Below are positions 1 through 36,558 of a stretch of DNA of 36,558 nt, piece after piece. Origin of the DNA: Magnetococcales bacterium (GTDB taxonomy: Bacteria > Pseudomonadota > Magnetococcia > Magnetococcales > UBA8363); assembly GCA_015232645.1 (NCBI GenBank), contig JADFZF010000011.1:1-36558 (forward strand), in the 5' to 3' direction. The position numbers and the translations under genes were made by a program. The notes below the pieces were generated by a model that was given only the letters and a program-made list of their open reading frames with translations, was not told the DNA's origin and ran no database searches. Position 1 is the stretch's first letter, and every line of letters begins with the position of its first letter.

Positions 1-462
1 TGCAATACGCCGCTGTTGCGGCCACTGGCATGGGCACCTGCAAAACTCTCCTTCTCGATCACCATTGAGGGTTGGGGTACTTCGTTGGACCTTCCTGAGG
101 ACAAGATCATCAAACTGTATGAAGATCACGGCACTTCCGAACAGTTTCACAGTGAGTTCAAGACCGACCTGGATATGGAGAGGCTTCCATCAAGTAAGTT
201 TGAAACCAATGCCCTGATTATGGCAATGGCTGCTTTTTCCTATAATATCCTGCGTTTGATTGGCCAACTAGGGTTGGTTGGCAAGGATGGCCCGGTGCGC
301 CATTCAGCCAAACGTCGTCGAATCAGGACAGTCATCCAGGAATTGATTGACACAGCCGCTCGTCTGGTCAAAAGCGGTCGGCGTTTGAAATTACGGTTTG
401 GGTGCGTTTGTCCGGCGTTTCCGGTGTTTGATCGGCTGTACGGCAGTTTTGCTTACGGCTGA
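1..462 (+). pseudogene. IS1380-family transposase, C-terminal part (cut by window edge)
   Basis: The frame is open from the first base and stops at 460-462, so the N-terminus lies outside the window or is lost. Visible features are the block LYEDHGTSEQFHSEFKTDLD followed by MERLPSSKFETNAL, a conserved third-acidic-residue region of IS1380-type DDE transposases, then YNILRLIGQ, an Arg-rich helix and a terminal CPAF..F..LY stretch. These match the C-terminal third of that family. It would catalyse cut-and-paste transposition. No terminal inverted repeat could be assigned between 463 and 698. Whether the full element is intact cannot be judged from this window. Confidence 0.8.
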
Positions 463-698
463 TTGCCCAAAAGGCATTTTGAAAGGGTAAATGTCTCGTC
501 CGTAGAACGAGGTTCGGGAGAGCTTTCCCACGGAATGCCGCGTAAAACATATTTAATCATTTTATTGGTTTTTCAAATTGTTTTTAATGGACCAGTCGGA
601 AAAAATACTGCTCGTCAACGGTTGATTGACATGCCTCCTCGCGCGGTTCGGGCAATTTGAGGGTAGTTCGCGAGAGAAATCACGGATCCAGGGATCCT

Positions 699-2327
699 TC
701 AAACATCTCCCAATACAACGCCATTGCGCCCATGTTGTTTCACCTGATAAAGGGCATTATCGGCAGACTTGACCAACTGCTCCAGGCTACGTCCATGAAT
801 AAAGTTGGAAATACCTATACTGATGGTGACTTGCAATCCATCGACGTTCATGCGGGCCACTTTCTGACGCAGACGCTCCGCTGCCTCAAACACCTGCTGG
901 GCCTGGGTATTGGGCAATATCACCGCAAATTCCTCGCCGCCATATCGACAGCAATAATCAACGGAACGAAAGTGATCTCTCATGGTCTTGGCAAGGCTGA
1001 CCAATACCCGATCACCTTGATCATGTCCATATTCATCGTTAAACCGTTTAAAATGATCGACATCGATGAGCATGAAGCCAAAGCTGTTCTTGTATCGGGT
1101 GGCCCGGTTGTATTCGTTCTGTAACAATTCATCCATGCGTCTACGGTTAAACAGATTGGTCAGTGGATCGGTATAGGAAAGGTTACGCAATTTGTCTTCC
1201 AATTCCTTTTCCGCAGTCACATCCCGCAGCAATGCCATGGTACCGATCAATCCACCCTGGATGTTGTGAATACTGGCGACCTGGATATTGAGAATCTTTT
1301 CGTTATAGACTACGGTGGACGGAGTGTCGATACCGGCAAGTCGTGTCGAGGATGACAGAAATTCGGGATCATCCAACAGATTCAGGAATCCCCCGTCGAC
1401 AATCTGTTGCCGCGATTTTCCAAGCAGAGCCTCTGCGGAAGGGTTGACCAGGGCAACGGCCCCTGAGGCATCGGTGGATACAATCCCCTCCTGAGCTCCC
1501 AGCAAAATGGTATTCAACTTGTCACGTTCCTGCTCAAGGCTCATATGGGCATTTTTCAGTTGCTGGCACATCTGATTAAAAACACGCGCCATATCGCCCA
1601 ATTCATCGCCACCCATTTCGGGAACCCGGTGATCCAGATCGCCAAGGGCCATGCGCTCCATGGCGATCGAAATACGGGAAACGGGATAGACCACGGAATG
1701 TCGCACATACAGAATCAGCAGGGTCAACGCCAGGCTCAACACGACGACAATGACCGACCCCTTCACGACCAGCCGGTTCATCTTCTCCATTTCCCGGGTG
1801 ATGTTCCAATAAATCTCAAAAGCCCCGTTGAAACGACCCTCGATCATGATGGGAACATAAGTTTCCACAACATCGGTATCAAAATGTTCTCCCTCGCGGG
1901 AAGTCTCATAACCGGTGACAGCTTCAGAATAACTCTGCCCTTTGGCAACCGTGGAGAAGAAAAAGGATTCATCGCTGATACGACCAACCTCTTGAGTGAC
2001 GGTCGAAAAAAGAATTTTTCCTTGGGCATCGTAAAGCCGACACTTCACCAAACCGATATCTTTCGATATCTTGAGAATCTCTTCGCGAAGCTCCTCCGAA
2101 ATCACCATGGGCTGGGACGGATCCTTCATTTCAGGTACCATCCGCTTCAAGTGGGTAGCAATTCGCGTCGAAGTCTGTTCCGCTTGATGAATCAATAACA
2201 TAGTAAAATCATTAAAAGATACAAACAAGGTGTATGCCGGAACCATAACGGTCACAATCAAGGACATAATAAAACTATAGCGCAGAAATTTATACTTAAT
2301 CATCTTCATCCAAGTTATGTAGGCCAT
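699..2327 (-). CDS. Membrane diguanylate cyclase (sensor-HAMP-PAS-GGDEF)
   Basis: A 542-residue inner-membrane sensor that should make cyclic di-GMP from two GTP. Membrane segment 1 is at about 17-37 and segment 2 at about 189-209. Between them lies a roughly 150-residue periplasmic sensing region. A HAMP linker follows (about 210-262), then PAS (about 270-370), then GGDEF (about 382-540). The active-site loop is GGEEF at 463-467, a permitted variant, and the autoinhibitory I-site RSVD sits at 454-457, five residues upstream, so product feedback is expected. The start at 2327 gives a weak ribosome site (GGGAA); Met7 is an alternative. It is divergent from the 2442 gene with a 114-bp gap that should hold both promoters. 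The signal sensed is unknown. Confidence 0.9.
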   Translation of the reverse strand: MAYITWMKMIKYKFLRYSFIMSLIVTVMVPAYTLFVSFNDFTMLLIHQAEQTSTRIATHLKRMVPEMKDPSQPMVISEELREEILKISKDIGLVKCRLYDAQGKILFSTVTQEVGRISDESFFFSTVAKGQSYSEAVTGYETSREGEHFDTDVVETYVPIMIEGRFNGAFEIYWNITREMEKMNRLVVKGSVIVVVLSLALTLLILYVRHSVVYPVSRISIAMERMALGDLDHRVPEMGGDELGDMARVFNQMCQQLKNAHMSLEQERDKLNTILLGAQEGIVSTDASGAVALVNPSAEALLGKSRQQIVDGGFLNLLDDPEFLSSSTRLAGIDTPSTVVYNEKILNIQVASIHNIQGGLIGTMALLRDVTAEKELEDKLRNLSYTDPLTNLFNRRRMDELLQNEYNRATRYKNSFGFMLIDVDHFKRFNDEYGHDQGDRVLVSLAKTMRDHFRSVDYCCRYGGEEFAVILPNTQAQQVFEAAERLRQKVARMNVDGLQVTISIGISNFIHGRSLEQLVKSADNALYQVKQHGRNGVVLGDV

Positions 2328-2441
2328 TTGATTCCCAGGCCGTTTTACTACATCTTCAGATTGGAAACAACAATTAAAATAACTCCAATTTATAGGTTGA
2401 ATATTTTATGAAGGTGCTTCTGTCACATTCGGGGGACAATA

Positions 2442-3644
2442 ATGACGCAAACGATGGATTTTTTGATTGTCGGCACCGGAATCATCGGTATCAACCTGGC
2501 TTTGGAATTGCGCCGCCGTTATCCACGAGCTTCAATACGGCTGATCGAGAAGGAGAGTTTTGCAGGTGCCCATGCCAGTGGCCGCAACAGCGGCGTATTG
2601 CATGCCGGCTTATATTATCCTGCCGATTCCTTGAAAGCCCGGTTTGCACGCGACGGCAACCACATCATGACGCTCTATTGTCAGGAGCGTGGACTTAGGA
2701 TCAACCGTTGTGGGAAACTGGTGGTGGCAGTGGATGAAAAAGACCTGGAAGGACTGAAGGTACTGCAATCTCGGGCACAGGCCAACGGGGTGGAACTCGA
2801 ACTGTTGAATCCGATCACGGCCCAAACCCGCTACCCGGAACTCAAAAAACCTTTGGCCGTTCTGTATTCCCCGACGACGGCAACAGTCGATCCCAGGGAG
2901 GTTTTATCCAGTCTGATCCAGGAGGCCGTCCACCTTGGTGTGGACATACGCTACCAGTGTCCCTATCTGGGTCGGAACAGAAACGGCATCCGGGTCGGCC
3001 AGGACCTGGTGGAGTGTGGATATTTCATCAATGCCGCCGGGCTCTATGCCGACCATATCGCCACCGATTTTGGTTTTGCCAAAGACGTGGCCATTGTACC
3101 ATTCAAAGGACTTTATCTAAAATACTCGGGGAATGCAGATCCAATATCCACCAATATCTACCCGGTACCCGATCTTAACAATCCCTTTCTCGGAGTCCAC
3201 TATACGGTGACGGTGGATGGAAAGCTCAAGATTGGCCCGACGGCTATTCCGGCATTCTGGCGCGAACACTATCATGGCATTTCCCGTTTCAAACCCCTGG
3301 AAATGGTCGATATCCTGTTCAGACAAGGAAAACTATTCAAAAATAACCATTTTGGCTTCCGCCGGCTGGCCTTTCAGGAAATGGCCAAAATGCACAAGGG
3401 AACCATGCTGCGCCTGGCCTCGCGACTGGCCCACCTTCCCGGACCCGTGGAAGCTTGGCAATGGGGACCGGCAGGGATTCGGGCACAACTGATCCGAAAA
3501 TCGGATTGTTCCTTGATGATGGACTTTCACTTCGAAGGAGATAGCCATTCATTTCATGTCCTTAACGCCATTTCGCCCGGATTTACCTGTGCGCTTCCCT
3601 TTTCCCGATTTCTGTGTGATCGAATCACCAGCTTGATGACCTGA
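2442..3644 (+). CDS. lhgO: L-2-hydroxyglutarate oxidase (FAD-dependent, LhgO/YgaF family)
   Basis: A 400-residue flavoprotein of the DAO superfamily. It begins MDFLIVGTGIIGINLA, a Rossmann FAD-binding motif with GTGIIG at 11-16. It then has the family block ASGRNSGVLHAGLYYP and ends with a GPAGIRAQL segment and an AISPGFTCALP flavin-contact segment. The family oxidises L-2-hydroxyglutarate to 2-oxoglutarate and passes electrons to the quinone pool at the membrane, a metabolite-repair role. Length is typical (about 400). The start at 2442 is preceded by GGGGGAC at suitable spacing. No neighbouring gene adds to the assignment. Related FAD glycerol-type dehydrogenases are the main alternative. 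Confidence 0.85.
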   Translation: MTQTMDFLIVGTGIIGINLALELRRRYPRASIRLIEKESFAGAHASGRNSGVLHAGLYYPADSLKARFARDGNHIMTLYCQERGLRINRCGKLVVAVDEKDLEGLKVLQSRAQANGVELELLNPITAQTRYPELKKPLAVLYSPTTATVDPREVLSSLIQEAVHLGVDIRYQCPYLGRNRNGIRVGQDLVECGYFINAAGLYADHIATDFGFAKDVAIVPFKGLYLKYSGNADPISTNIYPVPDLNNPFLGVHYTVTVDGKLKIGPTAIPAFWREHYHGISRFKPLEMVDILFRQGKLFKNNHFGFRRLAFQEMAKMHKGTMLRLASRLAHLPGPVEAWQWGPAGIRAQLIRKSDCSLMMDFHFEGDSHSFHVLNAISPGFTCALPFSRFLCDRITSLMT

Positions 3645-3812
3645 GTCCAGCATCGCAGATTGGCTTGAGTATTGCTTGCAGACGCTGGAACCACAGCCTG
3701 CGATCCGAATCTCTGACCGCTTGAACCCTGTGGAACCTGCCCACCGCGGCTGAATTACCCTGGCAGTGGAAACCGTCGCTATCTGCGGTGGCTCAATTTG
3801 GGGACCTGGACC

Positions 3813-4628
3813 ATGAACACGAACGGGTTTTGCATTCGGGCGCTGATTGCATCAATTCTCCTGGGTCATGCCATGGTGACCAATGCCTGGGCCGAGCCGG
3901 TCCATCGAAAAGGCTGTGAGTTTCCCCTGTCAGGTGTCGAGGTCTGCTGGGAGGCGACTGCGGGATTGGGTACCAGTTATGCCCCCTTCGAAGAGCTACA
4001 CGTTTTGCCTATCGCCCGTAAAATAGGCGGGGATGAAGAAATTCTCGAAGGTTATACCAGGGATGTATTCAAGCAATTATTGCCGGGAAACCTGGCAGAA
4101 TATCTGGTCCCGGAATGGGTACCGGCGTACAATCTGGAGCAGGCCCTTGCCATGAGTCGGGAAGGAAAATGGCCGTCGGTGATGTGGATCTCACCAAGGG
4201 TTCTGAAAAACAGCAGTGCCGCGACTCCGGGTGTCGTCGATTGGGACGTTTATATCCTGGCTCGCGGTCAGTTGATCCGAAATCTGCGTATCCGGGTCTC
4301 CTCGGCCCCCAAACAGCATGATGACGCCGTTGATAAGGGGATGACCGCGGGCACACTCATGGCAGCCACCGGCTCGGCGCTCACCGGTGGCTTGGCTGCG
4401 GCCATCGCCTTTACCACGGTGGAAGTGGGCACCGCCAACTCCAAGCCTCCCGAGGCCGGAAAATCGCTGGAGTTGATGACGGAACTCGCGACAAGACAGC
4501 TTATGTTTCTGGCCCAGTACCCGATTGAGGCGTTAAACTATCCCGCGGCCCCGATGCCTCCCAAGGATACAACCCAGCCACCGGAACGTATCAATCGTTG
4601 GCTCAGGGAAGCCTTTGCCGCCAAATAA
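3813..4628 (+). CDS. Secreted protein of unknown function
   Basis: I do not recognise this 271-residue protein. It starts at ATG 3813 with GGGGAC upstream; a TTG at 3798 would add five residues. The N-terminus is a signal peptide: hydrophobic core at about 8-22 and cleavage expected after NAWA (residue 27). Two cysteines (35 and 45) lie early in the mature chain and could form a disulfide. Residues about 176-202 form a Gly/Ala/Thr-rich hydrophobic stretch resembling a glycine-zipper membrane hairpin. The C-terminus is rich in proline. A periplasmic or outer-membrane location is inferred. It lies 54 bp before the exonuclease gene on the same strand. Confidence 0.6.
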   Translation: MNTNGFCIRALIASILLGHAMVTNAWAEPVHRKGCEFPLSGVEVCWEATAGLGTSYAPFEELHVLPIARKIGGDEEILEGYTRDVFKQLLPGNLAEYLVPEWVPAYNLEQALAMSREGKWPSVMWISPRVLKNSSAATPGVVDWDVYILARGQLIRNLRIRVSSAPKQHDDAVDKGMTAGTLMAATGSALTGGLAAAIAFTTVEVGTANSKPPEAGKSLELMTELATRQLMFLAQYPIEALNYPAAPMPPKDTTQPPERINRWLREAFAAK

Positions 4629-4682
4629 ACCCGCAGGCCATCGCCTGCCTCGACGTGGCCCTTGGATCAGGATGGCTGTTTC

Positions 4683-5525
4683 ATGTTCAAATCTTTAAAA
4701 AATCTGGTGTGGGCCTTTGATGCCGAATGGGTTCCCGATACCCGGGCCGGCCGACTCCTCTATGAGCTGCCGGAAGACAAAGACGATCGCGCCGTCATGG
4801 AGGAAATGTGGCAAAGGAACGGTGCCAACGAAGAGGACCCGACTCCCTATCTCAAAACGGTCATGTGCCGTCTGGTTTCCATTGCCGTGGTGCAGCGGCA
4901 GGTACAACGCGATAATCGTATCATGCTTCGCCTCTTGACACTTCCCAAGGGGGAAGGTTCCAACGAGGTCGATACCAGCGAACGACATATCATTGAAACG
5001 TTTCTTGGCGCTCTGGGAGACCGTCAACCCCAATTGGTTGGGTTCAACTCCTTGGCAGCCGACCTCCGAATCCTGGTCCAACGGGGCATTATTCATGGCT
5101 TGCATCTGCCAGGGTTTGCCCGTCGTCCCAACAAACCCTGGGAAGGGGTTGACTATTTTATCAAAGGAGGCGAATCCCATATCGACCTCAAAGATCACGC
5201 TGCCCCGGGATGGGGACCGGGGACCCCTTCCTTGCACGAACTTGCGGTCCAGTCGGGCATTCCGGGAAAAATGGAAACCCGGGGTGATGAAGTACCGCAA
5301 TTATGGCTCGAAGGACGGTTGGCCGATATCATCGCCTATAACGAATTCGATGCCCTGACCACTTACCTAGTCTGGCTGCGCATGGCACATTTTATCGGGT
5401 TGTTTTCCCCCACCCAGTACGAACAGGAACAAAAACTGGTGCGCGAATTGATACACGAGAACGCCTCTGCCAAGCCTCATCTGCTTAAATTCCTGGCGAA
5501 ATGGGATCAACTGGCTGGGGGGTGA
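4683..5525 (+). CDS. Predicted PolB-like 3'-5' exonuclease
   Basis: A 280-residue protein fitting the DnaQ-like fold seen in the proofreading domain of family B polymerases, without a polymerase domain (PF10108-type). The three acidic motifs are visible: Exo I FDAEW with D13 and E15, Exo II VGFNSLAADLRIL with D127, and Exo III YNEFDALTTY with Y219 and D223. Another acidic residue, D168, sits in SHIDLKD. It should remove nucleotides from DNA 3' ends using two metal ions; the in vivo substrate is unknown. The start at ATG 4683 is chosen because AGGA lies about 9 bp upstream and FDAEW is then close to the N-terminus, as usual. A TTG at 4662 is the alternative. Confidence 0.8.
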   Translation: MFKSLKNLVWAFDAEWVPDTRAGRLLYELPEDKDDRAVMEEMWQRNGANEEDPTPYLKTVMCRLVSIAVVQRQVQRDNRIMLRLLTLPKGEGSNEVDTSERHIIETFLGALGDRQPQLVGFNSLAADLRILVQRGIIHGLHLPGFARRPNKPWEGVDYFIKGGESHIDLKDHAAPGWGPGTPSLHELAVQSGIPGKMETRGDEVPQLWLEGRLADIIAYNEFDALTTYLVWLRMAHFIGLFSPTQYEQEQKLVRELIHENASAKPHLLKFLAKWDQLAGG

Positions 5526-5605
5526 TGGTTGTCACCCAAGCATCAAGTGAAAAAATGAGTGGCTAACACGTTGACGGCGGTCGCGGAAATGGTTATTTCT
5601 TTCCC

Positions 5606-6145
5606 ATGATGAATGACGAACTTGCAAAGGAAAAGGCTCAGGTGGTACGCCGCCTTCTGCAACATGAAGGCCGGGTCATGCTATGCCTTGATGCCACCTG
5701 CCAAGGAGTGGAGGTCCCGCGGCGGTTTTCATCCGATCCTGGACTGATGTTGGTCATCAACGTCAACATGCCACAGCCCATCGAAATTGGTCCCGCGGCC
5801 ATTGAATCGGAACTGCGCTTCGGTGGCATGCCCCACTATTGCATCATTCCGTATCATGCCCTCTGGAGTGCTTTCAACCCCGATTCAGGCCATGGCGTTT
5901 TATGGCAGGAGTCCATCCCTCACATCATTCGTCAACATCACGGGGCCTATCCGACAGGTCCACTCAAGCCCCTGCCCGATGACGACAATTGGCCCGAAAC
6001 CGGAAAAGAGCAGGAAGCGGTTGCTGCTCAGCCAGACGAGCGTTCGGGTGTTCCAACCTTGAAGGTCATCGAAGGCAATGGCGACCCTCAACCGCCCGAA
6101 CACACCCCTGGACGTTCCCGCCCCAAACTCAGGGTGGTCAAATAA
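5606..6145 (+). CDS. sspB: SspB-family ClpXP specificity adaptor
   Basis: A 179-residue cytosolic adaptor expected to bind ssrA-tagged peptides and tether them to ClpX. The N-terminal domain (about 1-115) carries the SspB substrate-binding fold pattern: VMLCLDA, VPRRF, LVINVN and a Trp-containing segment after YHALW. An acidic and proline-rich linker of about 50 residues follows. The last eight residues, RPKLRVVK, are the ClpX-binding (XB) tail, nearly the same as in E. coli SspB. This tail is the strongest evidence. The start is one of two adjacent ATGs (5606 or 5609). It is followed by a 395-bp gap before radA. Confidence 0.88.
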   Translation: MMNDELAKEKAQVVRRLLQHEGRVMLCLDATCQGVEVPRRFSSDPGLMLVINVNMPQPIEIGPAAIESELRFGGMPHYCIIPYHALWSAFNPDSGHGVLWQESIPHIIRQHHGAYPTGPLKPLPDDDNWPETGKEQEAVAAQPDERSGVPTLKVIEGNGDPQPPEHTPGRSRPKLRVVK

Positions 6146-6540
6146 TTCACAGGCGGTACGCCCGCGTCCGGTTCGGACGTCACCGAACCCATTGGGATGG
6201 ACCACGTCGCATGCAAGGTTCGGAGGGCTGGCCAAAGGTTTGAACCTACCACACCATTTCCACAAGAAATGAATAAACTCCCGTCTGGCGTTACTCGTGC
6301 CCCGGTCCATATAAAATAAATTTCATATTCAACCCATGGATGCCGTTCACTCCCTGCCGTTAAACCTATTGTGAATGGGTCGGCAAGGTCGTCGTTAACA
6401 TTTCCTGATTTCGATGCGGCAGGGGGCAACCCTGACTTCCATACAATACCGGGTCATCGGCTCGCGTCCGCGATAGAAAAATATCGGGACCGATCACATT
6501 GACCTTAGACAATGGCTCTTCCGACCGGGGCAACGCGATC
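6146..6540. other. Intergenic region between sspB and radA
   Basis: A 395-bp stretch with no convincing coding frame on either strand; the antisense frames here are low-complexity shadows. A small perfect inverted repeat with a 6-bp stem and 3-nt loop lies at 6165-6179, about 20 bp after the sspB stop, but no T-tract follows. AT-rich sequence at about 6310-6335 could hold the radA promoter, though I cannot assign -35/-10 boxes with confidence. A frame in phase with radA opens upstream at TTG 6499. Confidence 0.4.
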
Positions 6541-7905
6541 ATGGCCAAGGACAAAAGTAAGCAAACATTTTTTTGTGAAGCTTGTGGCGCTCAATCGGTC
6601 CGTTGGGAAGGACGATGCAATACCTGTGGTGCCTGGAACACCATCAAGGAATTTCGTACGGCAGCCAATGGTGCCGGGGTTCGGGGACGCTCGTCTGTGA
6701 CGCCGGGAAAACCGCTGTTACTCTCCGAGGTGCGGTCGGATCGCTCCGCCCGACTGATCGGCAAAGGCTCGGAATTGAACCGGGTTTTGGGAGGAGGATT
6801 GACCCCAGGTTCAGTCATCCTGGTCGCCGGGGATCCCGGAATCGGCAAATCGACCTTGCTCATGGAAACCCTGGTCGGGTTTTCCCAATCTTGGCAAGTC
6901 CTTTACGTATCCGGTGAAGAATCGTTGGCACAGTTGCGCCAACGGGCCGACAGGTTGGGAGTGGTTGGTGACAAATTTCCAGTCATGATGGAAAATCGTC
7001 TGGAAATCATCCTCCAGGTGCTTGAGGAGTGGCAACCGGATATTCTGGTCGTGGATTCCATCCAAACCATGGCCAGTGAATCATCACCCTCAGCCGCCGG
7101 GACGGTCAATCAGGTTCGAGAATGCGCGGGACATTTGATTCAGTTGGCCAAGACCCACAACATGGCGACTTTTCTGGTGGGTCACGTCACCAAGGATGGT
7201 CAGATCGCCGGCCCGCGCGTGTTAGAGCACATGGTGGATACGGTTCTCTACTTCGAGGGAGAACGCGGCCATGATTACCGCATTTTGCGAGCGGTAAAAA
7301 ACCGTTTCGGCTCAGCCAACGAAATTGGCGTTTTTGAGATGGGTCAAAATGGTTTACAGGAGGTACTCAACCCTTCGGAATTGTTTCTGTCGGAAAGGAT
7401 TCGAGGGGCCACCGGATCAGTGGTTTTCCCAGGCATGGAGGGAACCCGTCCGGTGCTCGTCGAAATTCAGTCCCTGGTGGCGCCCAGCGTTTTTCCGCAG
7501 CCACGTCGCAACACTTTGGGATGGGATCCCAACCGCCTAGCCATGCTGACGGCAGTCATGGAGAAACGGTTGGGACTGGGATTTTATAATCATGATATTT
7601 TTCTCAACATCGCCGGGGGATTCCGGGTAACCGAGACGGCCGCGGACCTGGCCGTATCCGCCTCTCTTTTTGCCTCCCTGAAGAACCTGAGCCTGGACCC
7701 GAGCCTGGTCATTGTCGGAGAGATCGGCCTGGGAGGCGAAGTCCGGGCCGTCAGTCATGTGGCCACCCGCCTGCGTGAAGCGGCCAAACTAGGCTTCGAT
7801 CGTGCACTACTCCCGGAAAAATCCATGAAACAGGTACTCGATGGCCCGAAAATGACCTTGACAGGGGTATCATCCATCGAAGAAATGATGAGACATTTAC
7901 CTTAA
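6541..7905 (+). CDS. radA: DNA repair protein RadA
   Basis: A 454-residue RecA-like branch-migration helicase acting in recombinational repair. Features in order: a four-Cys zinc finger (C12, C15, C26, C29); Walker A GDPGIGKS at 97-104; Walker B around ILVVDSIQT; the RadA signature KNRFG at 253-257 followed by NEIGVFEM; and a C-terminal Lon-protease-like domain (about 280-454) containing GEIGLGGEVR. Length and order are standard. ATG 6541 puts the zinc finger at the normal distance and has GGGG about 10 bp upstream. A TTG at 6499 would add 14 atypical residues. Confidence 0.96.
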   Translation: MAKDKSKQTFFCEACGAQSVRWEGRCNTCGAWNTIKEFRTAANGAGVRGRSSVTPGKPLLLSEVRSDRSARLIGKGSELNRVLGGGLTPGSVILVAGDPGIGKSTLLMETLVGFSQSWQVLYVSGEESLAQLRQRADRLGVVGDKFPVMMENRLEIILQVLEEWQPDILVVDSIQTMASESSPSAAGTVNQVRECAGHLIQLAKTHNMATFLVGHVTKDGQIAGPRVLEHMVDTVLYFEGERGHDYRILRAVKNRFGSANEIGVFEMGQNGLQEVLNPSELFLSERIRGATGSVVFPGMEGTRPVLVEIQSLVAPSVFPQPRRNTLGWDPNRLAMLTAVMEKRLGLGFYNHDIFLNIAGGFRVTETAADLAVSASLFASLKNLSLDPSLVIVGEIGLGGEVRAVSHVATRLREAAKLGFDRALLPEKSMKQVLDGPKMTLTGVSSIEEMMRHLP

Positions 7906-8164
7906 GAAAGCATAAAACTCACCTTGATATGAAAAAAAGGATAGAAAACCATCGTTCATGGCCCGATCCACCCCACACTGGAACAGCAAAGTCTTCTTCA
8001 AGCACGACAACTGTCCAACTACCGTATTATCAGACATTCCAATCGCCATTGAGCAACACATTGCACAGCGGCCGTTGCATAGGGGTATTAAATATTTTAT
8101 CCTGGGCATGCGACACAAGGAGGGTGAACTGCATCGAATGGGCTAGAGGGGGCGGTATCCGAAA

Positions 8165-8677
8165 GTGAGTATACTGGATTATGTATTCATCACTGTAATG
8201 ATGTTTTCTGCGCTATGGGCGACGCTACGTGGCTTTTTTCGTGAACTGGTCGCATTGCTGGGATGGATCACGGCCATTCTTGCAACATCGGGGCTTTCCA
8301 GTCATCTTGAGGTTCGACTGCTGCCATGGATCAAAAGTCCCCGGGCGGCTAACTATCTGGCGGCGGCGGCCGTGTTCGTTGGCATTCTTCTGGTGTTTGC
8401 GGTATTGGGGCGGGTCATTAAAGGATGGGTCGCCAGCAAGGGTTTTTCACTGGGAGATCGGCTGGCGGGACTGGTTTTTGGTGTCCTTCGCGCCGGACTG
8501 ATCCTGATCCTGGCCATCGCCGTTCACCTCTCCCTGGATGAACCCGCTTCCCGATGGACAGAAAATTCAATATTGTACGCCTATGGCAAGCAGGGGATCC
8601 TGGCCGCTTCGGAGCGTCTTCCGGAAAACCCCCCGCTGGTGTCCAGGTTGCGTAGGATGGGCTTGAACAACAAATGA
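8165..8677 (+). CDS. cvpA: CvpA-family inner-membrane protein
   Basis: A 170-residue membrane protein with four predicted helices at about 5-25, 28-46, 63-85 and 100-122. It shows the family pattern LDYVFITVMM, GFFRELVALLGWI and a GxxxGDRLAGLVFGVLRAGL stretch. The start is GTG 8165 with a GAGGGGG ribosome site upstream. It lies 68 bp before purF, the order known from E. coli, where cvpA is co-transcribed with purF and regulated with purine synthesis. The family is linked to colicin V production and envelope homeostasis; the molecular activity is not established. Confidence 0.9.
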   Translation: MSILDYVFITVMMFSALWATLRGFFRELVALLGWITAILATSGLSSHLEVRLLPWIKSPRAANYLAAAAVFVGILLVFAVLGRVIKGWVASKGFSLGDRLAGLVFGVLRAGLILILAIAVHLSLDEPASRWTENSILYAYGKQGILAASERLPENPPLVSRLRRMGLNNK

Positions 8678-8745
8678 CAATTGTAAACCTGAGATCGTCA
8701 ATTCACGGCTGATGCCGTTAAGAGGCGGTCGTTCTTTTTTGGATT

Positions 8746-10176
8746 ATGCCCTTGATTTCTGTAGATGACGACCGTTTTCATGATGAGTGTGGCGTCTTCG
8801 GTGTGTTCAATCATCCCGAGGCGGCCAATCTCGTTTACCTGGGGCTCTACGCCCTGCAGCACCGCGGACAGGAATCTGCAGGCATCGTCTCGGTCGAGGA
8901 CCGGATTCTTCATACCAGCCGGGGACGCGGTCTGGTCGCCGACGTTTTCAAAAAAAACGACCTGGAACGCCTCAAGGGCCGACATGCCATCGGCCATGTG
9001 CGTTATTCAACCTCCGGCGGAAGCTGCAGCTCCCGCAATCAGCAACCTCTGGTCGTGGACACATATCAGGGTGGGATTGCCGTGGCTCATAATGGCAACC
9101 TGGTGGATGCGGTTGACCAACGAAAAACCTTGGAAAAGCGTGGTTCCATCTTTCAATCAACCATGGATACCGAGGTGATTGTCCATTTGGCGGCCCTGTC
9201 ACAGCGGGCCGATTTCTATGATCGCATGGTGGATGCCCTCTCCCAGGTTCAGGGGGCGTATGCCCTGCTGGCGATGGATGCCCAATGCATCCTTGGGGTT
9301 CGTGACCCCTATGGACTGAGGCCCCTGGTTCTGGGAAAGGTGGGTGAAAACAGCTGGGTCTTATCCTCGGAGACCTGCGCTCTGGACTTGATTGAGGCTG
9401 AATTCGTACGCAATATCGAGCCAGGCGAGATGTTGGTGATTACCCACGACGGTTTACGATCCCTGAACCCCTTTCCGCCCAAGGTGCGACGATTCTGCAT
9501 CTTCGAATACATTTATTTTGCCCGTCCAGATTCCACGCTGGATGGGGTTAACATCTACGAATCACGCAAAAAAATTGGGGTCAGCTTGGCCAAGGAAAAT
9601 CCGGTGACTGCCGACGTGGTGGTTCCGGTTCCCGATTCGGGGGTTCCATCTGCACTGGGGTATGCCCAGGAGACCGGTTTGCCGTTCGAGCTGGGAATCA
9701 TACGCAACCATTATGTGGGACGGACCTTTATTGAGCCCCAGCAGCAAATCCGTCATTTTGGTGTCAAGATCAAATTGAATGCCAACAGGGAAGTGTTTAA
9801 AGGAAAACGGGTCGTGCTGGTGGATGATTCCATCGTTCGCGGCACGACAAGCAAAAAAATCGTCAACATGGTGCGTGCTGCAGGGGCCCGCGAAATTCAC
9901 ATGCGTATTTCTTCCCCCCCCACGACACATCCCTGCTTCTACGGTATCGACACTCCAACCCGTCATGAGTTGCTGGCGGCACATCAATCTCTCGAAGACA
10001 TGCGCAAGTTCATTGCCGCGGATTCTCTGGCTTTCGTCTCACTCGAGGGGTTGTACAAGGCGATTGGTGGTCAAGGGCGCGGGTATTGTGATGCCTGCTT
10101 CTCCGGCTCGTATCCCATCGAATCCCCAGAATCCTTACAAAATTTACAACTGTCGTTGTTGGATGGGCTGGAATAA
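8746..10176 (+). CDS. purF: Amidophosphoribosyltransferase PurF
   Basis: A 476-residue enzyme for the first committed step of purine synthesis: PRPP plus glutamine to phosphoribosylamine. A 14-residue propeptide ends at E14, leaving catalytic C15 (CGVFG) as the mature N-terminal nucleophile of the glutaminase domain. The PRPP loop VVLVDDSIVRGTTS is at about 356-369. C251, C397, C448 and C451 match the pattern of the Bacillus-type PurF, which carries a 4Fe-4S cluster, so this enzyme probably has one and may be oxygen-labile. The ATG is 8746. A purine-rich AGAGGCGG lies about 20 bp upstream, farther than usual. Confidence 0.96.
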   Translation: MPLISVDDDRFHDECGVFGVFNHPEAANLVYLGLYALQHRGQESAGIVSVEDRILHTSRGRGLVADVFKKNDLERLKGRHAIGHVRYSTSGGSCSSRNQQPLVVDTYQGGIAVAHNGNLVDAVDQRKTLEKRGSIFQSTMDTEVIVHLAALSQRADFYDRMVDALSQVQGAYALLAMDAQCILGVRDPYGLRPLVLGKVGENSWVLSSETCALDLIEAEFVRNIEPGEMLVITHDGLRSLNPFPPKVRRFCIFEYIYFARPDSTLDGVNIYESRKKIGVSLAKENPVTADVVVPVPDSGVPSALGYAQETGLPFELGIIRNHYVGRTFIEPQQQIRHFGVKIKLNANREVFKGKRVVLVDDSIVRGTTSKKIVNMVRAAGAREIHMRISSPPTTHPCFYGIDTPTRHELLAAHQSLEDMRKFIAADSLAFVSLEGLYKAIGGQGRGYCDACFSGSYPIESPESLQNLQLSLLDGLE

Positions 10177-10373
10177 GCGCGGACGCGAGCAGGTCGGGAC
10201 ACCGTGGCATCGCCCCGCAGGGGTGGAAAGCTGACGGGGATACCTTGTCCGTTGGAGTACGGATTGTAGGAACCGAATTTGGGACAAACAGCCGCACCTC
10301 CTGTCCCTTGGGCCAGTTGGTTTCGTCTACGGCTGCTCGTCCCGGGAACGGATTTTCTTGAAGAGGCCTTGAA

Positions 10374-10664
10374 TTAGGGATTATCCTGAACCTTGGCTCG
10401 AATTTGGGCCTGGATCCTGCGCATGGTCCGGCTGAGGCCTGCTGAGGACTCGCTGATGAGAAAGTTATCCAGACCACCGGCTTGGTCCAGGGTTCGAATC
10501 ATGCTTGCTGGCATAGACAAACGGAGGCTTTTCCCAAGTGCAACACTGAAAACCGCTTTTTTTTGCATGTTGGGGAGCCATTTTCTCCGCGATTTCCGGT
10601 TGGAATGGGAGACCTTGTTACCGGTTTGCGGGGCCTTGCCTCCGAGGACGTGTTTTCTGGCCAC
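10374..10664 (-). CDS. rpmB: 50S ribosomal protein L28
   Basis: A 96-residue basic protein of the large ribosomal subunit. It begins MARKHVLGGKAPQTGNKVSH, followed by a NRKSRRKWLPN block and a RLSMPASMIRTLDQAGGLDNFL block, all typical of L28. It lacks the N-terminal zinc cysteines. The C-terminal tail past residue 72 (rich in Arg, Lys and Gln) makes it longer than the 78-residue enterobacterial form and like the alphaproteobacterial one. The start codon is GTG at 10664, with a strong GAGGAAAG site about 6 bp upstream. It is a single gene facing purF tail to tail. rpmG is not adjacent. Confidence 0.9.
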   Translation of the reverse strand: MARKHVLGGKAPQTGNKVSHSNRKSRRKWLPNMQKKAVFSVALGKSLRLSMPASMIRTLDQAGGLDNFLISESSAGLSRTMRRIQAQIRAKVQDNP

Positions 10665-10858
10665 GGCGCTTTCCTCTTGCTGTTAATGTAAATATACCTG
10701 GAAGAAATGGGGAAAAGATGCTACTATACTACCCTCGGCAGTTTGGCGCAAGTCCTGATGCACACTCAAGGGCCTCTCTTCAAAATTTTTACCATGATTG
10801 CCGGGCAATCATCCAATATCATGACATGAAAAATGGTTCGGGGTTGCGAGAAGGGGAT

Positions 10859-11056
10859 ATGTCAAATCTGGACTTGAATAAGAACATGGCGGACCTGATC
10901 CGTGAAAACCCTGAATTGGCGAGAATATTGCGAAATCGGGGCATCGATTGTGGTTCCTGTCTGGCGTCCCAGGTCGATACCCTGGCGGATGTCGTACGCA
11001 CCTACAACGTCAATCTTCCGGAACTCCTGGCCGAATTGGAGAGGGAACGCCGCTGA
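10859..11056 (+). CDS. DUF1858-type small redox-disulfide protein
   Basis: A 65-residue cytosolic protein with the DUF1858 pattern: an N-terminal MADLIRENPELARILRNRGID segment followed by CGSC (about 39-42). This domain is known as a redox disulfide domain often found near hybrid cluster proteins, sometimes as a stand-alone peptide as here. The CxxC pair could be a reversible disulfide or a metal site. AAGGGG sits immediately before ATG 10859. In-frame ATG 10826 is a possible earlier start but adds sequence outside the domain. It is divergent from rpmB. The partner is unknown. Confidence 0.75.
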   Translation: MSNLDLNKNMADLIRENPELARILRNRGIDCGSCLASQVDTLADVVRTYNVNLPELLAELERERR

Positions 11057-11599
11057 CAAGGTTACGAAAGCACGACAGCAACATCAGACTTGCCTCGATC
11101 CTCTCGGACAAGTCGGTGGGAACCTTGTCCGCCTGGACAAAAAACTGAGGCAACCCAGTTACCAAAGTCATGGCGATAAACGGCAAAGTTTGTCGGTGAC
11201 TAATGACCTGGGACCGATTATTGTAAGGGTCCAGCATGGATCCATGCCGATTTCGCCGACCGTGGCGAAATCAAAATCGAGATGAATCGGACGAAACAAT
11301 ACCTTCTTTTGCGGGAGGCCTTTATCGACCGGTGCGGTGTGACTATCTGTCGGGAGTGGTTTCCAACGGCCACGGTTTACAAAGTTTGCAGAGGTCAGGT
11401 TCCGATTCCGTTCCTGCCGTCCCAGTTTTGTGCCCAACCCCGCGGTGCCGTATCCAAAGGGCCTCGGGCCGGACATATGGCCGCTTGGTGGATTCGAGGG
11501 CATCCCGGGGCCAATATCGTTCCTGCTGGGATCTGAATCGTGGACCTGTGCCAGAGGAATATCATTGTGTTGGATCGGCCAGGATTGACGGAATCTGAC
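11057..11599. other. 543-bp gap before the TPR lipoprotein gene
   Basis: No gene is supported here. Frames of 75-161 codons exist on both strands but have erratic composition (many Pro, Arg, Cys, His), no credible ribosome sites and no recognisable motif. No tRNA or small-RNA fold could be seen by eye. The stretch is long for this gene-dense region and may hold the promoter of the TPR-lolB-ispE operon, an untranslated leader, or a decayed gene. Confidence 0.35.
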
Positions 11600-13531
11600 A
11601 TGAACAACGTGGATCTTTTCTGGATGAAGTGTTTCAATTTTGGTCTGACGCATCGTATGGTATCACGCTTGGCTGGGATAAGCGTGGCCGTTCTACTGGC
11701 TCTTGGGGCATGTGTCGGGGCGCCGCCAGCGGCCTATTCCGTAGCCGCGGGGGAACCTGGAGCGGTGCTTCTCGCCCAAGACAACCCGGATGACGGCGGA
11801 ACCTACGATATTCAAGACGAACTTCCCCTTGACGACTCCCAGGATGACATTTTCCTGGATGAACCATTGGGCAATCCGTTACCCGATGCTCAGGGCGACA
11901 ATACCACTTCCGTGGACGGTGACCCTTTTGCGAACCTGGATAAAAATACCGACACCACCTATTTTTACATCCTGGGCCAACTCTACCTGCGGGAGAACAA
12001 ATGGCAGCTTGCGGAAAAGGCATTTGTCCGGGTGGCGGAATCGGATCCCGAATCGGTGGAAGCCAGTCTCATCGTTGCCCATCTGGCCACCCAGAGAGGC
12101 GATCTGGACCGGGCCATCCGCTACACCGACGAAGTCGTCAAACGTTCCCCCGAACATCGCAAAGCCCGGTTTTTGTTGGCGGGTCTGTTGACTGCTCGCA
12201 AGGAGTACGAAAAGGCGACAGAACATTATGAAATCCTGCTGAAAGACGATCCCGGGCATCAGTCAGCGCGGCAGTTGTTGGCGCAGCTTTACGGCAAGCT
12301 CAAAAAAATCGACAAGGCCAAGGATGTGCTCGCCCCGCTGCTCAAAGACAAGGAGAATTCCTGGAAGGCCTATTTGGCGCTTGGACGGGCCTATGTCAAT
12401 GCCCCTGACATGGAACAGGCCCTCAAGGCATTTCAGTCGGCTCGCATCGCCGATCCGGATGAGATTGAACCCGTCCTTGCAGTGGGGGCAACCCTTCAGG
12501 AAATGAAACGCCCCGAAGAGGCGGAAAAACTGTATCGACAATTTCTGGAGAACCATCCCGACAACAAGGCGATTCACGGTCGTTTGGGCCGCCTTCTTCT
12601 CAAACGCAATGACCGGGTTGGCGCCCTGGAGGAATTCAGGGCCATCACCAAGTTGGCCCCGGACAGTCTGCAGGCCCGACTGACGACCGGGCTGCTCCTC
12701 GTCAGTGAAAAAAAATATGAAGATGCCATCGCCGAACTGCGTTTGGTTGAGGCCACGCAACCGGACAACAGTACGGTCTTATACTACCTGGGACAGGCCT
12801 TGGAAGCCACCAACCGCGATGATGAGGCGGCCACAACCTACGACAAGATCAAAAAAGGGGACCCCTTCTTCGCTGAGGCACAACTGCGTCTGGCATTCCT
12901 GAACGTATCTAGGGGCAATCTGGATGACGGAATCAAACGCATTCAGGAGTTGTTGCGTGATGACGCAAAAAATGCTGACTTGTATGGTGCCCTCAGCATC
13001 CTTCAACTTCAAGCCAACCGATTCGAAGAAGTCGTGAAAACCTGTAACGACGGGTTGACGCTGGATTCAAACCACGACCGCCTCCTCTTCAACCGGGCCA
13101 TGGCTTATGATAAATTGAAACGTTGGCCTGATGCCGAAAAAGATCTCAAATCTTATGTCGAACGTAACCCCGACGATGCCCATGGGTTGAATTATCTGGG
13201 CTACAGTTGGGCCGACCGGGGCGAAAATCTCGCAGAAGCCTATAAATTGATCCAAAAAGCGGCCCAGTTGGCCCCGGGAGACGGATTTATTTCCGATAGT
13301 CTGGGCTGGGTGTTGTTCCGCATGAACCGGTTGGAAGAAGCCTTGATAAAAATGCGAGAAGCGGTACATCTGGAATCGGAAGATCCTACGATTCGTGAAC
13401 ATTTAGGCGATGTGCTGTATGCCATGGGCAAAAAAGAAGAAGCCATGGATGTCTGGAAAAAGGCTTTGGCCCTGGATAAAAATAATGGGGAACTACAAAA
13501 AAAGATCAATCTGCATGAATCAAAAAAATAA
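11600..13531 (+). CDS. Tetratricopeptide-repeat lipoprotein
   Basis: A protein of about 643 residues. With ATG 11600, the N-terminus is a lipoprotein signal with lipobox LGAC and Cys38 as the lipidated residue; codons at 11540, 11624 and 11657 are other starts. After an acidic, Asp-rich linker (about 55-105), roughly a dozen TPR units run to the C-terminus, with recurring patterns such as YYLGQALEATNRDDEA, LNYLGYSWADRG and DSLGWVLFRM. TPR arrays are protein-binding scaffolds. The last codons meet the lolB-like gene with no gap and ispE follows, the order I recall for the Pseudomonas TPR-lolB-ispE-tRNA-Gln locus. This suggests an outer-membrane lipoprotein working in envelope assembly. The binding partner is unknown. 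Confidence 0.85.
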   Translation: MNNVDLFWMKCFNFGLTHRMVSRLAGISVAVLLALGACVGAPPAAYSVAAGEPGAVLLAQDNPDDGGTYDIQDELPLDDSQDDIFLDEPLGNPLPDAQGDNTTSVDGDPFANLDKNTDTTYFYILGQLYLRENKWQLAEKAFVRVAESDPESVEASLIVAHLATQRGDLDRAIRYTDEVVKRSPEHRKARFLLAGLLTARKEYEKATEHYEILLKDDPGHQSARQLLAQLYGKLKKIDKAKDVLAPLLKDKENSWKAYLALGRAYVNAPDMEQALKAFQSARIADPDEIEPVLAVGATLQEMKRPEEAEKLYRQFLENHPDNKAIHGRLGRLLLKRNDRVGALEEFRAITKLAPDSLQARLTTGLLLVSEKKYEDAIAELRLVEATQPDNSTVLYYLGQALEATNRDDEAATTYDKIKKGDPFFAEAQLRLAFLNVSRGNLDDGIKRIQELLRDDAKNADLYGALSILQLQANRFEEVVKTCNDGLTLDSNHDRLLFNRAMAYDKLKRWPDAEKDLKSYVERNPDDAHGLNYLGYSWADRGENLAEAYKLIQKAAQLAPGDGFISDSLGWVLFRMNRLEEALIKMREAVHLESEDPTIREHLGDVLYAMGKKEEAMDVWKKALALDKNNGELQKKINLHESKK

Positions 13532-13532
13532 C

Positions 13533-14375
13533 ATGACTAAAAACGACTACCGCCTACAGTGTTCATTTTCCAAAGGGATCCTGTTTTTAGCTGCCGTATT
13601 GGGGATGGCGGGCTGTGCCAGCGGACCCTCAATGGAAAGCAGGTCGTCGCTAACCGCCCCTTCACGCCAATATGACCGCAGGGTCGTGCTGCTGACCTTC
13701 CGCCAGGACCAGGAAAGGCGACGACTTCTGCCTGGCCGATGGCGGGTCGATGGCACCATGGAGACGGTGCTGAAAGATGATGTCAGACGCCATCGCATGG
13801 AACTCATCAGCAAAAAAAATCAACATGTGACGATGCGGGTTTTCGGTCCCTTTAAAAACGTCGTATTGGAACTAACCATGATCCCGGAGTGGTTGCGTCT
13901 CGTCAACGCCAGTGAACGGGTAACGTTGGAAGTGGCCGCTGACAGCAAAGGGATGGCCGCATTGACTGGACTGGCTTTCAATCCTGCCTGGTTATATCCA
14001 GCCCTTGTCGGATGTGTGGGCGACCTTGGTGATGGTGCCGTCCTGAACGGGGCGACTCTTGAAGGAGAGAACCGGTCGGGGGAACACGTTACGGTGGACG
14101 CCGCCAACGGATTGATCAAAAGCCGTATTCGCCATGGCACGGATGGTCGACGATTCTCGGTAAATTATGGCTGGCCTGAAAAGGCCGGCAGCATAACGAC
14201 TGGGCTTGTCATGCCACAACAGGTGGAGATCACCCTGGATGACGGCTCCAAACTGTCTTTGACGTTCAATCAATGGAAATTTTCATCAGGTCTGCAGGAG
14301 CGTGCCTCTGCCCCCGATTCTGGAGCGGCTTTTCCCGTACTCTACCCTGAAATCGGCGATGGACCACCCCAGTGA
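13533..14375 (+). CDS. LolB-like outer-membrane lipoprotein
   Basis: A 280-residue lipoprotein whose signal peptide ends in the lipobox MAGC (Cys28 from ATG 13533; ATG 13515 overlaps the previous gene and adds six residues). The mature part has alternating short beta segments such as WRVDGTMET, HRMELISKK, VTMRVFGPF and QVEITLDDGSKLSLTFNQWKF. This is consistent with the half-barrel fold of LolB and DUF4292 proteins that receive lipoproteins at the outer membrane. It is longer than classical LolB (about 200). The name rests mainly on position between the TPR lipoprotein gene (1-bp gap) and ispE (4-bp overlap), plus fold pattern. Direct similarity is weak by eye. Confidence 0.6.
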   Translation: MTKNDYRLQCSFSKGILFLAAVLGMAGCASGPSMESRSSLTAPSRQYDRRVVLLTFRQDQERRRLLPGRWRVDGTMETVLKDDVRRHRMELISKKNQHVTMRVFGPFKNVVLELTMIPEWLRLVNASERVTLEVAADSKGMAALTGLAFNPAWLYPALVGCVGDLGDGAVLNGATLEGENRSGEHVTVDAANGLIKSRIRHGTDGRRFSVNYGWPEKAGSITTGLVMPQQVEITLDDGSKLSLTFNQWKFSSGLQERASAPDSGAAFPVLYPEIGDGPPQ

Positions 14376-15253
14376 ACCTCCGTTTTTCCGCCCCCGCCAA
14401 GATCAACCTTTACCTCAGGGTCGTTGGCCGCCGGGTAGATGGTTACCATTTGCTCGATAGCGCCATGGCCTTCTTTCCCTGGTTTGATCGGCTGGAAGTG
14501 ATGGATGAAGGCGATGAAATTACGTTGCAATGCCGACCGCAAGTCACTTCAGCCATGGAAGAAAACTTGGCTTGGCGAGCCGCTTCTTTATTACGCCAAC
14601 GGGGACGTATCAACCGTGGGGTCCAATTACACCTGTTCAAAGAGATCCCCCATGGTGCTGGCCTGGGTGGTGGCTCCTCGGATGCGGCGTTGGTGTTATT
14701 GGCCTTGAATCGCCTCTGGGGTCTTGACTGGCCACTCGATCAACTTTGTGAAGTGGGATTGGAACTGGGAGCCGATATCCCCTTTTTCCTCGGAGGTATG
14801 GCTGCGCATGTGTCGGGCATCGGCGAACAATTGACCATGTTTCCTGACTGTCCCGAATTGGAATTGGTGGTTGTTTATCCGGGGATTCCTCTGGCTACCG
14901 CCTCGGTTTATCGAAATATCACAGAGACAATGGTTGATGAATTCAAAAAATCGTTGCCACCATCGGCCCAGGGCACAAAAAATAAATTAAATTTTCATAA
15001 TGATTTACAACATATAGCCTGCCGACTGACTCCCGAAATAAACAGGGGGTGTGAATTTTTGCGGGCCTGCGGTGCCACAACAACCTTGATGTCAGGAAGT
15101 GGTTCGGCGGTATTTGGAATTTTTAATCACCAAACAACCGCCTTGTCGGCCTGTGAACATATCTCCAGAGTGGAACCCCACTGGCAAGTCAGGTATGGCC
15201 GCACCTTCAACGTACATCCCTTTGACCGCGAGTGGCGATTGGGTATAGAATAG
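14372..15253 (+). CDS. ispE: 4-diphosphocytidyl-2-C-methyl-D-erythritol kinase
   Basis: A 293-residue GHMP kinase of the MEP isoprenoid pathway that phosphorylates CDP-methylerythritol with ATP. It shows APAKINLYL with Lys10 near the active site, the GHMP ATP loop PHGAGLGGGSSDAA (about 93-106), GADIPFFLGG with the catalytic Asp, and the C-terminal motif TTLMSGSGSAVFGIF. It starts with GTG 14372 inside the stop of the lolB-like gene (GTGA overlap), so translation is probably coupled. Length is normal. Confidence 0.95.
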   Translation: MNLRFSAPAKINLYLRVVGRRVDGYHLLDSAMAFFPWFDRLEVMDEGDEITLQCRPQVTSAMEENLAWRAASLLRQRGRINRGVQLHLFKEIPHGAGLGGGSSDAALVLLALNRLWGLDWPLDQLCEVGLELGADIPFFLGGMAAHVSGIGEQLTMFPDCPELELVVVYPGIPLATASVYRNITETMVDEFKKSLPPSAQGTKNKLNFHNDLQHIACRLTPEINRGCEFLRACGATTTLMSGSGSAVFGIFNHQTTALSACEHISRVEPHWQVRYGRTFNVHPFDREWRLGIE

Positions 15254-15269
15254 CCTTCGTTTCTTCTTT

Positions 15270-15344
15270 TGGGCCGTCGCCAAGCGGTAAGGCACCGGAT
15301 TTTGATTCCGGCATTCCTAGGTTCAAATCCTAGCGGCCCAGCCA
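15270..15344 (+). tRNA. tRNA-Gln (anticodon TTG)
   Basis: A 75-nt cloverleaf with a perfect 7-bp acceptor stem (15270-15276 with 15334-15340), discriminator G and an encoded CCA at 15342-15344. The anticodon stem CCGGA/TCCGG closes the 7-nt loop TTTTGAT, giving anticodon TTG (reads CAA/CAG). The T-arm GTTCAAATC is standard. It lies 16 bp after ispE, as in loci where ispE is followed by tRNA-Gln. An integrase remnant starts 90 bp downstream, so the 3' half probably served as an attachment site. Confidence 0.97.
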
Positions 15345-15433
15345 ATAAATCAAAGACTTACAATACAAGGGCGGGTGCCTGTATAGTTCAAAGTGGCCTG
15401 TGGGAATTATACTGTATAATATCTTTCTCCGAC

Positions 15434-15685
15434 CTAGCCCTTGATTCGCTCTTGGATCGGGGCCACTTTCTCCAGGGTTCTGCGTTTGATGTAATGTTCG
15501 GTCGTTTGCATTGAGGCATGACCGGCAAGCTTCTGGGGGTCTATCCCCAGGCGTTTGGCGTCGTTCAGGGCTTTGGCGCGGATGTCGTGGAAATGGAAGT
15601 CTTCCACACCAGCCTTGAGTTTTGCGGTTCTGAACATCCCTTGGATGCCAGATCGGGTGTAAGGTTTCCCGCCTCTGCCGTGGAA
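15434..15685 (-). pseudogene. Tyrosine recombinase (phage/island integrase) C-terminal remnant
   Basis: About 83 codons remain, readable from about 15685 to the stop at 15434. They begin with the typical GKPYTRSGIQGMF stretch, then FHFHDIRAKAL (HxxR box) and AGHASMQTTEHYI with the nucleophilic Tyr, so the catalytic C-terminus survives but the whole N-terminal and core-binding part is gone. The upstream end coincides with the start of an IS3-like terminus at 15687, which explains the truncation. The gene points toward tRNA-Gln, the usual arrangement for an integrase beside its tRNA attachment site. It cannot be active as it stands. Confidence 0.85.
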
Positions 15686-15686
15686 C

Positions 15687-15800
15687 TGAAGTGGACCCCG
15701 TCGTCAAGACAATTTTGAGGCACGGATAAGCTCTGAACCTGGTTGATTGTTGTTTCCGAGAATCTTGGATGCACTCCACCAGCTTGCGTCCCGGTTATCC
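15687..15800 (-). pseudogene. Probable 3' end of an IS3-family element (orfB tail plus terminus)
   Basis: The sequence from 15687 (TGAAGTGGACCCCGTCGTCA) resembles the terminal type seen in IS3-family elements. On the minus strand just inside it, a frame reads RKLVECIQDSRKQQSTRFR, like the basic tail of IS3 orfB proteins, although a preceding stop or frameshift breaks it. It matches in orientation the orfB fragment at 19160-19381. The likely history is one IS3 copy later split by the serine-recombinase element, with loss of about 60 codons. Identification is by eye and tentative. Confidence 0.4.
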
Positions 15801-15826
15801 ACAAATCCACAGGCCACTGGAGCCTT

Positions 15827-16120
15827 TTGACTGAGTCGTCAAATGCTGCTGTTTGGAACGATCAGAAACAAACCTTCACGATCACCCTCCCCTTTCATCC
15901 TCTCCACGGCCAGTCGTTCGAACTGGTCCACCTGCGACAGAATTGGGGCGAGCACCGGGCCTATTATCAGGATGGAGATGGAAACCTGGCGTCCATTCCC
16001 GTTGGCTGGACGGACATTTACGCTCCTGATCCCTTTGTCGTCATGGCTCGGGGGCGCGCCCTTTTCCGGGCGTTCGACCTCGTTGAGCTTACCCGTTTCA
16101 TCCGGGAGATGGAATCATGA
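15827..16120 (+). CDS. DUF5372 family protein of the serine-recombinase element
   Basis: About 97 residues if TTG 15827 is the start; the frame is open back to TTG 15743, but that upstream part overlaps IS3-like sequence. The conserved core reads FTITLPFHPLHGQSFELV, then WGEHRAYYQDGDGNL, IPVGWTDIYAPDPFV and a helical LFRAFDLVELTRFI end. This looks like a small beta-barrel (SH3-like) followed by a helix, the pattern of DUF5372. The function is not known. Constant linkage with recombinases of this type suggests a part in transposition or its control. It ends 219 bp before the HTH gene. Confidence 0.65.
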   Translation: MTESSNAAVWNDQKQTFTITLPFHPLHGQSFELVHLRQNWGEHRAYYQDGDGNLASIPVGWTDIYAPDPFVVMARGRALFRAFDLVELTRFIREMES

Positions 16121-16282
16121 ATCGCCCTCCCGGAATCCCCATGCCCCCACACGACAAGTGTAAAGCAAAATACGCCGCCATTGTTAACCAAAATATGCCG
16201 CCCATGTTGGTATGGCCAGCAATGATGCGGGACTGTAGTGCTGGAATGGCTTGTGTTTCGGTCTTTGTGGGACGGAAATGTC

Positions 16283-16310
16283 TTGACATGGCCACCATGA
16301 GTGACAAAAT
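16283..16310 (+). promoter_or_regulatory. Candidate sigma-70 promoter for the HTH-recombinase operon
   Basis: A perfect -35 box TTGACA at 16283-16288 is followed after 16 bp by CAAAAT (16305-16310, four of six matches to TATAAT). A second AT-rich hexamer, TAATAT, lies a few bases further on. It stands 30 bp before the HTH gene, which also has a perfect AGGAGG ribosome site. It would drive the three overlapping genes. Confidence 0.5.
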
Positions 16311-16339
16311 AATATTTACACTCATTTCAGGAGGCGCTC

Positions 16340-16801
16340 ATGTCCAAGTCCATCTGTCCCAAACTTCAAGCACTCAAGGAAAACGGAACCCTCAACCCCC
16401 ATCCGGAGAAAGTGGCCGATACGCTGTTTCAGGAGGAGGATTTTTTCGACGCCCGGGATTTGCTGCAGGTGAAATACGAGATGCTGCGCCGTGTCCGGCA
16501 GGAAGGGTGGCCGGTGGCCCGGGCGGCGGAAACCTTCGGCTTTTCCCGACCTTCCTACTACAAGGCACAGGAGGCGTTCGACCAGGACGGCCTGGGTGGG
16601 CTGTTTCCGAAAAAGCGCGGCCCCAGAGAGGCGCACAAGATGACCGGCGAGATCGTAATGTTCGCCAACGATACACTCGGCATCGATCTCGGACTTTCCA
16701 CAACCCTGTTGGCGCATCGCATCGAAAAACGTTTCGGAGTCTCCGTCCATCCCCGCAGCATCGAACGGGCCTTGAAACGCAGAGAAAAAAAAACCTCATG
16801 A
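16340..16801 (+). CDS. Helix-turn-helix protein of the serine-recombinase element
   Basis: A 153-residue protein. It opens LQALKENGTLNPHPEKVADT, has an acidic FFDARDLLQVKYEMLRR helix, then an HTH: GWPVARAAETFGFSRPSYYK (about 56-75) leading into AFDQDGLGGLFPKKRGPREAHK. This resembles the HTH and linker of IS481/IS630-type transposases but with no catalytic domain after it. The C-terminal part (GLSTTLLAHRIEKRFGVSVHPRSIERALKR) is a second winged-HTH-like unit. DNA binding to the element ends or promoter is inferred. AGGAGG at 16328-16333 sets the start. It overlaps the next gene by 4 bp. Confidence 0.8.
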   Translation: MSKSICPKLQALKENGTLNPHPEKVADTLFQEEDFFDARDLLQVKYEMLRRVRQEGWPVARAAETFGFSRPSYYKAQEAFDQDGLGGLFPKKRGPREAHKMTGEIVMFANDTLGIDLGLSTTLLAHRIEKRFGVSVHPRSIERALKRREKKTS

Positions 16802-17085
16802 TTTCCGCCCTGGCGTCGTTGTCCAGCGGCGTCACCGAACGGTACGAATTCCTGCGGCGGGAAAGTCTCTCTTCCGGTTGGCCCACCGTCCGGGGCTGGG
16901 CCATGTTCGTCCGCCGCGGCCTGTTGGCCTGGAGCTTGGTTTGGAAGGATCCTCCGCAGTCTCAGCCGCCATCCCCCCCATCTCCCATGACGGTGGTGTG
17001 TCCTAAACATCTCGATCAGGCGCTCATCCGGATCATGGCCGGAATGGTGATGAATGCCCGACGGGAGGCGCGCCATGCTCTCTGA
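16798..17085 (+). CDS. Small protein of unknown function in the recombinase operon
   Basis: A 95-residue protein beginning at ATG 16798 inside the stop of the HTH gene (ATGA overlap) and overlapping the recombinase start by 11 bp, so translation is probably coupled in a chain. It has an N-terminal helix (YEFLRRESL), a central Trp-rich helix GWAMFVRRGLLAWSLVW, a Pro/Ser linker and a C-terminal helix LIRIMAGMVMNARREARH. It resembles the short accessory frame I recall in related elements. No catalytic motif is seen; it may bridge other element proteins. Confidence 0.6.
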   Translation: MISALASLSSGVTERYEFLRRESLSSGWPTVRGWAMFVRRGLLAWSLVWKDPPQSQPPSPPSPMTVVCPKHLDQALIRIMAGMVMNARREARHAL

Positions 17086-19139
17086 ATCCCAGCAAAAGGT
17101 GACGGCGTCCCACCTGAAACGCAACGCCTACCTGTATATCCGCCAATCCACGATTCGGCAGGTTTTCGAGAACCAGGAGCCAATATGGTCTGCGGCAAAG
17201 GACTGTGGCGTTGGGGTGGCCCACGGACCGCGTCATCGTCATCGACAATGATCTGGGCGTTTCCGGCACCGAGAGCGACCGGGCCGGTTTCCATGAACTG
17301 GTCTCCGAGGTAGGCCTGGGCCGGGCCGGCATCGTCATGGGGCTGGAGGTGTCCCGGCTGGCGCGAAATTCGATGGACTGGCACCGACTGCTGGAGATCT
17401 GCGCGTTGAGTGAAACCTTGATCCTGGATGAGGACGGCATCTACGATCCGGGGCACTTCAACGACCGACTGCTGTTGGGCTTGAAGGGAACCATGAGCGA
17501 GGCGGAATTGCACGTCCTGCGCGCCAGGCTTCAAGGCGGCATTCTCAGCAAAGCCCGGCGTGGTGAATTGCGGATGCGGCTGCCGGTCGGTTTGCTATAC
17601 AATGAGGCAGGAGAGGTGATCCTGGATCCCGACCGGCAGATTCAAAAAGCCATTCATCTGTTTTTCGAGACCTTTTCCCGCACCGGTTCCGCACATGCCG
17701 CAGTCAAATATTTCCGGGAACAGGGACTCAAGTTCCCCAGGCGCCCCCATCAGGGGCCCGGGAAAGGTGAACTCCTCTGGGGCGACCTTGGCCATGCCCG
17801 GACGTTGCAGGTATTGCACAACCCCCGGTATGCGGGGGCATTCGTCTTCGGTCGGACCAAAACCCGGTGTTACGAAGCTAACCGACCGACCACCCGCAAG
17901 GTGGCCCGGGATGAATGGCTGGTGGTTCTGCCGGACGTCCATCCGGGTTATATCCCGTGGGAGAGGTATGAAGCCAACCGCAAACAGTTGCTGGAAAATT
18001 GCCAAGCCCACGGGTCGGATCGACGCAGGAGTCCGCCGAGGGAAGGACCGGCGTTGCTCCAGGGGTTGGTCATTTTCGGAAAATGCGGCCAACGCGTGAC
18101 CGTACGCTATGGCTATTCAGGCGGAAACCCGCGTCCTTTGTACGTTTGTCAGCGAAAGAGCATTGATCAGGCGATCCCCGTTTGTCAGCAAATCTCTGGG
18201 GAGGGCATCGATGCGGCGGTTGGCAGATTGCTGCTGGAAACGATGACCTCACAAAACCTGGAAGTGGCGCTGGCAGTGGAGGCGGAGTTGCAGTCCCGCA
18301 TCCAGGAAGCGGATGCCCTGCGCCAACAGCAGGTTGACCGCGCCAAGTATGAAGCGGAGCTGGCGCGGCGCCGATATCTCCGGGTCGATCCGGACAATCG
18401 GTTGGTAGCGGATTCCCTGGAGGCGGACTGGAACGACAAGCTGCGCGCCCTGCAATCCGCGCAGGAAGAATGCGAACGCCAATGCCAAGCGGATCGTCTG
18501 GTGTTGGATCAGGCCGGAAGGGAAGAGATTCGCGTTTTGGCCAATGATTTTCCCCGGGTCTGGAACAGCCCGAAGACCGCTCACCGGGAACGCAAGCGCT
18601 TGATACGACTTTTGATCGAGGATGTCACGCTGACCCAGGAAAAGGAGGTTGCCGTTCAGATCCGCTTCCGGGGAGGGGCCATCAGATCGTTGACTCTGGC
18701 TCGGGCGAAAAACGCTTGGCAACTGCGCCAGACACCTCGGCAGGTGGTGGAGAAAATTGACCGCCTGCTGGATCATTATACCGATGGTCAGATTGCGGAA
18801 AAACTCAATGCTCTGGGACTTTGGTCCGGGAAAGGTGGGCAGTTCCACGGAAAGATCGTTTCCGGCCTGCGCAGAAGATATGGCCTGAAAAGCCGCTATG
18901 ACCGATTGCGGGAAGCCGGCTTCTTGACCCAGGAAGAGATTGCCCGGGATTTGGGAATATGTGAGGAGAGAGTCAGAGTATGGCGGAATGATGGGCGATT
19001 ACAGGCGCACGCCTACAACGACAAGAACGAATGTCTGTATGAACAGACAGGAGAAAACCCGCCGGAAAAGTATCTGTGGCAGAGGCTCCAGAAAGCCAAA
19101 GCCGCCCGATCTACGTTCAACCGGACCAATGAGGTGTAG
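17075..19139 (+). pseudogene. Large serine recombinase, frameshifted
   Basis: The gene starts at ATG 17075 (GGAGG about 7 bp upstream). Frame 1 carries AYLYIRQSTIRQVFENQE with the catalytic Ser25, then runs out of frame and stops at 17251. The rest of the protein continues in another frame from about 17182: QYGLRQRTVALGWPTDRVIVID, then GLEVSRLARNS, GLKGTMSEAELHVL, a recombinase domain with LQVLHNPRYAGAFVFGR, a zinc-ribbon-like segment (CGQ...CQRK...CQQ), a coiled coil (about 18260-18500) and a C-terminal HTH tail. Compared with the family, the STRR residues after ENQE are missing, consistent with an 11-bp deletion at about 17180. Strand exchange should be abolished unless the shift is bypassed or is a sequencing error. 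Confidence 0.85.
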
Positions 19140-19159
19140 TATGAAACAAAATCCTTGCT

Positions 19160-19381
19160 TTGGGGATAATAGGGTGACGTGCGCACAGGGATCATGCCCG
19201 ATTCCCGGATTAAGGTTTTAGAGTCCTTAGCGATGAATTGTGGGCCGTTGCCCGAAATGATGCGCGGGCGAACGTCTGAATATTGCTCCTTGGCGCGCTG
19301 GATGGTGATCTCCACGTCATCCTCGGTCATGGACTCCCGTATCTCCCAATGAACGATGGTCCGACTGCACCCATCCAGAAG
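19160..19381 (-). pseudogene. IS3-family transposase orfB, internal fragment
   Basis: Reading down from 19381 gives LLDGCSRTIVHWEIRESM, then TEDDVEITIQRAKE, PRIISGNGPQFIAKD with the second catalytic Asp region of the DDE integrase domain (DNGPQF in active copies; here GNGPQF), and VRTSPYYPQS, where IS3 similarity stops at about 19164. The Asp-to-Gly change in DNG would by itself inactivate it. The 5' side is cut where treZ begins, the 3' side where the serine-recombinase element begins. About 74 codons of an integrase core of more than 200 remain. Confidence 0.8.
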
Positions 19382-21194
19382 GCTGAATGAACCAAGCCGT
19401 CAACCATGATTTTGGTTGATTGTTCAATTCTGAAGTAGCGTAAATACACCGTCCCGGAGGATAGGATAGGGTCAACGAGACAGAAGACAAATTGGTGCAT
19501 AGATGCAAGGTTTCGCCGGAGGCCAACGGCCAAGCCACATACAATGCCCCCGGGGGATGTACGGCGACGCGGGTCATGCCCGGTTGCAAATACTCCATGC
19601 GTGGCCAGATTTCCTTTTGTCGAAGATGGATCAGCTCTCTGTGTCGAGTGATCCAGTCTTGATGCCGCATCTCCAATAGTTCGGACCAATCGAGCTTGGA
19701 GAATAAAAAGGTTTCTTCCTGAGAGGGGTCGGCGAAAGTCGGTGGCGAATCAGAGGCGGAAAGACGGAAAAAATGCAAAAATTCCCTTTTCCGTCCTGAA
19801 ACAACGGTCGACCTTAAACGCGACTCCAGATCGGAAAAGAAAAAAAATGGCTTAAGGCTACCCCATTCCTGTCCCATGAACAGCATGGGAATCCCGGGAG
19901 CAAGGAGAAACAGCGCCGTCAGGGCATGCAGAACTTCCGACCCCACCAGAGCGTGCAGACGTTCTCCCATGGGGCGATTACCGATCTGGTCATGATTTTG
20001 CAAAAACTGGATGAAACAATCGCCGGGCAGATGGGCGCTGGGTGATCCGCGATGGACTCCAAAATAGGAGGAAAATTCCCCCTGGTACGAAAATCCATCT
20101 TGCAGACATCGTCCCAGGTGATCGATGGGATCGGGGAAGTAATCCCGATAGTAGCCATCGCTTTCACCGGTAGCCAGGGCGTGGAGGCTGTGATGAAAAT
20201 CATCGTTCCATTGCCCGCGACCGGCAGCGATGGTCGAATGTCTGACAGGTTCGAGGAATCGGCTGGCGTTGTCGCCGTTTTCCAACACCAGATGAATTGG
20301 ACGATGCTGGCCTGGCCCCGACATGATGGCCTGATGCAATTCATTCAAAAAGTGGATCGGAGAATGATCGATCATCGTCTGTACCGCATCCAAACGCAGA
20401 CCATCAAAATGGAACTCCTGTATCCAATAAAGGGCATTATCGATAAAAAACCGTCGGACCCATGGGCTGTCGGGGCCGTCGAAGTTGATGGCGGCTCCCC
20501 AGGGGGTGTGGCGCTGAGGATGAAAAAATTGCGGCGCGTACAGGTGCAGATAATTGCCCTCGGGGCCAAAATGATTGTACACCACATCCAAAAACACCAT
20601 CATTCCTCGTAAATGGGCTTGAAGAACCAAATTTTTTAATGCATCGGGGTGGCCATAGCGGGCGCATGGGGCAAACAGAGAGACACCGTCGTAACCCCAG
20701 CCAAACCGTCCGGGAAAGTCGGCCAGAGGCATAATCTCCAAGGCGGTTATACCCAGATTGGCCAGATGATCGAGCCTTTCGGTGACGCCATCATAGGTTC
20801 CCTGGGGGCTGAAGGTTCCGACATGGATTTCATATAGGATCGCCTCACGCCAAGATCTTCCCGGCCAAGGGACGGCGCCCCAGGAGAAGGAGGTCGGATC
20901 AATCACCTGGCTGTCCTTATGGACGTTTTCAGGTTGGTACCGGGAGGCGGGATCGGGAACGCAGTATTTCTGATCGATCAGATAGTGATACCGGGTACCC
21001 TGGGGGGCCTGGGTTTCCAGGACAAACCAACCTTGGTCCCGTTGTCTCAAGGGCAACGGCGCAAGCCCGTCGGACAAACACAAATGGACCGATTGCGCCT
21101 TGGGAGCCCACAAATTGAAACGGGTTATCCCCGAGGTCAGGGGAATGGCCCCGAAAGGCATGTCGTGCCGATATGGATAGCGGCCGTCAATCAC
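19317..21194 (-). CDS. treZ: Malto-oligosyltrehalose trehalohydrolase
   Basis: A 625-residue GH13 enzyme that releases trehalose from maltooligosyltrehalose. An N-terminal CBM48-like domain (about 14-95, FNLWAPKAQSV) is followed by the barrel: YEIHVGTFSPQGT, VVYNHFGPEGNYL, the nucleophile in FDGLRLDAV, the acid/base Glu in LVLENGDNAS, and FLQNHDQIGNR. It starts at GTG 21194 overlapping the methyltransferase stop by 4 bp. The natural C-terminus should end near SWLTAWF (about 19390-19400). The last roughly 25 residues come from IS3 sequence read in another frame, so the protein probably keeps its core with a foreign tail. No treY or treX is in the window. Confidence 0.9.
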   Translation of the reverse strand: MIDGRYPYRHDMPFGAIPLTSGITRFNLWAPKAQSVHLCLSDGLAPLPLRQRDQGWFVLETQAPQGTRYHYLIDQKYCVPDPASRYQPENVHKDSQVIDPTSFSWGAVPWPGRSWREAILYEIHVGTFSPQGTYDGVTERLDHLANLGITALEIMPLADFPGRFGWGYDGVSLFAPCARYGHPDALKNLVLQAHLRGMMVFLDVVYNHFGPEGNYLHLYAPQFFHPQRHTPWGAAINFDGPDSPWVRRFFIDNALYWIQEFHFDGLRLDAVQTMIDHSPIHFLNELHQAIMSGPGQHRPIHLVLENGDNASRFLEPVRHSTIAAGRGQWNDDFHHSLHALATGESDGYYRDYFPDPIDHLGRCLQDGFSYQGEFSSYFGVHRGSPSAHLPGDCFIQFLQNHDQIGNRPMGERLHALVGSEVLHALTALFLLAPGIPMLFMGQEWGSLKPFFFFSDLESRLRSTVVSGRKREFLHFFRLSASDSPPTFADPSQEETFLFSKLDWSELLEMRHQDWITRHRELIHLRQKEIWPRMEYLQPGMTRVAVHPPGALYVAWPLASGETLHLCTNLSSVSLTLSYPPGRCIYATSELNNQPKSWLTAWFIQPSGWVQSDHRSLGDTGVHDRG

Positions 21195-21808
21195 ATTTCG
21201 GGCGCCTTGGCATGAATGGAACGAACCACATCGAGAAAATGATTTTCCACCTTAAGAATGGCAAAACGGGCGCGATCCAGATTGTTCAGGGTGTCACGGG
21301 TCACCTCGGGTCCGAAGATGCGGCTGATGGGATTCATCAGGTGCAGCATCAGGTTGAAAGGGAATATGCCGCTTGCGGTATGTTCGAACATACGCAGCAT
21401 GCCTCCCGGTTTCAAGACGCGACGAATTTCCATCAGTCCAGCCACCGGGTCAGGAACGGAACAAAAGGTACAGGAAGTGAAGACCTGATCAAATCGTCCA
21501 TCGGAAAAGGCCAGAGATTGTACGTCCATTTCCAGCAAATCGATCCGCCCCTGGTAATTGATCGCCCGGATTTTGGCCTTCTCCAACATTTTAGGACTGA
21601 TATCAATAGCGGTTACGGTCATACCCGGTGGAAAACAGGGAAAGTCAAGTCCTGTTCCCGCCGCCATGAACAGAATATCCCCATCCATATGAGAAAACAG
21701 GGCTTTTTTGAATGGTTCCCACCGTTTTTCGGTACCTAGACCGGCGCTGATATCGAAAAATGTTGCCGCCCGGTCCCATTTGTCTCGGGTTTTGGTATCA
21801 ATGGCCAT
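21191..21808 (-). CDS. Class I SAM-dependent methyltransferase
   Basis: A 205-residue cytosolic methyltransferase of the UbiE/Methyltransf_11 type. Starting at ATG 21808: KWDRAATFFDI at the N-terminus, SAM motif I LFMAAGTGLDF (about 46-56), AIDISPKMLEKAK (motif II region), MDVQSLAFSDGRFDQVF and VLKPGGMLRMFE. The substrate is unknown. The AAGTG form of motif I in place of GCGTG is a minor variant. The frame is open further upstream but that part is the antiphase of the membrane-protein gene. Its start overlaps that gene by 11 bp and its stop overlaps treZ by 4 bp, so the four genes from 22534 to 19317 probably form one operon. Confidence 0.85.
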   Translation of the reverse strand: MAIDTKTRDKWDRAATFFDISAGLGTEKRWEPFKKALFSHMDGDILFMAAGTGLDFPCFPPGMTVTAIDISPKMLEKAKIRAINYQGRIDLLEMDVQSLAFSDGRFDQVFTSCTFCSVPDPVAGLMEIRRVLKPGGMLRMFEHTASGIFPFNLMLHLMNPISRIFGPEVTRDTLNNLDRARFAILKVENHFLDVVRSIHAKAPEM

Positions 21809-22172
21809 AGACGTCTTTAACCCGGTACTGCGCCAAAGTGGTCCACAGAAACGCGAGGACCCCAGATAACATTCCCATGGCATCCATCCATGCCATGGGC
21901 AGCCAATGCATGACGCTTCCCATAGCCACCAGCATGCCAGACAGCTTGCCTGCAAGCATGACCGGCAGCATGACTTCCATGGCGCCGAAAAACGGCATAA
22001 ACCCAAGCGCCGTCACCATTCCAATCATGATGCCGACGGCCATCCCCAGGCCCATGGCCAAAACCATGGATCCTGTCGAAGAAATCCAGTGAGAAACCGT
22101 AACGGCGGTCAACCAGCCGCAAAAAGTGGTGGCCATCAGATCGCCGATGACGAAGTAGAGACGCACTTCCAT
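21798..22172 (-). CDS. Methionine-rich small membrane protein, unknown
   Basis: I do not recognise this 124-residue protein. It has three to four hydrophobic helices (about 9-30, 34-58, 63-88, 93-114). Methionine is extreme: about 18 of 124 residues, many spaced as MxxxM, with Gly and Ala between, plus two His-Trp pairs. Such Met spacing occurs in copper-handling membrane proteins, but no known family motif is seen, so that role is only a possibility. The start at 22172 has GGTGG about 7 bp upstream. The gap to the preceding gene is 20 bp. Confidence 0.65.
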   Translation of the reverse strand: MEVRLYFVIGDLMATTFCGWLTAVTVSHWISSTGSMVLAMGLGMAVGIMIGMVTALGFMPFFGAMEVMLPVMLAGKLSGMLVAMGSVMHWLPMAWMDAMGMLSGVLAFLWTTLAQYRVKDVYGH

Positions 22173-22192
22173 TCCTTGGCCACCGACCTTCT

Positions 22193-22534
22193 TCAGACCA
22201 TAAGGTTTGATTGCGAATTGACATGATTGGTCGAATCATCGGACGAATCAGACGATTCCAACTGCGGCCATTTTTTCCCTAAACGTATGAAGGTGGGTTG
22301 ATCAAAACATCCGAGCGTATTTAATGTATCACACATGCGGCCACGATGGACCTTGGGCAACATCCGTTCTGTCAGCGTCTCAAAAGGGTTGTCGTTATCC
22401 TCAGGAATCTGCCGGATAAAGCCATACTCTACCATTTCATCAAATTCGGAAGGTGTCAAAATTCCAGTGAACCGAGTCGGCATCTCTGCACGCATTATGG
22501 ATGCAGGATTCTGTTTTTCAAAAAAATTTAACAT
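22193..22534 (-). CDS. Unknown protein, first gene of the treZ operon
   Basis: A 113-residue soluble protein, not recognised. A strong AAGGAG lies 7 bp before ATG 22534, so it is very likely translated. The N-terminal half has an amphipathic FTGILTPSEFDEMVEYGFI stretch, then an acidic loop IPEDNDNPFETL, a basic KVHRGRM segment and a C-terminal Ser/Asp/Asn-rich tail. No signal peptide, membrane segment or metal motif is present. It heads the unit that continues with the Met-rich membrane protein, the methyltransferase and TreZ. Confidence 0.6.
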   Translation of the reverse strand: MLNFFEKQNPASIMRAEMPTRFTGILTPSEFDEMVEYGFIRQIPEDNDNPFETLTERMLPKVHRGRMCDTLNTLGCFDQPTFIRLGKKWPQLESSDSSDDSTNHVNSQSNLMV

Positions 22535-22945
22535 GGATATCTCCTTGGACTAAAGAAATACTGCCTCTTTTGCCATCAAGGGACGTGCCAATCGTGTCGT
22601 TGCCTGATTGTGATTGGAAAGATGGTCTGGCGAAAAAAAAATTCACCACACCAGATGCCGGCATCGGGTGAGAGATGGAAGCCTGGAGGAGATGTGACCT
22701 TTTTCAAAATTAAAAATTAAAAACTATTTTATTATTGGTATGATCAATGGAGAAAATAACCCTGCCTCATCAACGGAATGGGTTCGAAAAAGGGCTGGTC
22801 CCTTCCCGGACCATCGCATGAACTGGCCCACACTTAACTTCAAAATCGTGTAAAATACCTCCACGACCCATGGGGGGGTCGAGAGAGTTGAAGATGTCAT
22901 GATTCTTAGGCTATATGAACGTTTATCCAATAAGGAGAGGAAAAA
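22535..22945. other. Divergent intergenic region (treZ operon / HPP gene)
   Basis: A 411-bp AT-rich region without a supported gene; a 68-codon minus frame here lacks a ribosome site. It holds a sigma-54-like motif for the minus operon (22575-22591) and, toward the plus gene, a possible -10 box TAAAAT at 22851-22856 without a good -35. A 6-bp perfect stem (22864-22869 with 22876-22881) would lie in the leader of the HPP gene. Confidence 0.45.
22575..22591 (-). promoter_or_regulatory. Sigma-54-like promoter motif upstream of the treZ operon
   Basis: On the minus strand the sequence reads TTGGCACGTCCCTTGAT. This fits the -24 element TTGGCACG exactly and keeps TTG of the -12 element at the right 10-bp spacing, but the -12 dinucleotide is GA where GC is expected. 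The start point would fall at about 22563, giving a leader of about 30 nt before ATG 22534. Without a visible enhancer site or known rpoN in the window this stays a candidate. Confidence 0.35.
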
Positions 22946-23482
22946 GTGATCTCACTATGGAACAAAATGAAAGGAGGAGACCCACGACCAAAACGAATCC
23001 CGGTGATGGAAATTTTTTGGTCGTGGTTAGGCTCATTTTTGGGTATCGGCGTCGTCGCCCTGCTCCATGAGAAACTCTTAGCCCCTCATGACCTGGTCAT
23101 GATCATCGGCTCTTTCGGGGCCTCGGCAGTGTTGATCTACGGGGCGATCGCTTCGCCTCTAGCTCAACCCCGCAACCTGCTGGGAGGCCATCTGCTATCA
23201 GGAATCGTTGGTGTGGCAACGTTTCATTGGATCGGACACATCCCTTGGATGGCTGCGGCACTGGCAGTGTCACTGGCCATCGTCGTCATGCAGATCACCA
23301 ACACCCTACATCCACCAGGAGGCGCCACTGCCCTCATCGCCGTCATCGGATCAAAACAAGTCCACGCCCTGGGGTGGCTCTATCCTTTCGTTCCGGCATT
23401 ATCTGGGGCGCTGGTCATGCTCTTGGTGGCTCTGTTGATCAACAATTTGGCCAAAACCCGCCGTTATCCCCTTTACTGGTAA
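22946..23482 (+). CDS. HPP family membrane protein
   Basis: A 178-residue inner-membrane protein with four to five helices (about 20-40, 50-70, 80-100, 104-120, 142-165). The signature NTLHPPGGATAL gives the HPP family its name. Some cyanobacterial and plant relatives transport nitrite; the substrate here is unknown. The start is GTG 22946 with AAGGAGAGG immediately upstream. It stands alone on the plus strand and converges on a small membrane peptide gene, with a probable bidirectional terminator between them. Confidence 0.85.
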   Translation: MISLWNKMKGGDPRPKRIPVMEIFWSWLGSFLGIGVVALLHEKLLAPHDLVMIIGSFGASAVLIYGAIASPLAQPRNLLGGHLLSGIVGVATFHWIGHIPWMAAALAVSLAIVVMQITNTLHPPGGATALIAVIGSKQVHALGWLYPFVPALSGALVMLLVALLINNLAKTRRYPLYW

Positions 23483-23510
23483 AAAATGACCGGGCCACCG
23501 GAAATTTTTT
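23481..23510. terminator. Probable bidirectional terminator
   Basis: A run of six A (23481-23486) and a run of six T (23505-23510) flank a CCGG/CCGG stem (23490-23493 with 23498-23501, loop GCCA). The stem is short, but the A and T tracts can extend it, and the position between two convergent stops (23482 and 23519) fits a shared terminator. Confidence 0.45.
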
Positions 23511-23518
23511 CCTCGTGA

Positions 23519-23647
23519 TTAGGGGACCGCGGTCAGCAACCAAGCCGTCGTTGCCACCGCCGCCAGCAGGGGCATAATCAATATAATCGAGATCATCTTG
23601 TTGATTTTTTTCTCTTTTTCCAATTCGTGCAAGGGTGTCGTTTGCAT
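23519..23647 (-). CDS. 42-residue single-span membrane protein
   Basis: A small protein beginning MQTTPLHELEKEKKINKM with one hydrophobic helix (about 19-39) ending LLTAVP. GGGAG lies about 7 bp before ATG 23647, good support for translation. The frame is open to 23731, but that extension lacks a site. The charged N-terminus followed by one helix suggests an inner-membrane peptide with its N-terminus in the cytoplasm. The family is not recognised. It is monocistronic, 199 bp downstream of the acyltransferase gene on the same strand. Confidence 0.55.
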   Translation of the reverse strand: MQTTPLHELEKEKKINKMISIILIMPLLAAVATTAWLLTAVP

Positions 23648-23845
23648 AATTGATCTCCCATTGGGCTTACAGTAGTAACAGGTGATACCACTTGGTAGAG
23701 AAAATAAGATGCCAAGTTGGAAACCGTTCATTTCGGCAAGATGATTGCGGGATGGGAGAAAACGAGTGCGTATGGCTCAGGTAGGTGTCAGGAGCACGTG
23801 GAACCCAGAAAAAACAATAACGCTTTTTGTCGCTATCGGTATCGA

Positions 23846-24994
23846 CTATACCTTAATAAACCAGCTCTTTCGATAAAATGCCAATGCCAAAACCCCCATG
23901 ATGGCAGTGAAAATCAGGGCATAAACCAACGAGGCCAACTCAGGATTGAAATAAGGCAAACAATAATTATGGTACAGATAGGCTTTGAGGGAGACTATCT
24001 GACCATGTTCATTCTTGATCTTGATCAGGATGACCAAACGGCCTGCAATCCCGGAGAGAAAGAATAGTACGATAGCGTTGAGACCATAGTAGATCAACGG
24101 CATGGACCAACGTTGGTGGCCGCGAATATCGATCCAGCCGTAGCCAAGGGCCAGGATGATGGAGGCTGCTCCGGCGGTAAAAATGACGTAAGAGCTGGTC
24201 CACAGGTTTTTGTTGATGGGAATCCACCATCGATCCAGAATCAGTCCCAGCATGATCAACAAACTACCGCCTCCAAGCATCGAGAAAATTTTTTTTGTTG
24301 GTGCATACTCGGTTTGCAAAAGGTAGCCGGTGGCCACCCCCATCAAGGTGGTCGCCAATGCTGTCAGAGTGCTGAGGATTCCCTCGGGATCGAAGCCTGG
24401 AACGGGAGCGCTGCTCCAGGTATGACCAGCCAAAACCATGGAATCGACATACCATTCCCAATTGCCCTCGGGGGCCAGGATCCGTGCACCATAACCAGGA
24501 ACAGGAACCAGAGTAAGCCACAGACCGTGACCGACGACAAGAATAAGGCATGCAATGACTTGGTGGATCGGGCGGGTATGGATGATCAACGACCCGGCGA
24601 TCAGATAGCACAAGGCGATTCGTTGCAAAACCCCAGGGATGCGCATGCTGGTCAGGGAAAAGGAATGGTTGAGAATCATTCCAAACGGGAATCCCGACAA
24701 AAATAATCCTAAGAGGAATAGAATCATGGCACGGCGCAGAATGTGGAGCGTCAACGTTGAGGAAGAGTCACCCCGTCCGCTTCTTCGTGCCAGGGAAAAC
24801 GACATGGAAACACCGACAATCCAAAGAAAAAAAGGAAATATAAAATCGGTGGGAGTCCAACCATGCCATTGGGCGTGGAGAAGCGGGCCATAGACGTGAT
24901 TCCAATCCCCCGGATTGTTGACCACCAGCATGAAGGCCACCGTGGCTCCCCGAAGGGCATCCAGGGACAACAAACGAGGAGAATTATTGGCCAT
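23846..24994 (-). CDS. COG4299-type membrane acyltransferase (DUF5009/HGSNAT-like)
   Basis: A 382-residue polytopic protein with about ten helices. The N-terminus RLLSLDALRGATVAFMLVVNNPG and the WTPTDFIFPFFLWIVGVSMSF block are hallmarks of the bacterial relatives of heparan-alpha-glucosaminide N-acetyltransferase. In these the conserved His (here likely in AQWHGW) is thought to carry an acetyl group across the membrane. The natural acceptor in bacteria is unsettled; periplasmic sugars or peptidoglycan fragments are candidates. The start overlaps the end of the Nudix gene by 11 bp, so the two are co-transcribed. Confidence 0.85.
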   Translation of the reverse strand: MANNSPRLLSLDALRGATVAFMLVVNNPGDWNHVYGPLLHAQWHGWTPTDFIFPFFLWIVGVSMSFSLARRSGRGDSSSTLTLHILRRAMILFLLGLFLSGFPFGMILNHSFSLTSMRIPGVLQRIALCYLIAGSLIIHTRPIHQVIACLILVVGHGLWLTLVPVPGYGARILAPEGNWEWYVDSMVLAGHTWSSAPVPGFDPEGILSTLTALATTLMGVATGYLLQTEYAPTKKIFSMLGGGSLLIMLGLILDRWWIPINKNLWTSSYVIFTAGAASIILALGYGWIDIRGHQRWSMPLIYYGLNAIVLFFLSGIAGRLVILIKIKNEHGQIVSLKAYLYHNYCLPYFNPELASLVYALIFTAIMGVLALAFYRKSWFIKV

Positions 24995-25496
24995 GATCAG
25001 ATGTTGCCGACCCGGATTGGGATAACTCCGCCAGCCAATCCGCTACCGCGAGGCCGGTACCGAAGGGCCATGCCTTCATCTTATTCCTGGGGACCACCTT
25101 ACAGGCATCCAATTCCTCATTGAGAAGGATATCTCCATGGGCGTGGAGATGATAGGCGATGATAACCTGGTTGGCACGTGCAAAGGGGTAAACACCGATC
25201 AATGTTGGGGATTCGGGGATCAAACCCAACTCTTCGCGAGTTTCGCGGCAAGCCGCCTCCTTGGGGTCTTCACCCGCTTCCAAAAATCCGGTGATGATGG
25301 AATACTTTTTTTTGTCTGGCCAGGAGACATGATGTGCCAGTACGACCCCCGCCGGGGTCTCAACAATGACTGCCACCACTGGAATGGGATTATTCCAGGC
25401 AATGAATCCACACTCGGTATCCGGACAGACCAGCCGGTCGCGGCCATCAAGGTATTGGCTATGCGTCGCCTTACCACAGTTTGGACAGTAACTCAT
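24984..25496 (-). CDS. Zinc-ribbon Nudix hydrolase (NudC-like)
   Basis: A 170-residue enzyme starting at ATG 25496 with AGGAG 7 bp upstream; an open frame reaches 25649 but adds unrelated residues. A zinc ribbon uses C4, C7, C24 and C29, as in NADH pyrophosphatases. The Nudix box spans 70-92: GFLEAGEDPKEAACRETREE followed by LGL, with all catalytic Glu residues present. The family cleaves nucleoside diphosphate linkages. It is shorter than E. coli NudC (257) because the N-terminal domain is absent, and the NudC SQPWPFPxS motif is only partly kept (KAWPFGTG), so the exact substrate is uncertain. Confidence 0.85.
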   Translation of the reverse strand: MSYCPNCGKATHSQYLDGRDRLVCPDTECGFIAWNNPIPVVAVIVETPAGVVLAHHVSWPDKKKYSIITGFLEAGEDPKEAACRETREELGLIPESPTLIGVYPFARANQVIIAYHLHAHGDILLNEELDACKVVPRNKMKAWPFGTGLAVADWLAELSQSGSATSDHGQ

Positions 25497-25816
25497 GCAA
25501 CAACTCCTGGAAACGACCTTAGAAGACGAAATATGGCACGTTTGGAAGATTACTTGGTGGCCTAGCAACGTTCCATCGGCAAGGTTGGAGAATCTAAATG
25601 TAGAATCAGTTTGTTGTAGTATATAAACCCAATGCCTCATGTTGTTCACATTCTGGATTTTGCCGATTTTGATCGAGAAAGGCCGGTGAAAATGCTACCA
25701 CACGACATGTCCAGTAATGGAATTATTTGAAACATGATTAATTTTTTCTGGAACGTTAGCAGGCCACCAAGCGTGGCCCTATGTTTGGAGAGATCGCTTT
25801 GGACAGAAGCCGATCG
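25497..25816. other. Intergenic region between gnd and the Nudix gene
   Basis: A 320-bp stretch between two minus-strand genes. It contains the unneeded upstream extension of the Nudix frame to 25649 and AT-rich sequence at about 25600-25760 that probably holds the promoter of the Nudix-acyltransferase pair. No gene, RNA or clear terminator could be identified. Confidence 0.4.
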
Positions 25817-27220
25817 CTAACAGGACCAGTTCCATGAATCAGACCCCTTTGTGTCGATTCGTTGAAAACCATGGGCTCCGAAATAGTCACGTTGAGCCGC
25901 AATCATGCGTGTCCACAGGGGCTGGTGACGCAGGGTATCCCAGTAGGATAGGGCCGTTATCAAACCAGGGATCGGCAGCCCGTGGGCCAGTGCCTGGGCT
26001 AAAAATGGACGCCCACGATGGAAGCCATCGGCTGCTTTTCGGCCCAGTTCGGGATCCAACAGGAGGTGTTGCGATTGCGGAAGGACTGCCCAGGCGCAAC
26101 GAATACGCTCCAACAAGACCCCTTGAAGAACACAACCCCCTCGCCAGCAACGGCTGATGGCTTCAAGATCCAAGTTCCACTCAAAATGGATGCTGGCTTT
26201 GCGTAATAATGCAAATCCTTGAGAAAAAACGGTAATACGTGCAGCCAGCAAGATTTCCGATAAAGCGGTTACCATTTCGTCTCGATTATTGCCAGCCGCG
26301 ATGGCAACGTGGGTGGGCCAGTGTTGGAAAAAATAGTTACGTTCGGTCCGCATGCAGGATAGCCAACGGGCATCGACCGCCTGGGTCAGATTGGGGACGC
26401 TGATTTCCAGATTCAAGGCCTCCTGGGCGGTCCATAGACCTGTACCTTTCTGGCTGGCTTCGTCGGCAATCACCTCAAGGGCGGGTTGGCCGGTCAATGG
26501 ATCATGTCGGCGCAGAATCCGGCCCGTGATGTCGGTGAGGAAACTGGAAAGTTCACCCCGATTCCACTGGTCGAACACGTCAGCCTGCTCAATGTAGTCC
26601 AATCCCACCAAGGAGTGAAGAAGGCATTGGGCTTCGGATAAAATCTGCATGTCGGCGTATTCGATACCGTTGTGGACCATCTTGACGAAATGGCCGGATC
26701 CATCGGGACCAGCATGGATCAGGCAAGGAGTCGATTCGTAGCGGGCGGCCAGGCTTGTCAAAATTGGCCACAGTGATGTGTTGGTCGCAGGGCCTCCCAC
26801 CATGATGGCCGGTCCGTGTCGAGCTCCGACGATACCACCGGAGATGCCGGCCCCAAAATAATGAATCCCCTGGCCGGCCATTTTTTTTTGACGGCGAATG
26901 GTATCGCCAAAATGGCTATTGCCGCCATCCAAAACCACGTCGTCCGGATGTAATTGCGGCAACAATTGGTCCAGAAGTTGGTCCACGTCGGGACCTGCGG
27001 TAATCATCATCATGACGATTCGTGGCGACTGAAGAGTGGCGGTGAGTTGTGTCAAGTCGGTGCACGGGAGGAATTGGTGCAGATCATGATGGTACTTCCG
27101 ACGACAGGTATCGACCAAACGGGGCTCGATATCGTAACCCACCACTCGCCAACCCTTGTCGATAAGGTTGGCCACCAGATTGCGTCCCATGGCTCCAAGG
27201 CCAATCAGTGCGAGATCCAT
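25817..27220 (-). CDS. gnd: 6-phosphogluconate dehydrogenase (decarboxylating)
   Basis: A 467-residue oxidoreductase of the oxidative pentose phosphate pathway: 6-phosphogluconate to ribulose-5-phosphate, CO2 and NADPH. The NADP-binding motif is IGLGAMG at 6-12; then VLDGGNSHFGDT, ISGGIVGARHGPAIMVGG and GHFVKMVHNGIEYADMQ with the catalytic Lys. The C-terminal DYFGAHGFQRID is the substrate-binding tail. Met at 27220 is chosen because the family begins just before the Rossmann motif. A GTG at 27280 adds 20 residues; neither has a good ribosome site. No zwf or pgl is nearby. Confidence 0.93.
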   Translation of the reverse strand: MDLALIGLGAMGRNLVANLIDKGWRVVGYDIEPRLVDTCRRKYHHDLHQFLPCTDLTQLTATLQSPRIVMMMITAGPDVDQLLDQLLPQLHPDDVVLDGGNSHFGDTIRRQKKMAGQGIHYFGAGISGGIVGARHGPAIMVGGPATNTSLWPILTSLAARYESTPCLIHAGPDGSGHFVKMVHNGIEYADMQILSEAQCLLHSLVGLDYIEQADVFDQWNRGELSSFLTDITGRILRRHDPLTGQPALEVIADEASQKGTGLWTAQEALNLEISVPNLTQAVDARWLSCMRTERNYFFQHWPTHVAIAAGNNRDEMVTALSEILLAARITVFSQGFALLRKASIHFEWNLDLEAISRCWRGGCVLQGVLLERIRCAWAVLPQSQHLLLDPELGRKAADGFHRGRPFLAQALAHGLPIPGLITALSYWDTLRHQPLWTRMIAAQRDYFGAHGFQRIDTKGSDSWNWSC

Positions 27221-27293
27221 CGGCTGGCCGTTCGGAAAGAAGTGCTCCAATGGTTGCCCCTGGCAGATAAAATTTTTCACTAGCTTTTAGAAT

Positions 27294-27320
27294 TTGTCTA
27301 TAAGAGAACTATGTTATAAT
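27294..27320 (+). promoter_or_regulatory. Candidate promoter for the FHA/cNMP gene
   Basis: A perfect -10 box TATAAT (27315-27320) is preceded by TTGTCT (27294-27299) at 15-bp spacing, a moderate -35. It lies in the 214- to 274-bp AT-rich region between gnd (-) and the FHA gene, giving a leader of about 165 nt. Confidence 0.4.
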
Positions 27321-27494
27321 AACCTTTCAAAGACATGCAACGGTTATTGAGCACGGTCTTGTTTTTGATAATACCAATTGAATCACGGCTTTGGACCCCC
27401 GGTGGAAATTTTTTGACTTTATTTTTCTTTGCAGGCATGATTTTTAGGGATTTCTTTTACACATTTTTGTTCCTTCCCGTGAGCCCGGCTAACG

Positions 27495-29105
27495 ATGACC
27501 AACAACGACTTGAATAATATTTTTATCAGTAAAATCAATCCTATGGGTTCAATTTCCTTTAGCACTTTCAAGGAAATTTATGCCAAGGTCCCCATGGAGT
27601 CCCTCCTTGGTAAGTTTGCCTATCCGGTCCTGTATGGCAACAGTTTCGCTGATGCGGACACTTCTGGTAACACGCCTCCGGGAAAGGAAAATATTGCCTC
27701 CGATACCGACCTGACAAGTCGTACTGGACTCGATTATTTTTTTCCGTTCGTCTCTGCCGGGCCGGAGCAATCAAACCCGGATGAATTCTCCATCGGTCAT
27801 GAAGCGGGAAATCGATTCGTTATCTCCGACTTTTCTATTTCCGCCAAGCATGCAGTTATTGTAAAAAAATCGACCGGATTCTATTTGACAGATCTTCAGA
27901 GTGAATTTGGCTCGTTTGTCAATGGTGTTTCATTTGGTACCGAGGAGGTTCTTTTAGGCGATGGCGACCAAGTGACTTTTGGCAGATACCAATTCATCTT
28001 CATGGTTCCTCAAACATTTATCAAGATGATATTCGGAGGTGTTGGTAAAATCAAATCGACACAACAGATGTTTGATAATAATAATCGAATCAAGGAAGCT
28101 ATCAGTAATAATTATCAGCAAGTACTCCACTGCGCCAAAGAAAAAAACTTTGACTACATGGAAGATAAACTGCTTTCTATTATTTCCTTGATCCCTTTCT
28201 TCAGTGCGTTCTCTATATTTGAAAAAAAGCTGTTTATCCTGCATTCCAACAACTTGCTCGTATTCAGCCCAGGCAAAGTCATTGTCCGGGAAAATGAACC
28301 AAGCACCTCCTTTTTTATCATTGTCAAGGGGAGAGTTGATATTATAAAGGCTGGCGGTTCACAAGTATTGAATACTCTCGGTCCGGGTAATTGTTTTGGA
28401 GAAATTGCCTTTCTGTCAGGAACCCCCCGATCAGCCAATGTCGTCGCCCATGAATCCACGGTCCTCTATGTCATGGATTTGGATCTTTATAACAGCGTCG
28501 AGGCCGAGACCAGGGAAAAGATAAAGGATCAAATCATTCGCCAGGTCAGCGCCAATCTTGTCAGGAAAAACAGAAAAATAGTCGAACTCAGGAAAGAAAA
28601 GATCGGACATGAATCTGGTATCGCAAGGAAAAGTAAATATTATTCCGAACCAGAAAAGAATGTCACCAGAAAAACAATAATAGAATTTGTTCAAAGCAGT
28701 CCCATTTTTTCCCGCTTCTCCGACTATCAAAAATCGGGGCTGTCAATATTTATCAGAGACTTACGTATTTATAAACCCGCGCAAATAATTGTTGAAGAAA
28801 AATCGTCAGGAGACGGCATTTATTTCATCCTGGAGGGATCGGCTTATATTACCTTCACCGATGATGACGTCGTTCTTGATGAAGTCCAGTCCGGGGAATT
28901 TTTCGGAGAGGTCTCTGCATTTGGAGAAAAATTGGCAATGGAGAACGTCATCGCCAAGAGTGCTGCAAAAATCGTTCATGTCTCCAGTGAGGAATTGCGA
29001 TCCATGCCAACAGAAATTCGAGAAAAATTCAAAGACCTGATCCTTGAACGAATCATCAAAAGGCTTGTCAAACTGGATGCGGAGCTGATGGCCCTGACAG
29101 CATGA
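27495..29105 (+). CDS. FHA domain protein with two cyclic-nucleotide-binding domains
   Basis: A 536-residue cytosolic regulator without membrane segments. The FHA domain (about 97-167) has FSIGHEAGNRFVI, SISAKH with S116 and H119, and FVNGV, the phosphothreonine-binding pattern. The first cNMP domain (about 245-345) carries FGEIAFLSG and PRSANVV with the phosphate-binding Arg312, so it should bind cAMP or cGMP. The second (about 405-510) keeps FGEVSAFGE but reads KLAMENVIA where PRSA is expected, so it probably no longer binds nucleotide. There is no HTH or kinase domain, which argues for a protein-protein signalling role. A PilZ gene follows after 79 bp. The ribosome site before ATG 27495 is weak. 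Confidence 0.85.
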   Translation: MTNNDLNNIFISKINPMGSISFSTFKEIYAKVPMESLLGKFAYPVLYGNSFADADTSGNTPPGKENIASDTDLTSRTGLDYFFPFVSAGPEQSNPDEFSIGHEAGNRFVISDFSISAKHAVIVKKSTGFYLTDLQSEFGSFVNGVSFGTEEVLLGDGDQVTFGRYQFIFMVPQTFIKMIFGGVGKIKSTQQMFDNNNRIKEAISNNYQQVLHCAKEKNFDYMEDKLLSIISLIPFFSAFSIFEKKLFILHSNNLLVFSPGKVIVRENEPSTSFFIIVKGRVDIIKAGGSQVLNTLGPGNCFGEIAFLSGTPRSANVVAHESTVLYVMDLDLYNSVEAETREKIKDQIIRQVSANLVRKNRKIVELRKEKIGHESGIARKSKYYSEPEKNVTRKTIIEFVQSSPIFSRFSDYQKSGLSIFIRDLRIYKPAQIIVEEKSSGDGIYFILEGSAYITFTDDDVVLDEVQSGEFFGEVSAFGEKLAMENVIAKSAAKIVHVSSEELRSMPTEIREKFKDLILERIIKRLVKLDAELMALTA

Positions 29106-29184
29106 AGATCGGGCTTTGCCGACGTTGGACATGGATTCATGGTGCGGCTGGACATAATGGCACCTCGACGAAAAAGGAAACCTG

Positions 29185-29997
29185 ATGGATCTTTTCGACT
29201 TCATTTACCAGGCGGCCAGATCCCGATACCCCAAGGGGGTTGCCGACTCTCCCGATGCGGTATGTATTGATGATTCCACACAATTGCAACAGTTGATCGC
29301 CATTCTGACCATGGATGGCGAAATCCCCATCGTGTTGCATATTGGTACCAATATATTTGATTATCATTCTTCCTTGAAAATGGTGGGCAGCATCGGTTCC
29401 TCCGAGAAAAACCTGTATCTACTCATCAAGGCTTTGATACCGCCAATTGGCAATATAAGAATTCGTCATGCCGACCTGATTACAATAAGCATGAATAGTA
29501 AACATTTTAATTTTGTCATGGAAGTCAAATATCTGGAACAACCCGGGAAAAATATCTTGAAAATGTCTTTCCCCAAAGAGGTTATCATTCGCACTGAAAA
29601 ACGAAAATCGGTTCGAGTCAACATTGATCCGGCATGGAACGTGACTCTCGAAGCGGCCGTGGGACGGAAAAAAGCGTTCACTCCCACCGTCGAGAATATA
29701 AGTTATGGAGGATTTTATTTCAAGGCCTCCGGTAACCGTCCCAACCTGTCTCCAGGACAAAAAATAATCTTCCGCTTTTCCTGGCCCGATCTGAAATTGG
29801 ACACGCGCGTCAGCGCCATTCTGATTGGCATGTGTAGCAAATATGGCGATCCCTACTTCCGGGCCCACTTTGCCTTTGAAATATACGACAAGACCATGCA
29901 ACAAATTGAAAGTCTGGTCGCTTCGGCCCAAAGCGTCCATCTGCAGCGACGACGAACGTTGTTTGGCCATTGGGAGCTTAACCTCGGAAGACCATGA
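29185..29997 (+). CDS. PilZ-domain c-di-GMP receptor (YcgR-like)
   Basis: A 270-residue soluble protein. The N-terminal part (about 1-130) is a beta-rich domain resembling the YcgR-N fold. The C-terminal PilZ domain has the RxxxR arm at R140-R144 (RKSVR) and the N-x-S-x-x-G motif at N171, S173 and G176 (ENISYGG), the two elements that bind cyclic di-GMP. YcgR-like proteins usually act on flagellar motors or envelope processes. An AAGGAAA site stands before ATG 29185. It lies between a cNMP/FHA regulator and a GGDEF-EAL enzyme, so a local c-di-GMP circuit is likely. Confidence 0.88.
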   Translation: MDLFDFIYQAARSRYPKGVADSPDAVCIDDSTQLQQLIAILTMDGEIPIVLHIGTNIFDYHSSLKMVGSIGSSEKNLYLLIKALIPPIGNIRIRHADLITISMNSKHFNFVMEVKYLEQPGKNILKMSFPKEVIIRTEKRKSVRVNIDPAWNVTLEAAVGRKKAFTPTVENISYGGFYFKASGNRPNLSPGQKIIFRFSWPDLKLDTRVSAILIGMCSKYGDPYFRAHFAFEIYDKTMQQIESLVASAQSVHLQRRRTLFGHWELNLGRP

Positions 29998-30126
29998 ACA
30001 AAATGCATCGAGTAGTCAATCGGCCCCTGATTGAACTAAACTGTGGCGGGGGGTAAGTTGGCCTTGAGCCATCCCTTGGCTCGAGTGCTACCCGTGTCTC
30101 AATAGCATTTCACGAGAACTGTCTCT

Positions 30127-32181
30127 ATGCCAGTATCTTTCCAAGGATCCAAGCGCTGGGCCTCGCCGGGGATGTATCCACTTCGTGCCTTCGTGATGCT
30201 CCTGGCCTGGATAGCTGCCTGTGAAGGGGTGATCCGGGCATTTTGGCGCTATGTACAACCGATGGGACTGGGGATGGAAGTGCTGTTTGATCCGCTCTTG
30301 TTGGTAGCCCTCCTGATCCTGCCGCTTTATTTCCATCTTTATCTGCCCCTGAGAAATTTGGTCACCATCCACATCCAAGCCCACCAGTCACTCGACGATG
30401 CCTACACCGAGCTGGAAAGCGGGGTTTGGGAACGGAACCGAATCCTGCAGCATAACGACCGTCGACTCTCAGAAGAAACGCGGGTCCGCAGGCAAGCAGA
30501 GGATCAATATAAACTCTACGCCAAGATTTTTGACAGCGCCGGCGAAGGAATCGTCATCACCGATGCTGATGCCAACATCGTCGCCGTCAACTCCGCCTAC
30601 ACGAAAATGACCGGATATCGACCTGACGAAGTGCTCGGAGCCAATCCAAAAATTTTGCAATCCAGAAGACACCCCAAGGAATTTTATACCTCCATGTGGC
30701 AAACGCTGCGGGAGAAAGGAGTCTGGCAGGGGGAAATATGGGATCGGAAGAAATCGGGGGAAATCTTTCCTAAATGGCTGATTATCAATGCCGTCCATGA
30801 CGATGCGGGAACCGTTGGCCACTACGTCGGTATTTTCTCCGATATCACCCACGTCGAGGCCACCCAAGAGCAAATGCATCATATGGCTTGGTATGATCCT
30901 TTGACACACCTGCCCAATCGAGTGCTGTTCCGTGATCGCGTCACCCAGGAAATCGCCTTGAGTGGTCGCGCCAAGACCCATGCGGCATTGTTCTTTATCG
31001 ACCTGGATCGGTTTAAATTCGTCAACGATACCCTGGGGCACAATGCAGGAGACGATCTGCTATTTCAGGTGGCTCAACGTCTGCAACAATGTTTCCGACT
31101 AACCGATACCATAGCCCGCATGGGAGGAGACGAATTTACCGTCCTGCTTCCCAATCCAGGAGAAAGCCAGGATATCGGTCATCTGGCCGAAAGAGTGATT
31201 CAGGATCTCAAACAATCATTCCTGGTAGCTGGTCATGAATTCTTTATCGGTGCCAGCATAGGCATTGCCCTCTTTCCCCATGATGGCACCGATTTCGAAA
31301 CCCTCTACAAAAACGCCGATATCGCCATGTATAATGCCAAAGATGCAGGACGTGGCATATACAAATTCTTCTCTCCAGAGATGAATGAAAAAACCACATC
31401 ACGGCTCTCCCTGGAAAGAGATTTACGTAAGGCATTGGATCACGATGAACTTGTACTTTTCTACCAACCGAAGATTCAAGTCTCATCCGGGCATATTGTT
31501 GGCATGGAAGCCCTTGTGCGCTGGCGCCACCCCGAAAAGGGGATGATCAGTCCGGGTGATTTCATCCCTCTGGCCGAGGAGACGGGGTTGATCATCCCAA
31601 TGGGGCTATGGGTCTTAAAAACTGCCTGCCAGCAGGTACAACTCTGGCGCCATATGGGTTGGAAACATTTACGGGTCGCCGTCAATCTCTCCGCTTTACA
31701 GGTGAAAAGGGAAGACATCGTTCGGCAGGTGGCCGACGTACTGGTGGAAACCGGTCTTCCCAGCGATGGCCTGGAATTGGAAATTACTGAATCCATTGCC
31801 ATGCACGACGTCGAGCAAACCATAGGTATCATCCGCACTTTCAGAGAGATGGGTATACACATTTCCATCGATGATTTCGGCACCGGTTATTCCTCACTGA
31901 GTTATCTGAAGTCCCTACCGCTCCATGCCCTGAAAATCGACCAGTCCTTTGTGCGCGACCTGGTGGAAAATTCCGAAGATGCTTCCATTGTCATATCCAT
32001 CATTTCCCTGGCCGCGGCGATGAATCTCGAGGTTGTCGCCGAAGGGGTCGAAACCGAAGAACAACTGAATTTCCTGGCCAAGCAAAATTGCTCCCAGGCT
32101 CAAGGATATTTCTTTTCCCGTCCGGTTTCGGCGGATGAATTTTTACAATTATTGCTCAAGCAGGGTCAGACTCACTGTTGA
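30127..32181 (+). CDS. Membrane PAS-GGDEF-EAL bifunctional c-di-GMP protein
   Basis: A 684-residue protein. Two N-terminal helices (about 18-38 and 52-72) enclose only a short periplasmic loop. A coiled-coil linker (about 85-128), PAS (about 130-240), GGDEF and EAL follow. The cyclase loop is intact (GGDEF 333-337) with an I-site RLTD at 324-327. The phosphodiesterase is intact too: EAL at 461-463, NLSALQ, EITES, DDFGTGYSSL and LKIDQSFV. Both making and breaking c-di-GMP are therefore possible, with balance set by the PAS signal. It is 129 bp downstream of the PilZ gene. Confidence 0.93.
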   Translation: MPVSFQGSKRWASPGMYPLRAFVMLLAWIAACEGVIRAFWRYVQPMGLGMEVLFDPLLLVALLILPLYFHLYLPLRNLVTIHIQAHQSLDDAYTELESGVWERNRILQHNDRRLSEETRVRRQAEDQYKLYAKIFDSAGEGIVITDADANIVAVNSAYTKMTGYRPDEVLGANPKILQSRRHPKEFYTSMWQTLREKGVWQGEIWDRKKSGEIFPKWLIINAVHDDAGTVGHYVGIFSDITHVEATQEQMHHMAWYDPLTHLPNRVLFRDRVTQEIALSGRAKTHAALFFIDLDRFKFVNDTLGHNAGDDLLFQVAQRLQQCFRLTDTIARMGGDEFTVLLPNPGESQDIGHLAERVIQDLKQSFLVAGHEFFIGASIGIALFPHDGTDFETLYKNADIAMYNAKDAGRGIYKFFSPEMNEKTTSRLSLERDLRKALDHDELVLFYQPKIQVSSGHIVGMEALVRWRHPEKGMISPGDFIPLAEETGLIIPMGLWVLKTACQQVQLWRHMGWKHLRVAVNLSALQVKREDIVRQVADVLVETGLPSDGLELEITESIAMHDVEQTIGIIRTFREMGIHISIDDFGTGYSSLSYLKSLPLHALKIDQSFVRDLVENSEDASIVISIISLAAAMNLEVVAEGVETEEQLNFLAKQNCSQAQGYFFSRPVSADEFLQLLLKQGQTHC

Positions 32182-32225
32182 CCCATGAGGCTGAGATCCT
32201 TAACATGACCTCGGTTTAATTATTC

Positions 32226-33698
32226 ATGCCGCCCCTCTTCAAGCCCACCACCACCCCTGGCGGAATTGTTTTGACCACCCTCAACGCCCGCTATCGCCAT
32301 CCATCCCTGGGGTTGCGTTGTCTTAAGGCCAACCTGGAAGAGCTGATGGACCGATGCATCATCCTGGAATTTACCATTCATGATCGCCCGGTGGATATCG
32401 TCGAATCCATTTTGAATACACGTCCTGCCATCATCGGTATCGGAGTGACGATCTGGAATTTGGACCCGATTCAACATGTGTTGGCTCTGATCAAACAATT
32501 ATCACCTCAAACCATGGTGGTTTTGGGAGGACCGGAAGCGGGTCACACCCCGGTGGATGCTCCCTGGCATGCCGCCGCCGATGTCATTGTCACCGGTGAG
32601 GGGGAGATTACATTTCGGGAGGTGTGTCGGAAATTTTATGCCCAGGGGGCTATCGATTTCGGCAACAGACGCATCAGTGCTCCCCCTGTGGATCTGGCCC
32701 AGGTGGCCTTGCCTTATTCTCTTTATGATGCCGAAGACCTGGCGCATCGCTGGACCTATGTGGAGGCCTCTCGGGGTTGTCCCTACGGTTGCGCCTTTTG
32801 TCTTTCTGCCCAGGATGCCCCGGTACGTCGAGTCCCTGAAAAAACTTTCCTCGCTGCCTTGGAAGGTCTGCTGCAACGAGGTGCAAATCAATTCAAATTT
32901 GTCGATCGAACTTTCAATCTGAACACAGCCCTGGCTTCGGCCATTCTCGATTTTTTTCACGAACGGCTTTTTCCCGGTCTATTCCTCCATTTTGAGATGA
33001 TCCCCGATCATTTGCCACCGTCGCTCAAGGATCGCCTTGCCTCATTTCCCGAAGGGTGTGTCCAACTGGAAATTGGTCTGCAAACCCTGGATCCGCAAAC
33101 TCTGATGACCATCCACCGGACCCAAAACAATGAGGTCGCCTTGAACAACCTGGTTTGGCTCAGGAACAACACTCACGCCCATTTGCATACTGATTTGATT
33201 TTCGGGCTTCCTGGTGAATCCCTGGGCAATATGGAGGCGGGGTTCAATCGGCTGTTACGTTGCCGACCCCATGCCATTCAGGTTGGAATTCTTAAACGTT
33301 TGCATGGTACGCGATTGGCAGCACAAGATCCTCGGGTTCATGGCATGATCTACAATCCACGACCTCCCTATGACGTTCTTGCCAACGATCAGATCGATTT
33401 CGCCACCATGCAACGATTGCGACGTTTTGCCCGCTTCTGGGATCTGATCGGCAATTCAAACCGTTTTCCGACGTTGATCGAATGGCTCGGAACCCAGCCT
33501 TCTCCGTTTGTCACTTTTCTTCATCTTTCCGACTTTATTTTTACTACCTACCGCCAGACGCATGCCATCGCCTTATCCAGGTTGATTGCGTTGGTCCAAC
33601 AGGGATTGAAACAGGCTTTGAAGCTTGATCAGGGGCGGATCAGGGAGATCGTAGGGAGGGACTGGCCTGATCGCATGCCTGTGAAATCAATGGAATAG
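32226..33698 (+). CDS. Radical SAM protein with B12-binding-like N-terminus
   Basis: A 490-residue enzyme. The N-terminal Rossmann-like part (about 13-150) carries VVLGGPEAGH and VIVTGEGEITF, as in B12-binding radical SAM proteins, although no DxHxxG cobalamin motif is seen, so cobalamin may bind base-on or not at all. The 4Fe-4S motif CPYGCAFC uses C185, C189 and C192. The SPASM-free barrel follows, with GLQT and LIFGLPGE segments, then a helical C-terminal domain of the DUF4080 type. The substrate is unknown. ATG 32226 lacks a clear ribosome site. Confidence 0.85.
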   Translation: MPPLFKPTTTPGGIVLTTLNARYRHPSLGLRCLKANLEELMDRCIILEFTIHDRPVDIVESILNTRPAIIGIGVTIWNLDPIQHVLALIKQLSPQTMVVLGGPEAGHTPVDAPWHAAADVIVTGEGEITFREVCRKFYAQGAIDFGNRRISAPPVDLAQVALPYSLYDAEDLAHRWTYVEASRGCPYGCAFCLSAQDAPVRRVPEKTFLAALEGLLQRGANQFKFVDRTFNLNTALASAILDFFHERLFPGLFLHFEMIPDHLPPSLKDRLASFPEGCVQLEIGLQTLDPQTLMTIHRTQNNEVALNNLVWLRNNTHAHLHTDLIFGLPGESLGNMEAGFNRLLRCRPHAIQVGILKRLHGTRLAAQDPRVHGMIYNPRPPYDVLANDQIDFATMQRLRRFARFWDLIGNSNRFPTLIEWLGTQPSPFVTFLHLSDFIFTTYRQTHAIALSRLIALVQQGLKQALKLDQGRIREIVGRDWPDRMPVKSME

Positions 33699-33974
33699 AG
33701 CCATTTATTATGTTCCGTTCTTTGCACTATACGAAATAAGTGCTTCCTCAAGTGCTGAAAAGGCTCACAAGCAGGCGATCTCCGAAAACCAAGGAAATGG
33801 TATCAATTACCGCCCGACAGGGCGTGTTGACATGCAAACCAACCAATTGCTTCATGCGAACAGGTGGCATAAAACCAAAACCGTTGGGCTTCGTCCCTGC
33901 AACCCCAGTCGAAAGGAACCAGACCCTTCTCACTCACTGGTCTACACGGAACCTTCCAAATCTTATTGACTCAG

Positions 33975-35054
33975 TCAGATGTTGGATTTTGCGCTCAATT
34001 TGGCCACCCGGTTCACGGTTTTGAGAGTACTCTTGGACTGCAACAGTTTGACTATATTGTCATATCCTTTTTCCTGGGCCAGCTGCATAGGGGTTTTGCC
34101 CAACGCATCCACGGCATTGCAATCGGCTCCAGCTTCCACCAACAGTACAGTGACTTCGTAATGGCCACGAAAAGCGGCCCAATGCAACGGCGTTTCGCCA
34201 TATTTTGCCCGAGGATCGATCTCCTTGCCTTTTTTCGACAAGATTCTGACCAGCTCAATATTACCCTGACCCGCTGCCCAATGCAGGGGCGTATCACCTG
34301 CGACCCCTTTGGCTTTCGTATCAACACCTCGATCAATCAGCAAAGAGGCGATCTCCACCTGTCCATTTTTTGCCGCCAAATGCAGTGGCGAGCGCCCCGC
34401 CAAACTCAATTTACCCGGATCGGCACCGGCGTATAACAATCGTTTCACCACCTCCAGACGTGACGACTCCACCGCCCAATGCAACGGTGTTTCCCCTTTG
34501 GCATCGGGAGAATCGGGGCTGACCTTATGGCTCAGGAGCAAATCGACCAGAGGCAGGTTGCCTTCGCCAGCAGCCCAATGCAGAGGAGAACTTCCTTGCT
34601 TATCGCATACCTGCAGGTCAGCCCCATGGTCGATCAACGTTTTGGCAATTTCCACTGATCCTTGATGCGCCGCCACCATATGCAACGGAGTGTCGCCGCG
34701 ACTGTCCGCCGAGGATACCCTGGCGCCAGCCGCCAGCAATTCTCGGACAAGTTCCAGATTTTCCCGGATGGCGGCAAAATGCAGCGGCGTCAAACCAAAT
34801 ACATCACGATCATCCAACCACCGCTTTTCCTTGACATAACGTTCCGCCAGTTCCACATTGCCATCTTCAATGGCTTGGTGCAGCGGTGTTCGAGTCGTCT
34901 TTCTGGCTACTTTCTGTTCCCTGGTCCCTTCCGTTGGCATCTGGACCTTGGTTTCGATACCATATCCATCGTTTGCTACCATGAATACCACCGAACCTAC
35001 CAGGAATATCCTGACCCACACCGACCCCGGAATCCATTGTCTGTCCCTGTGCAT
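33975..35054 (-). CDS. Secreted ankyrin-repeat protein
   Basis: A 359-residue protein with nine ankyrin units (TPLH..A pattern), from about residue 54 to 345, each about 33 residues. The start is set at ATG 35054 by a very strong GGGAGGGTGGG site. The first residues then form a signal peptide or N-terminal anchor (VWVRIFLVGSVVFMVANDGYG), placing the repeats in the periplasm or outside. Ankyrin arrays bind proteins. The high repeat identity (TPLHWAA in several units) suggests recent internal duplication. It is monocistronic and faces the radical SAM gene tail to tail. A catalase-linked periplasmic ankyrin role as in AnkB is one possibility, not supported by neighbours. Confidence 0.88.
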   Translation of the reverse strand: MHRDRQWIPGSVWVRIFLVGSVVFMVANDGYGIETKVQMPTEGTREQKVARKTTRTPLHQAIEDGNVELAERYVKEKRWLDDRDVFGLTPLHFAAIRENLELVRELLAAGARVSSADSRGDTPLHMVAAHQGSVEIAKTLIDHGADLQVCDKQGSSPLHWAAGEGNLPLVDLLLSHKVSPDSPDAKGETPLHWAVESSRLEVVKRLLYAGADPGKLSLAGRSPLHLAAKNGQVEIASLLIDRGVDTKAKGVAGDTPLHWAAGQGNIELVRILSKKGKEIDPRAKYGETPLHWAAFRGHYEVTVLLVEAGADCNAVDALGKTPMQLAQEKGYDNIVKLLQSKSTLKTVNRVAKLSAKSNI

Positions 35055-35296
35055 GACCCACCCTCCCTGTTTATCGAATGGTCGTATTGACTGTGCTGCG
35101 GGATGCTCATGCAATTGCTCGGCCAATTATCAAAACTCATGCCAAAGTCTGCAGTTTTCTCCTGGTATCTTCTCCAACCGCCAGCCGCAACGCCAATGGA
35201 TTATTTTCCCACTCCCGGATGGTATGGCCACAAGGATCCGTCCCCATTTCCTCCCCCTTCGGTTCCCGAACTGAAACCTTCGTGGATGAAATAAAT

Positions 35297-35833
35297 ATGA
35301 AATTATTTTTGGTCCGTCATGGCAGAAGCAACTACAACGAGCTGGAGTTGTGCAACGATGACCCCAATGACGACGTCCATCTCACGACGCTAGGAATCTT
35401 TCAAGCCGAGCAGGTGGGGCAGACCCTCAAAAATGCGCCATTGCAACGTATTTATTCCTCGCCTCTGCCTCGTGCCATGCAAACGGCGGCCATCATCGAT
35501 CGCCATCACCGCCTTTCAGTGATCCCTCATCCCGGACTTCACGATATTCGAACCGGATTTAACGGCAAACCAGTGCGAGATTATTTTGCAGCCATCGCTC
35601 ATTCCCCGCTGACGGCATGCCCTCCCGGTGGTGAATCGTTGCTCGACTATAAAAGTCGAATATTGGCGACCATTGGTCATCTGACGGGACAACCAGAGGC
35701 AACTATCCTTGCCGTTGCCCATGAGGAAACCTTACGTATCGTTTATAGTTGGTACCACGATCTGGCAGACAAAGATCTGCGAAACCTTCACTTCGCCAAT
35801 GGCACCATCCTCGAATTCGATCTCTTCCCATGA
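35297..35833 (+). CDS. Histidine phosphatase superfamily protein
   Basis: A 178-residue protein of the phosphoglycerate mutase-like branch. The catalytic RHG is at residues 7-9 (LFLVRHGRSNYNE), followed by SSPLPRAMQTA (second Arg), GGESLLDYKSR, and AVAHEETLRIV with the second catalytic His. It should remove phosphate from a small molecule; the substrate (sugar phosphate, alpha-ribazole phosphate or other) cannot be told. ATG 35297 is preceded by GGATGA. It overlaps the permease gene by 4 bp (ATGA), so the two are probably co-translated. Confidence 0.85.
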   Translation: MKLFLVRHGRSNYNELELCNDDPNDDVHLTTLGIFQAEQVGQTLKNAPLQRIYSSPLPRAMQTAAIIDRHHRLSVIPHPGLHDIRTGFNGKPVRDYFAAIAHSPLTACPPGGESLLDYKSRILATIGHLTGQPEATILAVAHEETLRIVYSWYHDLADKDLRNLHFANGTILEFDLFP

Positions 35834-36558
35834 TCCATCCGAGCTTGTCATCCCTTTTTCAGCCGCCGGTCCTGTTTTCCGGGCTGTCATGGTACCAACT
35901 CCTGCCGGCCTGGGCCGCTGTCACCCTGGGCGCCTTGATCCAAGGGACCATTGGGTTTGGTATTGCCCTGATTGCCGCCCCGCTGCTGCTGATACTCAAT
36001 CCGCATCTCATTCCTGGGCCTTTGATGCTGGCCACACTGTTTCTGACGGTCTTGACCTGGTGGCGTGAGCGAAAAGAGGTGCTCTGGCGGGATATCCCTG
36101 TTGCCTTGTCCGGACGCATTATTGGCACAGTGATCGGAACGACTGCCATGGCGATACTTCCTGTCGATCTGTTGGTCGCCACCATGGGGGTACTGCTGAT
36201 CCTGGCCGCCATCATGAGCAGCAAAATACCACCGTTCCATCCCTCCAAAAGAGTCCTTGTTCTGGCGGGGTTGCTGTCGGGGGTGATGGGAACCATGACT
36301 TCCGCCGGTGGACCGCCGATGTTGCTGGCCTATCAGCATATTCCGGGTCCCAGGATGCGTGCCACCCTGGGGGCATTCTTTTCCATCGGCATCCTCCTGT
36401 CTCTGGTATCTCTGGCGGCCATACAACGATTTGGAATTGCCGAAGGGCTGATGGGACTGTCATTCGTCCCTGCCATTCTCGGTAAGCGCCGAACGAACCC
36501 CAGGGTTCCAAAGATTTTCCAAATCCACGATTCTCGTTCCATATTTCCAACACAAGGG
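35830..36558 (+). CDS. TauE/SafE-family permease, partial
   Basis: An inner-membrane anion exporter or permease candidate starting at ATG 35830 within the stop of the phosphatase gene. About 215 residues are convincing: IQGTIGFGIALIAAPLLLIL in the first repeat, and a LAGLLSGVMGTMTSAGGPPMLLAYQ block typical of the second repeat of TauE/SafE proteins. Six to seven helices are visible. After the residue triplet ILG (about 36480) the frame stays open to the window end but becomes hydrophilic (KRRTNPRVPKIFQIHDSRS), where another helix is expected. The gene is therefore cut by the window and may also be disrupted. Confidence 0.75.
   Translation, partial: MIHPSLSSLFQPPVLFSGLSWYQLLPAWAAVTLGALIQGTIGFGIALIAAPLLLILNPHLIPGPLMLATLFLTVLTWWRERKEVLWRDIPVALSGRIIGTVIGTTAMAILPVDLLVATMGVLLILAAIMSSKIPPFHPSKRVLVLAGLLSGVMGTMTSAGGPPMLLAYQHIPGPRMRATLGAFFSIGILLSLVSLAAIQRFGIAEGLMGLSFVPAILGKRRTNPRVPKIFQIHDSRSIFPTQG

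Follow-up and report, generated by a model that had tools for sequence, protein, structure and literature searches.

What kind of element is formed by four closely packed genes, for a DUF5372 protein, a helix-turn-helix (HTH) protein, a 95-residue protein and a large serine recombinase, and where does it insert? The initial annotation of the window (the whole 36,558-nucleotide stretch of Magnetococcales DNA analysed here) placed these genes at 15810–19160 and proposed that so conserved a set represents a transposition machine of a distinct kind, in which the HTH and DUF5372 proteins might choose the target or act as regulators. We consider it highly probable that they make up a 3.3-kb, cargo-free element, driven by its large serine recombinase, that targets the catalytic-glutamate codons of DDE transposases, and that the window copy is a remnant. 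Across the family the ends are defined, the core is TT, integration is precise and keeps one orientation, and the point of insertion lies at the DDE glutamate codon in transposases of several insertion sequence (IS) families.

All four genes lie on the forward strand, in the order first described. The DUF5372 open frame (15743–16120; domain at 15881–16102; Pfam PF17342, E = 7.9e-22, own-genome search) extends beyond the left end of the element, and an in-frame TTG at 15827 is a candidate start. The structure model of DUF5372 (pLDDT 89) predicts a small β-barrel, for which a fold search gave weak matches only, none at E 0.001. A promoter was read from the sequence at 16283–16310 (TTGACA at 16283–16288, followed by a −10-like hexamer whose last base is 16310), and an AGGAGG ribosome-binding site (16329–16334) precedes the HTH gene (16340–16801). 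TTGACA occurs within 150 nt 5′ of the HTH domain at 58 of 92 family loci, compared with a mean of 3.0 in shuffled sequences, and so exceeds chance. The 153-residue HTH protein matches Pfam HTH_29, HTH_28 and HTH_23 and the NCBIfam models for IS630 (9.8e-12) and IS481 (5.5e-10); it resembles the DNA-binding half of these transposases with the catalytic half missing, and no catalytic domain was found with Pfam or NCBIfam. The small protein (16798–17085; 95 aa, three predicted helices) had no match in Pfam or among solved folds. It overlaps the HTH gene by 4 bp (16798–16801) and the recombinase gene by 11 bp (17075–17085). The annotated promoter and ribosome-binding site, both overlaps and the absence of a catalytic domain from the HTH protein are thus borne out.

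The large serine recombinase is confirmed by its domains (PF00239, 3e-13; PF07508, 1.9e-14), but it is not intact. The frame that opens at 17075 stops at 17248, and ORF analysis places the remainder in another frame (17205–19139), which holds most of PF00239, PF07508, a weak zinc-ribbon match (PF13408, 23.1 bits against a cut-off of 25.3) and a weak C-terminal HTH match; the catalytic domain is therefore split by a frameshift. In six aligned relatives this stretch lies in a single frame, the protein being about 690 aa long, from which we infer that a short deletion within the catalytic domain has broken the frame of the window copy. The earlier reading had overlooked both the broken recombinase and a split transposase in the right flank.

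The annotation had suggested that copies be aligned to define the element ends and the core dinucleotide, and both could be obtained. Profiles learned from the family place the element at 15826–19156 (forward strand; 3331 nt from TT to TT, 3329 without the second TT), close to the range first given. The left end (15826–15849) consists of the core TT and an inner arm, with the family consensus TT-GGaCtgAGCCGTCAACTGCACC, and the right end (19133–19156) of an inner arm and the core TT, with the consensus GGTGCAGTATGAAGCgTAgTCC-TT; they score 25.5 and 30.6 bits, respectively, with profiles trained on family loci. Left ends were located at 81 and right ends at 84 of 96 loci; the 15 and 12 loci without a scored end, many of them cut by a contig end, are omitted from the junction tests. 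Thirteen left ends of the Sinorhizobium group, most of which the initial profile missed, were set by a common end string, and a retrained profile recovered left ends of this group in L151 and L152. The core itself follows from an exact empty site in NZ_CP140889.1, where an uninterrupted istA corresponds to both flanks of L010, whose element measures 3326 nt, joined by exactly TT, so that the core dinucleotide is TT and the target is not duplicated.

Co-occurrence in the same order, the other check proposed, was equally clear. At least 532 relatives were counted; 80 related loci, which represent 17 named phyla, were fetched, and the order DUF5372, HTH, small protein, recombinase was kept in all 67 that could be tested, the other 13 being contig loci with too little upstream sequence. 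This supports the view of a distinct mobile element. In a separate count over 15 genomes or records, based on 49 recombinase places with additional C-terminal fragments excluded, all 35 small-protein matches lay at most 300 nt upstream of a recombinase match, and 38 of 42 DUF5372 matches at most 1600 nt upstream.

In databases, most proteins of the cassette go under the names DUF5372, helix-turn-helix, hypothetical or recombinase, and the cassette is also present in Sinorhizobium plasmids; the pNGR234a genes presumably bear the old names y4bA-D/y4pH-K. A literature search found no published description of the element, and no mention of DUF5372 among the papers covered. The small protein of the window had no match in plasmids, and that of Sinorhizobium matched 71 plasmid records. 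A single-protein scan found no viral relative, a viral profile scan gave two distant matches (35% and 22%), and identity was below 30% among the phage matches listed (10 of 50 records). In 250 genomes of one order, searched at E 1e-200, the sole match was the centre genome, for which four of its nine copies were listed, making this search insensitive to copy number. A search at 1e-40 of 100 genomes related to that of the window matched four, namely the window itself and three others at only 34–38% identity.

We then asked what the elements interrupt. In the window, a transposase is found only in the right flank, as an rve fragment on the reverse strand (19157–19405; PF00665, 1.5e-10, profile positions 27–102 of 102) that contains one stop and ends ...SPYYPQS at the element end; the left flank lacks the glutamate. 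Across the family the pattern is far more regular. Read in antisense, the core falls on an N or K codon four codons before a glutamate, which is the fifth codon counted from the core, at 70 of 74 distinct sites; for control TTs in the same flanks, glutamate has that spacing in 41 of 1151 cases (3.6%). Most flanks prove to be half of a DDE transposase gene of the IS21, IS3, IS481 or ISNCY family, and once of IS66, so that the glutamate at the core is the catalytic one. NCBIfam models assigned the right halves to IS481 (22), IS3 (20), IS21 (17) and ISNCY (7) in overlapping counts from 52 scanned, of which 27 carry rve in Pfam, the remainder being identified by other models or by visual inspection; 51 left halves gave rve_3 (27), Mu-transpos_C_2 (15) and rve_2 (13), again overlapping. 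The same position emerges independently of the motif, since the IS21 model is split between 226 and 227 in both L144 and L134 and the IS481 model between 228 and 229 in L145 (the IS labels of L144, L145, L134, L140 and L057 were checked against the models).

The four sites without glutamate are the left flank of the window; L033, a transposase with the E changed (NPYAKR); L149, where the site is shifted by 6 nt; and L079, whose left flank is not recognizable as transposase. Nor could transposase be recognized to the left of L040, where the flank has just 46 nt, or of L076, L087 and L098, and the gene that hosts L051 has no transposase match. By eye, GAR is nevertheless correctly spaced in five of the seven left flanks that are unrecognizable as transposase, which points to recognition of DNA.

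Could such a pattern arise without target choice? An ordinary low-specificity serine-recombinase transposon, whose transposase insertions are seen because they are harmless and hence survive, seems very improbable to us. Multi-targeting large serine recombinases do exist (PMC10083194), and sites such as L051 and L079 lie outside recognizable transposases, but at 70 of 74 distinct sites the core lies on one codon and in one orientation, which selection could not bring about, any more than it could give an equivalent model position across different families. Only marginally better is the chance that a few early entries into transposase genes were followed by spread with the host IS, mobilized in trans by intact copies. 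Several copies do share a host IS (there are 53 distinct sites among 61 loci; the base-composition table leaves out eight of the 53, which have rearranged or odd flanks). In addition, the Polaromonas elements L136–L139 are identical at all 3352 positions, with right flanks that agree fully over 350 nt and only two versions of the left flank, which differ at 8 of 350 nt and could have been produced by passenger movement or by flank exchange. However, L144 and L145, which are 100% identical over 3352 bp and reside in one genome, occupy an IS21 (3.7e-54) and an IS481 (8.4e-24) transposase, respectively, and L133 and L134, identical over 3355 bp, two different IS21 genes; in the recombinase tree, moreover, K-type and N-type sites have switched at least 14 times (odd sites L040, L051, L076 and L098 included). 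Repeated new insertions are required to explain this. Passenger movement is thereby refuted as the sole mode, and may still add copies.

The identical elements in IS21 and IS481 indicate that one machine reads a degenerate site. Whether it reads DNA directly, or instead follows a guide, which could be an RNA encoded by the element (as in IS110) or the transposase protein, can be weighed from the same loci. A 45-bp target profile from 34 non-redundant sites has a leave-one-out median of 21.2 bits, yet in 248 kb of background it gave eight matches of at least 14 bits, six of them transposase-like and two non-transposase by eye; DNA sequence alone may therefore not supply full specificity, and the 200–270 nt stretch between the DUF5372 and HTH domains could accommodate a guide. 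Against this, wholly identical elements sit at clearly different targets, so that no fixed guide could fully match both, the window element matched no Rfam family, and the GAR motif in five of the seven left flanks not recognizable as transposase favours recognition of DNA. We therefore give guidance by RNA or transposase little credence, about as much as passenger spread. Finally, the window has tRNA-Gln and part of a tyrosine integrase immediately upstream, which might suggest that the four genes came together by chance in an island now decayed; the conserved order, common ends and exact empty site already refute this, and we regard its probability as negligible.

We therefore favour the targeting element, and propose that it works as follows. 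It would excise as a circle whose joint forms an imperfectly palindromic attP (GGTGCAGT..CC-TT-GG..ACTGCACC); we saw no circular form. The recombinase would pair attP with a degenerate attB, for which the explicit prediction is AA-N10-GAR (AA, ten bases and GAR in the transposase sense), cut with a 2-nt stagger and integrate, splitting the transposase gene just 5′ of the catalytic-glutamate codon. The element would thus be a parasite of insertion sequences that inactivates every copy it enters. Because any change to the catalytic motif costs transposition, the element would find in many genomes a plentiful target, one that is probably harmless for the host. Most likely, though tentatively, the co-translated HTH and small proteins may form a complex with the recombinase on DNA that chooses the target or confers directionality, with DUF5372 as a further DNA-binding or directionality factor.

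A sister recombinase clade speaks against a need for all three accessory genes. In the recombinase tree the four-gene clade lies on one side of a branch with SH-aLRT 99, and in the sister clade the HTH and small-protein profiles had no match at any of 11 loci, the DUF5372 profile matching at five; the full set is therefore kept only by the four-gene clade. We had considered the sister clade as a negative control, and dropped it since sister elements also lie inside IS21, in istB (L158, L161, L167 and L168), some of them at the codons of the IstB Walker A motif. No IstB P-loop was present in the stretch searched for 9 of the 11 sister loci, which came from genomes and records, and we treat istB targeting as a lead rather than a rule. 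Taken further, these elements may be widespread hyperparasites whose recombination complex recognizes, as such, the DNA that specifies catalytic motifs in transposition enzymes, namely the DDE glutamate codons for the four-gene clade and the IstB Walker A codons for part of the sister clade; they would then be natural anti-transposon elements that recruited a transposase-derived HTH protein for target recognition. For this broader reading we judge the case evenly balanced. If it holds, the target could not mutate away without abolishing transposition.

A recombinase that locates many transposase families by their catalytic codons would represent a new mode of target choice and a new means of controlling insertion sequences, and could supply enzymes whose specificity is unusually relaxed yet precise. 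The finding also accounts for the presence of the cassette in Sinorhizobium plasmids and in so many phyla.

Among known systems, the closest are the large serine recombinases, or serine integrases, such as YokA of SPβ (PDB 9dxh; profile match 5.5e-08), which likewise combine Resolvase and Recombinase domains, use a 2-bp core and a conserved site within genes and integrate precisely. The present element differs in adding three accessory genes, carrying no cargo and reading a degenerate site common to transposase families. The multi-targeting, TndX-like clade of large serine recombinases is said to be marked by DUF4368 (PMC10083194). With a threshold of E up to 1, this domain is absent from the Pfam matches of the recombinase in the window. 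Small elements with chosen targets and enzymes of the site-specific recombinase type are also found in IS607, with a small serine recombinase and TnpB, and in IS110/IS1111, where IS110 has a DEDD enzyme and a bridge RNA. The four-gene element has neither of these gene sets; no tnpB match was found among the window genes scanned, which, with the length of the recombinase in relatives, sets it apart from IS607. It is not a DDE insertion sequence either, as its HTH protein lacks a catalytic domain and the target is not duplicated. Inteins and homing endonucleases similarly exploit the invariant codons of catalytic motifs as a durable target. They are self-splicing or DNA-cleaving, whereas the recombinase element leaves the gene broken. 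The group II intron RmInt1 of Sinorhizobium meliloti sits in the transposase gene of ISRm2011-2 and is argued to limit the spread of its host IS (PMC4238363). It too is a mobile element within a transposase gene, but it is an RNA retroelement able to splice out and is tied to a single IS, whereas the present element targets catalytic codons across many IS families. As a large-serine-recombinase element, the family described here belongs to a kind already known; what is new is its specialization on other transposons.

The four genes noted in the initial annotation travel together. Profiles for the four proteins were grown on the best 80 of at least 532 stretches encoding a recombinase relative in a species-level genome collection, and gene order was scored wherever at least 1250 nt of upstream sequence was available, 13 of the 80 loci being left out as too short. 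In all 67 testable loci the four genes occur in the same order. Among the 80 loci, 17 named phyla are represented, including one archaeal phylum; two loci lack a phylum. In the reverse test, on 15 genomes or plasmid records, 35/35 small-protein matches and 38/42 DUF5372 matches lie upstream of a recombinase match. A conserved TTGACA promoter element precedes the HTH gene, being present in 58 of 92 loci compared with a mean of 3.0 after shuffling. On plasmids, 527 records matched the recombinase at E 1e-5, a threshold that also admits more distant recombinases. The element is rare; a search of 250 genomes of one order matched the recombinase in the centre genome alone at E 1e-200.

Near-identical copies on Sinorhizobium plasmids share a 3.33-kb block, with different flanks at each site. 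End profiles, built from the ends alone with the flanks unused, gave the element ends and core dinucleotide that the initial annotation had proposed to define: TT-GGaCtgAGCCGTCAACTGCACC on the left and GGTGCAGTATGAAGCgTAgTCC-TT on the right, at 15826 and 19156 in the window. Joining the two ends would give an imperfectly palindromic sequence centred on TT, the form that a large serine recombinase attP is expected to take. In NZ_CP140889.1, an intact istA gene represents an empty site, holding both flanks of the L010 element with exactly TT between them; by this comparison the element is 3326 nt long and target duplication is absent.

In most cases the element is flanked by a transposase gene cut in two. 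Models for rve, IS481, IS3, IS21 and ISNCY have matches among the 52 right halves scanned, and those for rve_3, rve_2 and the Mu-transposase C-terminus among the 51 left halves scanned. On the antisense reading, the core supplies the AA that begins a codon for Asn or Lys. Counted from the core, codon five encodes glutamate at 75 of 78 loci. With later loci added and duplicates merged, the count is 70 of 74 distinct sites, leaving four exceptions, compared with 41 of 1151 (3.6%) for other TTs in the same flanks; this on-target rate describes the best 80 of at least 532 stretches together with plasmid and same-genome copies. Site motifs include KGKVE, KAKVE, KGRVE, NAYAE, NASCE, NVFVE and NGFIE. 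From established knowledge of these families, we take the glutamate to be the E of the DDE triad. Independently of the motif, two loci (L144 and L134) split the IS21 model between positions 226 (right half) and 227 (left half); in L145 the break in the IS481 model falls at 228|229. At the level of sequence comparison, we regard the gene set, ends, core, precision, orientation and target as established.

Base counts at 45 sites place most information in the AA, the A of the GAR codon, G at +3, G at +12 and T at +22; the target DNA profile alone also matches some non-transposase sequence. One site, L057 (NNQAERDIRMVK), is the single case in an IS66 transposase, which belongs to a separate Pfam family (PF03050). 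Among left flanks not recognisable as transposase, GAR stands at the expected spacing in L051, L040, L098, L076 and L087, and is absent in those of L079 and the window. The L051 copy (3558–7558) lies in a gene that has no transposase match and whose right half matches nothing in Pfam, yet AAG-N9-GAG is present at the site. In the window, an rve fragment (PF00665, 1.5e-10, up to the last profile position) makes up the right flank and stops, with the residues SPYYPQS, precisely at the element boundary; no recognisable transposase was found in the left flank.

A single enzyme appears in many targets. A Longimicrobiales genome carries two elements identical over 3352 bp, in IS21 (3.7e-54) and IS481 (8.4e-24) transposases whose right halves are 24% identical over 66 residues. 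A Polaromonas genome (L133–L140) has nine full-length recombinase matches and offers a good natural system for testing mobility. Two of its elements, identical over 3355 bp, occupy different IS21 genes, and another element type is found in IS3-type genes. Lys- and Asn-type targets switch at least 14 times on the recombinase tree, in which a single branch (SH-aLRT 99) separates the four-gene clade from the other sequences. On sequence grounds, the same element in different targets and the repeated switches argue for target choice by a degenerate DNA motif and disfavour a fixed RNA guide of the IS110 kind. The host IS may also carry some copies along and so multiply them: four identical Polaromonas copies have nearly identical host flanks. 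Chimeric flanks, common with another copy on one side and different on the other (L037, L148/L150, L141–L143 and the window left flank), look as if identical element copies had recombined and rearranged the genome.

The element would be excised as a circle, the recombinase would perform serine-recombinase double-strand exchange at TT, and insertion would inactivate the host IS. Roles for the accessory proteins are conjectural. The HTH protein is similar to the DNA-binding half of IS630/IS481 transposases. For the small protein, prediction gives three helices with modest confidence (pLDDT 75, pTM 0.34), and for DUF5372 a small beta-barrel that has helices at its C-terminus (pLDDT 89), with no strong fold match. 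Tight translational coupling suggests that the HTH protein, the small protein and the recombinase work as one complex.

Frames for all four proteins are present in the window: DUF5372 (15743–16120, Pfam E 7.9e-22), HTH (16340–16801), the 95-residue protein (16798–17085) and the recombinase (from 17075), the last three overlapping by 4 and 11 bp as originally described. The recombinase gene is there but not intact; the initial annotation overlooked a stop at 17248, and the remainder (17205–19139) is open only in another frame. Because six aligned relatives read through the same stretch in a single frame, the window copy looks dead. In its own genome (74% complete) the recombinase matches only itself at E 1e-40, and its DUF5372 is the sole match. 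The nearest tree relative, L025 (1029–2926), has a recombinase gene interrupted by about 1.9 kb. Another contig of the window's genome, C51, encodes a different serine recombinase (locus L001); by eye, Cro-like HTH genes precede it and a ParB-like gene follows. On the reverse strand beside the element, a tRNA-Gln (15270–15344) and a C-terminal tyrosine integrase fragment (15434–15637; PF00589 E 4.8e-06, just below cut-off) are perhaps the trace left by an integrative element. A glycoside-hydrolase-like gene, trehalohydrolase-like by eye (19317–21194, reverse strand), runs at its end into the transposase fragment at 19157–19405.

The more distant, sister recombinases were examined at 11 loci, where HTH and small-protein matches were not found and the DUF5372 profile matched in five. 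IstB is the helper ATPase of IS21. Sister elements with a resolvable site split IstB at GG|PGTGKT, the Walker A motif, and carry the recombinase, sometimes with a DUF5372-like gene; these are L158 (1470–4821) and L161 of the 11, plus the further L167 and L168. In the stretch searched at the other nine, this split was not found.

Judged by its domains and predicted reaction, the element belongs with the large serine recombinase elements and fits neither an IS607-type element, nor a DDE IS, nor the DUF4368 multi-targeting type. Our literature search found no published description of it. In the part available to us, a large LSR survey mentions a magnesium chelatase-like gene as one example of a target and does not name transposases among the targets (PMC10083194). 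RmInt1 is reported to enter and silence an IS (PMC4238363), and the present element would likewise do so, although it uses different chemistry and spans many IS families.
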